DNA of 64,000 nt from Hyphomicrobiales bacterium (lineage in GTDB: Bacteria > Pseudomonadota > Alphaproteobacteria > Rhizobiales > NORP267): NCBI GenBank assembly GCA_021775875.1, contig JAJFHA010000009.1:1-64000 (forward strand). Reading direction: 5' to 3'. The position numbers were made by a program, and so were the translations under genes. Below the pieces are notes generated by a model. The model had not been told where the DNA came from and did not search any database. It saw nothing but the letters and a program-made list of their open reading frames with translations. Shown here piece by piece: positions 1-64,000 of this stretch. Position 1 is the stretch's first letter; every line of letters starts with the position of its first letter.

Positions 1-80
1 TCCGCTACAGAATAACCCCGTTCGGTAATCTGCTTGATGGCATCAATCTTGAATTCTTCTGTAAATCGTGGCTTGCCCAT
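1..80 (-). CDS. IS3-family transposase OrfA, N-terminal part (runs off the window)
   Basis: Twenty-six codons are visible, starting MGKPRFTEEFKIDAIKQ and continuing ITERGYSVA. This is the usual beginning of the helix-turn-helix OrfA of IS3 elements, which binds the element's ends and is made into full transposase by frameshifting into OrfB. The ATG at 80 has a GGAG ribosome-binding site close upstream. Nothing can be said about integrity because the gene continues beyond base 1. Confidence 0.75.
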   Translation of the reverse strand, partial: MGKPRFTEEFKIDAIKQITERGYSVA

Positions 81-140
81 GTCGTTCTCCTTGTCCTCAT
101 TTTTAGGTGACAAGGTGTCTACAATTCTAGGGGCTATTCA
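1..140 (-). mobile_element. IS3-family insertion sequence, one end (partial)
   Basis: The reverse strand from 140 begins TGAATAGCCCC, in the style of IS3-family termini (TGA...CCCC), and runs through a short leader with a GGAGAAC ribosome-binding site into the start of an OrfA-like gene. The rest of the element lies outside the window, so its other end and target duplication cannot be checked. The assignment rests on the terminus, the leader and the OrfA N-terminus. Confidence 0.7.
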
Positions 141-175
141 ATTCTTCAATGTCAGCAATACGTTGATGGTGCAGA

Positions 176-562
176 GTGGAGGGACGGTTTGGAGAAACCG
201 TTGTGACTGTTCCCAACCTTCCAGCTGTTATGCCTCCGCGCAGTTCTTGGAACCGTGGTCGGATCATCGGACAGAAGTGCCCTTTGCTTCCAAAACATGT
301 GTGGGCCATTCGGGTGCGTCTAGAACTAACAGATAAGACACGTGATCTCGCATTGTTCAATTTGGCAATCGATAGCAAATTGCGAGATTGTGATCTGGTC
401 CATCTTTCTGTTTCAGATGTCCATGTTGCTGGCAGGGTTAAAGAGCGCACATCTGTTTTGCAGAGCAAAACTAAACAACCGGTTCAATTCGAAATCACGG
501 AAAGAGCCCGCAAATCTCTTGGTTCTTGGATTGATGACCGCACTATGTCGGGACGTCAATGA
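176..562 (+). pseudogene. tyrosine recombinase (phage-type integrase), N-terminal fragment
   Basis: This reading frame contains blocks typical of a short alphaproteobacterial tyrosine recombinase: LLPKHVWAIRVRLEL at about residues 37-51, then KTRDLALFNLAIDSKLRDCD and a PVQFEITE segment. These belong to the N-terminal and early core part of the protein. The catalytic Arg-His-X-X-Arg and Tyr region is absent because the frame stops at 562. The first 15 or so codons do not resemble the family. The fragment sits immediately beside an IS3 end, which suggests the insertion or a later deletion removed the remainder. It is not expected to be active. Confidence 0.65.
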
Positions 563-655
563 GGTTGGAATTGGACAATTGAGTGCACGTGCAAAGCCAT
601 TTTATGAAGTCAGATGAGCAGACATCCGATATACTTACGGATACCCAACGTGATG

Positions 656-681
656 GGTGCGCATCGCATCGGATGCGCACC
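656..681 (-). terminator. strong hairpin behind the isochorismatase-like gene
   Basis: GGTGCGCATC at 656-665 and GATGCGCACC at 672-681 form a perfect 10-bp stem with a 6-nt loop, 8 bases beyond the stop of the gene at 690. No T-run follows on either strand, so it may stabilise a mRNA end rather than act as a classic intrinsic terminator. Confidence 0.5.
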
Positions 682-689
682 GTTTATTG

Positions 690-1511
690 TTAGCTGGCCT
701 CACTGATTTTCTGAACTGCCTCGTCGGTAGTCCACACCGCGTTAGCCATGTAACGGAAATTCGTCAGGGCTGCGAGGTAGCCATCTCCTTCTGGCAGGAC
801 CGCGGCGGCAGTGGCATCTTTGACTACAGCGACCTCAAAGCCCTGTTCAAGCAGTTCGCGCATGTGCGATTCAGTGCAGAGGTTGGCGGACATGCCGGAC
901 AAGATAACCTGATCGACGCCGCGCTTGCGCAATTGCAGGGTTAAATCATTTGTTTCGTTGCCATACATCTTGTGCGGCGACGTGACGATAGTTTTGCCGT
1001 CGTTGATGTATTGCTTGTATTGCGGCATCCAGTCTGCGCCGGAATTCTCGAACCCCTCAAGGTTAAGCGCACCTGGACGGTCGAACATGCCGATCATGTG
1101 CATGAGTTTTTCCAACGCGCCTTCGAATTTCCAACCGTGGTCGGTCGGATAATAATAATGTGGCGAGACGGCAACGGTGATTTCAGCAGCTTTTGCAGCC
1201 GTGAAGAGGGCCTCGATATTGGCGACCGTGTTGTGCTCAGTTACGGATTGTCCGACGACGCCCCATGTCACGCCGTCCGGGCTCAGGAAGTCGACTTGCG
1301 GGTCGGTAACCACAAGCGCGGCCCGCCGTAAATCGAGCGTCATGTCGCTTGGTGGCAACGCCGGATTTGCTGGATCTGCATATGGGTTGTCTGCTGCGGA
1401 TACGCCGGTGGCAGCCATCCCGGTAGCCACAGCTGCAGCCGTCGCGGCGATGGCGCCGCCTTTCAGCGCCTGACGTCGGTTAATCGACTTGTCGTCGTGA
1501 TTTTCGCACAT
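690..1511 (-). CDS. Tat-exported isochorismatase-family cysteine hydrolase
   Basis: The 273-residue product has an N-terminal twin-arginine signal (NRRQALKGGAIAAT, Arg pair at 12-13, then an Ala-rich hydrophobic stretch) followed by an isochorismatase-like fold. Visible catalytic parts are the Asp of VVTDPQVDF near residue 70, the Lys of TSPHKMYG and the nucleophile Cys of MSANLCTE near residue 212. Members hydrolyse small amides, ureas or isochorismate; the substrate cannot be told here. The start at 1511 was chosen over 1538 because an AAGGGGAAG ribosome-binding site lies just before it and the Tat motif then falls at the N-terminus. The gene is divergent from an AraC regulator at 1603, its likely controller. 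Export is unusual for this mostly cytoplasmic family. Confidence 0.85.
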   Translation of the reverse strand: MCENHDDKSINRRQALKGGAIAATAAAVATGMAATGVSAADNPYADPANPALPPSDMTLDLRRAALVVTDPQVDFLSPDGVTWGVVGQSVTEHNTVANIEALFTAAKAAEITVAVSPHYYYPTDHGWKFEGALEKLMHMIGMFDRPGALNLEGFENSGADWMPQYKQYINDGKTIVTSPHKMYGNETNDLTLQLRKRGVDQVILSGMSANLCTESHMRELLEQGFEVAVVKDATAAAVLPEGDGYLAALTNFRYMANAVWTTDEAVQKISEAS

Positions 1512-1602
1512 GATCTTCCCCTTGTTGATTTGCATCATCTTACCAACATGAACGATTAGATGTGTCTTTTCGTCCGAAAACCGTGCTATTTATGACCAAA
1601 AT

Positions 1603-2550
1603 ATGCCCTTAAGTCCAAAACCGTATAGTCATATGACGTCATTTGAACATATTTTCGACGAGATGGAGATCAAGGCCAAACCATTCGCCTTGTGTGAATT
1701 GCATGGCAAGTGCGATCTGGGACTGGGCTGTCTCTCAGAGGCAACGCTGCATTATGTTTTGGCGGGCCATGGAGAAATCGTTTTTCAAGACCGCTCATCA
1801 ATCGAGGTCGGGCGGGGATCTTTTGTACTCGTGCCCGCATTTCGTTTCCATATTTTACGCAGTTTTGGCGACCGCAGTCAGCCAATTCCACGATGCCGTC
1901 CGGCCGAACTTGACCTCGCGCAACATCTTCTCAAAGGCGAGCAGGAGAAGCCCGACGGAAAATTGCTGGCCATCTGCAGCCATGTAAATATTGGCTTGCG
2001 TGGCGTTGACGACTTGGTTGATTTGGTGCGTGAGCCGCTCGTCGAACGCGTCGAAGCAAGCAGCCCAATGATCGCACCTGTTGAACAGCTGTTGCAAGAG
2101 CTGTCCACGCCGACATTGGGGAGCCGGTCGATGATCCGCGTGCTCCTGCTTGAATGCATGGTCCATCTTTTGCGCAAGAGATTGCTGGCGCTCGACCCGG
2201 CCTTGAACTGGATGGCGGCGTTGATTGACGAAAGGCTTTGGAGCGCGCTACGCCTGATGCTCGATAAGCCAGGCGACCTGCACAGCGTAGAAAGTCTCGC
2301 GAGTATAGCTGGCATGAGCCGTTCTTCATTCGCCGAGCGGTTTAACGTTGCTTATGGCAGTGGGCCAATGAAGCTCTTGCGGGAACTGCGAATGAAGCTT
2401 GCATGCTCGCTCCTGGAGCAGTCCGAATTGCCGGTTAAACGTATCGCGGGATTGGTGGGTTTTCAAAGCCGTAGCGCCTTCACCCGCACCTTTGAGAGCA
2501 TGACAAGAAAGTCGCCGAGCGAGTTTCGTGCCGATGCTCGAAAAAAATGA
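1603..2550 (+). CDS. AraC-family transcriptional regulator with cupin-type N-terminal domain
   Basis: The protein is 315 residues. The N-terminal half resembles the AraC cupin sensor domain (HYVLAGHGEIVFQD, then GRGSFVLVPAFRFH). The C-terminal 100 residues carry the double helix-turn-helix: SVESLASIAGMSRSSFAERF near 226-245 and VKRIAGLVGFQSRSAFTRTF near 283-302. Family members bind tandem sites next to their targets in response to a small ligand. The divergent hydrolase gene at 690-1511 is the obvious target. No good ribosome-binding site is seen before 1603 or before the in-frame ATG at 1633, so the start is uncertain by ten codons. Confidence 0.85.
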   Translation: MPLSPKPYSHMTSFEHIFDEMEIKAKPFALCELHGKCDLGLGCLSEATLHYVLAGHGEIVFQDRSSIEVGRGSFVLVPAFRFHILRSFGDRSQPIPRCRPAELDLAQHLLKGEQEKPDGKLLAICSHVNIGLRGVDDLVDLVREPLVERVEASSPMIAPVEQLLQELSTPTLGSRSMIRVLLLECMVHLLRKRLLALDPALNWMAALIDERLWSALRLMLDKPGDLHSVESLASIAGMSRSSFAERFNVAYGSGPMKLLRELRMKLACSLLEQSELPVKRIAGLVGFQSRSAFTRTFESMTRKSPSEFRADARKK

Positions 2551-2946
2551 CGTACGGCGCGTGAAGGTAGAACACTTCACGAAGCGCTCAGAGAGAAGCT
2601 ATAATCAAAAACCAGAATGAGAGGTGGTTCGGTTTGTTTGAACAGTTTGGCTGAGTTTTATAAGTGGATTTCAGCCCTTTTATGCCGCTACCGGGATTGG
2701 TCATAATGGAGTTTCCCCGGTTCTGTGGACAGTTAAGGACTAGCAGCTTCTAGCCGTTCATGGGCACTCCTTGAGCTGCTATCCATTTTTCAAACACCAA
2801 GTTAAACTAAATACGCGCTCGTCAAAAAGACAGGGATGTCCATAAATATCCCGTGACGTGCTACAAAACGCACATAAATATGTGGTATGAATTGGTATTC
2901 AATAAAAAATTGTCATAAAAAAAAATCAATGAGTTAAAATGAATAA
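2551..2946. other. non-coding stretch between araC-type gene and tRNA-Ser
   Basis: No reading frame here looks like a gene. A segment near 2707-2750 (TGGAGTTTCCCCGGTTCTG followed by TGGACAG) is reminiscent of the ends of IS3-type elements and could be an old IS scar, but no transposase remnant was found beside it. The part after about 2810 is AT-rich. Confidence 0.4.
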
Positions 2947-3036
2947 TGGCGGAGAGAGAGGGATTCGAACCCTCGAGACGGTTGCCCGCCTACACGCTTT
3001 CCAAGCGTGCGCCTTCAGCCACTCGGCCACCTCTCC
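2947..3036 (-). tRNA. tRNA-Ser (anticodon GGA)
   Basis: Read on the reverse strand from 3036, the sequence begins GGAGAGGTGGCCGAGTGG, has the anticodon loop CTTGGAAAG (anticodon GGA), a long variable arm typical of class II serine tRNAs, the T-loop GGTTCGAATCC and a genomically encoded CCA (2947-2949). The acceptor stem pairs over seven positions with one G-T wobble. A detached copy of its first 30 bases lies upstream at 3126-3155. Confidence 0.95.
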
Positions 3037-3125
3037 ACATTGTCGTCACGGAGCGTAACTCCGATTGGTCTGAAGACAAGCGCACGCTTCCCCTTTAATG
3101 GCAATTGGCAAAGCCAAATGCCGGG

Positions 3126-3155
3126 GCGCCTTCAGCCACTCGGCCACCTCTCCAC
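3126..3155 (-). repeat. 30-bp direct copy of the 5' part of tRNA-Ser
   Basis: Bases 3126-3155 are identical to 3009-3038, which hold the acceptor 5' strand, D-arm and start of the anticodon stem of tRNA-Ser(GGA) plus two flanking bases. The copies are in the same orientation, 117 bp apart. The second copy has no anticodon loop, T-arm or acceptor 3' strand, so it is not a tRNA gene. It could be the scar of a tRNA duplication or of an element that recombined in this tRNA. Confidence 0.85.
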
Positions 3156-3343
3156 CTTTGCCCTGCGTTGATTCTAGTTTTTTCACGCCAGACGCCGCGC
3201 ACTATAACCATCCCGCGCGTTCGGGCAACAACGAACCTGCATTTCCGCCACCCGCAATCACACCTTTTAAGTTTGGCCTAGAATACTATATAAGCTGCAC
3301 ATATCTTTCGGAGACTCTGCAGGCGCAGATCAGGGACAGAATT

Positions 3344-3661
3344 ATGGTTTTCTTCCGAATAATCGGACTATGGTTGCTTGCCATGGCTTTCATCGCCATG
3401 GTGGTGGATGGCATCAAAAGCATCGCCGCCACCAGCCTTGTCCTGACCCCGCTTGGCCAGGGATGGTTTTCACTGCACCCACCAAGTATCAATCTCCTGC
3501 AGGCAATTGTTGAGCGATACACGCTTCCATTTTTATGGGATCCGGTTTTGCTGACCGTCATGCTGGCACCTATCTGGCTGGTATTTGGCCTGTTGGGCGC
3601 ACTATTCTTGTATATCGGTCGCAAGAAACGGGATGCGAGCATCGCCTATAGCGAAGATTGA
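3344..3661 (+). CDS. conserved small membrane protein, function unknown
   Basis: The 105-residue product starts MVFFRIIGLWLLAMAFIAMV and has two strongly hydrophobic segments, about 3-30 and 70-95, the second ending in the basic GRKKRD, so it is probably an inner-membrane protein with both ends cytoplasmic. An AGGGAC ribosome-binding site is 5 bases before the ATG at 3344. The frame stays open back to 3098, but that extension would translate the tRNA-Ser copy and is rejected. Similar small proteins are, to my recollection, common in Hyphomicrobiales, but no role is known to me. msrA begins 30 bases downstream. Confidence 0.75.
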   Translation: MVFFRIIGLWLLAMAFIAMVVDGIKSIAATSLVLTPLGQGWFSLHPPSINLLQAIVERYTLPFLWDPVLLTVMLAPIWLVFGLLGALFLYIGRKKRDASIAYSED

Positions 3662-3691
3662 TAGAGACTTTCACGATAAAGGATTTTCTGA

Positions 3692-4345
3692 ATGTTTTTC
3701 TCACGGAAACCGCCAACGATCCCCGCCGCCACTGACGCCTTGGCCGGGCGCGGTGAAGCCATTCCGACCGCACAACGCCATTTCGTCAACGACAATGATC
3801 TCCACGCTCCCTATCCTGACGGCATGGAAACCGCCCTGTTTGGTATGGGATGTTTCTGGGGCGCGGAGCGGATTTTCTGGTCTACACCCGGTGTCCATAT
3901 AACCGCTGTTGGCTATGCCGCCGGGCATACTCCAAACGCCACTTACAATGAAGTTTGCAGTGGTCAGACCGGGCACAACGAAGTGGTGTTTGTGGTCTAT
4001 GATCCGAAGGTGATTTCCTACGAAAATTTGCTGAGCGTTTTCTGGGAAGGTCATGACCCAACCCAGGGCATGCGTCAGGGCAACGACCATGGCACCCAAT
4101 ACCGGTCCGGGATTTATTATTGTTCAGATGCCCAGCGCGACGCGGCAAAAACTTCAAAGGCAGCTTATGACGCTTCGCTTGGCAAACAGGGCTTTGGTGG
4201 CATCACGACCGAAATTCTGGAGGCCGGTCCATTTTATTTTGCCGAAGCAGGGCATCAGCAATATCTAGCCAAAAACCCGGGCGGATATTGCGGATTGGGT
4301 GGTACTGGCGTTGCCTGCCCCATTGGGACAGGTGTGGCCGTATAG
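3692..4345 (+). CDS. msrA: peptide methionine (S)-S-oxide reductase MsrA
   Basis: MsrA reduces the S-epimer of methionine sulfoxide in proteins, using a catalytic cysteine recycled by thioredoxin. The 217-residue protein shows the signature [10 protein letters not shown] near residues 51-60, with the nucleophile Cys in GCFWG, the downstream [19 protein letters not shown] block and recycling cysteines in the C-terminal [14 protein letters not shown] tail. Length and architecture match the long E. coli/Rhizobium type with an N-terminal extension (HFVNDN). No signal peptide is seen, so it should be cytoplasmic. It follows the small membrane gene closely and ends two bases before the convergent mepA. 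Confidence 0.95.
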
Positions 4346-4346
4346 A

Positions 4347-5339
4347 CTATTCCGCATTGAGCACATTTGTGCATGCTTGCGGCAGGTCGGCGAGGCGCAC
4401 CGGAGGCCTTGGCGGGCGCGGCGGGCCTGGCGCCGGGGTATAAGGCTCATCGGTAAACCACCAATCAAGTGACGCACCACAACCATCACCCGGTGGTGGC
4501 GGGTCCTGGTCGCGGCAGCCGCTTTGGCCGCGCGGGCAAGCCATGCGGACGTGAAAATGATAATGATGTCCGTACCAGGGTCGAATTTTTCGGAGCCAAT
4601 TCCGGTCGTTGCCGGCTGCTGCGCACAGGGCGCGTTTGATTGGGGGGTTTACGAATATCCGCGCGACGCCCGGGTCGCGCGCGGCGGCTCTCAACACCGT
4701 TACGTGGCCTGGCGTGAACAATGTCGGATCGACGAGGCTCTTGTCCTCGGCCAGGACCGACACGGCGCTTATCGCGTTGCGCTCGGCTGTTGTGTACCGG
4801 CGCGGTGGTGCTGGCATCATCCATATGTCGGCGTCCAGCCCGACCTGATGGCTGGCGTGCCCGGTTAACATCGGTCCGCCGCGGGGCTGCGACATGTCCC
4901 CGATCAGGAGACCGGGCCATCCGGCTTCCCGGTTTGCTGTCTCTGCCAGACGCTGCAACATCGCGACAAGATTGGGATGCCCCCATGCGCGATTTCGTGA
5001 CGGGCGCATCGCTTGATGATACGGACCGTCGGCGGGCATCTGCGCCGCTCCCGCAAGGCAGCCCCTTGTGTAAAACCCGTTGGATGCCGGCGTCATGTTG
5101 GCGGGTCTGGCCACGTGTCCGAACAATTCCTTGGCGGGCGGTTCGGCGGCGATCGCTGGATTTTGCACGGCCAAGACTTGAACGGCGAACGCCATTGTCA
5201 TTACGATCCCTAGCAGTCCCGGCACGCGCTTTTGTGGCATGCTGGCGCGTCGCTGCGGGCCTCGATTTGGCATCAGAATTTCTGATACCGGATATTGCTT
5301 CCCTGTTACCAGTTGCGGTATTTCCACGATGGCGTTCAT
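4347..5339 (-). CDS. mepA: penicillin-insensitive murein endopeptidase MepA (M74)
   Basis: MepA is a periplasmic zinc endopeptidase cutting D-Ala-meso-DAP cross-bridges in peptidoglycan. Signatures are GHASHQVGLDADIWM (zinc His and Asp ligands) near residues 159-173 and HHYHFHVRMACP near 257-268. The N-terminus has a hydrophobic segment (LLGIVMTMAFAVQVLAV) ending near an Ala-rich cleavage region. The C-terminus is proline-rich (APGPPRPPRPP). The 330-residue start at 5339 has a GGAGAG ribosome-binding site 8 bases upstream; a shorter start at 5240 would put the signal peptide right at the N-terminus. The gene overlaps, in another frame of the same strand, 284 codons of the open frame that continues from the GT-C gene upstream. 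Confidence 0.88.
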   Translation of the reverse strand: MNAIVEIPQLVTGKQYPVSEILMPNRGPQRRASMPQKRVPGLLGIVMTMAFAVQVLAVQNPAIAAEPPAKELFGHVARPANMTPASNGFYTRGCLAGAAQMPADGPYHQAMRPSRNRAWGHPNLVAMLQRLAETANREAGWPGLLIGDMSQPRGGPMLTGHASHQVGLDADIWMMPAPPRRYTTAERNAISAVSVLAEDKSLVDPTLFTPGHVTVLRAAARDPGVARIFVNPPIKRALCAAAGNDRNWLRKIRPWYGHHYHFHVRMACPRGQSGCRDQDPPPPGDGCGASLDWWFTDEPYTPAPGPPRPPRPPVRLADLPQACTNVLNAE

Positions 5340-7344
5340 TGCTGGCTCTCCGGCGATTCACGTTTCGAGTGGATGATACCAGCCTATTCGCTGCTTGAGA
5401 ATAAGGCCGCCAAGCTGCATTGACCCGGTAAGGGTTGTCGGCAGCATTTTCCTTTGGTGTCAGGCGACCGTTGTTCCCGGTTTGCGGGGCGGTGGCAGCG
5501 TGCGCCACTTGGTAAAGTCGCAACGGCGAATTTTCGGCCAACACAACCGGGGCCAGCCATTCCGGGCTATTGCCAGCCTGTAACCGGGCCAACAACCCCT
5601 CCGGCGCATGGGCCGCATAATCACGGGCTTCGGTCATACCTTCGCAATACAGAATATAATCGACTTCGCTCGCATCCACCAATCCACGCGCATGATCCGG
5701 CGACGCCATCAACACATCGATGGCGAGCAGATTACCACGCATGTTGCGGTGATAGGGCGCTGCCACAACGCTATGGCTGGTATGGGCCAGTATATGCGGG
5801 CCCAGATCAATGAACGACAGGATGACCCCTGGGGGCAGGCTTTGTAATGACGACAAGGTTGCTGGCGAAACACAGGTTTTTGCGGCACCAGTGTCAGCGA
5901 CAATATCCGGCTTCATAAAAGACAGCGCGTCCGCCGCGCCTATATAAAAACAATTATTGAGAACCAGCCCGGCCACAAGAACCCGCAAAAATCGCCGGGC
6001 CGGGTTTTTTTCTCCAGACATGCGCCGATAAATCCGGGACAGCATCCAGGCCGATGCAGGGATCGCGAGCATGTTGGCAAACGTGATACCGCGAATTTGC
6101 CAACAGGCAACCGCGATGCCCACCAGGACAAAACCGTTGATAAAGAGCCAATTGAACCGCGTGTCCGCGTTGCCATGGAACCAAGCATATATACCAATGA
6201 TCAGAGCCGCCACGGGAAACCCGAAATTGGCCAAAACCTGGTCCGGTGATTTGGCAGCGAGGTCGAAAACACTCTGCGCTTCAGATACATTGCTGAGCCA
6301 TAAATCAACAAGGCGGGGATCAACGTCGCCATAGGGGCCTGAAAGGCATTGCGGGAACGAATAAAACGCAAAACTCCCGATCGCGCCTCCGACGATTGAC
6401 GCCAGAACAAAACGGGTGGGCCGGCTGGCAAACAGCGTTTCCCGCGATGCCAGTCCCATTGCCGCGAGACCCAAACCGCCAAGAGCAAAAACCATAACAT
6501 GGGGCAAAGCCAATACATCGCATTGCACAGCGCCAAATTGCTCGCGCGGTATGGTGGCCACAAAAACACCAATGACCGAGACAGCGAGCGACATGCCAAG
6601 GAAAATCATCGTGCGCGCCAAGGCCGGGCCCGTTGCGACCCAGCAAAGAGTGAGGATCATGGGGGCTAGCATCATATATGACAGGGTTTCCAGGCCAATC
6701 GCCAACATAACTGCAATGACACTTCCAGCAATTGCAGCCGCCACCGGGCGTTCACGCATATGCACAGCCAAAGCCAACAACAACATGGTCAGAACGATTT
6801 GCAAATTATGATGGTCTATCCGGCCCGGCATAAACTGGGTCAAGGCGACCATTGTTGTTGGTGCTATGATAATTGCAGCAATCATGGCTTTTCTCCCGCC
6901 AATTTTTGAACCCAAGGAAGCAGCAGTCCCCATGGCGGCCAGCAACAAAATCAGGGGCCAGAGGGACATGGCAAACCGTTCGGCCAGGCTTCTATCTGTA
7001 AACATTTCAAACCCGCTGATCATGGCAGCGATCGGCGCATCTACCAGCCGGGACCAATGCATCATCACCCCATCAGGCGGGCTCAGGCGGCGTTGCAAGT
7101 TATCAAACCAGCTTTGGCCGGCCATATAATCGCGCACTTCTACAAGGCGCATGGCATCGTCATTGCCCAACAGATTGCCGTTGGAAATATCCTCGTATCC
7201 GCGCCCCAGAAGGGCCAGAGATACGGCCAACCAGACCCCGAGCAACAATAATATTGGCAGCAATCCGGTCTGTCCGGTTCGGTTAACTGACTGTTTTTCT
7301 CCAAAATCTGCGAGATTTGGTCCTGTTGCGGTGATATCAGACAT
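4486..7344 (-). CDS. GT-C type integral membrane glycosyltransferase; C-terminal third probably out-of-frame read-through
   Basis: Residues 1 to about 610 form a convincing membrane protein: a dozen or so hydrophobic segments from residue 28, an acidic GNDDAMRLVEVRD loop after the first one, as in GT-C sugar transferases, and a periplasmic C-terminal domain ending near ENSPLRLYQVA. Such enzymes move sugar from polyprenyl phosphate to an acceptor in the periplasm. After about residue 615 the composition turns Arg/Ser-rich and disordered-looking. From residue 669 the frame runs over mepA (4347-5339), so the tail is probably artefactual and caused by a lost stop or a frameshift near 5450-5500. 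Expected true end: about 5450. It is divergent from the GT2 and gtrA genes, which should make and flip its donor. Confidence 0.7.
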   Translation of the reverse strand: MSDITATGPNLADFGEKQSVNRTGQTGLLPILLLLGVWLAVSLALLGRGYEDISNGNLLGNDDAMRLVEVRDYMAGQSWFDNLQRRLSPPDGVMMHWSRLVDAPIAAMISGFEMFTDRSLAERFAMSLWPLILLLAAMGTAASLGSKIGGRKAMIAAIIIAPTTMVALTQFMPGRIDHHNLQIVLTMLLLALAVHMRERPVAAAIAGSVIAVMLAIGLETLSYMMLAPMILTLCWVATGPALARTMIFLGMSLAVSVIGVFVATIPREQFGAVQCDVLALPHVMVFALGGLGLAAMGLASRETLFASRPTRFVLASIVGGAIGSFAFYSFPQCLSGPYGDVDPRLVDLWLSNVSEAQSVFDLAAKSPDQVLANFGFPVAALIIGIYAWFHGNADTRFNWLFINGFVLVGIAVACWQIRGITFANMLAIPASAWMLSRIYRRMSGEKNPARRFLRVLVAGLVLNNCFYIGAADALSFMKPDIVADTGAAKTCVSPATLSSLQSLPPGVILSFIDLGPHILAHTSHSVVAAPYHRNMRGNLLAIDVLMASPDHARGLVDASEVDYILYCEGMTEARDYAAHAPEGLLARLQAGNSPEWLAPVVLAENSPLRLYQVAHAATAPQTGNNGRLTPKENAADNPYRVNAAWRPYSQAANRLVSSTRNVNRRRASNERHRGNTATGNREAISGIRNSDAKSRPAATRQHATKARAGTARDRNDNGVRRSSLGRAKSSDRRRTARQGIVRTRGQTRQHDAGIQRVLHKGLPCGSGADARRRSVSSSDAPVTKSRMGASQSCRDVAASGRDSKPGSRMARSPDRGHVAAPRRTDVNRARQPSGRAGRRHMDDASTTAPVHNSRAQRDKRRVGPGRGQEPRRSDIVHARPRNGVESRRARPGRRADIRKPPNQTRPVRSSRQRPELAPKNSTLVRTSLSFSRPHGLPARPKRLPRPGPATTG

Positions 7345-7434
7345 GAGAATTATCCATAATTACGGTGTCTTAACCCTGACGTGACATGATTAGAATCGAC
7401 TGCAGTTAAGTTTGCGTAACCGGGTTGTTTAATA

Positions 7435-8382
7435 ATGCGTAAGATTTCCGAATTTGACGGCATTGATATTGCCGTTGTTCTGCCTTGCCACAATGAAGAG
7501 ATGACAATTGCCGCCGTTGTCTCGGAATTTCGCGAGGAATTGCCCGGCGCGGTGGTTTATGTCTTCGACAATGCGTCTAGCGACAATACCATTGCAGTAG
7601 CGCACGCAGCCGGGGCCACCGTTTATAGCGAACCGCGCAAGGGCAAAGGCAATGTGGTGCGCCGCATGTTTGCCGACGTGGATGCTGATATATACCTGAT
7701 GGCTGACGGCGACGGTACGTATGACGCTTCCGGAGCGCCTGAATTGGTACGGACCCTGATCCGCGAACGGGTGGATATGGTGGTAGCCCGCCGGGCCGGT
7801 GTTGTTGAAGATGCCGGGCGCAAAGGCCATGCCTTTGGCAATAAAATGTTCAACCGGATTTATGGCTTGCTATTCGGGCGCGATTTCTCGGATATTTTCT
7901 CCGGCTATCGCGCTTTTACCCGCAGATTTGTGAAAAGCTTCCCGGCCATTTCGCGCGGGTTTGAGATCGAGACCGAAATGTCGGTTCATGCCAGCCAGCT
8001 CCGGATCCCGACCGTTGAAGTCGAACTGGAATATGGCCGTCGCCCCGAAGGCTCTGACAGCAAGCTGAATACCTTCCGTGATGGTGTCAGAATATTGCGC
8101 ACCTTCGGATTATTGTTCAAGGAAACCCGGCCGCTGGCATTTTTCAGCATTATTGGCGCCATGTTCGCCACAGCTTCAGCGGTAATTTCATGGCCGCTGG
8201 TAGTTACCTGGCTGGAAACCGGTCTGGTGCCCCGGCTCCCGACCGCGGTTCTCTCAACCGGCCTGATGACGAGCGCCTTTTTGTTAGCGGCCTGCGGTCT
8301 GGTGCTGGACAGCGTCAGCCGCAGCCGGATCGAGCAGAAACGAATTCTCTATCTCGCTGTCCCGGCCCTGCGCATTCAGTAA
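7435..8382 (+). CDS. GT2 polyprenol-phosphate sugar transferase (GtrB/DPM1-like)
   Basis: This 315-residue protein starts with a GT-A domain: IAVVLPCHNEEMTI near residues 11-24, the nucleotide-sugar and metal motif MADGDGTYD near 90-98, and the FSGYRAFTRRFVKSFP block typical of dolichyl/undecaprenyl-phosphate hexose synthases. The C-terminal third holds two predicted membrane segments (FFSIIGAMFATASAVISW and a Leu/Ala-rich one near 280). It should transfer a sugar from a nucleotide donor to undecaprenyl phosphate on the inner face of the membrane. Its stop overlaps the ATG of gtrA as TAATG, pointing to translational coupling. The sugar and acceptor are unknown. Confidence 0.88.
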   Translation: MRKISEFDGIDIAVVLPCHNEEMTIAAVVSEFREELPGAVVYVFDNASSDNTIAVAHAAGATVYSEPRKGKGNVVRRMFADVDADIYLMADGDGTYDASGAPELVRTLIRERVDMVVARRAGVVEDAGRKGHAFGNKMFNRIYGLLFGRDFSDIFSGYRAFTRRFVKSFPAISRGFEIETEMSVHASQLRIPTVEVELEYGRRPEGSDSKLNTFRDGVRILRTFGLLFKETRPLAFFSIIGAMFATASAVISWPLVVTWLETGLVPRLPTAVLSTGLMTSAFLLAACGLVLDSVSRSRIEQKRILYLAVPALRIQ

Positions 8383-8825
8383 TGGGGCAAATAATGCAGC
8401 AAATAATGCAGATATTCCGCTTTGGCCTTGTGGGCGGCACCGGATTTCTGGTGGATGCCCTGATCCTGCAAACCTTGCTTTCGAGCGGCCTTGGCGAACC
8501 GTTCACGGCGCGGATCATCTCGATCAGTCTGGCGGCTTTGGTGACATGGCGGCTCAACCGGGCTTTCACATTCAAATCAGATGACGTCAATCAGACCGCA
8601 GAAGGGGTGCGCTATGGCAGCATTGTCGCCATTTCAAGCGCGGTCAATTATCTGATTTACGCAAGCCTGTTGCTAATAATTCCAAGCCTGCCACCATTAT
8701 GGGCGCTGGCGGTGGCTTCAGCCGGAGCCATGTGTCTGTCGTATATGGGATTCAGCCGGTTTGTTTTTCTCAAGACCGGACTGGCGGTTTCTGAAAATCG
8801 CCTGACGGAAGAACTGGTAAAATAG
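8382..8825 (+). CDS. GtrA-family membrane protein (lipid-linked sugar flippase)
   Basis: The 147-residue protein has four hydrophobic segments and the GtrA signature: FRFGLVGGTGFLVDALILQ near residues 12-30, AALVTWRLNRAFTF near 50-63, and FSRFVFLK near the end. GtrA proteins are thought to flip polyprenyl-phosphate sugars to the periplasm. The ATG at 8382 shares its A with the last base of the GT2 stop codon. The frame is open upstream to 8190, but that part overlaps the GT2 gene and is not needed. With the GT2 at 7435 and the GT-C enzyme at 7344 it completes a Gtr-like three-part glycosylation system. Confidence 0.88.
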   Translation: MGQIMQQIMQIFRFGLVGGTGFLVDALILQTLLSSGLGEPFTARIISISLAALVTWRLNRAFTFKSDDVNQTAEGVRYGSIVAISSAVNYLIYASLLLIIPSLPPLWALAVASAGAMCLSYMGFSRFVFLKTGLAVSENRLTEELVK

Positions 8826-8834
8826 TGCGGCAGC

Positions 8835-10640
8835 CTAGTCTTCGCCCATCCGCAAGGCGGCAATGAAGGCTTCTTGTGGAATTTCCACCTGGCCGAACTG
8901 GCGCATGCGCTTCTTGCCGGCCTTTTGCTTATCCAGCAATTTCCGCTTTCGCGAAATGTCGCCGCCGTAACATTTTGCGGTAACGTCCTTGCGCAATGCC
9001 GCGATGGTTTCGCGGGCAATCACTTTGCCACCAATCGCCGCCTGGATCGGGATCTTGAACAAATGCCGGGGGATCAGATCCTTGAGCCGCTCGCACATAA
9101 CCCGGCCTCTGGTTTCAGCTTGTGAGCGATGGACCATCATCGAGAGCGCATCGACCGGTTCAGCATTCACCAAAATCTGCATCTTGACCAGATTGGCTGC
9201 CAGATAATCGGTGAGTTGGTAATCGAAACTGGCATAACCCTTGGAAATTGATTTCAGACGGTCATAGAAATCGAAAACCACTTCATTCAACGGCAGATCG
9301 TAGATCACCATGGCGCGGGTGCCGGCATAGGTCAGTTCCACCTGGACGCCGCGGCGTTCCTGACAAAGTTTCAGGATCGGTCCCAGATATTCATCCGGCG
9401 ACAGGATCGTGGCGCGGATCCAGGGTTCGCGAATTTCACTGATCTTGACCACATCCGGCATATCAACCGGGTTATGCAATTCAATCTCGTCGCCGTTATT
9501 CAGGGTCAATTGATAGACCACCGACGGGGCGGTTGCGATCAGGTCGAGGTTAAACTCGCGTTCAAGCCGTTCCTGGATAATTTCCAGATGCAACAGGCCA
9601 AGAAAGCCACAACGAAAGCCGAAACCGAGGGCAGCCGAGGTTTCCATCTCGTAGGAGAAGCTGGCGTCATTCAGGCGCAATTTGCCGACGGCGGCGCGAA
9701 ATTCTTCAAAATCCGCAGCATCAACCGGAAACAAGCCGCAGAAAACCACGGGCTGGGCCGGGCGGAAACCTGCCAACGGCGCGATGTCCTGGCCCTTTTT
9801 ATCTTCAACCACGGTATCGCCAACCCGGGTATCACCCACATCCTTGATGGAGGCAGTCAGGAATCCGATTTCGCCAGCACCAAGCATATCCACTTCTTCA
9901 AGTTTTGGCGTGAACACACCGACCCGATCGACAATATGAACCGCATCTGTGCCGAGCATGCGGACTTTCATGCCCTTTTCAAGTGCGCCGTCGATAATCC
10001 GAACCAAGACGATAACCCCCAGATAGGAATCGTACCAGGAATCCACCAGCAGGGCTTTGAGAGGGTCTTCAGGTTTGCCTTCCGGCGGCGGCAAACGCTC
10101 GACAATCGCTTCCAGCACATCGTCAATCCCAAGGCCGGTTTTGGCCGAAACCAAAAGCGCTTCGCTGGCATCGATGCCAATCACATCTTCGATCTGTTGC
10201 TGAATCCGCTCAGGTTCGGCTGCGGGCAAATCCACCTTGTTCAGGACGGGTACGATCTCATGATCATTTTCAATCGCCTGATACACATTGGCCAGCGTCT
10301 GGGCTTCAACGCCCTGGCTGGCATCGACCACCAGCAGCGACCCTTCGCACGCAGCCAGCGAGCGGTTGACCTCATAGGCGAAATCCACATGGCCGGGGGT
10401 GTCGATCAAATTGAAAATATAGGTCTCGCCGTTTTTCGCCTTGTAGGTGAGACGCACTGTCTGGGCCTTGATCGTGATTCCGCGCTCGCGCTCGATATCC
10501 ATCGAATCAAGTACCTGCGCCTTCATCTCACGGTCAGACAAGCCCCCGGTCTGGGAAATCAGCCGGTCGGCAAGTGTCGATTTGCCATGGTCAATATGGG
10601 CGACAATCGCAAGGTTGCGGATATGGGAAAGATCAGTCAT
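8835..10640 (-). CDS. lepA: elongation factor 4 (LepA)
   Basis: LepA is a ribosome-bound translational GTPase. The 601-residue length fits the family. G-domain motifs are AHIDHGKST (G1) near residues 13-21, DTPGHVDF (G3) near 78-85 and NKVD (G4). The C-terminal LepA-specific domain contains [20 protein letters not shown] near 557-576. The start at 10640 puts [19 protein letters not shown] at the N-terminus as in homologues; the frame is open to 10787, but that extension has no family match. It is convergent with gtrA, 9 bases away. Confidence 0.97.
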
Positions 10641-10810
10641 CGGGGCGGTAATAGCACCACGTGAGGCGTGGTCAAGCAGGGAATGCAAACATGATCTGTT
10701 CTGCGCCTCCATATCACATTGGCTTGATCCGCTGCTTCCCATATTCCTGTTGTCAGGAAGACAATATATGGTTCCAACTGACACCAAAAAATGGCCGAGA
10801 GACTACCCAA

Positions 10811-11323
10811 ATGACCTCTTCTAAAATCCTTTCCCTCGTGCTGGCGCTGATGATGGTTAGCGCCGCAAGCTTGGTGTATTTCCCCTCACCCACCCACGCC
10901 GCTGGCATTGAAGCCCGAGACGGCTGGGTTGTTGTGGCGACGGAGCATTCTTTTGGCGATCTTGTGAGCCGGGTTGAGGTTGCAGCTGGCGACAACAAAA
11001 TCGGCATCGTGACCCGGGCATCGGCGACGATTGGGGCCAAGCGTGTTTTGGATGTTGATATCCCCGGCAATATGGTGATGGGGCTTTATCATCCACGCTT
11101 TGCGGTGCGGATGCTGGGGGCCAGCGTGGCGGCAGGGATAGAAGCCCCGATCCGGATTTATCTGACCGAGAATGAAGATGCTACCGCGACGATTTCATAT
11201 AAAATTCCAAGCCGCGTATTCGCGCCCTATATGGATCAAGGCGGGGAAGAGCTTGCGGCGCTCGCGTCCGAGTTGGATGAGCTATTTGCCAGTTTAGTCA
11301 CACAGGCGGCTGGCAGCAATTAA
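10811..11323 (+). CDS. exported DUF302-domain protein
   Basis: The 170-residue product begins with a signal peptide (LSLVLALMMVSAASLVYF, then THAAG as a probable cleavage region). The mature part matches the general form of DUF302: HSFGDLVSRVEVA, then a P-G-N-M block (VDIPGNMVMGLYHP) and a paired-strand region IRIYLTEN. DUF302 proteins have a known fold but no settled biochemical role; a link to small-molecule or heme binding is only suggested in the literature. It ends one base before the convergent gene at 11325. Ribosome-binding site: GAGAGAC, 6 bases before the ATG. Confidence 0.75.
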   Translation: MTSSKILSLVLALMMVSAASLVYFPSPTHAAGIEARDGWVVVATEHSFGDLVSRVEVAAGDNKIGIVTRASATIGAKRVLDVDIPGNMVMGLYHPRFAVRMLGASVAAGIEAPIRIYLTENEDATATISYKIPSRVFAPYMDQGGEELAALASELDELFASLVTQAAGSN

Positions 11324-11324
11324 A

Positions 11325-12137
11325 TCAATTAGAAACATCCGAGCCAATCTGACCGTCGGCGGCGGTATCTTCGCCCCATTTCAGGCCTTTGTAATTGAAC
11401 CCGCTTTCGATGGTCGGCTTGACTATGCGAAAGAATGGGGAAACGTCAAAATCCCGAGGCGCGAACAGGGAATGATGGCGAATATGCATGATTTCGTGGC
11501 GTGAATAACAGCTCCGTACCCGGGGAGAAGGATCGTCAGGGGACGATACCAGCGGCAGGATTGGATAACGGATTTTCTGAAACGCCATGGCGATCATGGT
11601 CGAGCAAATAGCGCGGGTCGGGTCACCGGACCCAAGCGCGATCATGCGACGGCGCCAGCGGATCGGGATTGGCGGGGTCGGGATTAAATAGCGAAGCAAA
11701 TCAAAAATATTGCGGGTATCGTAATGATGCCCGATCCGGCCGATAACGTGATCAAGAACGGCCTCGCGATCATCTTCCGTGAGGTTCATGGGGCGACAAA
11801 TACGGGTGTTGAAGGTCTCATACTTGGAAAGCGGCACAGAGATCACGCCCTCCCGAATGTCAGCCTCAACAAGGCAGCGATGGTCGCCTGATGGATCGGG
11901 TGGCAGCCTGTCGCCAACATAAATCGCTGCATGGGACCAGGTCGACTGGGTCAGGTATTTAATCGCCGCCGAAAGCTTTTGATTGCCTTCAACCAGCAAT
12001 ATATCGCCGGGTTCCAGCGTTGCTTTCAGGGTTGCCGGATCGGACGGCGTATACGGCTCGTAGCCGGATACCTCCGATTGAACAACCCCGGTCACCATCC
12101 GGGCGATCCGGTCGAGAATGGAATCGAATATGGCCAT
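11325..12137 (-). CDS. YiiX/YebB-like permuted papain-type (NlpC/P60-related) hydrolase
   Basis: The 270-residue protein has the permuted NlpC/P60 arrangement: an entry strand LEPGDILLVEGNQKLS near 42-57, the catalytic-type His in STWSHAAIYVGD near 65-76, the acidic VEADIREGV near 91, and the candidate nucleophile Cys late in RAICSTMIAMAF near 176-187. Such enzymes act on amide or acyl bonds, some on lipids or peptides; the substrate is not evident. No signal peptide is seen. The start at 12137 has a GGGGG stretch upstream and is preferred over a TTG at 12152. Confidence 0.75.
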   Translation of the reverse strand: MAIFDSILDRIARMVTGVVQSEVSGYEPYTPSDPATLKATLEPGDILLVEGNQKLSAAIKYLTQSTWSHAAIYVGDRLPPDPSGDHRCLVEADIREGVISVPLSKYETFNTRICRPMNLTEDDREAVLDHVIGRIGHHYDTRNIFDLLRYLIPTPPIPIRWRRRMIALGSGDPTRAICSTMIAMAFQKIRYPILPLVSSPDDPSPRVRSCYSRHEIMHIRHHSLFAPRDFDVSPFFRIVKPTIESGFNYKGLKWGEDTAADGQIGSDVSN

Positions 12138-12198
12138 AATTACGGCCCCCAAAAATATGTTCAGGGGTCATCTTACAGGTATAGTTGGGAATTAAAGA

Positions 12199-14634
12199 TT
12201 AACCGCGCAACTTGCCACCGGTAACCTTCTCGACCTGAGCTACGATTTTTGCGCCCACCGCTTCGATCTCTTCGTCGGTCAGGGTTTTTTCCCGTGGCTG
12301 CAAGGTGACTTCAAGCCCAAGCGACTTGTAGCCATCCCCAAGTGCCCTGGCGGCGCGGTCACCTTCAAACAGATCGAACAACCTGACGCCGGTGATCAGG
12401 TTTTTATCAGCACCACGGGCAGCTCGAAGCAGATCACCCGCAGCAACGCCATGTTCAACGATAAAGGCGAAGTCACGCTTCAAGGGTTGCAGATCAGACG
12501 CATCAAGCGCCGGTCGGGTGCGGGTTGCGCGGGCGCGGGGTGCCGGGATATTATCGAGAAACACTTCAAAGCCGACAATCGGGCCTGCAACGTCGAGCGC
12601 TTCGAGAGTGCCGGGATGAATTTCACCAAAACAGGCCAGCACATTTTTGGGGCCAAGCTGCAAAGCGCCAGAGCGGCCCGGATGATACCAGGATGGTGCA
12701 GTGTCATGGACCACAAGATTGTCCACCGGCGCGCCTGCCGCAGATAGCGCGGCAATCGCATCCGCTTTGGCGTCGAAAATATCCACATTGCCGGAAGCTT
12801 CGGACCAGTGCCGGCCGCTGCCCGCCATGTGGGCGCTGGCGCGGCGGATACCGGCGGCTGCCATATATTGTTCAGTCTCGCCGGTGCCTTTATAACCCGG
12901 CCCGACTTCGAAAATCGCTGCTTCGGGATAGCCGCGATCCGCGTTGCGCTGGGCGGCAATGATCAATCCCGGCAACAATCCGGGACGCATGTTCGATAAT
13001 TCGTTTGAAATCGGATTGGCTAACACCAAATCTTCGCTGCCACCGCCAAAGGCCTTGGCCTGCTCCGGAGAAATAAACGACCAGGTTACTGCCTCATTCA
13101 TGCCGCGCGCGGCAAGTGTCCGACGGGCATTGAACCGACGGCGCTGGGCCAGCGTCAGGATCGGTTTCGCCACATCATTGAGACGCGGCATCGGTGTTGC
13201 TTTTATCCGGTCGACGCCGGAGATGCGGACAACCTCCTCAACCAGATCTGCCTTGCCATGGATGTCAGGACGCCATGACGGAACGGCAACCCTGAAACTT
13301 TTTTCAGAACCACCACCGGCCACCCAGAAGCCAAGCATGCCGAGGATTACTTTTGATTCCCGCGCCGGCATATCGAGGCCGGTAAGCCGTTTCACTTCGG
13401 TAATTGGAAACTCGATTATTTTTTCAGGAACAGGAGCTTCGCCTGCAATAACGATTTCTGCCGGTTCGCCGCCGCAGAGTTCGAGAACCAGCTTGGTCGC
13501 CAACTCAATGCCCGGCACCATGAAGGCCGGATCAACGCCACGTTCAAACCGGTAGCGGGCATCCGAAAGGATGCCGGTGCGGCGTCCGGTCATGGCAGTG
13601 CGGATCGGGTCGAACAAAGCGGATTCGATAATCACTTCGGTTGTTGCTTCGGTGCACCCGGATGCAACACCGCCCATGACGCCGCCAAATCCAAGAATAT
13701 TGTTATCGTCGGCGATGACGCACATCTCGCCGTCGGCATCGTATTCTTTGCCGTCAAGGGCCAGATAATGGTCGCCCTCTTTGCCAAGCCGGGCATGAAG
13801 CACACCTTCAACTTTGGCCGCGTCATAAACATGAAGCGGGCGGCCGCGGTCGTAGCAAACATAATTGGTGATATCGACAAGGGCGTTGATCGGGCGCAGA
13901 CCGATGGCCCGCAACCGGCGCTGCATCCAGGCCGGGCTGGAGCCGTTTTTAAGGCCCCGCACCCGACGGCCGCCAAAGGCCGGGCAGGCGTCTGCATTGT
14001 CAGCATCAAATCGCAATTCAATTTTCAGGTCCGACTGGAATGCAGGCTTTATCTGTTCAGGCGGAACATCCCTGAGCGTGCCAAGGCCTGCCGCTGCCAG
14101 ATCCCTGGCGATGCCATAAACGCCAAGACAATCGGGCCGGTTCGGGGTGATCGCGATTTCAATAACCGGGTCATCAAGTCCCATCAGGCTGGCGAATGGC
14201 GTTCCGACTTCGGCATCGCCAGCAAGTTCGATAATGCCGTCATGTTCGTCGGACATGCCCATTTCGCGTTCAGAACAAAGCATACCGCTGGATTCAACGC
14301 CGCGAATTTTGGCCGGCGTCAAAACCAGCCCTGAACCTGGAATGGTAGAGCCGGAAGGCGCAAACACACCCTTCATGCCAGCACGCGCGTTCGGCGCACC
14401 ACAGACAACCTGCACGATTTCGTCGCCGGTATTGACCATGCAAACCCGCAACCGGTCGGCATCTGGATGCTGCTCGGCGGATTCAACATATGCCACCTGG
14501 AAGGGTGCGAATTTCGCCGCAGGGTCATCGACCTCTTCGACTTCCAGCCCGACCATGGTCAGCATGTCGGTTATTTCATTAAGCGTCGCCTCTGTTTCCA
14601 GATGGTCCTTGAGCCATGAGAGAGTGAATTTCAT
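12199..14634 (-). CDS. pheT: phenylalanyl-tRNA synthetase beta chain
   Basis: PheT forms the alpha2-beta2 enzyme with PheS and provides tRNA-binding and editing domains. The 811-residue protein begins MKFTLSWLKDHLETEATLNE, has the EMAP-like tRNA-binding domain (VCMVNTGDEIVQVVCGAPNA near 65-84), B3/B4 and B5 domains in the middle (KVEGVLHARLGKEGDHYLALDG and the RFERGVDP region), and ends with the ferredoxin-like anticodon-binding domain (LKRDFAFIVEHGVAAGDLL). It lies 11 bases behind pheS, in the order rpmI-rplT-pheS-pheT. Confidence 0.97.
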   Translation of the reverse strand: MKFTLSWLKDHLETEATLNEITDMLTMVGLEVEEVDDPAAKFAPFQVAYVESAEQHPDADRLRVCMVNTGDEIVQVVCGAPNARAGMKGVFAPSGSTIPGSGLVLTPAKIRGVESSGMLCSEREMGMSDEHDGIIELAGDAEVGTPFASLMGLDDPVIEIAITPNRPDCLGVYGIARDLAAAGLGTLRDVPPEQIKPAFQSDLKIELRFDADNADACPAFGGRRVRGLKNGSSPAWMQRRLRAIGLRPINALVDITNYVCYDRGRPLHVYDAAKVEGVLHARLGKEGDHYLALDGKEYDADGEMCVIADDNNILGFGGVMGGVASGCTEATTEVIIESALFDPIRTAMTGRRTGILSDARYRFERGVDPAFMVPGIELATKLVLELCGGEPAEIVIAGEAPVPEKIIEFPITEVKRLTGLDMPARESKVILGMLGFWVAGGGSEKSFRVAVPSWRPDIHGKADLVEEVVRISGVDRIKATPMPRLNDVAKPILTLAQRRRFNARRTLAARGMNEAVTWSFISPEQAKAFGGGSEDLVLANPISNELSNMRPGLLPGLIIAAQRNADRGYPEAAIFEVGPGYKGTGETEQYMAAAGIRRASAHMAGSGRHWSEASGNVDIFDAKADAIAALSAAGAPVDNLVVHDTAPSWYHPGRSGALQLGPKNVLACFGEIHPGTLEALDVAGPIVGFEVFLDNIPAPRARATRTRPALDASDLQPLKRDFAFIVEHGVAAGDLLRAARGADKNLITGVRLFDLFEGDRAARALGDGYKSLGLEVTLQPREKTLTDEEIEAVGAKIVAQVEKVTGGKLRG

Positions 14635-14645
14635 CTGTTGTCTCC

Positions 14646-15728
14646 CTAGCTCGACAATCCGCCAACAAGCCCCGGAATATCCAGTGGCTTGAAGCCGTAA
14701 TGGTTGATCCAGCGGCTGTCGGCGTCAAAGAATGCGCGCAGATCCGGCATGCCGTATTTCAGCATGGCGATCCGGTCGATCCCCATGCCCCAGGCAAAGC
14801 CCTGATAGACTTCCGGGTCGAGGCCGCAATTGGTCAAGACATTGGAATGGACCATGCCGCAACCAAGAATTTCCAACCAGTCGTCACCTTCGCCAAAGCG
14901 CACTTCGTTGCCGTCCCGGCGGCAGTTTATATCCACTTCAAGGGACGGCTCGGTGAACGGGAAATAGCTCGGGCGGAACCGCATTTTCACTTCTTCAACT
15001 TCGAAGAAGGCTTTGCAAAACTCTTCCAAAATCCAGCGCAGATGCCCCATATGAGATTCTTTGTCGATCACAAGGCCCTCGATCTGATGGAACATCGGGG
15101 TATGGGTTTGATCGGAATCGCACCGATAGGTGCGGCCGGGCACAACGATCCGGATCGGCGGTTCCTGTGTTTTCATGGTGCGGATCTGGACCGGACTGGT
15201 ATGGGTCCGCAACAGCTTCCGGGAACCGTCTTCCTGTTCACCAAAATAAAAAGTGTCGTGCATCTGGCGGGCCGGGTGTTCGGCTGGAATATTTAGCGCG
15301 GTAAAATTATTCTCATCATTTTCGATATCGGGGCCTTCAGCGATTGAAAAACCCATATCGGAAAAAATCGCGGCCACTTCATCTACCACCTGACTGACCG
15401 GATGGATGCGCCCGTCCTGCAAGGGACCAGGGCGAACCGGCAGCGTAGCGTCGACTTTTTCTGTAGCCAGACGTGCTTCAAGGGCTTCGCCGCGTAATTC
15501 GGTGCGTCGGCTCTGGATTGCATCGGTCAACCGGGCCTTGAGGCCGTTAAGCGCCGGACCCATGCTTTTGCGCTCTTGCGGGCTCATGGCACCAAGACCC
15601 TTCAAAAGCTCGTTGACCTGGCCCTTTTTGCCAAGCGCCTGAACGCGCACGTCTTCCAGCGCAGCATCATCACCCGCTGCCGCAATAGCGGCGGTCAGAT
15701 CTGCTTCGATTTTTTCGATATCAGTCAT
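14646..15728 (-). CDS. pheS: phenylalanyl-tRNA synthetase alpha chain
   Basis: PheS carries the class II catalytic core that activates phenylalanine. The 360-residue product has an N-terminal coiled coil ([19 protein letters not shown]), motif 2 around [10 protein letters not shown]...[20 protein letters not shown] near 203-245, and motif 3 [14 protein letters not shown] near 316-329. The ATG at 15728 was chosen over 15782 because homologues begin in the coiled coil. A hairpin (GGGC/GCCC) near 15757-15770, between rplT and pheS, could modulate read-through but has no T-run. Confidence 0.97.
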
Positions 15729-15815
15729 GAAGTTCTCGTCTCGATTTACCAGATTTTGAAGTGGGCAAAGTGCCCAAATCAAAACCGGTGATTTAATCGA
15801 TTATGCCGAGAGGAT

Positions 15816-16172
15816 TCAGGCGCGGGCTGATTGTGCCTTTTCTACAAGCGCCTTGAATGCCGCCGGCTCACGTACCGCGATGTCCGCGAGGACCTTGCGA
15901 TCGACCTCGACGCCTGCCAGCGTGAGGCCGTTGATAAACTGGCCATATGTGACGCCATGCTCGCGGGCAGCGGCGTTGATGCGCTGGATCCACAAAGCGC
16001 GGAATTTCCGCTTTCTGACACGCCGGTCGCGATAGGCATATTGGCCGGCTTTGTCGACCGCCTGCATGGCGACGCGGATGGTATTTTTGCGGCGGCCGGA
16101 AAAACCTTTGGCAGCCTTGAGAACTTTTTTGTGGCGGGCGTGTGATGTGACGCCGCGTTTGATACGGGACAT
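15816..16172 (-). CDS. rplT: 50S ribosomal protein L20
   Basis: L20 is an early-assembly 23S rRNA-binding protein. The 118-residue sequence has the expected basic N-terminus ([19 protein letters not shown]) and the family block [20 protein letters not shown] near 47-66, and it ends in Ala/Lys-rich residues. It follows rpmI by 41 bases and precedes pheS, the normal order in alphaproteobacteria. Confidence 0.98.
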
Positions 16173-16213
16173 TTGGAAACTCCGGTTTTAATCCTGATCA
16201 AGCTAATTTTGAA

Positions 16214-16411
16214 TTAGCCGTTGGGGAGAAATTGCTTGACGATCTTGGCATCCTGTGGCGCCAGGATTGTAGTCCCGCGCTGGTTACGGATCTGCTTGTT
16301 GGTCCGTTTGATCATGCCATGCTGTTTGTTGGCCTGGTTCGCACGAACCTTGCCACTTGCCGTCAAGCTGAACCGTTTTTTCGCTCCGCTCTTGGTCTTC
16401 ATCTTGGGCAT
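16214..16411 (-). CDS. rpmI: 50S ribosomal protein L35
   Basis: The 65-residue basic protein starts [20 protein letters not shown] and carries the family segment [20 protein letters not shown]. The ATG at 16411 has a GGAG ribosome-binding site (AAGGAGTTAGC) upstream; an in-frame extension to 16447 has no family match. infC, usually just upstream, is separated from it by a 1-kb stretch carrying an opposite-strand lipoprotein gene. Confidence 0.97.
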
Positions 16412-16846
16412 TTTGCTAACTCCTTGTTTCCCGCTCAAAATGCGCACCAGAGAAACTCTGCCACACAGGCTTTTGATCCGGGAATGCTGTTGGTAATTTC
16501 AAAGACGAAGGCGATGAACCAAAGTCTTTTTTCGCATTCATGAACCGCCACGGCATGCCCTGCCGGTCGGTTCGATCAGAGGCTTATACACAGTTGGGTT
16601 TGCAAAAACAACAGGTCTGTGAGGCCTTGCAAAAGCAAGTTCCATCCCAAATTTTAAGCCCCATAGACTCAAGCAGACCTCATTATTGCGTTGCATTCTT
16701 CATTATGGATAGATTGAGGCTAATTAGGGGTTGTGAATTGCCGGACAAAAATTTCCAGAACCCGCTTTTGCTGTGGTAGGTTCTGCGCGAGGCGCGGGGC
16801 AAAAAGTCCTGTTTGAAGATGCGGAACAATACGAGGATTGCTATAC
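16412..16846. other. intergenic region holding the rpmI and lipoprotein promoters
   Basis: No convincing gene. The stretch must hold the leftward promoter for rpmI-rplT and the rightward promoter for the lipoprotein gene at 16847. I saw no clear hairpin resembling an L20 or IF3 leader control structure by eye. Confidence 0.4.
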
Positions 16847-17371
16847 ATGAATTTTTTTTACCGGTCAGCGCGCGTGGCCAGCGTTGTTTTACTGGGCTTA
16901 ACCGCTGCCTGCAGCAGCAGCGGCTCGGATATTGATACTCAGGCAAGTTCTTCCAACCAGACACAGTCTACAAGCAACAGGCAGGCCCCGGTTCCAACAC
17001 CTCCGGCGCAACAGCGGGTGGCGCGAACCACCGAACGGTCTGCGCTTGGGGCGGAAGAATTACGGACGACCCTTGCTGGCAACAGTGTTTATGTAGGCAA
17101 TCCAGGTTCGGAATTTGCCGCCGTCCATAATACAGATGGTTCGATGGCTGGCAGAAGCTGGGGCAGCGGCAATGACGAAAGCGGCGACGGCGAATGGCGG
17201 GTTGATGACAATGGCCAATATTGCCGGAAATGGAGCAATGGCTGGTCGGCCGGTCAATGGGGTTGTTTTGAAGTTTACCGTGAAGGTGACAACCTGCAGC
17301 TGGAACGGGTTAGCGGCGCCGGCGCCAATGGCGCGATGGAACTGAAAGACGGAAACCCTCATGACCTTTAG
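16847..17371 (+). CDS. outer-membrane-type lipoprotein with DUF995-like domain, function unknown
   Basis: The 174-residue product has a signal sequence with a lipobox (GLTAACSSS, Cys near residue 22), a Ser/Thr/Gln/Pro-rich linker to about 60, and a C-terminal domain with ELRTTLAGNSVYVG, MAGRSWGSGNDESGDGEWRV and WSNGWSAGQWGCFEVYRE. This pattern resembles small DUF995-like domains that occur in Rhizobiales lipoproteins. The ATG at 16847 is used rather than a TTG at 16838; ACGAGGA lies about 9 bases upstream. The gene sits, opposite in strand, between infC and rpmI, which are normally adjacent. Confidence 0.7.
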   Translation: MNFFYRSARVASVVLLGLTAACSSSGSDIDTQASSSNQTQSTSNRQAPVPTPPAQQRVARTTERSALGAEELRTTLAGNSVYVGNPGSEFAAVHNTDGSMAGRSWGSGNDESGDGEWRVDDNGQYCRKWSNGWSAGQWGCFEVYREGDNLQLERVSGAGANGAMELKDGNPHDL

Positions 17372-17413
17372 GGTCTGAAGATTTCCGAATTGTCATTTTA
17401 CAAGTTTGATTGA

Positions 17414-17950
17414 TCAACGTGGTGCCAGGATCATGATCATCTGGCGGCCTTCAAGCTTTGGCTCGAACTCCACCTTGGCAATATCCTCGGTCTGAGCGCT
17501 GACGCGTTGGAGAAGGTTCATCCCTAGTTCCTGATGAGCCATTTCCCTGCCACGAAAACGTATGGTCACCTTGACCTTGTCGCCAGCCTCAAAAAAACGC
17601 TGTATGGCCCGCATCTTCACATCATAATCGTGGGTGTCGATGTTGGGGCGCATCTTAATTTCTTTGACGTCTACCGTCTTTTGCTTCTTGCGCGCTTCGG
17701 CGGCTTTCTTCTGGGCTTCATATTTGAAGCGGCCATAATCAAGAATTTTGCAAACCGGCACTTTCTCATTCGGTGAAACTTCCACGAGATCAAGCCCGGC
17801 TTCGCGGGCTATCTCCAAAGCTTCCGCGATCGAGACTTCGCCTTTATTGTCTCCGTCTTCCAAAATAAGGCGAACAGAATCGGCGGTGATTAATTCGTTT
17901 ACCCGAGGGCCTGTCCGCGTTGGGGTGGTGTTGAAGGGTCTTCTTGCTAT
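17414..17950 (-). CDS. infC: translation initiation factor IF-3, probable ATA start
   Basis: IF-3 binds the 30S subunit and checks the initiator tRNA-start codon pair. The frame encodes the N-domain ([18 protein letters not shown]), the Lys-rich linker ([11 protein letters not shown]) and the C-domain ([20 protein letters not shown], then [13 protein letters not shown]). No ATG, GTG or well-placed TTG opens the complete protein. An ATA at 17950, reading IARRPFN..., lies 6 bases behind a perfect AGGAGAG (17957-17963) and gives the usual length of 178 residues. infC classically uses AUU, which lets IF-3 repress its own synthesis; ATA here would serve the same logic. The shortest alternative, TTG at 17863, removes part of the N-domain. 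Confidence 0.9.
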
Positions 17951-18072
17951 CTCAATCTCTCCTGTTGCAATTTAAATAGTCGGCTTGCTCGCCATCTGTC
18001 TGTATACCATCAAAGGGCTTGAAGTTTTTAGAATTTAAAACTATTCAACGCAAGTCAATAGCCTGACCAGCA

Positions 18073-19248
18073 TCAGCTACCCACATTCAACATCTGGCTG
18101 TACAGATCAATCATTGCGGCATTGCTGACGGAAAGTGAAAAATTTTCCTTGATATGGCGACGGCCACGTTTGCCTATTTTCTTGCGTTCCGCTGCATCAA
18201 ACGACAAAGCATGTGAAATGGTATTCGCGAGCGCTTCCACATTGCCACGCGCAAACCGCCACCCGGTCAGCTTGTCATCACTATATTCAGGTGGTGCCAG
18301 AATGGTCTCTTTAGGTGCCCCAAAATCTGTCCCGATGACCAGACGCTCCATGGCGGAGGCTTCAGCGACAGTGCGGCCAAATGATTCGGGACGTAAGGTG
18401 GGCATCGCCACCAAATCAGCAAGTGCCAAAGCAGCTGGCATATCGTGATTGTGGGTTGCCAGAATGCAGGTCTTTTCCAGGTTCAAATCCGCGATCAGTT
18501 GTTTCAATGACGCCAGCTGTTTCCATTTGTTCCCAGCCTCACCCATCATTACGAATTGTATATTCTCGTCACTCCTGGATTTGACAAGTGCGGCAGCTTC
18601 TATCAACAACCGCTGCCCCTTGATCCCGGAAATACGGCCGGGCAGCAAGATAATGCGCGCTGTTGTATCTATATTCAGCGTGTGGGCTATTGCTTCAATT
18701 CGCGCCTTTGAAACCCGGGCAAGGTTGAACCGTTCGACATCTATTCCAGGATAAATAATTTTGATTCGATCGCGGCTTTCCGGATATTGCCCGGTAATAT
18801 GTGTGGTTGTGTATTGAGAGTTTGCAATTACAATGTCCCCCCGCGCCATCACACTATTATACCAGCGTTTCCATGGGCTGTTTGATCCATAAATGCCGTG
18901 GAAACTTGTAACAAACGGAACATTTAATTGTCGGCTTGCCCGATAGGCGCTCCAGCCCGGTGCCCTGCTATGAGCATGGATGATATCTACATTGTTGTCG
19001 CGAACCAGACGAACCAGACGGGCAATATTGCGGGCGATTATAACCGGGTTTTTGGTTTCTGCCGGAAATGGAATCCATGTCGCTCCACTGGATTCCAGTT
19101 GCGATACCATGCGCCCGGGACCGCTCGCCACAATCGCCTTGCCACCGGCGGCGACAATTGCAGCCGAAGTGTCAAGAATAGACACTTCCGCGCCACCGGC
19201 ATGCATAGCCGGGTTTATATGTAATATCGTTCGTCCGACGAGTGGCAC
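18073..19248 (-). CDS. GT4-family glycosyltransferase
   Basis: The 391-residue protein has the GT-B architecture of family 4: the N-terminal HINPAMHAGGAEVS glycine-rich acceptor loop, NVDIIHAHSRAPGW near 88-101, the donor-domain start IILLPGRISGIKGQRLLIEA near 200-219, and the EX7E-type motif in RPESFGRTVAEASAME near 289-304. These enzymes usually build LPS or capsule chains from nucleotide sugars. A position near the GT-C/GT2/GtrA set is not close enough to link them. No neighbouring sugar-nucleotide genes indicate the substrate. Confidence 0.88.
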   Translation of the reverse strand: MPLVGRTILHINPAMHAGGAEVSILDTSAAIVAAGGKAIVASGPGRMVSQLESSGATWIPFPAETKNPVIIARNIARLVRLVRDNNVDIIHAHSRAPGWSAYRASRQLNVPFVTSFHGIYGSNSPWKRWYNSVMARGDIVIANSQYTTTHITGQYPESRDRIKIIYPGIDVERFNLARVSKARIEAIAHTLNIDTTARIILLPGRISGIKGQRLLIEAAALVKSRSDENIQFVMMGEAGNKWKQLASLKQLIADLNLEKTCILATHNHDMPAALALADLVAMPTLRPESFGRTVAEASAMERLVIGTDFGAPKETILAPPEYSDDKLTGWRFARGNVEALANTISHALSFDAAERKKIGKRGRRHIKENFSLSVSNAAMIDLYSQMLNVGS

Positions 19249-19381
19249 TTATATTTCTTCTTGAACTGGATTGTCGCTATGAAACTCATGCGGTTTATAA
19301 CAGAGTCGGAGACGGATAACAGTATCACCGGTAAAACTGAAGATATTTGAAAAACAAAGACCAGCCAGGTTGATTTGCCTT

Positions 19382-20176
19382 ATGTCAGCAGAAGATAGAT
19401 TTCATTTTATCAGCGTTGCCCACAACGATATTGTTGACCCTGTTTCGATATGTGTTCGCGCCATAGAAGGCGACGATAGCGGCCGCCCCGGCATATTCTG
19501 GATCAATGGATTTATGTCAGTCATGGCGGCAACAAAGGTGTCGGCAGTTTCAGATTGGGCGCAGGAACATGGGCGTAATCTGGTAAAATTTGATTTCGGC
19601 GGTCACGGAAAATCCAGTGGCTCCATCAAGGATGGAACGATTGGCCGTTGGTTGAAAGAAGCCCATGCGGTTTTCTCTGAATTTGCCACAGGTCCGCAAG
19701 TCATTGTTGGTTCCAGCATGGGCGGATGGATTGCCCTCCTGCTCAATAAGTTGATTGCTGAACAGGGGGCCGGGCAAGGGTCTATTCACAGCATTGTGAT
19801 GATCGCGCCTGCGATCGATATGAGCGAGCGATTGATGTGGCAGAAATTTCCGGATGACATTCGTCGGGAAATTCTGGCGCGTGGATTTTATGAACGCCCC
19901 TCGGCGTATGACGACGGGCCGTATCTGATTACACGCCGATTGATCGAAGAAGGCCGCGATCATTTGTTGCTTGATGCGCCGCTTGCTGCAAATTGCCCGG
20001 TTCAAATTTTGCACGGCATGAAAGACCCGGACGTTCCCTGGCAATTATCGCTGGAACTTATCGAGCATCTTGAGGACGAGGATGTGGTGTTGCAATTGAT
20101 CAAGGATGGCGATCACCGGTTGTCCCGGGATCAGGATATCGCCCGGTTAATCGCGACCATTGATCGCCTCGGTTAA
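19382..20176 (+). CDS. alpha/beta hydrolase
   Basis: The 264-residue product has an alpha/beta hydrolase fold: oxyanion region FWINGFMSVMAATK near 40-53, DFGGHGKSSGSI near 70-81, the nucleophile elbow VIVGSSMGGWIA near 103-114, an acid near HGMKDPDVP and the catalytic His near IKDGDHRLS. It resembles bacterial relatives of ABHD10/serine thioesterases, but the substrate is not known. The ATG at 19382 is used; a TTG at 19370 is the alternative. Its end overlaps the convergent SDR gene by 30 bases. Confidence 0.82.
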   Translation: MSAEDRFHFISVAHNDIVDPVSICVRAIEGDDSGRPGIFWINGFMSVMAATKVSAVSDWAQEHGRNLVKFDFGGHGKSSGSIKDGTIGRWLKEAHAVFSEFATGPQVIVGSSMGGWIALLLNKLIAEQGAGQGSIHSIVMIAPAIDMSERLMWQKFPDDIRREILARGFYERPSAYDDGPYLITRRLIEEGRDHLLLDAPLAANCPVQILHGMKDPDVPWQLSLELIEHLEDEDVVLQLIKDGDHRLSRDQDIARLIATIDRLG

Positions 20177-21031
20177 AGAGGTCAGACCTTCGCGATAGGT
20201 TGGATATTTTAAAACATGCCCTGTCGCAGCCAGCACCCGCTCGTTGCTGACGCGTTTATTTTCTTCGTAAAAACTCCGCCCCAATTGAGACAAGCCAGCA
20301 TCCGCCAGCAAAGTGGCAGGTGGTGGTTCGATCCCGAGCAGATCGGCTGCGAACACAATTACGTCTTCCTGCGCTGTTGGAAAATTATCGCAAATATTGA
20401 AGATGCCACCATTAGTGCCTTGGCGCTGCATCAACGCGAGGCACATACCGGCCAGATCAGCCACATGTATGCGGTTAAAAACATGCCCGGTTCCGGTAAT
20501 CCGTTTTGCGGTTCCGGCCTTGAGGCGCAGCAAGATATTCCGGTCCGGGCCATAGATACCGGCAAGGCGCAGGATATCCACCGGAATATTGTAAAGCGCA
20601 CCAAGATTCTGCCAGGCGGCCTCAGCTGCAACACGCATTTGCCCCCGGCTTGACGCCGGATCGCTGGCAGCATCTTCGTCAATCCAGTCACCATCAAAAT
20701 TGCCGTAGACGCTTAAACTGGAAAGGTACGTAATGCGGGTTGGGATCGTTTTTCGTGCGTCCAGAATATGAGTAACGGGACCGATCACAGGATCACCCGC
20801 TTCGCCCGGTGGAGCGGATATTAAAATATGATCGGCATTGGCTATTTTGTCGGCAACATCTGGCGGGAAATCATTTCCAGAAACGATAGCGACATCAATA
20901 CCTGCCCCGGAAATATGCGCGGCTTTTGCCGCATCGCGCGTTGTGCCTGCAACTGCCCAGCCGAGATCCCGAGCGCGACGCGCTATTTCCGAGGCGCTAT
21001 AGCCGATACCAAGAATGAACAGGCTGGTCAT
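20147..21031 (-). CDS. NAD(P)-binding SDR/epimerase-like protein (YeeZ-like)
   Basis: The 294-residue protein starts with a Rossmann motif (LFILGIGYSASEIARRARDL), continues with TYLSSLSVYGNFDGDW, with a Tyr near the normal active-site position, and LRLAGIYGPDRNIL near 165, typical of atypical extended SDRs such as YeeZ. The substrate is unknown. Its ATG at 21031 overlaps the TGA of queG (ATGA), so it is probably translated with queG. The order gst-queG-SDR appears in other Hyphomicrobiales. Its last 30 bases overlap the convergent hydrolase gene. Confidence 0.82.
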   Translation of the reverse strand: MTSLFILGIGYSASEIARRARDLGWAVAGTTRDAAKAAHISGAGIDVAIVSGNDFPPDVADKIANADHILISAPPGEAGDPVIGPVTHILDARKTIPTRITYLSSLSVYGNFDGDWIDEDAASDPASSRGQMRVAAEAAWQNLGALYNIPVDILRLAGIYGPDRNILLRLKAGTAKRITGTGHVFNRIHVADLAGMCLALMQRQGTNGGIFNICDNFPTAQEDVIVFAADLLGIEPPPATLLADAGLSQLGRSFYEENKRVSNERVLAATGHVLKYPTYREGLTSLTEAINGRD

Positions 21032-22155
21032 GAAACCATCTCCGGGTCTTGCCATTCCAGGCGCACGGCGCTATCTGGTTCATCCGGCTGAAACCGGTTC
21101 CGGGCATCATTGAATGCGGCTTCTTCGAGCAATTGTTGGCAAGCCCATATTGCCATGGCGCGGACGAGGGGCGATGGGTCATCCAGATTTTCGGTCGCAC
21201 TTTTCACGAGCGACGCATCGCCGCTATTGCCGATAGCGATCAGGCAATTACGCACAAAACTATCGCGACCGGTCCGCTTCACAGGGGAACCGGAAAAATA
21301 CGACCGGAACCCGGCATCATCCAGAGACGCCAACATGTCCAGCGCTGGCATTTCCATTTCCGGGCGCGGAAGAAGCGCCGTTTCCCGGGCCATTTTGGCA
21401 AACCTGTTCCAGGGGCAAATGGCCAGACAATCGTCGCAACCATATATCCGGTTGCCCATGGCTTTGCGAAATTCCGGCGCGATATGGCCTTTATATTCAA
21501 TGGTCAGATAGGAGATGCAACGTCGGGCATCCAATTTGTAAGGCGAAGGGAACGCTTTCGTCGGGCAGATATCCATACATCGCTGGCATGACCCGCAATG
21601 ATCTTCACTACTTCCACCACCATCCAGATCGTGACTGGTGAAAATTTCGCCGAGAAACAACCATGAGCCAAATTTCCGAGACACCAGATTGGTATGTTTG
21701 CCCTGCCAACCAAGACCTGATGCTTGACCAAGAGGTTTCTCCATCACCGGCGCCGTATCCACAAACACCTTCACCTCAGAGCCAGTTTTTTCAACAAAGG
21801 CACGGGCGACGCGCTTGAGGCGCTTCTTCACCAAATCATGATAATCCTTGCCCCGGGCATAGACGGAAATGTTGCCGCGGTCCCGCCGCTCCAGGTTTTC
21901 CATCGGGTCAATTTCGGGGCCATAATTCATGCCAAGCACAATGATCGAACGGGCATCCGGCCAGAGCGACAAAGGATGACCTCGCCGTTCTGCGTGCGTT
22001 GCCATCCAGTCCATGCTGCCGTGATGTCCTTTGGCAAGATAGTCGTCAAGACCAGCGCGACTATCGCCCAGATCAGCGATGCGCACAAAGGCCGACTGGT
22101 CAAACCCCGCAAGGACAGCTTGTTCCTTGATAAATGATTTCAAATCTTCGGTCAT
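21028..22155 (-). CDS. queG: epoxyqueuosine reductase QueG
   Basis: QueG is a cobalamin-dependent Fe-S enzyme that reduces epoxyqueuosine to queuosine in tRNA. The 375-residue protein has the N-terminal DUF1730 region (SLWPDARSIIVLGMNYGPEI near 62-81), two [4Fe-4S] motifs, CGSCQRCMDICP near 187-198 and CDDCLAICPWN near 239-249, and a C-terminal HEAT-like part (LDDPSPLVRAMAIWACQQLL). It follows the GST gene by 25 bases and overlaps the SDR gene by 4 bases. Confidence 0.95.
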   Translation of the reverse strand: MTEDLKSFIKEQAVLAGFDQSAFVRIADLGDSRAGLDDYLAKGHHGSMDWMATHAERRGHPLSLWPDARSIIVLGMNYGPEIDPMENLERRDRGNISVYARGKDYHDLVKKRLKRVARAFVEKTGSEVKVFVDTAPVMEKPLGQASGLGWQGKHTNLVSRKFGSWLFLGEIFTSHDLDGGGSSEDHCGSCQRCMDICPTKAFPSPYKLDARRCISYLTIEYKGHIAPEFRKAMGNRIYGCDDCLAICPWNRFAKMARETALLPRPEMEMPALDMLASLDDAGFRSYFSGSPVKRTGRDSFVRNCLIAIGNSGDASLVKSATENLDDPSPLVRAMAIWACQQLLEEAAFNDARNRFQPDEPDSAVRLEWQDPEMVS

Positions 22156-22180
22156 GGGCGATCAGATTATGCCTTGCGCC

Positions 22181-22873
22181 TTAAAAATCCAGATCGGCAT
22201 ATGAATCCGGCGCTGTCATACCCCGAATCGTATCAGCAAAAAACGGTCGGAAAGAGGGTCGCGACTTGATCCGGGCATACCAGTTTTTGGCGTCAATATT
22301 CTCGGACCAGGGCACGTCACCGAGAAAATCGACGCAAGACAAATGCGCAGCCGCACAGAGATCGGCGTAGGTGATTGCATCTCCGCAGAGCCAATTGGAG
22401 CGCGCCGCCAGGAAGCCGATATATTGCAAATGATAGCGGATATTGGCGAGACCAGCACGCACCGCATTGCCGTCTGGCGGACCACCGCCAAATTCCTTTG
22501 GCGCGAACCGGCGATCAACTTTCTCCACCACCAGATTTCGGGTAACTTCGTCGTTGAACTTTTGATCGAACCAGGCAATAATCCGGCGCATCTCGGCGCG
22601 GGCGACCGGGTCTTCGGGCATCAAAGAATTGCTGATCGATGGCGGCAACCCGGCTTCTTCAACATACTCAAAAATGATTGTGTTGCCGCAAATCGCAGCG
22701 CCGGTCTCGGTTGCCAATACTGGCAAATTTCCTGCCGGGTTGAGACGTAGAAAATCTTGCCGACGGTCCCATGCCTTTTCCTCTATCCAATCAAATTCAA
22801 TTCCATATTCGCCAGCCATCAGGCGAACGGAGCGGGAAAAAGGACAAAGCGGGTAATGATATATCGTGTGCAT
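22181..22873 (-). CDS. glutathione S-transferase family protein
   Basis: The 230-residue product has a thioredoxin-like GST N-terminal domain (YHYPLCPFSRSVRLMAGEYG, Cys10 in CPFS), the cis-Pro region NPAGNLPVL near 45-53, and an all-helical C-terminal domain (WLCGDAITYADLCAAAHLSC near 160-179). The CPFS motif suggests a redox or beta/omega-type GST. It leads the gst-queG-SDR cluster and is divergent from uppP; whether it works with queuosine synthesis is unknown. Confidence 0.88.
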   Translation of the reverse strand: MHTIYHYPLCPFSRSVRLMAGEYGIEFDWIEEKAWDRRQDFLRLNPAGNLPVLATETGAAICGNTIIFEYVEEAGLPPSISNSLMPEDPVARAEMRRIIAWFDQKFNDEVTRNLVVEKVDRRFAPKEFGGGPPDGNAVRAGLANIRYHLQYIGFLAARSNWLCGDAITYADLCAAAHLSCVDFLGDVPWSENIDAKNWYARIKSRPSFRPFFADTIRGMTAPDSYADLDF

Positions 22874-23013
22874 GAGAGCAGAAGTGGCCTGACAGATTTG
22901 TCCTGAATTATGACGCTAAATATAATTGGGCTTTGTGAACAGAGCCTTTCTCCGCTATAGAGCGCCAGCTTGTTTGGAACAAGGCCAACAATCGGAAACG
23001 GACCAAAATATCC

Positions 23014-23832
23014 ATGCCTATCGAGCAAATTCTGCTTCTGGCTATCATTCAGGGATTTACTGAATTTCTGCCGGTATCGTCTTCCGGTCACCTGATCCTG
23101 CTGCCGGTTTTTTCAGGCTGGCCGGATCAGGGCCTGGTGACAGATGTTATGGTACATCTTGGGTCGCTTGTCGCCGTCATCGTCTATTTCTGGCGCGATG
23201 TATTGCGCATTATTTCAGGCAGCTTTGGATTGCTGCGCGGGCAATGGACTGACAATTCCCGCCTCGCATTCTATATCGGGATTGGCACCCTACCGGCGAT
23301 CGCGTTTGGGCTATTTCTTAAAGCCTTTGGCCTGATGAGCCTGTTCCGCAATGTCGAAATTGTCGCATGGAACGCAATTATTTTTGGTATCCTCATGTTG
23401 CTGGCTGACCGGTACGGACGGCGCGACAAAGAGATACAGAATATGGGCATCAAGCAGGCAATCGCCATTGGCGTGGCGCAGGCTCTGGCGATTATTCCAG
23501 GCACGAGCCGCTCCGGTATCACCATGACGGTTGCACGGTCGTTAGGGTTCAGGCGTGCCGAAGCAGCCCGATTTTCATTCCTGCTTGGAATTCCGGCAAT
23601 TGCCGCTGCTGGTGGCCTGACCATGTTTGAACTGGTTGAAACCGGTCAGAGCATACCGATGGACGGGATATACGCCGCAACGCTGACATTCATCTCAGCG
23701 CTGATAGCGATTGCGTTCCTGATGCGGCTTGTCAGCAAAATCGGCCTGTTGCCGTTTGCACTTTACCGCTTTGGGCTGGCTGCCGTCCTGTTTGCCTTCA
23801 TATATGGCTGGCTGCCGGGCCTTTCTGCCTAG
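23014..23832 (+). CDS. uppP: undecaprenyl-diphosphate phosphatase UppP (BacA)
   Basis: UppP recycles the C55 lipid carrier by removing a phosphate from undecaprenyl diphosphate at the periplasmic face, giving low-level bacitracin resistance. The 272-residue multi-spanning protein carries both signature motifs: GFTEFLPVSSSGHLILLP near 11-28 and PGTSRSGITMTVARSLG near 162-178. It overlaps the convergent NDUFA9-like gene by 4 bases. Confidence 0.97.
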   Translation: MPIEQILLLAIIQGFTEFLPVSSSGHLILLPVFSGWPDQGLVTDVMVHLGSLVAVIVYFWRDVLRIISGSFGLLRGQWTDNSRLAFYIGIGTLPAIAFGLFLKAFGLMSLFRNVEIVAWNAIIFGILMLLADRYGRRDKEIQNMGIKQAIAIGVAQALAIIPGTSRSGITMTVARSLGFRRAEAARFSFLLGIPAIAAAGGLTMFELVETGQSIPMDGIYAATLTFISALIAIAFLMRLVSKIGLLPFALYRFGLAAVLFAFIYGWLPGLSA

Positions 23833-24779
23833 CGAACAAATTGCTCAAACTGGCCGGTACGGCGAAACCGTTCCAGATAGGTTGGCAGGATCAGAGCCAT
23901 AGTCACTGGTGAAATGCCAAGACCATCGAACGTACGGCCTTCACCGATCGCTGTGTCCGACACGACATTATCGTGGCCAAGCATCTTCACCTGATCAACA
24001 GTCAATAACGGGTTTGGCAGCATTTGCAAAAACATCGCCTGGACGCGGGCCAAGGCGGCAGGAACCGGTACCAGAATTCGGTTGCGCCCGGTCACCGCAA
24101 TCGCTTGCTCGACCATATCGTGCATGGTGACAATTTCCGGTCCGCCAAGTTCATAAATGCCTTTGCCATCTTCAAGCGTCCGCACCATTGCTTCGGCAAC
24201 ATCGCCGACAAATACCGGCTGGAATTTTGTTCCAGAGCCAACCACCGGAAATATTGGCGTTATGCGCGCAAGACCCGCGATAGTATTGAACAAATTATCC
24301 CCGGGGCCATAAATCACCGACGGGCGCAAAATGACAGCGTCCGGATAAGCAGCCAGGACACCCGCTTCGCCGGCTGCTTTGGAGCGGGCATAATGGGCAT
24401 CTGATTTGGGATCGGCACCTATTGAAGACATATGCACAATGCGCGATATTCCTGCGGCCTCAGACGCTCTTGCAACGGCTCGCGCACCGAAATCATGGAT
24501 GATATCAAAACGCTGCTGGCCTGACTGGAATAGAATACCAACCAGATTGATAACGCCCCAGGCACCTTTGACGGCAGCGTCGATGCTGGCCCGGTTGCGC
24601 AAATTGGCCTGAATCATCTTGATCTGGCCGACACCGCCGAGTGGCTGCAAATGTCCAGCAAGGTCTGGACGGCGCACGGCCACCCGGATGCGATATCCCT
24701 GTCGCGCCAGCCTGGCCACGACCTGACGACCGACAAATCCCGAACCACCGAAAACCGTTATCAGCTTGTCGCTGCTCAT
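23829..24779 (-). CDS. NDUFA9-like complex I-associated NAD(P)H-binding protein
   Basis: The 316-residue protein is an atypical SDR: Rossmann motif VFGGSGFVGRQVVARLA near 9-25, VHMSSIGADPKSDAHYARSK near 110-129 and ILRPSVIYGPGDNLFNTIA near 145-163. This is the pattern of the mitochondrial complex I subunit NDUFA9 and its alphaproteobacterial relatives, which bind NADPH. The ATG at 24779 was chosen because the Rossmann motif follows within ten residues; the frame is open to 24806. It lies 196 bases before tRNA-Leu. Confidence 0.88.
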   Translation of the reverse strand: MSSDKLITVFGGSGFVGRQVVARLARQGYRIRVAVRRPDLAGHLQPLGGVGQIKMIQANLRNRASIDAAVKGAWGVINLVGILFQSGQQRFDIIHDFGARAVARASEAAGISRIVHMSSIGADPKSDAHYARSKAAGEAGVLAAYPDAVILRPSVIYGPGDNLFNTIAGLARITPIFPVVGSGTKFQPVFVGDVAEAMVRTLEDGKGIYELGGPEIVTMHDMVEQAIAVTGRNRILVPVPAALARVQAMFLQMLPNPLLTVDQVKMLGHDNVVSDTAIGEGRTFDGLGISPVTMALILPTYLERFRRTGQFEQFVR

Positions 24780-24975
24780 TGAGAGACCCTTCCTCGTGAA
24801 ATTCAAATCGCAAAGCCCGACCTGACCTTACTGGAAATATCCGGTTCGAATCATCCTGTACAGGTATCTAACCGCATGATCCCTTCATTTTACAGCAATT
24901 CTGCAAAGATTTGCTGGTTCAGAGACCATATCCGCGTTGACATTGGAGATTAAGCTACTTATCCATCGCATTTAT

Positions 24976-25062
24976 GCCCAGGTGGCGGAATTGGTAGACG
25001 CGCTGCGTTCAGGTCGCAGTGGCCGCAAGGCCGTGGAAGTTCGAGTCTTCTCCTGGGCACCA
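24976..25062 (+). tRNA. tRNA-Leu (anticodon CAG), island integration site
   Basis: The sequence GCCCAGGTGGCGGAATTGG opens the acceptor and D-arm. The anticodon stem-loop CTGCGTTCAGGTCGCAG carries CAG, a long variable arm follows (TGGCCGCAAGGCCGT), then T-arm and acceptor strand CCTGGGC, discriminator A and encoded CCA at 25060-25062. Bases 25040-25063 are repeated at 32472-32495, so this gene is the attachment site of the island that follows. Confidence 0.95.
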
Positions 25063-25063
25063 T
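25040..25063 (+). repeat. att direct repeat, left copy (3' end of tRNA-Leu)
   Basis: These 24 bases, from the T-arm to the CCA of tRNA-Leu, are repeated in the same orientation at 32472-32495 with one mismatch (C at 25052, T at 32484). This is the layout left by a tyrosine recombinase that integrates into a tRNA 3' end and restores it. Confidence 0.85.
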
Positions 25064-25143
25064 AATTTCCTGGAAACTCCAGTAAACCCTTATTTTTGGG
25101 GTTTACTCTTGTGTTGTGTGTCTAATTTGAGCCTAACCTCACC

Positions 25144-25542
25144 ATGGATGGGCGAAGGCAGACAGCACAAGATAACGACAGATATCTGAAGCAACCAAAG
25201 GGCCGCAGGGCCTGGATGTACCAACGCGGTGTCCCTGAACGCTTTAAGGGCGCTGATTCTCGCTATAAAACGATCACAAAATCCACAGGTAAGCGCGATA
25301 TTCACGAGGCCCGGCAGGTGCGGGACCGGTTCGAAGAAGCTGACAATCAATATTGGGCTGCCCTGGATGCCGGCCTATCCGCTGAGACCGCGCAAGAAAA
25401 GTATGACGTCGCAATCGCCATGCGTGAGGCAATGGCACGGCCTGGCTGGTTGGTGAGGCCTATTGGCGATGGTTTGTCACTGGAACGCCTCCACGAAGCT
25501 CTCAACGACATGGCGCTGACGTCTGATCCAGAGGTGGCATGA
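25144..25542 (+). pseudogene. tyrosine integrase, N-terminal fragment (DUF6538-type start)
   Basis: The 132-residue frame has the N-terminal form of tRNA-associated tyrosine integrases: RYLKQPKGRRAWMYQRGVPE near 13-32, then KTITKSTGKRDIHEARQVRD and a helical arm. The SAM-like core-binding and catalytic domains (Arg...His-X-X-Arg...Tyr) are missing, since the frame stops at 25542 and the following DNA does not continue them. Its place 80 bases from the tRNA 3' end fits the integrase of the island, now truncated. Confidence 0.75.
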
Positions 25543-25636
25543 AAAGGCTATCGGGCTACGGGCAACGGCTGTCAGGAGGTGGAATACAAGCCATTGTATG
25601 TTTGTTAAATTCTTCGCGATCAACAAAGACAGCTAA

Positions 25637-26407
25637 TTAAAAATCAGCTTTTTGGGAGAGATTATCAGGGGTCTTCAACTTGATTCTTTGGACTTTTGCT
25701 CGAAATGTATTGCCGGATTTTACTTTGGAAACAGCAGTCAAAAATTCTGAAATTTGTCGATTTTTTGCGAACAAAAGGCGCGTATTGTCAATATATGTTT
25801 GTTGCAATAAGTACGTATTCAACTCAGCGCAAAGCTGAATGGAAATATTTTCTTGATCAGCTAACATTTTTTTCGTTTGCTCGATAACGGACTTCGTCAA
25901 AACGTGAATGTCGTGATTATCTGTCAGATCAGCTGCCGAGAAATTCCGACCCTTACTAGTCGAAATCGCTTGGTATAAATCATAATATTCGGTAAATACG
26001 TCGGTCCTCACCCTGCTTTGTATTCTGTCCGCGGCAAAGTCTGAGAAAATTGATCCCCATTTTCCACAAGCTATCTTATGCTGTTGAGGGAAAACTGTCG
26101 GTAGTAAGTCAGAAATATATGCCTTTATTAAAAATTTAAAAATTACAGTTTTGTCGAAAAGCCCAATATTTTTCCGATCATAAGACTTCATGCAAAAATT
26201 ATGAACATCTGTGGCGGCATCGAAGGCGACGTTTTTGGAATTGGCGAATGCATGCCTCAACTCTTCAATTTGAAGTCTGTTTATAATTCCATTGTGTTTG
26301 TCAGCTTCCTTTATTATTGCTTCAAACACCCAATCACGCGCACGCTTCCCCGCAGCAAAGCAATGATGAGGTCCAGGAACCGGGCTTATCTTATCTAGTT
26401 GGGTCAT
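25637..26407 (-). CDS. unknown 256-residue protein, last gene of the island sensory operon
   Basis: I do not recognise this protein. It is soluble-looking and largely helical by composition, with GPHHCFAAGKRARDWVFEAI near 12-31, IINRLQIEELRHAF near 40-53, CGKWGSIFSDFAADRIQSRV near 113-132 and a basic C-terminus (AKVQRIKLKTPDNLSQ). There is no signal peptide, membrane segment or known catalytic motif. The ATG at 26407 overlaps the stop of the gene before it (ATGA), so it is very likely co-translated with the small Cys-rich protein and co-transcribed with the chemoreceptor. AT-rich codon use fits foreign origin. Confidence 0.65.
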   Translation of the reverse strand: MTQLDKISPVPGPHHCFAAGKRARDWVFEAIIKEADKHNGIINRLQIEELRHAFANSKNVAFDAATDVHNFCMKSYDRKNIGLFDKTVIFKFLIKAYISDLLPTVFPQQHKIACGKWGSIFSDFAADRIQSRVRTDVFTEYYDLYQAISTSKGRNFSAADLTDNHDIHVLTKSVIEQTKKMLADQENISIQLCAELNTYLLQQTYIDNTRLLFAKNRQISEFLTAVSKVKSGNTFRAKVQRIKLKTPDNLSQKADF

Positions 26408-26703
26408 TTTTTACTGCGAACATTAAGTTCACTCCACTCGGTATTGGCATCTTCATCACCTATAAGGCATTCGAGATAGCATTTATCACCGGTCACGCAT
26501 AAGAGCACATCTTTGATTTTCTTACAGGTTTGCGGACACCATGCAGGAAGCAAGTCAGCAGTTTCAGCAGCTTTCATCACTTTTGGAGTTTCCAAATCCT
26601 CGGAATTCTGCTGCGAAGAATGGTTAGGACTAACCGGCCGTTGGTTTTCAGTCACAAAAGACGTATTTGACCTTGTTCGCGGTTTGTCTTCGATTGTCGC
26701 CAT
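26404..26703 (-). CDS. small Cys-rich protein of the sensory operon, unknown
   Basis: The 99-residue protein has a polar, disordered-looking N-terminal half rich in Ser, Asn and Pro, and a C-terminal part with five cysteines in about 25 residues: LPAWCPQTCKKIKDVLLCV, then DKCYLECLIGDED. This could bind metal or form disulfides, but there is no export signal, so a cytoplasmic metal or Fe-S site is more likely. The start at 26703 has AAGGAAAC 3 bases before the ATG; the frame is open to a TTG at 26742. It lies 35 bases behind the chemoreceptor gene and overlaps the next gene by 4 bases. I know of no named family. Confidence 0.6.
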   Translation of the reverse strand: MATIEDKPRTRSNTSFVTENQRPVSPNHSSQQNSEDLETPKVMKAAETADLLPAWCPQTCKKIKDVLLCVTGDKCYLECLIGDEDANTEWSELNVRSKK

Positions 26704-26738
26704 CTTGTTTCCTTGAGATACCTGCGGGTTTGTGCCGA

Positions 26739-27899
26739 TCAACCGACTTTTCTGATTTCCTCAATAAACTGGTCCATATCCTTGCGTAGGTCTTGCAATA
26801 CGGTTTCCTGTTTGGAGAGAACCCCGGATGCATCCTGAACTTTTGTCGAGGCGTCCTCGGTTTCGGCGGTCGCATCACGAACAAGAATAATGCTGGAACT
26901 CACGTCTGTGGTGCCAGTCGCCGCTTCTTCCACATTACGTGCAATCTCCTGAGTAGCTGCACTCTGTTCCTCCACGGCGCTCGCGATACTCGTGGAAATC
27001 TCATTCACCAGTGCAATTGTTTCGCTAATTTCCTTGTTAGCTTCCACGGCTTGCTTGGTGGCAACCTGAATGCTCTCAATCTGGATTCCGGTATCTTCGG
27101 TCGCTTTCGCCGTCTGGTCGGCCAGGCTTTTCACTTCCTGGGCAACCACCGCAAAGCCCTTGCCGGCCTCTCCTGCGCGCGCCGCTTCAATCGTAGCGTT
27201 TAGCGCCAGCAGGTTGGTCTGAGCAGCAATATCATTTATGAGATTTATGACATCGCCAATTTTTTGCGACTCTTCGGTCAAGCTCTCAATTTGGATGCTC
27301 ATTTTCTCGGATTTATCAACGGCAACCGCTGTAATTTCAGCAGACTGCACAACCTGACGATTGATTTCCTCAATCGAGGATGTGAGCTCTTCCGTTGCTC
27401 CCGCCACACCTTGCATGTTCACGGAAGCCTCTTCCGCACCGGCCGCTACAGTCAACGATTGTTCGTTCGCTGTACTGGACGATTTTCTGACCACATCGGA
27501 AACTGTCTTAAGATCGTTAATTGAGGAGGAAACAGACTCAACCACTTTCGCCATTTTTTCCTCAACTTGGCCCGCTGTTTTTTCGAATTCTTCGTTTCGG
27601 CCCATAAGGTAATAGGTTGATTTGTTGATGGCCTGAGCGGATTCAAGAAATGATCCAACCATACCCTTCTCTGAAATAAGTCTAAAATATTGGTTCCGCC
27701 CAATATAATCGAGGCAAGCCTTGGCTTCGCGCATAAAAGCATCAGACCGATCAATCAGTAAATTGATTGAATGCATCAATTCACCCATTTCACCCTTCTC
27801 GGTGATGTCCAAAATACGTGCTTCAAAATCGCCGGCTGCGACCGCTTCGCAAACTTCACGAGCTTTTGTAATTGCCTTGCTTGTTTTAGTTTTAATCAT
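26739..27899 (-). CDS. soluble methyl-accepting chemotaxis protein
   Basis: The 386-residue protein has no membrane segment. Residues 1-55 look like a HAMP-type module ([20 protein letters not shown], then [18 protein letters not shown]). The cytoplasmic signalling domain follows, with the hairpin tip [20 protein letters not shown] and [20 protein letters not shown] near 216-255. This tip binds CheA and CheW. There is no own sensor domain and no C-terminal CheR-docking pentapeptide. The PAS protein encoded 72 bases upstream has exactly the missing Aer-type sensor, so the pair looks like a split aerotaxis receptor. Two further genes follow in the same direction. Confidence 0.9.
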
Positions 27900-27971
27900 T
27901 GGAATACGCCTTTTGCAGGAATCTGCTGTACAATATTTTCTAAGTGGGGAATGGTTTAAGCCAATAAACCT

Positions 27972-28523
27972 CTATCTGACACCGCGACGCCGCCCCTGCC
28001 CAAGGGTCATGACAAATTCGTCATAAGCCAAGCTCTTTTCGGCCAGATGCGCCGCGACCATAGAAGTTGAATCCTCCAAGCCCTGCTTGCGGTTTCCTTG
28101 CTTCTGCTCAACCGCGAGTAGTGCTTTGTAGAGAGGAATGATGGTCTCATCGATGACCTTGCGGTCAGGAACCCGGCGGTTTGAATGGTATCCGATGATC
28201 TGTCCGCTGGTATCTCGGCTTGGTGTAACATGGGCATAGACCCAGTAATGATCTCCGTTTTTGGTACGGTTGACCACATAAGCAAATATTTCGCTGCCCA
28301 GTTGGAGCGTATCCCATAGCAGCTTGAAAATACACCGCGGCATATCGGGGTGACGGATCAAGCTGTGCGGCTCGCCGATTACTTCTTTCTCGCTATAGCC
28401 CGCGATACTCAGAAACACTCTGTTGATATAGGTCATGCGACCCTTCAGGTCGGTTTTGGAGACAATGATTTCATCGTCGCCAAAGAACACTTCCTTACCC
28501 GTAGTAAAAATATCTTTAGACAT
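27972..28523 (-). CDS. Aer-type PAS sensor protein
   Basis: The 183-residue product is mostly one PAS domain like that of the aerotaxis receptor Aer: DDEIIVSKTDLKGRMTYINR near 16-35, GYSEKEVIGEPHSLIRHPDM near 42-61, NRTKNGDHYWVYAHVTPSRD near 85-104, then PLYKALLAVEQKQ. In Aer this domain binds FAD and reads redox state. Here no membrane anchor, HAMP or signalling domain follows; those are in the separate chemoreceptor downstream. The ATG at 28523 was chosen because the frame before it (open to 28598) lacks PAS similarity. It is divergent from the MarR-type gene at 28837. Confidence 0.85.
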   Translation of the reverse strand: MSKDIFTTGKEVFFGDDEIIVSKTDLKGRMTYINRVFLSIAGYSEKEVIGEPHSLIRHPDMPRCIFKLLWDTLQLGSEIFAYVVNRTKNGDHYWVYAHVTPSRDTSGQIIGYHSNRRVPDRKVIDETIIPLYKALLAVEQKQGNRKQGLEDSTSMVAAHLAEKSLAYDEFVMTLGQGRRRGVR

Positions 28524-28600
28524 TACGATTTTACCACCTTGTTCAATCCAATCAACTGTCACCAACAAGCCTACCAGGGCAGTGCATTTGGTCATCAATC

Positions 28601-28691
28601 GGATTTGAAACGCGCGCTTCGAGGAAGTCTATTCAACTCAACTCAATTGTGGGCACAAAGAGAAACCAGATGAATTGCGCGTTTCAAATCC
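28601..28691. repeat. perfect 15-bp inverted repeat, 61 bp apart
   Basis: GGATTTGAAACGCGC at 28601-28615 is matched exactly, inverted, by GCGCGTTTCAAATCC at 28677-28691. The pair lies in the divergent promoter region between the PAS gene and the MarR-type gene. Two readings are possible: paired regulator sites or the ends of a 91-bp MITE-like insert. I saw no target duplication outside the repeats. Confidence 0.7.
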
Positions 28692-28756
28692 TAGATAATT
28701 TTACAAACACATCATTGTGATTGATTTAATGTTTAGTTTCGATGCTAAAGTATATC

Positions 28757-28805
28757 GAATCATCTAAGGTGCATGAAAGAATATTAGAATTATCTAAGGT
28801 GCATG
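28757..28805 (+). promoter_or_regulatory. two direct repeats upstream of the MarR-type gene
   Basis: GAATCATCTAAGGTGCATG at 28757-28775 recurs as GAATTATCTAAGGTGCATG at 28787-28805 (one difference). The 30-bp period is close to three DNA turns, so both copies face the same side of the helix. They sit 30-80 bases before the regulator's ATG and could be its operators. Confidence 0.55.
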
Positions 28806-28836
28806 TTTGATTGCCGTAGCAGAGGCTCTTAATAAT

Positions 28837-29445
28837 ATGGCTGCAGAAACCAAAACCGACCCCGCTTTTCTGGCTGAGATGATTTTGTATTTGTCACGAC
28901 TTGCATACACAAAAGGCCAAGTTCGCGGTTTGACCAATGCACAATGGACGGCTCTCGGATTCTTCGGGAGGGTAAACCAGTTATCACGCACACTCACCGA
29001 CTTCGCCAAATACCATTCCACGACACAAGGCAGCGCCTCGCAAACCGTCAAAAACCTTGTCAAAAAAGGTCTCCTTACGCGCACGCTATCCGCACACGAC
29101 AAGCGGAGTGCTCGTTACGATCTGACAGAAAAAGGCCGCAATTTATGTGACAGAGACCCGTTCGAAATTCTTACCAAAGCAATCGCAGTACAACCCGAAT
29201 TTCACCTGGATTACTTGAAAGTGATCCTTAAGGACATATTGGCCAGCATCGTTGCGGATCCACAAAAGCAATATTTCGGAACCTGTTCAACCTGCCAATT
29301 CCTCAAAATAGACAATGATCATGATGACGCTGCAATGGCCTATTTCTGTACTCGTTTAAAAGAAGGGCTGTCTGCTTCGGATATCCACGATATATGCATG
29401 AATCATCAACCAAAGATGTCCACTATAGATCACCTTGAGAACTGA
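28837..29445 (+). CDS. MarR-type winged-helix regulator with C-terminal four-Cys site
   Basis: The 202-residue protein has a MarR-like winged helix (GLTNAQWTALGFFGRVNQLS near 33-52; GSASQTVKNLVKKGLLTRTL near 67-86; DKRSARYDLTEKGRN for the wing). After it comes a C-terminal extension with CSTC (FGTCSTCQFLK near 149-159), one Cys near 175 and one near 189, the spacing of a Zn or Fe-S ligand set. This suggests a redox, oxygen or metal-responsive repressor, which is an inference. The ATG at 28837 is used; a TTG at 28807 is the alternative. It is divergent from the PAS/chemoreceptor operon and has a paralogue at 30342. Confidence 0.8.
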   Translation: MAAETKTDPAFLAEMILYLSRLAYTKGQVRGLTNAQWTALGFFGRVNQLSRTLTDFAKYHSTTQGSASQTVKNLVKKGLLTRTLSAHDKRSARYDLTEKGRNLCDRDPFEILTKAIAVQPEFHLDYLKVILKDILASIVADPQKQYFGTCSTCQFLKIDNDHDDAAMAYFCTRLKEGLSASDIHDICMNHQPKMSTIDHLEN

Positions 29446-29633
29446 TCCTCTCCCAATGAATTTGTCCATCCCATTGTTTAGGGTGTGGCCAAGTTCAACC
29501 AACACCCGTTTGCATAGAGCCGCAGCATCGACAGGAAACTGACGGCCTTTTTCGAACCGGATTGCCGGTCTTCGCAAATCCTTACCTTTCGCCAGTTTCC
29601 CTTTTTGTCCCAGCCGCGTTGTCCCAGCCGCCG

Positions 29634-30083
29634 CACAGTGACCTGGTCGGCAGATTAAAGGACAATTATATTGTCACTCTGGTCGAGCGCCATTCCCGGC
29701 ATGTAACGCTGGTCAAGGTTGCCAAAAAAGATATCGAAAGCGTTGTCGCAGCGTTGATCAAACCGTCTCAAAGGCTACCGCGTGAACTCTACCAATCCCT
29801 CACCTGGGATCGTGGCAAGGAACTGGCAGATCATCCACGTCTGACAATGGCAACGGATGTCGAGGTCTATTTTTGCACCCCACAATCACCTTGGCAACGC
29901 GGGTCAAACGAACACACCAACTGCCAGCTACGACAGTATCCGCCGAGGGGTCATGACCTGCCTGTGCATTCTCAAGCAAAACCGGGTGCGATTGCATGGT
30001 AACTGAATGAACGGTCTCGTAACACCTTGCAATATCAAACCCCAGCAGAGAGGTTTGCTGAGTGTGTTTCATTGATCAACTAA
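29634..30083 (+). pseudogene. IS30-family transposase, decayed C-terminal part
   Basis: The frame reads DNYIVTLVERHSRHVTLVKV, LTWDRGKELADHPRLTMATD, VYFCTPQSPWQRGSNEHTN and LNERSRNTLQYQTPAERF, all blocks of the IS30 DDE domain. The N-terminal half is missing, and a TAA at 30000-30002 stands where Gln is expected (CAA to TAA), so the gene is dead. It lies between the two MarR-type genes and may have brought about their separation. Confidence 0.85.
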
Positions 30084-30341
30084 GTCCACCGTTATTAGGA
30101 TATATATTTCATTTATAAAACAAAGCGGTACCATTTCAAATTCTGTATATATATGTAAAAATCTGGTTTTCTAAATTAAATTATAAATATAATTTTGATT
30201 TATCACGTTAACTATTTCGGTATAAATGATTTTTTATTTGATATAATTGTTTTCTGCATTTTTTCGAAAGTTTCGATGCGAAATGAATATATTAAGCTAA
30301 ATTGATCTAACTCATATACAGTCCGCAATTTTTATGGGTAC
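30084..30341. other. very AT-rich non-coding stretch before the second MarR-type gene
   Basis: About 250 bases with long A/T runs and no reading frame of note. This base composition stands out from the rest of the window and is typical of foreign DNA silenced by H-NS-like proteins such as MucR/Ros in alphaproteobacteria. It presumably contains the promoter of the gene at 30342. Confidence 0.5.
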
Positions 30342-30953
30342 ATGCCAACAATGGCATATGACACTGAAAAAAAAGCTGCTTTGGCCGCCGAAATGTTGCT
30401 TCATTTGGGGCGGCTGACTCACGGTGGATTTGTACGCGGAGATGGGCTTTCATACAGCCTTACGAGCGCTCAATGGACTGCTCTCGGGTACTTCGCACGA
30501 GCAAACATAATCTCACGTACACTTTCGGCATTCGCTAAATTTCACGCAACAACCCGCGGCACAGCATCCCAGACCATCAAGAGCCTCACCAACAAAGGAT
30601 ACCTTAAACGCACTCGCTCGCGTCTCGACGCTCGCAGCTACAACATTGAGCTCACAGCAAAGGGAAAGAAACTGATTAAAAAGGACCCTTTCGAGGACCT
30701 GGTGGAAGTGATTGCAGAGTTGCCTGAACAGCAACAGGCGATGATGGCAAAAATGCTGGATCATATGCTGGGGCGGATAACCGATGATCGAAACAGAGAA
30801 CAATTTGGGACTTGCTCCACCTGCAGGTTTCTGAAGGAGTCCTTCTATCCAAAAACCAGCAAGATTATATACAAATGCAGCCAAAGCGACATAGCATTGA
30901 ACCAATCGCAGTTTGGGAAACTTTGTGTGAGCTACAAAACGAACGGTAGATGA
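30342..30953 (+). CDS. second MarR-type regulator with C-terminal four-Cys site
   Basis: The 203-residue protein parallels the one at 28837: SLTSAQWTALGYFARANIIS near 44-63, RGTASQTIKSLTNKGYLKRT near 78-97, a conserved DPFEDL segment, and again FGTCSTCRFLKES followed by two single cysteines (YKC, KLC). The C-terminal cysteines are kept although the rest has diverged, which argues that they are functional ligands. The ATG at 30342 or 30351 can serve; neither has a strong ribosome-binding site. No target gene is adjacent, so it may cross-regulate the cassette at 26404-28523. Confidence 0.8.
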   Translation: MPTMAYDTEKKAALAAEMLLHLGRLTHGGFVRGDGLSYSLTSAQWTALGYFARANIISRTLSAFAKFHATTRGTASQTIKSLTNKGYLKRTRSRLDARSYNIELTAKGKKLIKKDPFEDLVEVIAELPEQQQAMMAKMLDHMLGRITDDRNREQFGTCSTCRFLKESFYPKTSKIIYKCSQSDIALNQSQFGKLCVSYKTNGR

Positions 30954-31041
30954 TATTGAGCATGCACGAACCGTGTTTTTTACCCTGGAATTGGCAAGCA
31001 GATTGATGCCGAAGCTGAAGCCGAATTATAGCGCTGCTGCT

Positions 31042-31239
31042 CTACTTTTCATCCAGATCATCTTCTTGCAAAAGACTTGTGGTTTCCAATACAACCGCTC
31101 GTAGCAGGTGGGAAAGAAACTCAAATTCTTGCTCGTCTGCAATATTTTGAAGTTTTTCGGCCGCTTTGCCTATAGTTAAAATTGATGCGAGGCGTTTATC
31201 TTCAGCGACGTCGTCTTCATCTAAATCAGAGTTATTCAA
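31042..31239 (-). CDS. possible small acidic protein, 65 residues
   Basis: The frame starts with TTG and reads NNSDLDEDDVAEDKRLASIL, then KAAEKLQNIADEQEFEFLSH and LLRAVVLETTSLLQ, which looks like a natural acidic helical protein. No ribosome-binding site is clear and there is no internal Met. I do not know a family. It may be a real small island gene or a remnant. Confidence 0.35.
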   Translation of the reverse strand: MNNSDLDEDDVAEDKRLASILTIGKAAEKLQNIADEQEFEFLSHLLRAVVLETTSLLQEDDLDEK

Positions 31240-31558
31240 TATCTAAATATCCCGATAATATGCAGCTGTTGTTTACTGCTGGACTGGTTCTGACCAAATT
31301 GCAATTTGGCCTAAATACACAAAAACTATACATTGACCTGTTTCCTGAAAATTAAACCATTTTAAACTGGAACTTTCCATTTCACCATCTCTGGTTAGGG
31401 AAAAAGAAAATTTCTTTAGGAAATCGAGATTTACTGACGCACGGAAAGCTTTCATTTTGAAGCAGGTTGATGAAGAAAGAACACCGATATCGGAGACCTG
31501 TCTGACTCGCCCACGAATCTTTCGTTATATAGGTGATAGATGTGCCCTATTATGTAGA

Positions 31559-31834
31559 TCACAGAAACGTGATGTCAAGTTTTGACCTGATCTCCTGAGA
31601 TTTCTCAATATTTTTGTACGTTGTGGACACAATTGCACCACTGTCTGATTGTGAAAATATGTAACATAGCGAGAATGTTTCTGCTGAGTTTTCCAAACGG
31701 GCTGCCAATCTTCGCATGTCCTTCATCTTGCAGAAAAGGCGCTCGACGATGTTGCGCATGGCGTAAAGATTTTTATCATGAAGTATCGGATTGAAAAGGG
31801 CGTCCTGTCCGGTTCCAGATGGAGCATTCCTCAA
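31559..31834 (-). pseudogene. IS5-family transposase, C-terminal remnant
   Basis: The frame contains LHDKNLYAMRNIVERLFCKM and KDMRRLAARLENSAETF, the end of an IS5-group DDE transposase (the conserved R-N-x-V-E-R-x-F-x-K-x-K-D block with the catalytic Glu). The catalytic Asp region and N-terminus are missing and the C-terminus is unrelated. The same family left the deletion derivative at 37873-38208, which reads NLYAQLNIVERFICKMKDMR. Confidence 0.75.
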
Positions 31835-32471
31835 TATTTTGAGTTTGCTTGACAGGACCGCTTGCTCCCCGGATCAATGGGAAAACCGGGACGCCCATTG
31901 ATGCATATAGAAGGGCGCACTAGGCCTTGCTGACCGGCAAGTTCAATTCGCCTTCCAATACAGCTTGCACTGGCGCTGGAGACCGCGTGGAGGACATTCA
32001 ATCCCGTCGGCACTTCATACGAGAAGGTTCTGTGAGGACCGGTTTAGCGACCAAGAAAAAGGTCAGTGAATTTTTATCTTGGGTAACACAAGTTTCAACG
32101 ATTACACCTGAAACGCGACAATAAATTGTGCCCGGATGCTGGTCACCAACTGCACTGGCCTTAAGAATTTCACCATAGATCAGGTATCGGTGAAATTGCT
32201 GGATTATGACTGCAGACTGGCTCACCATCGGTTGCGGAAACAAGTGGTGTTGTACTTCGTGATTACGTCGACTAAAAAGGTCAGCAATGCTGGCAGTTGG
32301 GTGTCATGTTCAAGTCCAGGACCGATATGGCCGTTTACGCTGTGTATCGGACAGGTATTGACCACAGGCAATAGTGTGTCTGATTCGTGTCTAAAATTGT
32401 TGATGTTCGCTAGGTGAGGCTTCTAAAATGCACCTTATAATTCAGATATATAAGGAGTTTATAAATTTTGA
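31835..32471. other. degenerate end of the island, no intact gene
   Basis: Several short frames exist on both strands but none resembles a known family or shows a ribosome-binding site with steady coding character. Given the flanking IS5 remnant and the att repeat, this is best seen as decayed mobile DNA. Confidence 0.45.
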
Positions 32472-32495
32472 TTCGAGTCTTCTTCTGGGCACCAT
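32472..32495 (+). repeat. att direct repeat, right copy
   Basis: Twenty-four bases matching the tRNA-Leu 3' end at 25040-25063 with one change (T for C at 32484). In the tRNA that change would turn G7-C66 into a G-U wobble, so either copy could complete a working acceptor stem. It marks the outer edge of the island. Confidence 0.85.
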
Positions 32496-32528
32496 TCGCA
32501 GCTTATTCAACCGTCGAGAGACCAAACC

Positions 32529-33140
32529 ATGACCATCATTCTGCATAAAGGCGATTTGCCGGACGGTCTTGACCTCGGCGCTTCCGTCGCCATTGATACA
32601 GAGACCCTCGGACTTCATCCCCACCGCGACCGGTTGTGCCTGGTGCAGTTATCGGCCGGTGACGGAGATGCCCATCTGGTTCAAATCCCGGCCGATGGTA
32701 TCAATGCTCCGAATTTACGTCGGCTGATCGATGATCAGGCTGTTCTCAAGATATTTCATTTTGGCCGGTTTGATATTGCCATGCTCAACAAGTATCTCGG
32801 TACCGATTGCCGTCCGGTTTTCTGCACAAAAATAGCATCCCGTCTGACCCGAACCTATACCGACCGCCATGGGCTCAAAGATTTATGCCGGGAAATGCTC
32901 GGGGTGGATTTGTCCAAAGCCCAGCAAAGCTCTGATTGGGGCGCTGAAACCCTCAGTAAGGAACAGCAAACTTATGCCGCCTCCGACGTGCTGTATCTGC
33001 ATAAGCTGAAAGAGATATTTGAAGCCCGGCTGGCGCGTGAAACCCGAGCTGAGCTGGCGCAATCTTGTTTTGATTTCCTGCCGACCCGCGCGGCAATCGA
33101 CCTGGCCGGATGGCCGGATGAGGATATTTTCTCCCACTGA
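32529..33140 (+). CDS. RNase D-like 3'-5' exonuclease
   Basis: The 203-residue protein is the single-domain RNase D type found in alphaproteobacteria, without the HRDC domains of E. coli Rnd. DEDD motifs are visible: VAIDTETLGL (Exo I) near 20-29, KIFHFGRFDIAMLNKYL (Exo II) near 74-90 and TYAASDVLYLHKL (Exo III) near 146-158. It probably trims tRNA or other RNA 3' ends. A GAGAGACC element precedes the ATG. It stands next to tRNA-Leu in related genomes; here the island separates them. Confidence 0.9.
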   Translation: MTIILHKGDLPDGLDLGASVAIDTETLGLHPHRDRLCLVQLSAGDGDAHLVQIPADGINAPNLRRLIDDQAVLKIFHFGRFDIAMLNKYLGTDCRPVFCTKIASRLTRTYTDRHGLKDLCREMLGVDLSKAQQSSDWGAETLSKEQQTYAASDVLYLHKLKEIFEARLARETRAELAQSCFDFLPTRAAIDLAGWPDEDIFSH

Positions 33141-33266
33141 TTATTGTGTGGTAGAATTACAATAATATTCGAAGCGGCACGTGCCGTAAAATATTCATAA
33201 TTTTGCGACAGGTGTTGCTAGCCGACATCCTTTTGTGTTCGGTAATAGGCATGACAAGAGGTCAGT

Positions 33267-33944
33267 TTGACGGTCACGGATAACGATAATTGGGCAAATG
33301 ATGGCCGCGAACGCGCTTTTGCGTTGGCGCAACGTCATACCAGGTTTGTGCGGGTCATGCGGCTGGCACTGCCTGCCGCCACCTTGTTGCTTTGTGGCGG
33401 GATTGTTTATTTCAGTGGTCTTTTAACAAGCTCAGGCCCGACCTTTGAGATATCTGGAATCGGGATCGAAGACGGAACCCTGACCATGGAAGATGCCCGC
33501 CTTACCGGGGTCAATGAAGATGACCGGGCCTATGTGGTTAATGCGGATACGGCGTCCCAGCAATTGGCCCAGCCGAATGTGTTTGACCTTGATAATATTG
33601 ATGCTGAAATTTCCGGCGGCGATGCGGCATGGGCCAGTGTTGAAGCTGATAGCGGACAATATGATCGCGAGCGGGAAACCCTTCGATTGGATAGGGATGT
33701 GCGTGTTCAGTCGGGCGACGGGTATGACGTGCTACTTGAATCTGCGTATGTGGATTTAAAAGCCGGTACGGTTATTTCAGATGATCCGGTTGAAGTTCAG
33801 ATGATGAACGGTACTGTGAATGCTCAGGGTCTCGAGATCGGTAACAATGGCCAGACAATTCGGTTTTTCAACGGCGTCTCCCTGAATTTCACACAAGGCC
33901 AAACAGAAGAAAATCCAGAGGCAAGTGACCCTGTTGATGACTAG
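33267..33944 (+). CDS. lptC: LPS export protein LptC
   Basis: LptC is the bitopic inner-membrane part of the LPS bridge between LptBFG and LptA. The 225-residue protein has one membrane segment (LALPAATLLLCGGIVYFSGL near 33-52) and a periplasmic beta domain with FEISGIGIEDGTLTMEDARL and late repeats (VNAQGLEIGNNGQTIRFFNG). The start is a TTG at 33267, placed 5 bases behind AAGAGG; no in-frame ATG is suitable. It overlaps lptA by 8 bases. Confidence 0.88.
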   Translation: MTVTDNDNWANDGRERAFALAQRHTRFVRVMRLALPAATLLLCGGIVYFSGLLTSSGPTFEISGIGIEDGTLTMEDARLTGVNEDDRAYVVNADTASQQLAQPNVFDLDNIDAEISGGDAAWASVEADSGQYDRERETLRLDRDVRVQSGDGYDVLLESAYVDLKAGTVISDDPVEVQMMNGTVNAQGLEIGNNGQTIRFFNGVSLNFTQGQTEENPEASDPVDD

Positions 33945-34473
33945 GATTTTTCATTTTTTTCTAACGGCTTTGATGCTGTCCTGCCTCAGTCTCCCGATTG
34001 CGACAGCGGCCGCACAAGGAATGTCGGACATGTTTTCGGGGTTTTCTTCAAATTCCGGCAAGGAGATCAATATTACAGCGGATAGTCTTGAGGTCGATGA
34101 TTCCCGGAATACCGCCATATTTCGTGGAAATGTAAAAGTTGTGCAGGGGGAGGTCACTCTGAATACGGCTATTCTCAAAGTTGACTATACTGATGGCGCC
34201 AACGGTTCCAGCCAGGAAATTGACAAGATGGAAGCGTCAGGCAGCGTCGTAGTTAGTTCCGGCGACAATACTCTAACCGGCGACCGTGCGCTTTTTGAAA
34301 TGCTTCGCCAGTTCATCACTGTCACTGGCAATGTGGTGATCTCCCAGGGCGACAATATCCTTAGAGGTTCGAAATTGGTGATCAATCTGATCGAAAACAC
34401 AACCCATCTTGAATCCGCCTCCCCGGAAAGCGGTCGTGTCCAGGGCAGCTTCATGCCCAGACGCGCCAACTGA
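33937..34473 (+). CDS. lptA: periplasmic LPS-transport protein LptA
   Basis: The 178-residue product has a signal peptide (FFLTALMLSCLSLPIATAAA) and an OstA/LptA beta-jellyroll domain: INITADSLEVDDSRNTAIFR near 44-63, GNVKVVQGEVTLNTAILKV, and TGNVVISQGDNILRGSKLVI. LptA polymers carry LPS across the periplasm. The ATG at 33937 lies within the end of lptC; a GTG at 33925 in the same frame is an alternative start. Confidence 0.9.
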   Translation: MTRIFHFFLTALMLSCLSLPIATAAAQGMSDMFSGFSSNSGKEINITADSLEVDDSRNTAIFRGNVKVVQGEVTLNTAILKVDYTDGANGSSQEIDKMEASGSVVVSSGDNTLTGDRALFEMLRQFITVTGNVVISQGDNILRGSKLVINLIENTTHLESASPESGRVQGSFMPRRAN

Positions 34474-34604
34474 CAACCTGGTCTTGGCAGGAATTAGTCG
34501 GACATAGTCAGACCCGGCAATGTTTCTCTGTTATAATCAGTGCATGAATCGTGGTTGATTTACCAAAAATTAACCACGTGGCGTTGAATTGGAATTGTTG
34601 GACC

Positions 34605-35474
34605 ATGGTGAATATCTGGCCTTTTTCAAGGCGCAAAGCCGAACCGGAGGAAGAACCCTTTTACCTTCCTCCCGAAGTTCGTGTTGCCGCGCCGCCGGTC
34701 CAGGTGGAATCCGGGGTCTCAATATCAGAGCCAGGGCCTGATCTGGGCGCTGCGAGCTGGCTGGCGGTTCATGGTATTAGCAAGCAATTTGGTAACCGCA
34801 CCGTGGTACGGGATGTAAGCCTTCGTGTCGCACGCGGCGAAGCGGTTGGCTTGTTGGGACCAAACGGGGCCGGCAAAACGACCGTATTTTACATGATTAC
34901 AGGATTGTTGAAAGCAGATAGCGGACGAATTGAACTGGATGGACATGATATTTCTGCGTCTCCCATGTATCGACGGGCCCGGCTCGGGATCGGCTATCTG
35001 CCGCAGGAAGCTTCGATCTTTCGTGGGCTTTCGGTCGAGGCAAATATCCGTGCTGTTCTCGAAATTTCGGAACCCAATCGCCGCAAGCGCAAAGAACGCC
35101 TTGATGAATTGCTGGAAGAATTCAATATCACCCGGTTGCGAAAAACTCCGTCCATTGCCCTTTCAGGCGGCGAGCGTCGCCGGGTCGAAATTGCCCGGGC
35201 GTTGGCAAGCAACCCGTCTTTCATGCTGCTGGACGAACCATTTGCCGGGGTCGATCCAATCGCGATCGGAGATATCCGAAACCTCGTTCATCACCTTACC
35301 AACCGGGGCATTGGCGTGTTGATTACCGACCATAATGTACGCGAGACGCTCGATCTGATCGACCGCGCCTACATCATTTACGAAGGCAGTGTGTTGATGG
35401 AAGGCACACCGGACGAGATCATCAACAGCCCCGATGTGCGGCGGCTGTATCTTGGCGAACAATTCAGTCTTTAA
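34605..35474 (+). CDS. lptB: LPS-transport ATPase LptB, with N-terminal extension
   Basis: LptB drives LPS extraction with LptFG. The ABC domain shows Walker A GLLGPNGAGKTT near 82-93, the signature ALSGGERRRVEIARALA near 185-201, Walker B FMLLDEPFAGVDP near 206-218, and the switch His in LITDHNVRET. Before it lies a 60-residue Pro/Glu-rich extension (RRKAEPEEEPFYLPPEVRV) that E. coli LptB lacks. Neither the ATG at 34605 nor an in-frame GTG at 34551 has a strong ribosome-binding site. It is followed by rpoN, the standard order. Confidence 0.93.
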   Translation: MVNIWPFSRRKAEPEEEPFYLPPEVRVAAPPVQVESGVSISEPGPDLGAASWLAVHGISKQFGNRTVVRDVSLRVARGEAVGLLGPNGAGKTTVFYMITGLLKADSGRIELDGHDISASPMYRRARLGIGYLPQEASIFRGLSVEANIRAVLEISEPNRRKRKERLDELLEEFNITRLRKTPSIALSGGERRRVEIARALASNPSFMLLDEPFAGVDPIAIGDIRNLVHHLTNRGIGVLITDHNVRETLDLIDRAYIIYEGSVLMEGTPDEIINSPDVRRLYLGEQFSL

Positions 35475-35506
35475 GAACGAAGCAGGATTACAGGCACAGA
35501 TCGATT

Positions 35507-37060
35507 ATGGCGATTTCTCAAAAATTGCAGTTAAAGCAGAGCCAGGGCCTGGTCATGACGCCGCAATTGCAGCAGGCGATCAAGTTGCTGCAATTTTCCC
35601 ATCTTGAATTATCGAGCTATGTAGAATCTGAAATCGAACGCAACCCGCTGCTAGAAACCGATGACAGCCCGGAGGGCGGTGCTGAACGGCGTCAGGAACC
35701 TGGTAATGAACAATCCGCTGCTGACGAAAACAAAGCTGGAACAGCCTCGGAAGGCGGCGGTGAAGATGTCGCCGACCTTCGGTTGGACGGAAACGACAGC
35801 GCCGCCAATACGCCACTGGATTCTGACTACGACAACAATTTTTCCGATGATACGCCGACAACTTCACAACCCCAGGCAGAGGAATTTCAAGATAGCGGCT
35901 GGGCCAATATGGGTGCCGGGAGCGCTGGTGGGTTTGACCCCCGCGACTTTGATTCCCAGAGCCAGCTAACGGCGGAGAAAACCCTGCACGAACATCTCTC
36001 CGACCAGATGCATCTGGTGATCTTTGACCCCGCTGAGCGGTTGATCGCCCAACATCTGATCGATGCAGTCGATGATACCGGTTATATGCGCCTCAATACC
36101 GATAATCTGGCCGATCGTCTGGGCGCCCCGACTGCAATGATTACCAAGACACTGAGCACGCTGCAGGCTTTCGATCCGCCCGGCATTTGCGCCCGCGATC
36201 TGGCCGAATGCCTGACGATCCAGTTGCGCGAAAAAGATCGTCTTGACCCGGCCATGGAAATCCTTCTTGGCAATATGGACCTGTTGGCGAAACGTGAATT
36301 GGCGCAGCTCAAAGAGCTTTGCAAGGTGGACGACGAAGACCTTACCGACATGATTTCTGAAATCCGGGACCTCAACCCAAAGCCCGGTGATGGTTTCGGG
36401 CCGCATCTGATGCAGCCCGTGATCCCGGATATTTTCGTGCGCGCCCGCCCGGACGGCTCGTGGCATATCGAACTGAATACGGAAACCCTGCCCAGGGTTC
36501 TGGTCAATAAACAATATCATGCAAATGTTTCCGGCACCGCGCGCTCGGATGACGAAAAGAACTACATCGCCGATTGCCTGCAAAATGCCAACTGGCTGGT
36601 TAAGAGCCTCGACCAGAGGGCGCGAACGATCTTGAAAGTCGGGTCTGAAATTATTCGCCAGCAAGATGGCTTTCTGGCCTACGGCATCCAGCATTTGCGG
36701 CCTCTCACCCTGAAGATGGTAGCGGAAGCGATTGAGATGCACGAATCGACTGTGAGCCGGGTCACCACAAATAAATACATGGCGACGCCGCGCGGTATTT
36801 TTGAACTGAAATATTTTTTCACCTCCGCAATCCAGTCCGCTGATGGTGGCGACGCTCATTCAGCGGAGGCTGTTCGGCACCGAATTCGCAGCATGATTGA
36901 TGAGGAAAAACTGGACGGTATTCTCTCCGACGACCAGATTGTCACGATATTACAGGCCGAAGGTATTGATATAGCCCGGCGCACGGTGGCAAAATATCGC
37001 GAATCCCTCCGTATCCCCTCCTCAATCCAGCGCCGACGCGAGAAAAAGCAGGCACTCTGA
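35507..37060 (+). CDS. rpoN: RNA polymerase sigma-54 factor
   Basis: The 517-residue protein has the glutamine-rich region I (LKQSQGLVMTPQLQQAIKLL near 8-27), an acidic low-complexity region II (about 50-140), the core-binding region (FDPPGICARDLAECL) and the C-terminal DNA-binding part with the RpoN box ARRTVAKYRESL near 491-502. Sigma-54 needs AAA+ activators and controls nitrogen and other regulons. No activator gene lies in this window. Confidence 0.97.
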   Translation: MAISQKLQLKQSQGLVMTPQLQQAIKLLQFSHLELSSYVESEIERNPLLETDDSPEGGAERRQEPGNEQSAADENKAGTASEGGGEDVADLRLDGNDSAANTPLDSDYDNNFSDDTPTTSQPQAEEFQDSGWANMGAGSAGGFDPRDFDSQSQLTAEKTLHEHLSDQMHLVIFDPAERLIAQHLIDAVDDTGYMRLNTDNLADRLGAPTAMITKTLSTLQAFDPPGICARDLAECLTIQLREKDRLDPAMEILLGNMDLLAKRELAQLKELCKVDDEDLTDMISEIRDLNPKPGDGFGPHLMQPVIPDIFVRARPDGSWHIELNTETLPRVLVNKQYHANVSGTARSDDEKNYIADCLQNANWLVKSLDQRARTILKVGSEIIRQQDGFLAYGIQHLRPLTLKMVAEAIEMHESTVSRVTTNKYMATPRGIFELKYFFTSAIQSADGGDAHSAEAVRHRIRSMIDEEKLDGILSDDQIVTILQAEGIDIARRTVAKYRESLRIPSSIQRRREKKQAL

Positions 37061-37381
37061 TGTATTTACGTAGGGGCATCATATTCCCGTTTAAACTGCG
37101 CAATCTGCATTGACAGATTTGCTGGCTGGTCATAGGTTCCGGCCCGCACATTATCAGACAGTATAATTTCAGCATTTGCGGCGAACCCGATTGGCCGCAA
37201 CAGACCGTTTTGATCAAAACGTTGAATTTGCGGCCTGTGGATGAACGAAATTGTGATTGTCATATGGATTGGGCAACCGTGCCGGATATGCTAGATGTAT
37301 CCAGATTGGTTGCACCTTTAAAACTGTTTCAATGCCCCTTGCGACGGCGGCAGATTTGAAAGTATAGCAGGAACGGATCAG
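37061..37381. other. gap between rpoN and ptsN; no hpf gene found
   Basis: In most Hyphomicrobiales this interval holds hpf/raiA (ribosome hibernation factor). Here it is only 320 bases and neither strand encodes an Hpf-like sequence. A 65-codon frame on the minus strand (37066-37263) has no ribosome-binding site and no recognisable family, so I do not call it a gene. Confidence 0.5.
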
Positions 37382-37846
37382 ATGGATCTCAGTGACCTTA
37401 TAAAGCCCGAAGCCATCGTGCCGGTGCTGAAGGCATCAAGCAAGAAGCAAGCCCTTCAGGAGCTGGCGTCCCATGCTGCCAATCTGACCGGTCAGGACGA
37501 GCGCGTTATTTTTGATGTATTGTTGCAGCGCGAACGCCTTGGTTCAACCGGCGTTGGCAAAGGGGTCGCCATTCCGCACGGACGGCTGACCGGGATAAAT
37601 GAAATTTTCGGGATGTTTGCCGGCCTCAATAAACCGATCACGTTTGACGCGGTTGATGACGAGCCGGTTGATCTGATCTTTGTTTTGCTGGCACCCGAAG
37701 AAGCCGGCGCCGATCATCTCAAGGCACTATCACGCATTGCCCGGCTGCTTCATGAACCAGGCATTGCCAAAAGCCTGCGTGGGTGCCGTGACAGTGCCGG
37801 GCTCTACAGCCTGTTGACCCAGACGGCGGAATCAAACGCCGCCTGA
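37382..37846 (+). CDS. ptsN: nitrogen-type PTS enzyme IIA (PtsN)
   Basis: PtsN (EIIA-Ntr) is the last phospho-acceptor of the regulatory PTS (PtsP-PtsO-PtsN) and adjusts potassium and nitrogen responses. The 154-residue protein has the active-site His in VGKGVAIPHGRLTG near 58-71 and the motif IFVLLAPEEAGADHLKAL near 99-116. It lies downstream of rpoN as in many proteobacteria. Confidence 0.95.
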   Translation: MDLSDLIKPEAIVPVLKASSKKQALQELASHAANLTGQDERVIFDVLLQRERLGSTGVGKGVAIPHGRLTGINEIFGMFAGLNKPITFDAVDDEPVDLIFVLLAPEEAGADHLKALSRIARLLHEPGIAKSLRGCRDSAGLYSLLTQTAESNAA

Positions 37847-37872
37847 ATTCAATTCTCGACACATTTTTGCAT

Positions 37873-38208
37873 CTAGGGTGTGAACCCAATTCAAATTATT
37901 GATTTAGTTTGGCAAATCAGATTCAAAATCTCCAGATAGCGAGGTTTTGATGGCACGATTTGATTTAAGCGATGAAGAATGGGCAATTATTGCTCCACTT
38001 TTACCCAAACAGGGAAGCGGCCACAACGCAAAAATGACCGGAAAGTGCTGAACGGCATCTTCTACACAAGAACCTTTATGCCCAGCTCAACATTGTCGAG
38101 CGGTTCATCTGCAAAATGAAGGATATGAGAAGACTGACAACACGTTTCGAAAAAAAGACTACAAATCTTCGCAATCAGATGTTGGCTGAATTGAGTCCGC
38201 ACCCTAGA
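37873..38208 (+). mobile_element. internally deleted IS5-family element (MITE-like), with inverted ends
   Basis: The ends are inverted repeats: CTAGGGTGTGAACCCAA at 37873-37889 and, on the other strand from 38207, CTAGGGTGCGGACTCAA. Both lie in CTAG, the usual target of the IS427 group, which duplicates TA. Between them a frame begins MARFDLSDEEWAIIAPLLPK at 37950, is frameshifted, and near 38067 jumps from LNGIFY to the transposase C-terminus NLYAQLNIVERF. So most of the DDE domain is gone. The element cannot move by itself but could in trans. Confidence 0.82.
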
Positions 38209-38389
38209 TTCAAGATGGTGTAGTACGAACCGCGAATTTTATATCGTGTGGACAGATTGTAATACTAGCACAAAGCATGAACAATCACCAGATACTTAAC
38301 CTACTAGAACCGTTGACTGTCGGCAATTGTTGGCGTGACAGGCCGCACACCAACATGGTTAGCTGTTGGTGAAAACGGGATTGAACGAG

Positions 38390-39268
38390 ATGACTTTAGA
38401 TTTCGCAGTTGTAGACGTCGAAACGGCCAACGAGAATTTTGCCTCTATTTGCTCCATTGGTGTAGCAAAGTTCCGGGATGGTGAGTTGGTAGGAGGTGAG
38501 TATACTCTGGTTAATCCCGAAACATACTTCGCGAACACCTTCATACACGGCATAGAACAAAGCCAAGTTCAAAACGCTCCTAAGCTTCGTCAGGGATTGG
38601 AAGTCCTGAACAAGTGGCTCTCAGAGGACTTCAACCGAACGGTGTGCCATATGCCATTTGACAAGACAGCTACCACCAGAGCGGCGGAGAAGGTCGGTTT
38701 AGAATGGGCTCATATCGAGTGGCATGACAGCGCTAGGGCCGTAAAGCTAGGGTGGCCAGAATACCGACAAAGTGGATACGGTCTTGGCAAAATTTCTAAG
38801 GTTTTGGGCATTGAGTTTGAGCACCACAATGCGCTGGCGGATGCAAAGGCAGCAGGGTTTGTCTTAGTGGAAGCGGCGAAACGCATAGATATCACGCGTG
38901 CAACTCTATGGGAGCAGATCTCACAGGATAAAGTGACGCGTGGGCGGATGGCATACCTCGAAATCAAGAAAGATAAACCATCAGCCAACCCTGACGGACC
39001 GTTCTATGGGCAAGGTATTTGCTTCACTGGATCGATGCCAAGCATGACTCGAAAGGAAGCGTCTCAAGTTGCAGCAGCCCTGGGCTTTGATGTGCTTGGG
39101 AGCGTCACCGGAAAATGCAATATTCTCGTGACTGGAGAATTGGACGATAGCAGGTTGGCCCGAGGTGAAAGTAAATCCAGCAAATGGCGCAAAGCGGAGG
39201 CCTTGATTGCGAGAGGTGGAGAGATCCGAATTATGGGGCCTTCGGATTTTGAAGCTTTGCTTGACTAG
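38390..39268 (+). CDS. DEDD exonuclease domain fused to BRCT domain
   Basis: The 292-residue protein starts with a DnaQ-like exonuclease: FAVVDVETANENFASICSIG near 4-23 (Exo I), a middle motif with CHMPFDKTATTRAA near 86-99, and HHNALADAKAAG near 145-156 (Exo III, His and Asp). The C-terminal 80 residues form a BRCT domain of DNA ligase type (GQGICFTGSMPSMTRKEASQ, then ITGKCNILVTGELDD-like core, here VTGKCNILVTGELDD). It probably acts in DNA repair or defence of DNA ends. The ATG at 38390 is preceded by ACGAG; upstream TTG and GTG codons are possible. It sits right of an IS5 remnant, inside an otherwise conserved ptsN-hsp20 neighbourhood, and has lower GC, so it was probably acquired. Confidence 0.85.
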   Translation: MTLDFAVVDVETANENFASICSIGVAKFRDGELVGGEYTLVNPETYFANTFIHGIEQSQVQNAPKLRQGLEVLNKWLSEDFNRTVCHMPFDKTATTRAAEKVGLEWAHIEWHDSARAVKLGWPEYRQSGYGLGKISKVLGIEFEHHNALADAKAAGFVLVEAAKRIDITRATLWEQISQDKVTRGRMAYLEIKKDKPSANPDGPFYGQGICFTGSMPSMTRKEASQVAAALGFDVLGSVTGKCNILVTGELDDSRLARGESKSSKWRKAEALIARGGEIRIMGPSDFEALLD

Positions 39269-39272
39269 GTGT

Positions 39273-39536
39273 TTAGTGAACCGTTAGTGGCATCAAGTTG
39301 ATCTGAAACGCATTGGCGATCACTTCGTCACGATTTTCAGATACCATGATCGGCTGGCCATCGGCTCCGTGCAGGGCAAACAGCTTGACCCTGGAAACCG
39401 GGTTCGGGACACCGTCTCCTGAGCCCAGACCGCCGGAATGGGCGACTTCGCGGATATAAGCAATTTGCCCACCGCCAAGGGCTGCGAATTCGTTTGCCTT
39501 CATTGAGGCAAACCGGTTTTCCTGATGTTCATCCAT
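39273..39536 (-). CDS. DUF1150 protein
   Basis: The 87-residue protein has the DUF1150 form: KANEFAALGGGQIAYIREV near 13-31 and VKLFALHGADGQPIMVSENR near 50-69, then ANAFQINLMPLTVH at the end. DUF1150 genes lie beside small heat-shock genes in many alphaproteobacteria, as here behind hsp20; the function is unknown. It may be co-transcribed from the hsp20 promoter, being 78 bases downstream in the same direction. Confidence 0.85.
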   Translation of the reverse strand: MDEHQENRFASMKANEFAALGGGQIAYIREVAHSGGLGSGDGVPNPVSRVKLFALHGADGQPIMVSENRDEVIANAFQINLMPLTVH

Positions 39537-39614
39537 GATTGTCTCCTTTCAAAATTATGCGGCCCGTTCCCTGACAAGGTACGCATTCAGGCTCCCTAAA
39601 TTCTGGATTTTGGT

Positions 39615-40037
39615 TCAAGCGATATTGATCTTGATCGAGCGAACAAGCCGCTCCGGCTCTAGGCGAACAAGATCAATCGACAAGAGGCCGTCGGCTAAAT
39701 TGGCGCCCTCGACTTCAATTCCCTCGGCAAGCACAAATGTGCGCTGGAACTGGCGGGCGGCAATGCCTCTGTGCAGGTAATTGCGCGGACCATCGTCCTT
39801 TTGCTGGCCACGGACGAACAGCTGGTTTTCTTCAACCGAGACATCCAGCTGACTATCGGTAAAGCCTGCTACGGCCAGGGTTATGCGCAAAATATCCTTG
39901 TCGCCATCATCGTCCAGGCGCTCAATATTATATGGAGGAAAACCGTCATTGCCGGATTTTCCGATGCGATCGAGCAATTGCTCCATCTCATCAAATCCGA
40001 GCATGAAGGGGCTCGAAAAATGGGTCATCTGCGACAT
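39615..40037 (-). CDS. small heat-shock protein Hsp20 (IbpA-like)
   Basis: Hsp20 holds unfolding proteins for the DnaK/ClpB system. The 140-residue protein has the alpha-crystallin domain: YNIERLDDDGDKDILRITLA near 37-56, LFVRGQQKD near 72, LHRGIAARQFQRTFVLAEGI near 86-105 and the late strand LADGLLSIDLVR. The ATG at 40037 is 7 bases behind AGAGGA and fits better than the TTG at 40043. It is preceded by a sigma-32 type promoter and a candidate ROSE thermometer. Confidence 0.93.
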   Translation of the reverse strand: MSQMTHFSSPFMLGFDEMEQLLDRIGKSGNDGFPPYNIERLDDDGDKDILRITLAVAGFTDSQLDVSVEENQLFVRGQQKDDGPRNYLHRGIAARQFQRTFVLAEGIEVEGANLADGLLSIDLVRLEPERLVRSIKINIA

Positions 40038-40112
40038 TGCCAAGTCCTCTCAACAAGCGACCTGATGCGTGCACACCACGCAATTCAGTTTACCGGCCCA
40101 AAAGGCACCGGC
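40038..40112 (-). promoter_or_regulatory. candidate ROSE-type RNA thermometer in the hsp20 leader
   Basis: In the leader RNA, TCGCT (about 40057-40061, reverse strand) faces the ribosome-binding AGGA: UC(G)CU pairs with AGGA with one G bulged, closed by an outer G-C pair, leaving a UGUUGAG loop. This is the hallmark last hairpin of ROSE elements. Two more hairpins lie upstream (GCGTG/CACGC and CCGG-CC-TTTT-GG-CCGG). Leader length of about 75 nt from the predicted promoter fits the class. Confidence 0.6.
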
Positions 40113-40119
40113 AGACCAG

Positions 40120-40147
40120 ATATGGGGATGAACGAGATTTGTTCAAG
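40120..40147 (-). promoter_or_regulatory. sigma-32 (heat-shock) promoter of hsp20
   Basis: On the reverse strand CTTGAA (40147-40142), a 14-base spacer and CCCCATAT (40127-40120) match the RpoH consensus CTTGAA-N13-17-CCCCATnT closely. Transcription would begin near 40112 and give the leader that holds the ROSE-like hairpins. Confidence 0.7.
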
Positions 40148-40201
40148 ATGGTGGGGGTTTTTGCGCGAAATGCTGCAGCGATCCAGGCTGGCCTGGTATG
40201 G

Positions 40202-41203
40202 CTAAATCCGCACGATCTGGTTTTCTTCGGTCAGGATTATCGCGCGGGCTTCGTCAAACCTCGCCAACAGGCCGACGGCCTCATCGACTGGCATAATCGA
40301 CAAAGCAGTTGAAAGCATATCCGCATTTGTGGCGCCGGGGGCGATAACCGAGACGGAGCGGTGATGATTGGCGCTGCGTCCGGTGCGCGGGTCCAGAAGA
40401 TGGTGGTGCTGGCCATTTGCCGATAATGGCGACCCGTACCCGCCGGATGTTGCCAAGGCCTGATTTTCCAGAGGTACTGATGTCAGCAGGGCCTCATTAC
40501 CGGATGGCACAGGAACTCCAACCGACCAGGAGCGGCCATCAGGATGACGCCCCATAGCCTGACTTTCACCCAGATGCACGAGCACATTATCAAACCCGGC
40601 GCGGCGCAACAAAGCCGTGACTTTCTCGGTCACATAACCTTGCGCGATGCCATTCAGGGTCAGCGCCATACCTTGGCGCGCGAATTTGATTTCACGCGAC
40701 GAAATCGAAATTCCGTCTGATCCGACAAGCTGCAAAATTTTATTTATTTGCTCGTCTGTCGGCCCATTCTGATCTGCGTTGTCGGCGTTAAAATGATGCG
40801 CGTAAAGCTGCCAGAGCGGCTGGACAGTCCCATCAAACGCGCCATCTGAGAGGGCAGAAAATGATTTTGCTTTCGATAATAATTCGATCATGTCGATGGC
40901 CGGTTCGGCCAATTCACCATCACGGTTCAGCTGCGAAATCGCAGAACTTTCCCGGTACAGGGAAAACAGGTTTTCAAGCCTTGATATCTCCCGGCGGCAA
41001 TCATCTAACCGGGCGGCGGCGAAGGCATCATCTTCATGGTAAAGCTGGATTTGCGCTTCAGCCCCAAGCGCCATGCCACGCCAGATTGTCGGCACCCGAT
41101 ACGACGACGCATCTGTTGCCCCAAGCGCCGGGCCAATGGCTGCGGCCCCTGCACATGCAGCAGTGACCGTTATGAATCTGCGTCGAGAGATCTGTGTGCC
41201 CAT
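40202..41203 (-). CDS. nosX: NosX, ApbE-type FAD:protein FMN transferase of N2O respiration
   Basis: NosX attaches FMN covalently to a threonine of NosR. The 333-residue protein has a Tat signal (ISRRRFITVTAACAGAAAIG) and the ApbE core: YRESSAISQLNRDGEL near 84-99, DGAFDGTVQPLWQLY near 119-133, LNGIAQGYVTEKV near 182-194, and the metal-binding HHLLDPRTGRS near 267-277 and ATNADMLSTAL. It is the last gene of the nos operon, 3 bases behind nosL. Confidence 0.9.
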   Translation of the reverse strand: MGTQISRRRFITVTAACAGAAAIGPALGATDASSYRVPTIWRGMALGAEAQIQLYHEDDAFAAARLDDCRREISRLENLFSLYRESSAISQLNRDGELAEPAIDMIELLSKAKSFSALSDGAFDGTVQPLWQLYAHHFNADNADQNGPTDEQINKILQLVGSDGISISSREIKFARQGMALTLNGIAQGYVTEKVTALLRRAGFDNVLVHLGESQAMGRHPDGRSWSVGVPVPSGNEALLTSVPLENQALATSGGYGSPLSANGQHHHLLDPRTGRSANHHRSVSVIAPGATNADMLSTALSIMPVDEAVGLLARFDEARAIILTEENQIVRI

Positions 41204-41206
41204 GGC

Positions 41207-41710
41207 CTAATATCCTGTTAGGTAATCTACCGGAATGTTGGAATAGCTGACCACCTGGCCGCCAAATTCAGATCGGAATTTTTCCGCGTCTTCAACATTG
41301 CTGAAGGGCACCGTTTCACGTGCGCCCATGCCGCCGCGTTTGCTGCTCTCAATGACAAAAATCGCATCCATGAGCTTGATCCATGGGCCATCTTCGGGCG
41401 GGTTGTTCCAATCCTGAATGGCAGCGCTGTCCTGCACGTAAGTTACAAGAATTCTGGTCCCTTCACCCGGCAGGCTATTGTAGAAAACCGCGTCGCGCAC
41501 CGACGAGAACCAGAAGGGAGTTTCCACGCCATCTTCAAACACCTGTGATTTCGGGCCCGGATGATCGACGACAATCATGTTGCAGTAAAAACCGACAGAT
41601 TCGCGAGTCATGGGCACCGGGTCGGGGATCACCACCTCTTCGCTGCATGCCGCCAGTCCAAGCATCGCAGTTAGAAGGAACAGAACATAAAACCGGATTG
41701 AACGATTCAT
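41207..41710 (-). CDS. nosL: NosL copper chaperone lipoprotein
   Basis: NosL delivers Cu(I) for the CuZ centre of NosZ at the outer face of the membrane. The 167-residue product has a signal with lipobox (AMLGLAACSEE, Cys near 22) and the Cu-binding CNM motif in SVGFYCNMIVVDHPG near 39-53, followed by FWFSSVRDAVF and MDAIFVIESS. The ATG at 41710 lies within the end of nosY (ATGA overlap) and has a perfect AAGGAGG inside nosY, so the two are coupled. Confidence 0.92.
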   Translation of the reverse strand: MNRSIRFYVLFLLTAMLGLAACSEEVVIPDPVPMTRESVGFYCNMIVVDHPGPKSQVFEDGVETPFWFSSVRDAVFYNSLPGEGTRILVTYVQDSAAIQDWNNPPEDGPWIKLMDAIFVIESSKRGGMGARETVPFSNVEDAEKFRSEFGGQVVSYSNIPVDYLTGY

Positions 41711-42540
41711 AATTGCCTCCTTCTGAAAATGACGCACGAAATTGTCAGCGGCACCAAAACCCAGCCGAGCAGCAACGCTATCAGCGCTACTGCTGGCACC
41801 TGAAGCCGCGCGCTCAACCCGGCCATCCCGGATAAAAGTGCGGTATGTTCGTCGCCGGTCAGGTTGAACATGCGGTATGCGTCGGTCGGGTTTGCGAGCA
41901 ATAACCACGTCACCACCCGCTCGCTGATGGTGTGGTCGCCATCGACCGCCAGCATCGCGAGCAAACCCATATCGTAAAGCAGCACGAACAATAACCAGAC
42001 ACCGATCGCCAATGCCGCCGCCGTGCCGCGTTCATTAACAGCGGCGCTGATCAGATATCCGAGCGCCAGAAAAATTGCGCCCAGCATCACCGATGAAGCG
42101 AGCAAGCGGATGAAGCTATCAATGGCGGCTTTGGTCACCCCAACGTCGCCGGTTTGCGAAATGACCAGACCGGCCAGACCGTAGCCCACAAGAATGGCGA
42201 AGGTGAGCAGCACCAGATGTCCGCTGAATTTGCCGATAATCACCTGCCATCGAGAAATCGGGTGGGCCAGCAGCAGCAACAGAGTGCCGCGTTCGGCTTC
42301 GCCGACTATTGCATCATAGGCCAGCAACAAAGCGATCAGCGGAATGAAAAATATACTGAGAGATGAAAGGCTTACGACCGTTACGGTGAGCGGATTGATG
42401 CTGGTGGTGCCGGTCGGCGCGCTGCCGAGCAACGCCAATATAAGTGCCAACCCGGCCATGATCAGGGTGATCATGACGATCCAGCGGTTGCGAGTTCCGT
42501 CGCGAATTTCCTTGGCTGCGATGGTCCAGATGTTTCTCAT
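41707..42540 (-). CDS. nosY: NosY, membrane permease of the Nos ABC transporter
   Basis: NosY spans the membrane and, with NosF and NosD, forms the ABC complex that matures NosZ. The 277-residue protein has six hydrophobic segments and the typical start TIAAKEIRDGTRNRWIVMIT near 6-25, plus EAERGTLLLLLAHPISRWQV near 82-101, the coupling region. Its start overlaps nosF by 4 bases and its stop overlaps nosL. Confidence 0.93.
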   Translation of the reverse strand: MRNIWTIAAKEIRDGTRNRWIVMITLIMAGLALILALLGSAPTGTTSINPLTVTVVSLSSLSIFFIPLIALLLAYDAIVGEAERGTLLLLLAHPISRWQVIIGKFSGHLVLLTFAILVGYGLAGLVISQTGDVGVTKAAIDSFIRLLASSVMLGAIFLALGYLISAAVNERGTAAALAIGVWLLFVLLYDMGLLAMLAVDGDHTISERVVTWLLLANPTDAYRMFNLTGDEHTALLSGMAGLSARLQVPAVALIALLLGWVLVPLTISCVIFRRRQL

Positions 42541-43463
42541 TGCCGGGCTCCATGATTTGTAAAGGCGGCAAAAACATCTTCAAGGCTTGGCTCAGAAAGT
42601 TCGATATCCTTGTAGGTGACGCCGTGATCCAGGATTTTCTTGAGCAGCAACCTTTTCTTTTTCTCGGCACATTCGAGGATAGCGACTCCATTGACTAAAT
42701 GACCGCAATCAAATTCACCGGCAAATAGTTTGGCTAGTTTCGGCATCTGTTTTGGCCCGGCCTCGACCCGGATATGCGACGATAACCCGGCACCCGCACG
42801 TAACGCCGGGATGCTGCCAGTCGCTGCCAGCTTGCCGTGATCAAGGATGCTGACTTCGTCCACGCGGCTATCCAGTTCGCTCAAGGCGTGAGACGAGATT
42901 AATACCGCCACACCATCGGCTTTCATATCATCGATGATCCGGTAAACGTTTTTGCGCGACGCCGGGTCCAGTCCTGACGTTGGTTCATCAAGGATCAGCA
43001 GATCAGGATTGCCGATCAGGGCTTGCGCCAATCCAAGGCGTTGGCGCATGCCTTTTGAATAGGCACCGACGCGTTTGGTGGCAGCCGCGCCAAGCTCGAC
43101 ACGCTCGAACAGGGCTTTGAGATTTTCACCCGGTGCATTTTTCAGCCGGGCGTAGAATTTCAGCGTTTCCATCCCGGTCATGGTGCCCTGAAACAAGGCC
43201 TGTTCCGGCAGAAACCCTATCCTTCTGCGGGCCTTGTTAAATGCCCGATCGCGGGGGTCGATGCCCAGAACCTGAATTTCTCCAGAGATTGGCCGCACTA
43301 GCCCAAGAGCAATTTTGATTAGCGTGCTTTTACCAGCCCCATTATGCCCCACAAGCGCATGGCAATGGCCCGCTTCTAAAACCAGACCGACGTCACGGAC
43401 GGCGTCTTCCGCGCCATAAGTTTTCGTTGCGCCTGAAATTTCTATATATGGAGGCTTGGTCAT
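42537..43463 (-). CDS. nosF: NosF, ATPase of the Nos ABC transporter
   Basis: The 308-residue protein has Walker A VGHNGAGKSTLIKI near 38-51, the signature region YSKGMRQRLGLAQALIG near 128-144, Walker B LLILDEPTSGLDP near 149-161 and the switch His in LISSHALSELD. It powers NosDFY in NosZ maturation. It overlaps nosD and nosY by 4 bases each (ATGA). Confidence 0.95.
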   Translation of the reverse strand: MTKPPYIEISGATKTYGAEDAVRDVGLVLEAGHCHALVGHNGAGKSTLIKIALGLVRPISGEIQVLGIDPRDRAFNKARRRIGFLPEQALFQGTMTGMETLKFYARLKNAPGENLKALFERVELGAAATKRVGAYSKGMRQRLGLAQALIGNPDLLILDEPTSGLDPASRKNVYRIIDDMKADGVAVLISSHALSELDSRVDEVSILDHGKLAATGSIPALRAGAGLSSHIRVEAGPKQMPKLAKLFAGEFDCGHLVNGVAILECAEKKKRLLLKKILDHGVTYKDIELSEPSLEDVFAAFTNHGARQ

Positions 43464-44752
43464 GACCCTGCCCCCACACGGGCCGCGAGATTTTCAGGAA
43501 TTGCCATCAGCGGATGGCTATCGATCACGCCACCGGGGTGTAGAGCAGGGAAAGCTCCTTGCGCCCATTTCAAAACCTGGATTGCCGGACTGTTCAAGAG
43601 TAATTTAGCGGCCGGGTAGCGCCAGATAATCTGGTCGGTCAGGTCGTTCGGCCGGTATGCACCATCGCCGATACCATCGCGATCAATATCAAAGGCGCTA
43701 TTGTCGCTCCAGTAATTCCCAACACCTTCGCTTGACCATTCGAGCCAGCGGGTGCCGACATATTTAACCTGGTTGCGGTTAGCGACAAAGGCGTTGCCAT
43801 GGATGTCATTGCGCTCTGAGCCCGCCGTGAACTGGATACCGGTGTCGCAACCACTGAGGTAATTTTCGGTAATCCGGTTCTTGTTTGAGTTATAGATGAA
43901 CAGGCATTTTTCCGGTCCGCCGGTCACGATGTTACCGACAACATCGACTTCGTTGGCAAAGTTGAACAGAATGCCCCGGTCACTGTCATTTTCGGAAATA
44001 TTGTCGCGCATCTTGATGCGTGTCGAATACATAATGGCGTAACCGATATCGTTGCCGCGCGAAATATTGCCGGTGACCTGACTGTCGTTGGTATACATAT
44101 AATGAACCGCGAAGCGCACATCGTGCATGACATTGTTGCGGAAAATATTGTCTTTGCTGGTGGTGACAAAAATACCATCTCGGCCAGCACTGATTTCGTT
44201 ATCCTCGATAATTGCGCCGGGCGCGTTCCATATCTGGATACCGTTACCGCGCTCGTTGAGGCGCATATCGCTGCGCCCGATAATTCTGTTGGCACTGACT
44301 AAAGCGTCATTGGCACCGGAGACATAGATTCCGATCAGGTTTTCATAAATGTGATTGCCGGAGACAATGGCATTGGTTGCTTCCGGGGTCAGAAAAATTC
44401 CGGAATCCTGGGTTTCAAGCAACAACCCGGAACCGGTAATTTCGAGATTTCGTAATTCAACATTTGCCGCTTCGACGGTGATCACATTGCCGTCGCCGTC
44501 GCCTTCGATCCGGGCGCTATTGCCGCCATCAAGAACAAGGCTTTTGGAGATTGTGACCGGGCCGGTATGAACCCCCGGTGCAAGCATCAAAATATCGCCC
44601 TGCTGCGCTGCTACGATCGCTGCCGCCAGCAAACCTGGGCCAGACATCACATCAATACGTGCAGCGTTGGCCGCATTAAGTATTCCGGTTGCGGCAAGGA
44701 ACAACCCTGCCGCAACCGCGATTATATTTCGCCTTCGACGATGCCCGCTCAT
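43460..44752 (-). CDS. nosD: NosD, periplasmic copper-handling beta-helix protein
   Basis: NosD is a right-handed beta-helix protein that docks on NosFY and takes copper from NosL to NosZ. The 430-residue product has a signal peptide (RRNIIAVAAGLFLAATGIL) and repeated parallel-beta turns (AIVSGNHIYENLIGIYVSGA, ALVSANRIIGRSD, DNIFRNNVMHDVRFAVHYMY), then the family segment GNYWSDNSAFDIDRDGIGD near 348-366. The ATG at 44752 lies 11 bases behind the nosZ stop; the frame is open to 44839 but overlaps nosZ. Confidence 0.95.
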   Translation of the reverse strand: MSGHRRRRNIIAVAAGLFLAATGILNAANAARIDVMSGPGLLAAAIVAAQQGDILMLAPGVHTGPVTISKSLVLDGGNSARIEGDGDGNVITVEAANVELRNLEITGSGLLLETQDSGIFLTPEATNAIVSGNHIYENLIGIYVSGANDALVSANRIIGRSDMRLNERGNGIQIWNAPGAIIEDNEISAGRDGIFVTTSKDNIFRNNVMHDVRFAVHYMYTNDSQVTGNISRGNDIGYAIMYSTRIKMRDNISENDSDRGILFNFANEVDVVGNIVTGGPEKCLFIYNSNKNRITENYLSGCDTGIQFTAGSERNDIHGNAFVANRNQVKYVGTRWLEWSSEGVGNYWSDNSAFDIDRDGIGDGAYRPNDLTDQIIWRYPAAKLLLNSPAIQVLKWAQGAFPALHPGGVIDSHPLMAIPENLAARVGAGS

Positions 44753-44763
44753 TTTCTTCAGTC

Positions 44764-46665
44764 CTAACTTGGCTCGACAATCATACGACCACGCATTTCC
44801 ATGTGCAGCGCATGACAGAACCATTGGCAATAGAACCAATGGACTCCAGCCATATCCGCCTTGAAGGTCACGGACGCCGTTTGTTGCGGTCCGACTTCCA
44901 TGCAGACACCATAATTGGCCATTGTCAGACCATGAGTCAGATCATCCACATCATCCATGTTCGACACGATGATGGTAACTTCATCACCCTGTTTCACTGT
45001 GAACTTCTCAAGCGAGAAAGTCGGAGCGATTGAATGCATATAGACCCTAACCTTGTTGCCGTCGCGGATAACGTCGGCTGGATAATCCAGATCAACGCCA
45101 TCTTTTTCGGCCTGCGCCAATGTCGCGGCAAAGGTCGGGTCGGCACGATCATAGACCTGGTTCGGATTGACCAAAGCACGGTCCACCAGAATACAGTCAT
45201 GAGGTTCGCCAAAGGTCGGGCCGTCATGAACAAGCTTCATCTCGTCGCCTGAAATATCGATCAATTGTTCGCTTTCAGGTTTCAGCGGACCCACATTAAT
45301 GTAACGATCCTTTGAGAATTTGTTCAATGAAATTAGCCATTTACCATCGGCATCTTTGGTCTCACCCATGGATGTATGGTTATGGCCAGGCTGATATTGA
45401 ACATCGATTTTTTGCACAATCGGGTCAACATCATCGCCGCCAAAGCTGGCAATCGCTTTCGCGATATCCCATTTGACCACCTGGCTGTCGAGGAACAACG
45501 TGGTGTAGGCGTAGCCACGACCATCAAAGGCAGTATGCAGCGGGCCAAGTCCCAGTTGCGGTTCGGCAACCACTGCGTCACGCGGCTGGATATTGTCAGC
45601 GAACAGATCGGGCAATTTCCGCAAATCAATCACCGATACGGTTGGCGACAATTTGCCGTTGATCATCATGTAATTGCCGTCCGGTGACGCGTTGACGCCG
45701 TGCGGGCTGTTCGAGATCGGAATATAGCGGGTATATTTCGAGCCCTTGCGGCCATCGAGAACCGGCACATCGCCACCATAGATTTTGAAGTCGCCGTCTT
45801 TGACGCCTTGTTCAATAGCTGCAATGTCGAAGACAACAGCCCAGTCCTGCTCGGATGATGTCATCTCGGCAAGGGTGACGCCTTCTTCTGAATTGTAGCA
45901 GCTTGCGATGGCGTATTTGCCCTGATAGTCGGCATCGACATTATCCAGATTACCATCAACGATAACCTGCCAGGCGACTTTCATTTCGTCGCCATCGATG
46001 GCCGAGAAAACCGCCACATATTTTGACGGATCATCAAGCACAGTGCCATCATTCGGCAGCGGCACGCGGTGCTCTCCGTTGGCAAAAACATAGCCGGTGC
46101 GCGGATATTTCTGCGGACGCAGGCCGTGAATGTCAGCGGCGTTCGGCACTGAGATAACCTTGTCCACCTTCATGATGTCGCAGCGGATACGGGCAACGCG
46201 CGTATTGGCTTTGTCGTTCACGAAAATATAGCGGCCATCATAGGTCCCGTCGGTAAATGACATATGGGGATGATGGGTATCGCCGTTCAACGGGATGCCA
46301 CCTTTGTCTGCCCAAAATTCCGTTTCGTGGGGCAGCATGTTTTCGGTGAGAATTTTACGGCTCTCATTGGTCTGGCCCCAGCCCGTGGCGCTGCACCGGT
46401 TGAAGACCGGGATACGCATCAATTCGCGCATCGAGGGCATGCCGAGGATGCGAACTTCACCCGATTGGCCACCAGACCAGAAGCCGTAATAATCGTCCAG
46501 ATCACCCGGCGCAACTTCGTTTGAAGCACCGGCTGCCCGGGCAGGTACGGTACTACCGGTCAACATGCCAGCACTGGCAACGGCACCAACGCCAGCAGCA
46601 ACAGCTGTTCCTCCGAGCAATGCTCTTCTGGAAAAACCTGTTTCTGTTTTCTTGTCTTCACTCAT
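44764..46665 (-). CDS. nosZ: nitrous oxide reductase NosZ (clade I, Tat-exported)
   Basis: NosZ reduces N2O to N2 in the periplasm with CuA and the tetranuclear CuZ centre. The 633-residue protein has a Tat signal ([16 protein letters not shown]), which marks clade I, the beta-propeller with CuZ histidines (DTHHPHMS near 128-135; [15 protein letters not shown]), and the C-terminal cupredoxin with the CuA motif [18 protein letters not shown] near 606-623 (two Cys, His, Met). A GGAGACG ribosome-binding site precedes the ATG. It is 34 bases behind nosR. Confidence 0.98.
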
Positions 46666-46699
46666 TTTCGTCTCCTTTTGTCTTCACGAAAATTAGGGG

Positions 46700-48928
46700 T
46701 TACGATTGAATATCCCTTGTCCGGCCAAGCCGACGCGGCTTGCGGTACAGAGGATTACCGGCAGATGATGTGCTGCCGGATTCTTTCGGGCTTGCACCCT
46801 TGTTGGCTTTTGCAAATTTGTGGATCATGACCGGGCAGATATTTTTGTCGTTATAGAGTTGCTGGCAATGGAAACAGTCCATGCATTCGTTGCCGTTTAT
46901 CCGGCCTGAAGGCTCAATTGCCTGGACCATGCATTTCTGGGCGCAGATGTGGCACGGGTCACCGCAATTGGAATAGCGTTTTAACCAGTTGAACAAATGC
47001 AACTGGCCCGGGATCGAGAGGGCCGCGCCAAGCGGGCACAGATAACGGCAGAAAAAACGCTCGATAAACAGGCCGGCGAAAACAAGCGCCCCGGCAAACA
47101 GCACATAAGGCCAGGCACGCATGAAACGCAGCACAATCGCGGTCTTGAACGGTTCGATCTCGGCCAGATGCTCGGCCAGCGTCAGGGAATAAATCGAGAT
47201 ACCGATCAGGCCGAGAAAGATCAGGTATTTCAGCGCCCAAAGGCGTTCGTGGATCCACCAGGGGACTGTGATCTGGGGTACTTTGAAAAACTTCGCGATT
47301 TTATTGGTCAATTCCTGCAACGCGCCAAACGGGCATAACCAGCCGCAGAACGGCCCCCGGCCCCACAGGATGAGAGATGCCGCGACCGAAGCCCAAAGGA
47401 TGAAAATCAGCGGTTCCAGCAAAAAATATTCCCAGCGGAAATCAGACAGCAGGGCGTTGACGAAGGCAAATACATTGACCACCGAAAGCTGGGCCTGGGC
47501 GTAGAACCCAATCCAGAACAGGGTGAATGTCAGAAAACCGGTACGAATCCAGTCGCCGAGTTTCGGGTATTTTGCAAGCTGGTCCTGCGCAAAAAAGATC
47601 ATGGTCAGGATGCCGATTGCCGCCAGCAGGATCGCAATCTGATAAGGTTTTTGCTGCCAGATGCGCAACCACAATGCGTTGGATTGTGGGTCGCCAAGGC
47701 TTTGCTGGCCAGTTGCCTGTTCGCTCACAGCGGAGGTTCCAGCCGGTGCCGCTTCCACAATGACGTAAGCGTCGGGGAGCTGATAGGATAACTCGAAAGC
47801 CACAAAGACCTTTTCAAGAGCGCCAATGGCGCGTTGTACCAGAAGTTGTAGTTGCCACGGATTGGCCGGATCAAAGACCACATCTTTTGGCGTATAAAAG
47901 AGTGCAACTTCGGTAAAATCCGGTGCGCCGATGGCAGCAACATCGCCAATATTCTTGTAGCCACGATCCCTGAAGCGCAGATGTTCTTCGCCCTGGGTTA
48001 CCTGAATCCGGTCAAAAATACCGCCCCGCACATACCCTGATCCACGGAACGAATAACGCCCGGTTCCCATAATCAGGAAACCGTTTTGGCCCTCTTCAAG
48101 GCGATCCAGATAATTTCCATATTCCTGTTCGCCAAGCAATGAGCGAGCAATGGCAGGGACCGCCAGAGAGGCTGCGTAGAGATCAATGAAAGTCTCATCG
48201 TCTTCGCCTTTTTCAGGGCGGGCAATCGCCCTTTCATTGCCCTGATCTTGGAACGCCTGATTGATGTCTGCGATTGATAGCTGAAGACGGCGCACAGACC
48301 CGTTGCCGATCAGGTCGGTCCAGTCCAGAACGTCCTCGCTGGAGGTGTCGACGGTCCTTGTGGGTCCCGTTGTCGTGGCCAGTGCTTGCAGACCACCGAG
48401 GCCCAAAATCCGGGCGGCGCGGACCGATGCCCGCTTGATGGAATCGTCCATCACCATTACCGTGACGGTGGCCCCGGAGACGATATCGACCGGCGGCGGT
48501 TCGCCCGCCTTCTCCCGCGCCATGGTCAGAATGTCGGTGCCGATATAGCCGGCGATGAAATCCCGTATTTTTTCGTCCGGGATGCCCGCCAGCACAATCG
48601 GTTCAGAATGTTTGACCAACCGCGCACCCGCGATCCGGCCATCTTCGCGCAGCCCGATCAGGATATAAATCGGTTTGCCGGAATAGCCTATAGCTCCGAC
48701 AAAATCGGTGTTCAGAAATACATATCCAATGGTTTCGCCGTCTTTCAGGACCGGGATGATCGGGGCGTCATCGCGGCGTGTCCCGTAGGCATCGGCTTCA
48801 GGAAAAATCGCATTTACCGGCGTATCTGCCAAAAATACAGATAGATCATCTTCCGCGCGTACCGGCGATAAACCGGCAAGCAAGGCGAGGATAACAGTAA
48901 AGAAAAAACCAAATATGGTTTTGGTCAT
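46700..48928 (-). CDS. nosR: NosR, flavin/Fe-S electron-donor protein for N2O reductase
   Basis: NosR passes quinol electrons to NosZ and supports nosZ expression. The 742-residue protein has a signal/anchor, a periplasmic FMN domain with the flavinylation site DIVSGATVTVMVMDD (Thr) near 152-166, several membrane segments, two cytosolic Cys motifs (GPFCGWLCPFGAL and FFCRYLCPLGAAL), and C-terminal [4Fe-4S] sets CGDPCHICAQKC and CMDCFHCQQLYNDKNICP. The ATG at 48928 was chosen over a TTG at 48949. An FNR-type box lies 60 bases upstream. NosX at the operon end is its flavinyl transferase. Confidence 0.95.
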   Translation of the reverse strand: MTKTIFGFFFTVILALLAGLSPVRAEDDLSVFLADTPVNAIFPEADAYGTRRDDAPIIPVLKDGETIGYVFLNTDFVGAIGYSGKPIYILIGLREDGRIAGARLVKHSEPIVLAGIPDEKIRDFIAGYIGTDILTMAREKAGEPPPVDIVSGATVTVMVMDDSIKRASVRAARILGLGGLQALATTTGPTRTVDTSSEDVLDWTDLIGNGSVRRLQLSIADINQAFQDQGNERAIARPEKGEDDETFIDLYAASLAVPAIARSLLGEQEYGNYLDRLEEGQNGFLIMGTGRYSFRGSGYVRGGIFDRIQVTQGEEHLRFRDRGYKNIGDVAAIGAPDFTEVALFYTPKDVVFDPANPWQLQLLVQRAIGALEKVFVAFELSYQLPDAYVIVEAAPAGTSAVSEQATGQQSLGDPQSNALWLRIWQQKPYQIAILLAAIGILTMIFFAQDQLAKYPKLGDWIRTGFLTFTLFWIGFYAQAQLSVVNVFAFVNALLSDFRWEYFLLEPLIFILWASVAASLILWGRGPFCGWLCPFGALQELTNKIAKFFKVPQITVPWWIHERLWALKYLIFLGLIGISIYSLTLAEHLAEIEPFKTAIVLRFMRAWPYVLFAGALVFAGLFIERFFCRYLCPLGAALSIPGQLHLFNWLKRYSNCGDPCHICAQKCMVQAIEPSGRINGNECMDCFHCQQLYNDKNICPVMIHKFAKANKGASPKESGSTSSAGNPLYRKPRRLGRTRDIQS

Positions 48929-48987
48929 AAAACCCCACACATCTGCCAAACTGACAACAAATAATCACGGGCTAGAGCAAGCGAGAT

Positions 48988-49001
48988 TGATGCAGGTCAA
49001 G
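48988..49001 (-). promoter_or_regulatory. FNR/NnrR-type box upstream of nosR
   Basis: TTGATGCAGGTCAA at 48988-49001 fits the Crp/FNR-family palindrome TTGAT-N4-(A/G)TCAA. It is centred about 66 bases before the nosR ATG, so a transcript starting near 48953 would place it at about -41.5, the activating position. This predicts oxygen-lack or NO control of the operon; which regulator binds cannot be told. Confidence 0.72.
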
Positions 49002-49136
49002 TTGACAGGGTTCTGAACAAGGTTTTTGGATTAAATTTTCCCCAGAAGAAAGATACGGCTATGGTCAGGAAAATCTCACCAGCAATCAATAATCGGAAAT
49101 TTTAAAGAATTCGGCGTATATTCCGGGCCGCTCCCG

Positions 49137-50324
49137 CTAGAGCGCTTGTCCGGCTGCCCATCCGCTGGACCAGGCCCATTGAAAATTATATCCGCCCAGC
49201 CATCCGGTCACATCAACCGCTTCGCCGATAACATAGAGACCGGGCATGGATTTGGCTTCCATTGTTTGCGACGACAGATGGTCGGTGCTGATGCCGCCTG
49301 CTGTTACTTCAGCTTTAGCAAAGCCTTCAGTGCCGTTGGGGTTGAAGGACCAATGGCTGAGGCGCTGCGCCGCGTCGTCGAGTTTACGGTCGGGGATGTT
49401 GGCAAGCTCACCCTCTAGCGCCAATTGTTCGGCCAGCGTTTCCGCCAACCGGGCCGGCAACGCACGGGCCAGCGCGGCACGCATTTGCAGGCGCGGGTCA
49501 GATTGTTTCAACGCAACCATCCAATCGCTGCTCAGATCGGGCAGAAAATTGACATTGACCGGCTGCCGGTGTCGCCAATAGGTGGATATTTGCAAAATCG
49601 CCGGGCCGGATAATCCCTTATGGGTGAAGAGGGCAGCTTCGCGAAACGAGGTTTTGCCGCAGCTGACGATAATGTCTATGGAGACACCGGACAGAGACCG
49701 GAACAAAATCTCGTTGCCGCCCAGGGTCAGAGGCACCAAAGCCGGGCGCGGTTCGACTATTTTCAAGCCAAAGCGCCGGGCGACCTCATACGCAAACCCG
49801 GTCGCCCCCATTTTCGGGATCGAAAGGCCGCCGGTGGCGAGCACCAATGATGGCGCAGTGGCGATCATGTCACCACATTTTATCCGGTAGCGGCCATCGC
49901 TATGGTCTATATCCCTAACCACCTCACCCAATTGCTGGGTCACGTTACCTTTTTTACATTCTTCGATCAGCATCGCCAAAATCTGTTTTGCCGACCCGTC
50001 GCAAAAAAGTTGGCCCAGGGTTTTTTCGTGCCAGGCAATATTATGCCGCTCAACAAGCGCGATGAAATCTTCCGGGCGGTAGCGGCCAAGAGCCGACTTA
50101 GCGAAATGAGGATTGGTGGAAAGATAACGCTCGGGCGGGGTATGCAGGTTTGTGAAATTACAGCGCCCACCGCCGGAAATCAGGATTTTCTTGCCCGGAC
50201 TGTCGGCATGATCGATGAGCAGCACTTTGCGCCCGCGCTGGCCGGCAATCGCGGCGCACATCAGCCCGGCCGCACCTGCGCCCAGGATGATGGCGTCAAA
50301 TTCAAAAATATTAGCGCTGCTCAC
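49137..50324 (-). CDS. HI0933/BaiN (YhiN)-family FAD-dependent oxidoreductase
   Basis: The 395-residue flavoprotein has the dinucleotide-binding start AIILGAGAAGLMCAAIAGQR near 11-30, the family motif GKKILISGGGRCNFTN near 44-59, LVLATGGLSIPKMGATG near 160-176, and a C-terminal FAD motif GLYVIGEAVDVTGWLGGYNF near 361-380. Members are reductases of unsure physiological substrate. It starts with GTG at 50324, overlapping the stop of the upstream YaiI gene (GTGA). Confidence 0.9.
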   Translation of the reverse strand: MSSANIFEFDAIILGAGAAGLMCAAIAGQRGRKVLLIDHADSPGKKILISGGGRCNFTNLHTPPERYLSTNPHFAKSALGRYRPEDFIALVERHNIAWHEKTLGQLFCDGSAKQILAMLIEECKKGNVTQQLGEVVRDIDHSDGRYRIKCGDMIATAPSLVLATGGLSIPKMGATGFAYEVARRFGLKIVEPRPALVPLTLGGNEILFRSLSGVSIDIIVSCGKTSFREAALFTHKGLSGPAILQISTYWRHRQPVNVNFLPDLSSDWMVALKQSDPRLQMRAALARALPARLAETLAEQLALEGELANIPDRKLDDAAQRLSHWSFNPNGTEGFAKAEVTAGGISTDHLSSQTMEAKSMPGLYVIGEAVDVTGWLGGYNFQWAWSSGWAAGQAL

Positions 50325-50794
50325 TTGTTCAACCTGATCCGGACAAGAGCGGCATCCAGAGCCGATAAAAACCGCGAGCGGTCTGATTTACTGAACGGTT
50401 TGGCACCACCGATCTGATCGCCACCTGCGCGCAAATCCACCATGATCGCCCGGGTTGCCACCGCCGCCCCGATGGAATTGTCCGTAAACGGTTTTCCATT
50501 GGGTGCGATCACCGAAGCCCCTGCCTTGAGGCACCGGGCGGCAAGCAGGATATCTGCCGTGATGACCACAGAACATGCGTCCGAATGTTCGGCAATATAA
50601 TCGTCCGCCGCATCCATATCAGCATTGACAACCACCTGCTCCACAAACGGGTCCCGGGGAACCCGCATATAGCTGTTGGCGACAATGCTGACCGGGATTT
50701 TAAGGCGGTAGGCAACCTTGTAGATCTCATCCTTGACGGGGCAAGCGTCGGCATCAACCAGAATCCGGATCGAAGTATTTTCTGTATCAGGCAT
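50321..50794 (-). CDS. YaiI/YqxD (DUF188) family protein
   Basis: The 157-residue protein matches the YaiI family in length and blocks: ILVDADACPVKDEIYKVAYR near 10-29, DAADDYIAEHSDACSVVITA near 61-80, and DILLAARCLKAGASVIAPNG near 81-100. The fold is PIN-like, with conserved aspartates suggesting a nuclease, but no activity is established. It overlaps the flavoprotein gene by 4 bases and follows rhlE by 26 bases. Confidence 0.9.
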   Translation of the reverse strand: MPDTENTSIRILVDADACPVKDEIYKVAYRLKIPVSIVANSYMRVPRDPFVEQVVVNADMDAADDYIAEHSDACSVVITADILLAARCLKAGASVIAPNGKPFTDNSIGAAVATRAIMVDLRAGGDQIGGAKPFSKSDRSRFLSALDAALVRIRLNK

Positions 50795-50820
50795 GTGGTT
50801 GCCGGGCTGACTGACCTTGA

Positions 50821-52263
50821 TCAGGCAGCAGGTTTCCGCCTGACCCGACGGCGCTTGCCAGGACGGTTGGGGTTATTGTTGCCACCGGGCTTCTGAAATT
50901 TCTGACCCGCATTATCGCGTATCGCCACGACATTATCCGGCGATGTTCTGGTTTCACCGGCATCTGCATTTTGGCGACGTTTGTTTTGCCCGCCGGGTGC
51001 TGATGCATCTGCGCCACCTGTTCTGTCCGGCGACCATTTGGCGCTTTGCTGGCGCCCGCGTACTTTCTGGTTGAAGCTGTTCTTGCTGCGGGAGCGCTTT
51101 TTGCCTTTGCCGAACGATCTACCGACCGGATCGGCCGGGCGTTCACCGCCTTCGGTCTCTATCCTGCTGCCCATCAGTTTTTCGATATCCCGCAAAAGCT
51201 GGAATTCTTCCGGTGCACAGAAGGCAATGGCCTTTCCCGATGCACCAGCACGCGCCGTGCGCCCGATACGATGGACGTAATTTTCCGGCACTTCCGGCAG
51301 GTTGAAATTATAAACATGGCTGACGCCTGAAATATCGATGCCGCGGGCGGCAACGTCGGTCGCCACCAGAATGCGGATTTCACCGTCCTTGAAGGCCTTG
51401 ATGGCGCGGGTGCGCTGGCCCTGGCTTTTATTGCCGTGGATCGAACCTGCCTTGAAGCCGCGCGCTACAAGCTGCTTCATCAGTTTTTCGGCACCGTGTT
51501 TGGTCCGGGCGAAAACCAGCGAGAGGTCATCTTCCCGCTCTGCCAGACAGACTTTCAACAACGCTGCCTTATCGGGCTGCGAAACAAAATGAACCGACTG
51601 ATTAATCTTGTCGACGGCGCGTCCTGGCGCTGATGTTGCAACCCGCACAGGATTGTTCAAATAGGCCTGCGACAATTGCTCGACCTGTTTTGGCATGGTT
51701 GCCGAAAACAAAAGCGTTTGACGCGGAGTACCCAAAAGGGCGGCGATTTTGCGCAAGGGAACAATGAAGCCCAGATCCAGCATCTGGTCAGCTTCATCGA
51801 GCACCAGATATTTTACGGTATCGAGACGCAGTGCCTTGCGCTCGACCAAATCGAGCAGACGACCCGGTGTCGCCACCAGAATATCGGTGCCGCGTTCAAG
51901 GTTTTTCTTCTGGAAATGGATCGAAGCGCCGCCAAAAACAACACCGATACGCAGATGCGTATGGCGCACAAAGTCGCGCAAGTTGGTTGCGATCTGGCTT
52001 GCCAGTTCGCGGGTTGGCGCAAGAATAAGAGCGCGAACGGTTTTGGATGCCGGTCTTTCCTTTTCACTAAGCAGATGATGGATAAGCGGCAGACCGAAAG
52101 CCGCCGTCTTGCCAGTGCCGGTTTGGGCGAGCCCGATCAGGTCGCGACCTTCCAGGACAAGCGGGATCGCTTCAACCTGGATCGGTGTTGGAGTTTCGTA
52201 TCCAAGTGATTTAATGGTTTTCTGAATTGATGGGGCGAGCCCGAGAGATTCGAATTGAGTCAA
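50821..52263 (-). CDS. rhlE: DEAD-box RNA helicase RhlE
   Basis: RhlE unwinds RNA during ribosome assembly and cold adaptation. The 480-residue protein shows the Q motif (PTPIQVEAIP near 26), Walker A GLAQTGTGKTAAFGLP near 44-59, DEADQMLDLGF near 155-165, SAT near 187, and helicase motif VI YVHRIGRTARAG near 326-337. The C-terminal 110 residues are basic and low in complexity (GKGKKRSRSKNSFNQKVRG, GKRRRVRRKPAA), suiting RNA binding. Confidence 0.95.
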   Translation of the reverse strand: MTQFESLGLAPSIQKTIKSLGYETPTPIQVEAIPLVLEGRDLIGLAQTGTGKTAAFGLPLIHHLLSEKERPASKTVRALILAPTRELASQIATNLRDFVRHTHLRIGVVFGGASIHFQKKNLERGTDILVATPGRLLDLVERKALRLDTVKYLVLDEADQMLDLGFIVPLRKIAALLGTPRQTLLFSATMPKQVEQLSQAYLNNPVRVATSAPGRAVDKINQSVHFVSQPDKAALLKVCLAEREDDLSLVFARTKHGAEKLMKQLVARGFKAGSIHGNKSQGQRTRAIKAFKDGEIRILVATDVAARGIDISGVSHVYNFNLPEVPENYVHRIGRTARAGASGKAIAFCAPEEFQLLRDIEKLMGSRIETEGGERPADPVGRSFGKGKKRSRSKNSFNQKVRGRQQSAKWSPDRTGGADASAPGGQNKRRQNADAGETRTSPDNVVAIRDNAGQKFQKPGGNNNPNRPGKRRRVRRKPAA

Positions 52264-52455
52264 ACTAATTACCTTTCAATAGGCCCAGGCACGTATTGAA
52301 CCTGACGCCAAAAAAACAAACGGCAAACCACCAAACGCTAAATTAAGCGGGTGGTGACCGTATAATGCGGTTGCGATCATTTCAGCCCAGGACATTTGTC
52401 CGGTCAGACTGGAAGATCGTCAGAACCCCGCGTGAATTGGGAACTTTTTGGTTGG

Positions 52456-52484
52456 CTCCTGAGGCGTTAAAACGCTGCCAGGAG
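52456..52484 (+). promoter_or_regulatory. hairpin covering the ribosome-binding site of a 35-codon frame
   Basis: CTCCTG (52456-52461) pairs with CAGGAG (52479-52484), and an inner GCGT/ACGC stem extends it. The right arm contains most of the AGGAGG that precedes the ATG at 52493. The structure could switch translation of the small frame on and off, or simply be a transcript end. Confidence 0.4.
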
Positions 52485-52492
52485 GCTTTGCA

Positions 52493-52600
52493 ATGTCTGG
52501 CGCCATAAAAGACCTGCATTTAAAAATGCAATTCTGGTCGGACGCGGGCTGCTCACGCGGCAGCCAAAAGACACGCGGGTATCATCCGATACCTGCCTAA
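52493..52600 (+). CDS. possible 35-residue small protein or leader peptide
   Basis: A frame of 35 codons starts with ATG 7 bases behind a perfect AGGAGG and reads MSGAIKDLHLKMQFWSDAGC, ending at TAA in 52600. It lies between the divergent rhlE promoter and the convergent aat end, in an otherwise empty 420-base interval. I know no family for it. The strong ribosome-binding site, buried in a hairpin, is the main reason for listing it. Confidence 0.35.
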   Translation: MSGAIKDLHLKMQFWSDAGCSRGSQKTRGYHPIPA

Positions 52601-52686
52601 AGTCAAGCATTCATTCGTAAATTCGTTACCGGTCCAGGGGTCACAAACTATATCTCAATCTGAAACTGCGAATCGGGACCCTATTT

Positions 52687-53763
52687 TCAGGGTCCCGGGC
52701 GGAAAGGCGCAAGCAATGTGCCAGAATATTGGCATTCCATTTCGCCCTGCCAGTTTTGCCATTGCAGGTCGTCGTCAAGCTGCCATTTACCAACACGCAT
52801 TGGTTGTTTCGCGTGCTGGCGCAGGATGTCCTGAAATTTATCGTGATTAACAAGTCTGAACCCGTGGGCCTTCAGATACGGGGTCCAGTCCTTGCCATCA
52901 TTCATGGCGTAACCCCAATGGCCCAGATGGCGGTTGAGGACGGCGAACGCCACTTTGGACGCGCCAGAGGCCAGATGAAACTGGGATTCGGTGAAAAATA
53001 CGCGGCCTGATGCAACCCCGAACAATCCACCAACAAGATTGTCTTCCTTATCCCACACTTCAACGGAATGAGCATGGCCTGCTTCAAACAGTTGCATGAA
53101 CAATTTCCGGGTTTGCGAGGTGATCCAGGTTAGCGGCGCTTTGTCCGGTCGCGGCGCGGCGCATTCCATCATCACTGTCTCAAAAGCTGTGTCCATTGTG
53201 ACGCGGAATCTATCGTTGCGCAGAAACCGTCGGGTATGCTTCTCCGCATGTGCTTCATCAAAGAACATCACCATACGTTCATCGCTGGCGAACCATTTTA
53301 CCGGTCCCAGATGGGAAAACGGATAGAAGCCTTCCTGATAGCCGCGCAACAACTGGTCTGTGTCCGGGTTACCGACGATACCGCAAAAGCCAATAGGCGT
53401 ACCGGTCAGTTTGGGCATCGGGGCGATTGTTGGCGAAAATTTATATTGCAGCCATGCACGCGCAATAGACGGCAGAATGTTCAGGCGATGCGGGAGCAGG
53501 CAATAGATTAATCCGGAAATGGAATTTGCCACCGGAAGAGGCAGCACATTGAGGGTCGCGATGAATACGTTTTTCACCCGGCGCGTTGAACTGGAGACTA
53601 TATTTTTCAGACCGGACAGAAATAACATTTGGTCCGATGGTTCGAATTTCATCTCAGAAACTGCGCCGCTGGTCGCAGGGAATTTATAATTTTTTTGAGA
53701 TGTCTGATTAAGGCTGGCCGAGTCCGGGCTGGCATTTTGGTATGAAACCGTTTGATCGACCAC
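52687..53763 (-). CDS. aat: leucyl/phenylalanyl-tRNA-protein transferase, long form
   Basis: Aat adds Leu or Phe to N-terminal Lys/Arg of proteins for degradation by ClpAP. The last 230 of 358 residues carry the family pattern: LLRGYQEGFYPFSHLGPVKW near 138-157, TWITSQTRKLFMQLFEAGHA near 208-227, SVEVWDKEDNLVGGLFGVAS and FFTESQFHLASGASKVAF near 254-271. An N-terminal stretch of about 120 residues, partly hydrophobic (VFIATLNVLPLPVANSISGL), is not in E. coli Aat. The GTG at 53763 lies 7 bases behind GAGGAGA, which supports the long form; a TTG at 53769 is too close. Confidence 0.82.
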   Translation of the reverse strand: MVDQTVSYQNASPDSASLNQTSQKNYKFPATSGAVSEMKFEPSDQMLFLSGLKNIVSSSTRRVKNVFIATLNVLPLPVANSISGLIYCLLPHRLNILPSIARAWLQYKFSPTIAPMPKLTGTPIGFCGIVGNPDTDQLLRGYQEGFYPFSHLGPVKWFASDERMVMFFDEAHAEKHTRRFLRNDRFRVTMDTAFETVMMECAAPRPDKAPLTWITSQTRKLFMQLFEAGHAHSVEVWDKEDNLVGGLFGVASGRVFFTESQFHLASGASKVAFAVLNRHLGHWGYAMNDGKDWTPYLKAHGFRLVNHDKFQDILRQHAKQPMRVGKWQLDDDLQWQNWQGEMECQYSGTLLAPFRPGP

Positions 53764-53946
53764 CCGCAATTCTCCTCAAATTACGTATGCCCATTGCGGT
53801 TTTTCAGCAAATATAAAAGGGCGATACAGAAAATTTGTGCCCGCTATTGGGGCACAAACCGGTCCGCAAAATTGTGAACAGCGACCATTCTGCACGTGTT
53901 AGGTAAAATTTTCGAAAATACGGACAAATAAATATCTAGCGAACGG

Positions 53947-54090
53947 TTAGCTGACTTTTTTCATCTGTTTATCGAAATTATCTGCGATTTTCTCAAACTT
54001 GTCGTGGCGTCCCTTGATGGACCAAGTGGCCTTGTTAATTGTGACCGACGCTTCGTAAAAGGCCCCAACTAGGCCCTTTTTTCACTAATA
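53947..54090 (-). pseudogene. possible C-terminal gene remnant, 44 codons
   Basis: Reading leftwards, this frame gives GLVGAFYEASVTINKATWSI, then KGRHDKFEKIADNFDKQMKK and a stop at 53947. It looks like natural protein but opens straight after two stop codons, with no start codon or ribosome-binding site. It may be the tail of a lost gene. No family recognised. The rest of 53764-54134 shows nothing else. Confidence 0.3.
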
Positions 54091-54134
54091 TGGATGAAGT
54101 TCCCTGTTTTGACTTTTTAGTGGATATAAAATAA

Positions 54135-54149
54135 GAACAAATCAGGAAC
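54135..54149 (+). promoter_or_regulatory. LexA box of the imuA-imuB-dnaE2 operon
   Basis: GAACAAATCAGGAAC is GAAC-N7-GAAC, the alphaproteobacterial LexA site. It lies 27 bases before the imuA ATG, where LexA would block the promoter, so the operon should be induced by DNA damage. Confidence 0.85.
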
Positions 54150-54175
54150 ATAAACAAAGGAATTCGGTAATCCTG

Positions 54176-54874
54176 ATGGCCCTTGAAGCCCTGAAAGAAA
54201 AAGTCATGGCCCTGGAAATGGGGCGGGTCAGCAGGCAGGTTCTGTCGCTAGATATTGCGGCCATTGACCAGGCCTTGCAGGGAGGGCTGGACATGGGGGC
54301 GATCCATGAATTTACCGGCCCGGCAGCGGCGCTGTTCGCCCAATTGATTGTTCAACGCCGGGGCGGGACCACATTCTGGCTCAGTAGCGAGCGGGCCGGG
54401 CTGGAATATTACCCTGCAGCCTTGCAACAATATGGCGGGGTGCCGGAAAAATTTCTGGCGCTCTATCTGCAAAACACCTCCGATATCCTGAATGCGGCTT
54501 ATGAAATTCTGGCATCCGGGGCAGTGGGTTGCGTTTTGCTGGATCTGAAAAAACCCCTTAACCAGACCCAGGCACGCAAATTACAACTGGCCGCCCAGGC
54601 AACGTCCGTGCTCGGTCTGGTTATCAATTCCGCACGCGATGCCCCGTCGGGCGAAAGTCCCGGCATGGTCAGCTCAGCCGTGACGCGCTGGCATGTATGC
54701 GTCAATGCCTGGTCAACAGACAAGACCCGGCTGTCACTTGGCCTGACAAAGAACCGGCGCGGGCGGCCCCATCACTGGATTGTGGAGATCGACCATGCGA
54801 CGCATCATTTGCATCTGGCTTCCCTTGCTGGCGAGCGAGCGGCTGATCCGCGCAGAACCGGAATTGGCGCATAA
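54176..54874 (+). CDS. imuA: ImuA, RecA-like SOS mutagenesis accessory protein
   Basis: ImuA helps the ImuB-DnaE2 translesion complex. The 232-residue protein looks like a degenerate RecA/SulA-type domain: VLSLDIAAIDQALQGGLDMG near 23-42, IHEFTGPAAALFAQLIVQRR, LQNTSDILNAAYEILASGAV and VLLDLKKPLNQTQARKLQLA. The Walker A lysine pattern is not preserved. It overlaps imuB by 80 bases and lies behind a LexA box. An in-frame ATG at 54206 is an alternative start. Confidence 0.88.
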   Translation: MALEALKEKVMALEMGRVSRQVLSLDIAAIDQALQGGLDMGAIHEFTGPAAALFAQLIVQRRGGTTFWLSSERAGLEYYPAALQQYGGVPEKFLALYLQNTSDILNAAYEILASGAVGCVLLDLKKPLNQTQARKLQLAAQATSVLGLVINSARDAPSGESPGMVSSAVTRWHVCVNAWSTDKTRLSLGLTKNRRGRPHHWIVEIDHATHHLHLASLAGERAADPRRTGIGA

Positions 54875-56300
54875 GCCGTTTGCGCTTGTTCTGCGCGAAG
54901 CCAACCGGCTGTATGTATCGGCCCTGAGCGGGGCCGCTGATAATCTGGGTCTGGTCCCCGGCATGAGCTTGAGCGATCTTCAGGCAGCATTCCCTGACAT
55001 TCTGTATCTTGAAGCTGACCCTCTGGGCGATGCCAAATGCCTGCAATTCCTGTTGCGCTGGGCGAGCCGGTTCACGCCCCGATTGGTGCGCGGTAGCGCT
55101 TGCGATCTGTTTCTCGATATTGCCGGGGCCAGTCATTTGTTTGGCGATGAACCGGCTTTATTAAAAACCATCCAGGACCGCCTGACCAAACTTGGCTTTA
55201 CCGCACGGGTCGGCCTTGCCGATACCAAAGCAGCCGCCTGGGGCTTTGCCCATTACGGCCCCGACCGCAGCAATATCGGGAAAGAAAATCTGCGCAAAGC
55301 GGCTGGAGAACTTCCGGTGGAAGCCCTGCAAATGGGGTTTGGGCCGACAATTCTTTGCCGCCAATTGGGGCTTAAAACCATTCACGCACTGCTTGCCCTG
55401 CCACGCGCCACGCTGGCCAGCCGCATCGGGCTGGATGGCATCAAACGCATTGACCAATTTCTTGGGCGCGCAGTTGAGGTCACCAAATTCGCCCGCCATC
55501 AGCAACGGCTGGTTGAAGAGATGCAATTCCCCGACCCGATCGGGCATAGTGTTGGTGTGGAGATGGCTCTGGAAACCCTTCTGACCCGCTTGTGTGCGCG
55601 CCTGTTATCGACGCATAAAGGCATCCGCAAAGTCCACCTCACGCTGGAGCGGGTTGATCATGCGGCCTTGTCTTTCTCAATCCAGACGATCCGGCCAACC
55701 TGCTATATCCCTGCCCTCAAGCGGCTTTTTGCCCGTCACCTGGAACAGATGGATGTTGGTTTCGGCATCGAGCGGATGGTCCTGCATGCCCGGCACACAG
55801 CGCCCTTATCAGGCCAGCAAATGGGGCTGGGCAACCGTCAGGTGGATGAGCAAAAAGATGCGCTTAACGGGTTGATCGACACCTTGTCCAATATGTTCGG
55901 GTATGAACGGGTCCAGTATTTTTCCCCTGCCGACAGCCATATTCCAGAGCGGGCCTTTAGCCGGGAATATGCCCTCTATTCTTCGCACCGCCAAAGCTGG
56001 ACCGTGCCTTTGCGCAAACGCCCCTTACGATTGTTTCGCAAACCCGTTGCGGTGTGGTTGGATAAAAATTCCGGTATGGATGTTCCTGAAAGCATTATCT
56101 GGCAAAACCAAAAATGCCGCCTGACACCCCTGACCGGACCTGAACGGATCGAGCCGGACTGGTGGCGCGATGACCCTCAATGGCATTCAGGAACGCGCGA
56201 TTATTGGTGGGTGCAGACCGATACAGGCGCTCTATTATGGCTTTACCGGGTCGCTGATCCGGCGCGGATACAATGGTTCGTCCATGGGCTTGGAAGCTGA
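54795..56300 (+). CDS. imuB: ImuB, Y-family polymerase-like protein of the SOS mutasome
   Basis: ImuB is the hub of the mutasome: it binds the beta clamp and DnaE2 but is not itself a polymerase. The 501-residue protein has the Y-family fold with the first catalytic motif changed to RRIICIWLPLLASERLIRAE (no Asp of the DinB MDxDxFFA motif), CDLFLDIAGASHLFGDE near 94-110, and FTARVGLADTKAAAWGFAHY near 130-149. The loss of catalytic acids is the family's normal state. dnaE2 starts one base after its stop. Confidence 0.92.
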   Translation: MRRIICIWLPLLASERLIRAEPELAHKPFALVLREANRLYVSALSGAADNLGLVPGMSLSDLQAAFPDILYLEADPLGDAKCLQFLLRWASRFTPRLVRGSACDLFLDIAGASHLFGDEPALLKTIQDRLTKLGFTARVGLADTKAAAWGFAHYGPDRSNIGKENLRKAAGELPVEALQMGFGPTILCRQLGLKTIHALLALPRATLASRIGLDGIKRIDQFLGRAVEVTKFARHQQRLVEEMQFPDPIGHSVGVEMALETLLTRLCARLLSTHKGIRKVHLTLERVDHAALSFSIQTIRPTCYIPALKRLFARHLEQMDVGFGIERMVLHARHTAPLSGQQMGLGNRQVDEQKDALNGLIDTLSNMFGYERVQYFSPADSHIPERAFSREYALYSSHRQSWTVPLRKRPLRLFRKPVAVWLDKNSGMDVPESIIWQNQKCRLTPLTGPERIEPDWWRDDPQWHSGTRDYWWVQTDTGALLWLYRVADPARIQWFVHGLGS

Positions 56301-56301
56301 C

Positions 56302-59300
56302 ATGGACGCACCGACACACCCCCCGGATGAGCAATTTGCCGAGCTGCATGTCACCACCAATTTTACGTTCCTTGAAGGGGCGTCACATCCTGAAGATTAT
56401 GTGCGGCGCGCCAAAGAATTAGGGCTTGAAGCTATCGCTATTACAGACCGCAATTCTCTGGCAGGGATCGTGCGGGCTTATGCCGAAGCCAAAAAAATCG
56501 GCCAGCGAATTTTAATCGGCGCCGAGCTTTTTCTCTCCGATGACCAGCGGCTGGTAGCGCTGCCAACCGACCGGGCGGCGTATGGCCGCCTGTGCCGATT
56601 GATCAGCCTTGGCCGCCAGCGCGCTGAAAAAGGCCAATGCCTGATCCACCGCGAAGATGTTCTTGAATGGTCCACTGGCATGATTTTCATTCTGCTGCCA
56701 CCCGAAGATATTGGCGCGCATTTTGAATCCCGGCTTAAAGCCTGGAGCGATGACCTGAAACAGGATTTGTATCTGGCAGCGGACAATCTCAAACAGGGGC
56801 ATGATCATGAGCGCCTTGCTAAATTATTCGCGGTTTCCGGGCATCAAAAAATCCCTGTGGTCGCTACCAACCATGCCCTGATGCATGTCTCTGAAAACCG
56901 CGCCATTGCCGATGTGCTGACATGTATCCGCGAACATTGTGAAATCGAGAATGCCGGGCAGCGGTTGCAGAAAAATGCCGAACGGCACCTCAAGAATGCT
57001 GAAGAAATGCGCGACCTGTTTTCCGGTTATGAGGCAGCGGTGGTGCGGTCATGCGAGATCAGTCGGCGGATTGATTTTTCTCTGGATGAGTTGAAATACG
57101 AATATCCCGACGAGGTTTCCAACGGCCAGGAGCCCCAGACAGAATTGGAACGTCTGGTTGGTCAGAAAATAAAAGTTCGCTATCCGCGCCAGCAATACCC
57201 ACTCGGGATACCGGAATCTGTGACCGATCTGGTTGCGCGTGAATTGGCGATCATCAGGCAACTGAAATACGCGCCTTATTTCCTTACCATTTACGACATT
57301 GTAAAATTTGCCCGCCGCGAAGGCATCCTTTGTCAGGGGCGCGGGTCTGCCGCCAATTCCGTGATTTGCTATATTCTCGGCATCACATCGGTTTCCCCGG
57401 AACGGCTCGATATGGTGTTCGAGCGCTTTATCTCGACCGAGCGGGATGAGCCGCCCGATATCGACGTGGATTTCGAGCATGAGCGGCGCGAAGAGGTTAT
57501 TCAATATATCTATAAGAAGTATGGTCGCCACCGCGCCGGGCTGTCCGCGACCGTTATCTGTTACCGCGCCCGTAGCGCCATCCGCGAGGTTGGCAAGGTG
57601 CTGGGCCTATCGCAAGATATATTATCTTCCATGACATCGCTGATCTGGGGCTGGTCAAATGGCGGCCAGTCCGCTACCCGCGACCAGATCAGGGAAGCCG
57701 GGCTGGACCCGGACGATACCCGGCTGGCACTCTGCGCCGAACTGGCGCAAGCCATTATGGGCTATCCCCGCCACCTCTCGCAGCATGTGGGCGGGTTCAT
57801 TATCACCAAATCCAGGCTCGATGATATTGTCCCGATTGAAAATGCCGCGATGGAAAATCGCACGGTCATTGAATGGGACAAGGACGATATAGATACGCTG
57901 GGGATTTTGAAGGTCGATGTACTCGGCCTTGGTATGCTGAGCTGTATCCGCAAGGCCTTTGAACTTTTGGAAACCCATTACGGGGTTTCTCATGACCTCG
58001 CCTCGCTTCCCGAAAAAGACAGCGCCGTTTACGACATGCTTTGCAAGGCAGACAGCGTCGGGGTTTTTCAGGTTGAAAGCCGGGCGCAGATGTCTTTCCT
58101 GCCGCGGATGAAACCACGCACCTTTTATGATCTGGTGATTGAAGTGGCAATTGTTCGTCCCGGCCCGATTCAGGGAGATATGGTGCATCCCTATATTCGC
58201 CGCCGCAATGGCGAGGAGGCGGTCAAATACCCCTCTAAAGAACTGGAAGAGGTTTTGGGCAAGACCCTCGGCGTGCCGCTGTTTCAGGAACAAGCTATGC
58301 GCATTGCCATTGTTGGTGCCGGGTTTGAGCCTGGCGAAGCCGACCAGTTGCGCCGCGCCATGGCGACATTTCGCAAGATGGGGACGATCAATTCGTTCCG
58401 GGGGAAATTCGTCCGGGGCATGGAAGCCAATGGCTATGAAACCGAATTTGCGGAGCGTTGTTTCAAGCAGATTGAAGGCTTTGGCGAATATGGCTTTCCG
58501 GAAAGCCATGCCGCCTCCTTTGCCTTGCTGGTTTATGTTTCGGCCTGGCTGAAATGTCATTATCCGGTGGTTTTTGCCTGCGCGTTGCTGAATTCCCAAC
58601 CGATGGGGTTTTACGCCCCGGCGCAAATCGTCCGCGATGCCCGCGAACATAATGTCGAGGTGCGCCCACCTGATGTTAATTTTTCAGGGTGGGACAATCG
58701 TCTGGAACCGACCATCAACGGGTTGGCCCTGCGGTTGGGGCTGCGCCAGATCAAAGGCATCCGGCAAGAGGATGCTGACTGGATTTCGGCCGCCCGAAAT
58801 AACGGTTATGTCACGGTGCGCGATCTTTGGGTGCGGGCCGGGATTCGCCCGGCAGTCCTGAAAAAGCTGGCGCGGGCTGATGCATTTCAATCACTATCTC
58901 TGGATCGACGTGGGGCGCTCTGGCAGGCCAGCGGTATCAAGGGCGAACGCCCGTTGCCGTTGTTTGCCCACGCAAAAGAAGACGAGCAATCGCTTGATCT
59001 CGATGTTCTTCTGCCGGCAATGACCATGGGCGAAAATGTGGTGCAGGATTATCTCTCCTTTCGGCTGACCTTGCGGGACCATCCGATCAAGCTTTTGCGA
59101 TCCTGTTTCAATGGCGCGGCCCAGAGCCTGGACCTGCTTGAAGCGCCCCATAAAACCACCATGAATGTGGCCGGGCTGGTGCTGGCCCGCCAGCGCCCCG
59201 GTACAGCAAAAGGGGTTATCTTCATGACCCTGGAAGATGAAGCCGGCAGCATCAATGTGGTTATCTGGCGCAAGACGTTCGAGCAATATCGCCGTGCCGT

Positions 59301-59547
59301 CATGACCGGTAGGCTGGTGCGGATATACGGCATTCTGGAGCGGAAGGGTATTGTTACGCATCTAATTGCCGACAAAATCGAAGATTGCTCGCATTATCTG
59401 GACCGGCTCAATGACGCGCAATTTGCCACCCCGGAAAGTGCAGATACAGATGCGGCGACACGGGCCAAATCCCAAAAACCCGTCAACCAGTTCCGCCACC
59501 CGCGGGATCAGGCAAAAACCCTGTTTCCCTCCAGAGATTTTCACTGA
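56302..59547 (+). CDS. dnaE2: error-prone DNA polymerase DnaE2
   Basis: DnaE2 (ImuC) performs translesion synthesis in the SOS response. The 1081-residue protein has the PHP domain (FAELHVTTNFTFLEGASHPE near 11-30), the catalytic Asp motif DEPPDIDVDFEHERREEV near 384-401, PGPIQGDMVHPYIRRRNGEE near 622-641, and a C-terminal OB fold (LVRIYGILERKGIVTHLIAD). The ATG at 56302 follows the imuB stop by one base; the frame is open to 56170 but overlaps imuB. The full imuA-imuB-dnaE2 order is intact. Confidence 0.96.
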   Translation: MDAPTHPPDEQFAELHVTTNFTFLEGASHPEDYVRRAKELGLEAIAITDRNSLAGIVRAYAEAKKIGQRILIGAELFLSDDQRLVALPTDRAAYGRLCRLISLGRQRAEKGQCLIHREDVLEWSTGMIFILLPPEDIGAHFESRLKAWSDDLKQDLYLAADNLKQGHDHERLAKLFAVSGHQKIPVVATNHALMHVSENRAIADVLTCIREHCEIENAGQRLQKNAERHLKNAEEMRDLFSGYEAAVVRSCEISRRIDFSLDELKYEYPDEVSNGQEPQTELERLVGQKIKVRYPRQQYPLGIPESVTDLVARELAIIRQLKYAPYFLTIYDIVKFARREGILCQGRGSAANSVICYILGITSVSPERLDMVFERFISTERDEPPDIDVDFEHERREEVIQYIYKKYGRHRAGLSATVICYRARSAIREVGKVLGLSQDILSSMTSLIWGWSNGGQSATRDQIREAGLDPDDTRLALCAELAQAIMGYPRHLSQHVGGFIITKSRLDDIVPIENAAMENRTVIEWDKDDIDTLGILKVDVLGLGMLSCIRKAFELLETHYGVSHDLASLPEKDSAVYDMLCKADSVGVFQVESRAQMSFLPRMKPRTFYDLVIEVAIVRPGPIQGDMVHPYIRRRNGEEAVKYPSKELEEVLGKTLGVPLFQEQAMRIAIVGAGFEPGEADQLRRAMATFRKMGTINSFRGKFVRGMEANGYETEFAERCFKQIEGFGEYGFPESHAASFALLVYVSAWLKCHYPVVFACALLNSQPMGFYAPAQIVRDAREHNVEVRPPDVNFSGWDNRLEPTINGLALRLGLRQIKGIRQEDADWISAARNNGYVTVRDLWVRAGIRPAVLKKLARADAFQSLSLDRRGALWQASGIKGERPLPLFAHAKEDEQSLDLDVLLPAMTMGENVVQDYLSFRLTLRDHPIKLLRSCFNGAAQSLDLLEAPHKTTMNVAGLVLARQRPGTAKGVIFMTLEDEAGSINVVIWRKTFEQYRRAVMTGRLVRIYGILERKGIVTHLIADKIEDCSHYLDRLNDAQFATPESADTDAATRAKSQKPVNQFRHPRDQAKTLFPSRDFH

Positions 59548-59637
59548 TTAATATCGGAAAAGGCAAAGGGTCTGGACCCCGGTCATCGCGAAGAATATCA
59601 TTCTCTTTGTGAGATCAAAAAATGCCAAGCACGCACC

Positions 59638-61221
59638 ATGAACCAGCCTGCATCACCCACTGACATCAAGCAGCAAGAAATTATTGAATTTCTTCGCCAA
59701 CCGGAAGCATACACGGAATTGTCAGGCGGAGTTCCTGATGCCGTTTCCGTCATTGAAACCCATGCGGCGATGGTCTTTCTGGCAGGTAACGATGCTTTTA
59801 AAATCAAGAAGGCACTGGTCTATCCGTATCTGGATTTCAGCAGCCTGGAAAAACGCGAAGCGGTGTGCCGCAAGGAAGTTGCGATCAACCGGCCTCATGC
59901 CCCGGACATTTATCTCGGTGTTGTTCCGATCACGCGCGATCCAGATGGAGACTTGAAACTCAATGGGCCCGGCAATGTGGTGGAATGGGCGGTTCATATG
60001 CGCCGCTTCCCGGAAGAGGCATTGCTGGAAAATGCCATCACGCACGATGGGCCTGGACCTGAATTCCTTGACCGGTTGGCAGATGCGATTGTCAGCTATC
60101 ACGAGACCGCACCGCAGGTTATATCTGACAATGGCGGGGACCGTATGGCGGCAATTATTGACGGATTGGTCGCCGCCTTCCAGGCCGCGCCGGATTTGAT
60201 CTCGCTTGAGGACGTCCAGAAATTTGCCAGCCGCATCCGGTCAGAACTGGCAAATGTTGCGTCCTGTCTCAATAGCCGCAGCCAACAAGGCTATGTGCGT
60301 CGCTGCCACGGCGATCTGCATCTCGGCAATATTGTCGTGCTTGACGGTCAACCGGTCTTGTTTGATGCCATTGAATTCAACGACGAGATTGCGACAACAG
60401 ATATATTGTATGATCTGGCATTCTTGCTGATGGAGCTGGGTCACAGGTCGCGGGACGTAGAAGCAAATCGGGTCATGAACCGCTACCTGTCGGCGAGCGC
60501 AGACGTCAACAATATCAACGGGCTCGCGGCCATGCCGCTCTTTATGGCCTGTCGGGCCGGGATCCGCGCCATGGTGGCGATGGCCAGAGCCGCGCAGGCG
60601 AACGAAGATGCAGGCAGCGAATATAATGTTTTGGCACGCTCTTATTTTCGAACCGCGCTTGACTATCTGGAGCCAGAACAAGCGCGGATGATTGCCGTTG
60701 GCGGGTTTTCGGGCACCGGAAAAACCAGTCTCGCCAGAAGTATCGCGCCGCTTCTATGCCGCTGCCCCGGCGCGATTCACATTAGAACCGACGTGGAGCG
60801 GAAAGCATTTTTTGGGGTATCCGAGACCACAAGGCTCGGGCCGGAATGCTATCTGCAAGAGATCAACAAAAAAATATTTGCGCGGGTCTATGACAAAGCG
60901 GCACGCGCACTTGAAGCTGGATATTCGGTTGTTGTGGATGCCGCATTCCTCCGACAAAATGAACGGGTTGCGATTGAAAAAATTGCGAAAGATGCCGGAA
61001 TATCCTTCACCGGCCTGTGGCTGGATGCTAACGAAAACGTCCTTACCAACCGGGTTGAAGCCCGCAAGGGTGATGCCTCAGATGCCACCCGTGACGTTGT
61101 GCGTGGGCAATTGGCGCGGGGCGCCGGGTCGGTTTCCTGGGTTCAGATAGATGCGGGCGGCACCCCGGAACAGACATTATCTGCAGCGTGTCGGGCGTGT
61201 GACTTGCATCTCCCCGATTAG
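59638..61221 (+). CDS. fused aminoglycoside phosphotransferase-like / P-loop kinase-like protein
   Basis: The 527-residue protein joins two domains. Residues 1 to about 340 are APH-like: FLAGNDAFKIKKALVYPYLD near 48-67, the Brenner-type catalytic loop VRRCHGDLHLGNIVVLDG near 223-240, and FDAIEFNDEIATTDILYD near 245-262. Residues about 345-527 form a P-loop kinase with Walker A AVGGFSGTGKTSLARSI near 356-372 and VVVDAAFLRQNERVAI. Such fusions are widespread; the substrate is unknown and there is no reason to assume drug resistance. Confidence 0.85.
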   Translation: MNQPASPTDIKQQEIIEFLRQPEAYTELSGGVPDAVSVIETHAAMVFLAGNDAFKIKKALVYPYLDFSSLEKREAVCRKEVAINRPHAPDIYLGVVPITRDPDGDLKLNGPGNVVEWAVHMRRFPEEALLENAITHDGPGPEFLDRLADAIVSYHETAPQVISDNGGDRMAAIIDGLVAAFQAAPDLISLEDVQKFASRIRSELANVASCLNSRSQQGYVRRCHGDLHLGNIVVLDGQPVLFDAIEFNDEIATTDILYDLAFLLMELGHRSRDVEANRVMNRYLSASADVNNINGLAAMPLFMACRAGIRAMVAMARAAQANEDAGSEYNVLARSYFRTALDYLEPEQARMIAVGGFSGTGKTSLARSIAPLLCRCPGAIHIRTDVERKAFFGVSETTRLGPECYLQEINKKIFARVYDKAARALEAGYSVVVDAAFLRQNERVAIEKIAKDAGISFTGLWLDANENVLTNRVEARKGDASDATRDVVRGQLARGAGSVSWVQIDAGGTPEQTLSAACRACDLHLPD

Positions 61222-61228
61222 ACCGAAA

Positions 61229-61429
61229 TCAGGATTTCGGATTTTGTGAAAAATATGCGTCCAGATCTTTTTCCAGTGCCACCAAATCGGCCGGCAAAGG
61301 CATACCAAAAACTTTCATTTCGCTCAGTTTTTGATGAATTTGCAATTGCAGCTCGTGCAGATCATGGGGCTGGGTTTCCATCTCATTGACCAGCAATGCG
61401 ATTTCAGCCTGGATATCTTCGAAACTCAT
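61229..61429 (-). CDS. small conserved protein, 66 residues, unknown
   Basis: The protein starts MSFEDIQAEIALLVNEMETQ and continues HDLHELQLQIHQKLSEMKVF and LPADLVALEKDLDAYF; it is helical and probably forms a coiled coil. The ATG has a perfect GGAGGG 6 bases upstream, which rules out the longer frame to 61708. To my memory, similar 65-70 residue proteins occur in other Hyphomicrobiales, without known role. It converges on the APH/kinase gene, 7 bases away. Confidence 0.75.
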   Translation of the reverse strand: MSFEDIQAEIALLVNEMETQPHDLHELQLQIHQKLSEMKVFGMPLPADLVALEKDLDAYFSQNPKS

Positions 61430-61759
61430 GATTGACCCTCCTTCGGTCCAGGTTAAACAGCCGCAAAAACTGCCGGATTGTGTGATGAAACAAAATCGCA
61501 CCCCGTTTTTTCCTTCACAAATCTGCTTTGCAATATTGCCATGCTCGTTTCCCCTTAAAGCTGCACCTATCAACGAAACCTGCCACAAAATCTCTGCTGC
61601 AATCCTCTCACTTGCCCATGTTTTTGCCTTGATATGAATCAATGATGCAGACAGCTCAATCTTATCTTCAAGTCTGGTTTTTTTGATACCGATTGTGTCT
61701 GTCGACAAGAAACCCTAAAATAGAAAATCTTTTCACTCCAAGTGGAACCGTATCAGCCA
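61430..61759. other. divergent intergenic region
   Basis: It holds the start signals for the 66-residue protein to the left and the exported protein to the right. The minus-strand frame stays open to 61708, but the composition is not gene-like. I saw no known regulatory motif. Confidence 0.4.
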
Positions 61760-62251
61760 ATGATTGGCGGGGCAAAAAAACTGATCACCGTTGCCGCAAT
61801 GCTCGTTGCATTCGCTGGCGGTTGGTTCATGTTGTCCGCTTCGAGAATGCCATCTCCAATCACCAATATTGAAGCTGAGCAATTTGGGGCTACCGGCCCC
61901 CTGGACGGAATGCGATTTGCCGGAATGGTCGGGATGACAGGTGCCCCGCTCAATGTTGAAGACACCTGGGAATTCGCCAATGGCACTTTCGTATCTTCTG
62001 AATGCGAAACCTGGTGCAATTATCCGCGCGCGCCCTATTATGTACGCCAGATCGGGAACAGGATCGAATTTATCGGTGAAACCCGATGCTCCGATAATGA
62101 TGCCAGCATCTCATGGCGTGGAGTCGTTGAAAACGGTACCATTAAAAGTCAGTTCACATGGACCGTTGCCCGCTGGTACTGGACCATTCGAAAAGATTTT
62201 TTGTATGAGGGTCAACTGGTTAATACGGGCGATCTGCCCACAAACGACTAG
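61760..62251 (+). CDS. exported or membrane-anchored protein, unknown
   Basis: The 163-residue product has an N-terminal hydrophobic segment (LITVAAMLVAFAGGWFMLSA), then a domain with DGMRFAGMVGMTGAPLNVED near 50-69, FVSSECETWCNYPRAPYYV, with two Cys in ECETWC, and ARWYWTIRKDFLYEGQL near the end. This looks like a small periplasmic beta-rich domain; no family is recognised with confidence. The ATG at 61760 is used; a GTG at 61742 is possible. The next gene starts 10 bases downstream. Confidence 0.65.
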   Translation: MIGGAKKLITVAAMLVAFAGGWFMLSASRMPSPITNIEAEQFGATGPLDGMRFAGMVGMTGAPLNVEDTWEFANGTFVSSECETWCNYPRAPYYVRQIGNRIEFIGETRCSDNDASISWRGVVENGTIKSQFTWTVARWYWTIRKDFLYEGQLVNTGDLPTND

Positions 62252-62261
62252 GGGCCCTTCG

Positions 62262-62930
62262 TTGAACTCGTTTTTCAAAAATTTTCCTTGGCAGATTTTA
62301 CTTAAACTGGCGTGCCTGCTCGCGTTGATCATCGGTGCCAATCTGCTCGCAAACTGGATATCGGATCTGATGCAATTTGAATTGCGGCCAGCCAATGAAA
62401 CTTCCATTCACCGGTTGATCATGATCTTCGCTGCGGCCTATGTGATGCTTATCGCAACCCCGTTTGTGCCCGGCGTTGAAGTAGGGCTGGGATTGATGGC
62501 AATGCTCGGGCCAAAAATCGTGTTCCTGGTATACATTGCCACGATTATGGGCCTCTCTCTGGGCTACGCTCTGGGACGGCTGGTGCCTTTACGCAGCCTG
62601 ATCAGGTTTCTCGAACAGATCCGGTTTGCGCGTGCCGCTGCATTGCTGAAAACCATCAAACCGATGTCGACGAAAGACCGCCTTGCCTTTCTGATTGCCA
62701 AAGCGCCCAATCGTTTCGTCCCGTTTCTGCTTAAATACCGTTACGTGGCTTTAGCGATTGCGATCAATTTGCCTGGGAATTTCCTGATCGGAGGCGGCGG
62801 CGGCATTGCCCTGCTGGCCGGAACCAGCGGGCTGTTCTCGTTCCCCGGATTTGTTCTGACTGTCGCTATTGCGGTGTTGCCGTTCCCGATTGCCTTTATC
62901 CTGTTGGGCAGCGAATTGTTTGGAATCTGA
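62262..62930 (+). CDS. multi-spanning membrane protein, possibly TVP38/DedA-related
   Basis: The 222-residue protein has five or six hydrophobic stretches: ILLKLACLLALIIGANLLA near 12-30, LIMIFAAAYVMLIATPFVPG, GPKIVFLVYIATIMGLSLGY, YVALAIAINLPGNFLIGGGG and FVLTVAIAVLPFPIAFILLG. The P-G-V-E and N-L-P-G-N-F-L-I-G-G-G-G elements recall the reentrant loops of the TVP38/DedA superfamily, but this is only a suggestion. The start is TTG at 62262 with AGGGG 7 bases before it; no in-frame ATG is suitable. It is probably co-transcribed with the gene at 61760. Confidence 0.7.
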   Translation: MNSFFKNFPWQILLKLACLLALIIGANLLANWISDLMQFELRPANETSIHRLIMIFAAAYVMLIATPFVPGVEVGLGLMAMLGPKIVFLVYIATIMGLSLGYALGRLVPLRSLIRFLEQIRFARAAALLKTIKPMSTKDRLAFLIAKAPNRFVPFLLKYRYVALAIAINLPGNFLIGGGGGIALLAGTSGLFSFPGFVLTVAIAVLPFPIAFILLGSELFGI

Positions 62931-63023
62931 TTCAGCGGAAACCCTATTGTGCTGGGGTTGAAATTTGACGATTGTTGACGTCTCTGCCGATGAAAATCGT
63001 TTCATCAAATTTGAGGAATGGAT

Positions 63024-64000
63024 ATGGATTTCACACTGTCCGAAGAACAGACCGCCTTGCAGGAAACCGCACGTAGATATGCCCGGAACGAGCTGCCTGA
63101 CATTGCGCGCCAGGTCGAACAGGATGACGAGCCACCGGGCCGTGACCTGGTTCGGGAATTCGCTAAAATGGGATTTCTCGGGATTAATCTTGATGCTGAA
63201 AATGGCGGCGCGGGTCTTAGCCATTTCGACGCAGTTCTGGTCTTGGAGGAAATTGCCAAAATCTCATCAGCGATCGCGTTTCCGGTGTTTGAATCCTGCT
63301 TTGGCCCGGTATTGGCAATCCAGCATTTTGCGCCTGAAGATTTGAAACGGCGGATTATTCCCCAAGTCTGTAGTGGTGAAATGATTGTCGCCATCTCGAT
63401 GTCGGAGCCCGATGCTGGCAGTGCCCTGACCGATTTGAAAACTAGCGCAAAAATTGATGGCGACCGGATTATTATCAATGGCCAAAAAAGATGGTGCTCG
63501 GGTGCCGGTCATGCTGACGCTTATCTGGTTTATTGCAAGATGTCTGACGAACCGGGTGCCAAAGGTATCGGCGCGGTGCTGGTTGAAAAGGATGCGCCCG
63601 GCTTCACGTTTGGAGCCCGCGAACACCATATGGGATTTCGCGGTATCCCCAGCGCCGACATGTATTTTGATAATGTCGAAGTATCGCTCAGCAATATGGT
63701 CGTCCCGGCAGGGGGCTTTCGCAAACTCATGGAAGCGTTTGATCTGGAACGCTGCGGCAACACCACGATGAGCCTGGCGATTGGTCAATCGGCTTTTGAT
63801 TATGTGCGGGATTACGTTCAGGAACGCCATCAATTCGGTAAACCGCTGGTGGATTTCCAGGCCGTTCAAATGTCGCTGGCTGAAATGAAAATGAAACTCG
63901 ACGCCTCACGGCTGTTGCTCTACCGCGCCGTGGTCAATGCTGAAGCCGGGTTGCCGTCGATCAATGACAGCTCGGTAGCCAAATGTTTCGCCAACGAAAT
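63024..64000 (+). CDS. acyl-CoA dehydrogenase family protein (partial, runs off the window)
   Basis: Acyl-CoA dehydrogenases oxidise acyl-CoA to enoyl-CoA with FAD. The visible 325 residues start MDFTLSEEQTALQETARRYA and include LGINLDAENGGAGLSHFD near 52-69, the FAD-binding AISMSEPDAGSALTDLKTSA near 122-141, GFRGIPSADMYFDNVEV near 202-218 and the C-domain ERHQFGKPLVDFQAVQMSLA near 273-292. The catalytic Glu of the common type would lie beyond the window. It resembles the pimeloyl-CoA or butyryl-CoA type dehydrogenases; the substrate is unclear. The ATG at 63024 has GAGGAA 6 bases upstream. Confidence 0.92.
   Translation, partial: MDFTLSEEQTALQETARRYARNELPDIARQVEQDDEPPGRDLVREFAKMGFLGINLDAENGGAGLSHFDAVLVLEEIAKISSAIAFPVFESCFGPVLAIQHFAPEDLKRRIIPQVCSGEMIVAISMSEPDAGSALTDLKTSAKIDGDRIIINGQKRWCSGAGHADAYLVYCKMSDEPGAKGIGAVLVEKDAPGFTFGAREHHMGFRGIPSADMYFDNVEVSLSNMVVPAGGFRKLMEAFDLERCGNTTMSLAIGQSAFDYVRDYVQERHQFGKPLVDFQAVQMSLAEMKMKLDASRLLLYRAVVNAEAGLPSINDSSVAKCFANE

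Follow-up and report, generated by a model that had tools for sequence, protein, structure and literature searches.

The bipartite receptor CetA/CetB of C. jejuni was characterised in 2008 and distributes the domains of Aer over two proteins, of which CetB is membrane-associated (PMC2628428). Four CetBA pairs were described in 2025 in M. gryphiswaldense, where FAD in CetB2, interaction of CetB2 with CetA2 and a response away from oxygen are reported; respiratory-chain components have been suggested as what CetB2 reads (PMC12442639). The published CetA proteins that were found described in these sources are membrane proteins (PMC2628428, PMC12442639). Bipartite receptors are presented as an established class in a review (PMC13401364), which cites a paper whose title names a new family of them (Elliott et al. 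2009, J Bacteriol 191:375). Both described systems contradict the sequence-only reading of the locus analysed here, according to which known aerotaxis receptors always carry PAS and signalling domains in one chain. The 2009 study by Elliott and co-workers reportedly lists 55 HAMP/PAS pairs.

The window, i.e. the whole stretch of 64,000 nucleotides that was analysed, comes from a Hyphomicrobiales bacterium and contains four neighbouring genes on one strand:

27972..28523, minus strand: PAS gene P0001, 183 aa; Pfam PAS_3/PAS_9, similar to the Aer PAS structure 8dik
26739..27899, minus strand: MCP gene P0002, 386 aa; HAMP and MCPsignal, no transmembrane hairpin (hydropathy, alignment and tree)
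26404..26703, minus strand: P0003, 99 aa, five Cys, AAGGA ahead of the ATG; orphan by the searches made
25637..26407, minus strand: P0004, 256 aa, of an unnamed family (order-wide search and 14-row alignment)

The stop of the PAS gene is followed after 72 nt by the MCP gene, a 35-nt gap separates the MCP gene from P0003, and P0003 and P0004 overlap by ATGA. The sequence-only reading had proposed an Aer-type PAS protein without output beside a soluble sensorless MCP, and on this point Pfam, 8dik and hydropathy all agree with it; the small five-Cys frame and the overlapping 256-aa frame are also where it had put them, although the interval that it gave (26404-28523) excludes P0004. The coding signal per codon is clear for the PAS (0.175) and MCP (0.306) genes and weak for P0003 (0.075) and P0004 (0.049); for the latter, one reverse frame with 10 stops even scores slightly above the true frame. 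Homologues nevertheless establish P0004 as a gene. No terminator-like site was found on the minus strand from 28523 to 25637, in a scan whose count was near chance (7 vs 4.5 in shuffles). A terminator-free stretch across the four genes permits co-transcription and is no proof of shared function.

The PAS and MCP genes very probably encode a bipartite redox receptor (energy or oxygen taxis) of the CetB/CetA type that belongs to an anchorless, cytoplasmic class. It is a variant of a known bipartite kind, pairs of a PAS-only protein and a sensorless MCP being nothing new. The locus as a whole is most likely a mobile soluble CetBA-type receptor accompanied by unrelated cargo.

All five Pfam families that match P0001 at E up to 1 are PAS models (PAS_3 at 5.4e-13) and the protein lacks an output domain. 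Its nearest solved relative is the PAS domain of E. coli Aer (8dik, E 1.5e-29); 31cj is also matched (E 2.1e-27). The positions of FAD contacts were taken from the residues named in two publications, not from an aligned CetB2 sequence (PMC12442639, PMC2628428). R57, H58 and D60 of P0001 have the same letters as Aer in the alignment, and H53, F66, W70, N85 and R116 correspond to FAD contacts of CetB2 under a presumed offset of one. The FAD-contact residues are present in P0001 except at position 54, which is Ser where CetB2 has Asn. Their conservation was followed in the PAS proteins whose partner MCP is anchorless (31 rows) or membrane-bound (17 rows), two classes described below. H53, W70, N85, R116 and R117 are the same letter in every row of both, while F66 (30/31), R57 (30/31, the last being an unknown letter) and H58 (29/31) are kept in nearly all anchorless-partner rows and in all 17 membrane-partner rows. 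Most FAD-contact positions are thus kept whichever the class of the partner, and positions 54 and 60 vary: Ser54 occurs in 22 of the 31 and 14 of the 17 rows, and D60, reported to be needed in Aer, in only 17 of the 31 and 14 of the 17. P0001 additionally carries Gly28, Ile65 and Val99. At the equivalent places of Aer, suppressors to G, V and V are reported to restore FAD binding despite HAMP defects, and the same three letters, G, V and V, are present in CetB (PMC2628428). P0001 is predicted to be a CetB-type stand-alone PAS protein that binds FAD.

In P0002, only HAMP and MCPsignal score above cut-off, and a sensor domain is missing. The largest 19-residue Kyte-Doolittle mean is 1.08 and no segment exceeds 1.6, i.e. 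the membrane hairpin that is a trait of characterised CetA proteins is missing. For this reason P0002 is filed as an anchorless CetBA-like variant and not as a CetA orthologue. The same division runs through the 48 MCP partners of PAS homologues, 31 of which (window included) are anchorless and 17 membrane proteins. Their hydropathy maxima fall into two groups with a gap between 1.37 and 1.87, and the class cut, a value of 1.6 within the first 250 residues, was chosen once this gap was visible; it is not specific, one named MCP passing it within the signalling region too. Gene starts in the other genomes were set mechanically, L069 and L094 of the anchorless class are partial MCP frames, its row L114 is divergent, and L112 was paired with its MCP only at the later stage of the PAS tree, after the first hydropathy survey. 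In the tree of the 48 MCP rows, in which several long branches and rows of unusual composition were flagged, a single branch parts anchorless from membrane proteins with support 100/99. The classes are not single clades in the PAS tree, where S needs 5 changes. A seven-row alignment places the HAMP and signalling parts in both classes, the N-terminal hairpin being missing from the anchorless rows. Four named alphaproteobacterial plasmid pairs all fall into the membrane class by the 1.6 cut, with two N-terminal peaks in Methylovirgula and Azospirillum thermophilum and one in Methylocystis and Azospirillum argentinense. No anchorless pair was found in a named genome. Likewise, no anchorless CetA was found in the literature searched by titles and abstract openings, a scope outside which lie Elliott et al. 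2009 and the supplement of PMC12442639; the literature search also returned no paper on a bipartite PAS/MCP receptor on a genomic island. As a class defined from sequences, the putative anchorless receptors are the feature of most interest here. Since CetA of C. jejuni and CetA2 are membrane-linked and P0002 is anchorless, P0002 may sense something else or sit elsewhere.

The adjacency of the two genes is conserved well beyond the window. PAS homologues (E <= 1e-25) occupy 57 places, spread over 37 of 101 genomes with the own genome among them, and at 48 of these places, again with the window, a same-strand MCP frame of more than 200 aa lies directly downstream (partial at L069 and L094). The remaining nine lack a full MCP of their own in this position. 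Three of them (L078, L098, L100) are extra PAS genes within an MCP cluster, arranged PAS-PAS-MCP in G011 and G097 (L098, L100) and PAS-MCP-PAS in G082 (L078); such clusters are candidates for two sensors serving one receptor. At L071 the PAS gene adjoins only a 64-aa MCP end. The other five (L092, L095, L116, L118, L119) encode CetB-like PAS proteins without an adjacent MCP relative and resemble the partnerless CetB5 of M. gryphiswaldense (PMC12442639). These nine places suggest that PAS proteins of this type may also function by themselves. No further gene accompanies the majority of PAS-MCP pairs: the biggest extra cluster, an ABC ATPase, covers 7 loci, and the others comprise sets of 7 and 6 loci read as spurious frames, then of 4 or 3, in a clustering where the dropping of overlapping frames left the PAS and MCP clusters themselves at 39 loci each.

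The genome of the window carries a second PAS-MCP pair on contig C3, 66% and 53% identical to the island pair. Its gene context, four neighbour families, is common to the genus-mates G001 and G002, which suggests that it is the resident copy. In both trees, the island pair has its closest relative in a different family, in G097, with 77% identity for both proteins.

The sequence-only reading had also placed the genes on a genomic island, and this is borne out by a repeated tRNA-Leu end and by empty sites in G001 and G002:

24976..25062, plus strand: tRNA-Leu(CAG), attachment site (ARAGORN); its 3' end, 25040-25062, is the left repeat
25063..32494, strand not applicable: genomic island, ~7.4 kb; empty sites in G001 and G002, GC below the flanks
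25144..25542, plus strand: tyrosine integrase N-terminal remnant, resembling the start of 467-501-aa frames in G010 and G019
28807..29445, plus strand: MarR-family regulator (MarR_2, ~1e-12), divergent from the PAS gene
29562..30002, plus strand: IS30 transposase fragment (NF033563, 8.1e-36, positions 142-252 of 267)
30342..30953, plus strand: second MarR-family regulator, 45% identical to the first
32472..32494, plus strand: right copy of the tRNA-Leu 3' end, 22/23 identical to the left repeat

The 23-bp tRNA-Leu end has two matches in the window, differing at one position, vs a mean of 0.00 in 100 shuffles. In G002, one continuous stretch matches both flanks, the left one (window 23824-25063) at 85% identity and the right one (from 32472) at 87%, and the two matches overlap within the 23 bp. 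G001 has the same empty site at lower identity, so that the site is empty in both genus-mates examined; G003, a more distant genome, has both the tRNA and the rnd gene, but ~4.5 kb apart. Bounded by the repeat copies and the empty-site flanks, the island (25063-32494) is real, exactly delimited and inserted at tRNA-Leu. It is also small and decayed, its mobility genes being remnants. Instead of an intact integrase, only a 132-aa N-terminal piece adjoins the tRNA. This piece has no Pfam match of its own and no tblastn match in plasmids or phages; the G010 product, the sole integrase-like one tested, has DUF6538 above cut-off and Phage_integrase below it (E 2.3e-4). A weak DDE transposase scrap on the island also stays below cut-off. 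Another scrap of the integrase N-terminus, 64% identical, lies elsewhere in the genome (G000:C25:75336-75485).

Other observations concern the MarR genes. The divergent gap between the PAS and first MarR genes (28601-28691 and 28757-28805) holds an inverted repeat of 20 nt (90%) with 51 nt between its arms and two direct repeats of 19 nt at a distance of 30 nt, which are possible operators. Both island MarR proteins (28807-29445, 30342-30953) have an FGTCSTC stretch near the C-terminus, and a third relative at C3:409285-409815 is 29% identical over a match that spans one stop. Neither MarR protein has a match (E <= 1e-5) at the other PAS loci.

The receptor pair might itself be a decaying passenger without present function. 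The fragmentary integrase and transposases would fit, as would the paralogous pair elsewhere in the genome and the PAS gene left beside a mere 64-aa MCP end at L071. The PAS and MCP genes are nevertheless full length with a good coding signal, and the FAD-contact residues are kept, which makes this explanation improbable.

The sequence-only reading saw P0003 and P0004 as possible adaptors or outputs of the receptor, within one four-gene operon. The common strand, the 35-nt gap, the ATGA overlap, the location of all four genes on the island and the near-chance terminator scan are in keeping with such an operon, but the distribution of the genes argues against it. At the 53 loci containing the 56 remaining PAS places, a few of which (L069, L085, L094, L114) are on contigs ending at or near the MCP gene, neither P0003 nor P0004 is matched (E <= 1e-5), and the full set was found at none of the 56. 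Nor does it occur at any of the 14 other P0004-family loci, where neither a PAS homologue nor a paired MCP is present within the stretches examined. An absence of the set from other loci had been named in the sequence-only reading as a refutation, and it holds as far as these stretches reach. Neither gene lies within 14 kb of the C3 pair, and the GC content of P0004 (0.39) is below that of the PAS (0.51) and MCP (0.48) genes. The proposed role of the two proteins as adaptors or outputs is thus not supported and we regard the four-gene operon as unlikely. Most likely, the two genes are cargo that shares the strand of the receptor genes without being related to them.

As the earlier reading had it, the two proteins belong to no known family, with no Pfam or NCBIfam hit at E up to 1. 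PHROGs gave none for P0003 and two matches for P0004 at E 0.19; PADLOC gave none for P0004. Kinship of P0003 to DpdJ was not accepted, the PADLOC matches being weak (E 0.0068 and 0.015, 40 residues). Only four marginal matches to P0003 beside itself were found in 101 genomes (best E 0.0149), and by these searches it is an orphan. In the order sample of 297 genomes, 18, the own genome among them, have P0004 or a homologue. A profile search of 398 genomes drawn from the phylum matched the own genome only; it scores only some first-look candidates per genome, and all 20 of the non-matching genomes that were listed belong to the same order. Fourteen aligned rows have M1, G12, C16, C72, W117 and Y145 in common, and H14 and N197 nearly so: the family displays an invariant G-x-x-x-C near its start, then invariant Cys, Trp and Tyr, and is sporadic in the order. 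Judged from its homologues, P0004 is a sporadic stand-alone family. Neighbourhoods were examined for the window and 14 others of the 18 genomes, leaving out G172, G203 and G253; at L032 the contig ends close to the homologue, which hides the neighbours on that side. A 711-aa MCP is situated ~4 kb from the homologue at L021. The G002 homologue (55% identical) is situated ~420 nt past a tRNA-Thr, a hint that P0004 may have a mobility of its own. No clear P0003 counterpart was found upstream of 13 P0004 homologues, and the small frames with 4-6 Cys seen there are read as chance frames. Neither protein has a match in plasmids or a confirmed match in viral contigs. An AlphaFold2 model of P0004 with one homologue was unusable (mean pLDDT 38.7).

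The PAS-MCP pair would operate as follows. P0001, judged by its residues, would hold FAD and bind a soluble P0002 dimer at its HAMP and proximal signalling region, and the docked pair would alter CheA activity via a CheW-linked receptor array. FAD binding, complex formation and placement in the cytoplasm are inferred, as are the nature of the stimulus and the sign of the response. The genome encodes a CheW and a 1002-aa frame with CheW-domain matches that is read as CheA. A soluble MCP serving mainly a non-motility pathway, with a PAS domain sensing a cofactor other than FAD, would be compatible with the missing membrane anchor, yet P0001 keeps Aer-like FAD contacts and all four CheW-domain matches of the genome fall within a 2-kb stretch of a single contig, so that a second CheA-CheW system is not seen; we give this pathway little credence and retain a CetB/CetA-type receptor. 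A broader proposal, tentative and possible rather than probable, is that the anchorless pairs form a monophyletic cytoplasmic CetBA class, widespread across the order and spreading on tRNA islands, whose PAS protein reports the redox state of the cytoplasm, not the membrane respiratory chain. Aer and CetA are membrane-anchored, and an anchorless class with the same PAS and signalling parts would directly test whether placement matters. The window copy shows that a tRNA island can harbour a receptor of this kind in the form of a second, diverged copy, in addition to the resident one.

Compared with the described systems, the pair shares with CetA/CetB of C. jejuni adjacent genes, a PAS-only CetB and a CetA made of HAMP and signalling parts without a sensor, but C. 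jejuni CetA has a two-helix membrane hairpin and P0002 has none (PMC2628428). The gene order also differs from the sole Campylobacterota pair seen, in Aliarcobacter, where the MCP gene comes first, whereas the PAS gene is first in the window. Similarly to CetBA2 of M. gryphiswaldense, a PAS protein and an MCP come from one gene pair, and the closest solved structure of both CetB2 and P0001 is Aer PAS 8dik; CetA2 is, however, linked to the inner membrane and the CetBA2 genes overlap, while the window MCP is anchorless and the genes are 72 nt apart (PMC12442639). AerC-type soluble receptors are likewise cytoplasmic, PAS-based redox receptors, although AerC has two PAS domains of its own and the window a single PAS as a separate protein (PMC13401364). 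Finally, E. coli Aer (8dik) resembles P0001 in PAS sequence and FAD-contact residues, but it is one chain with a membrane anchor, in contrast with the two anchorless proteins of the window pair.
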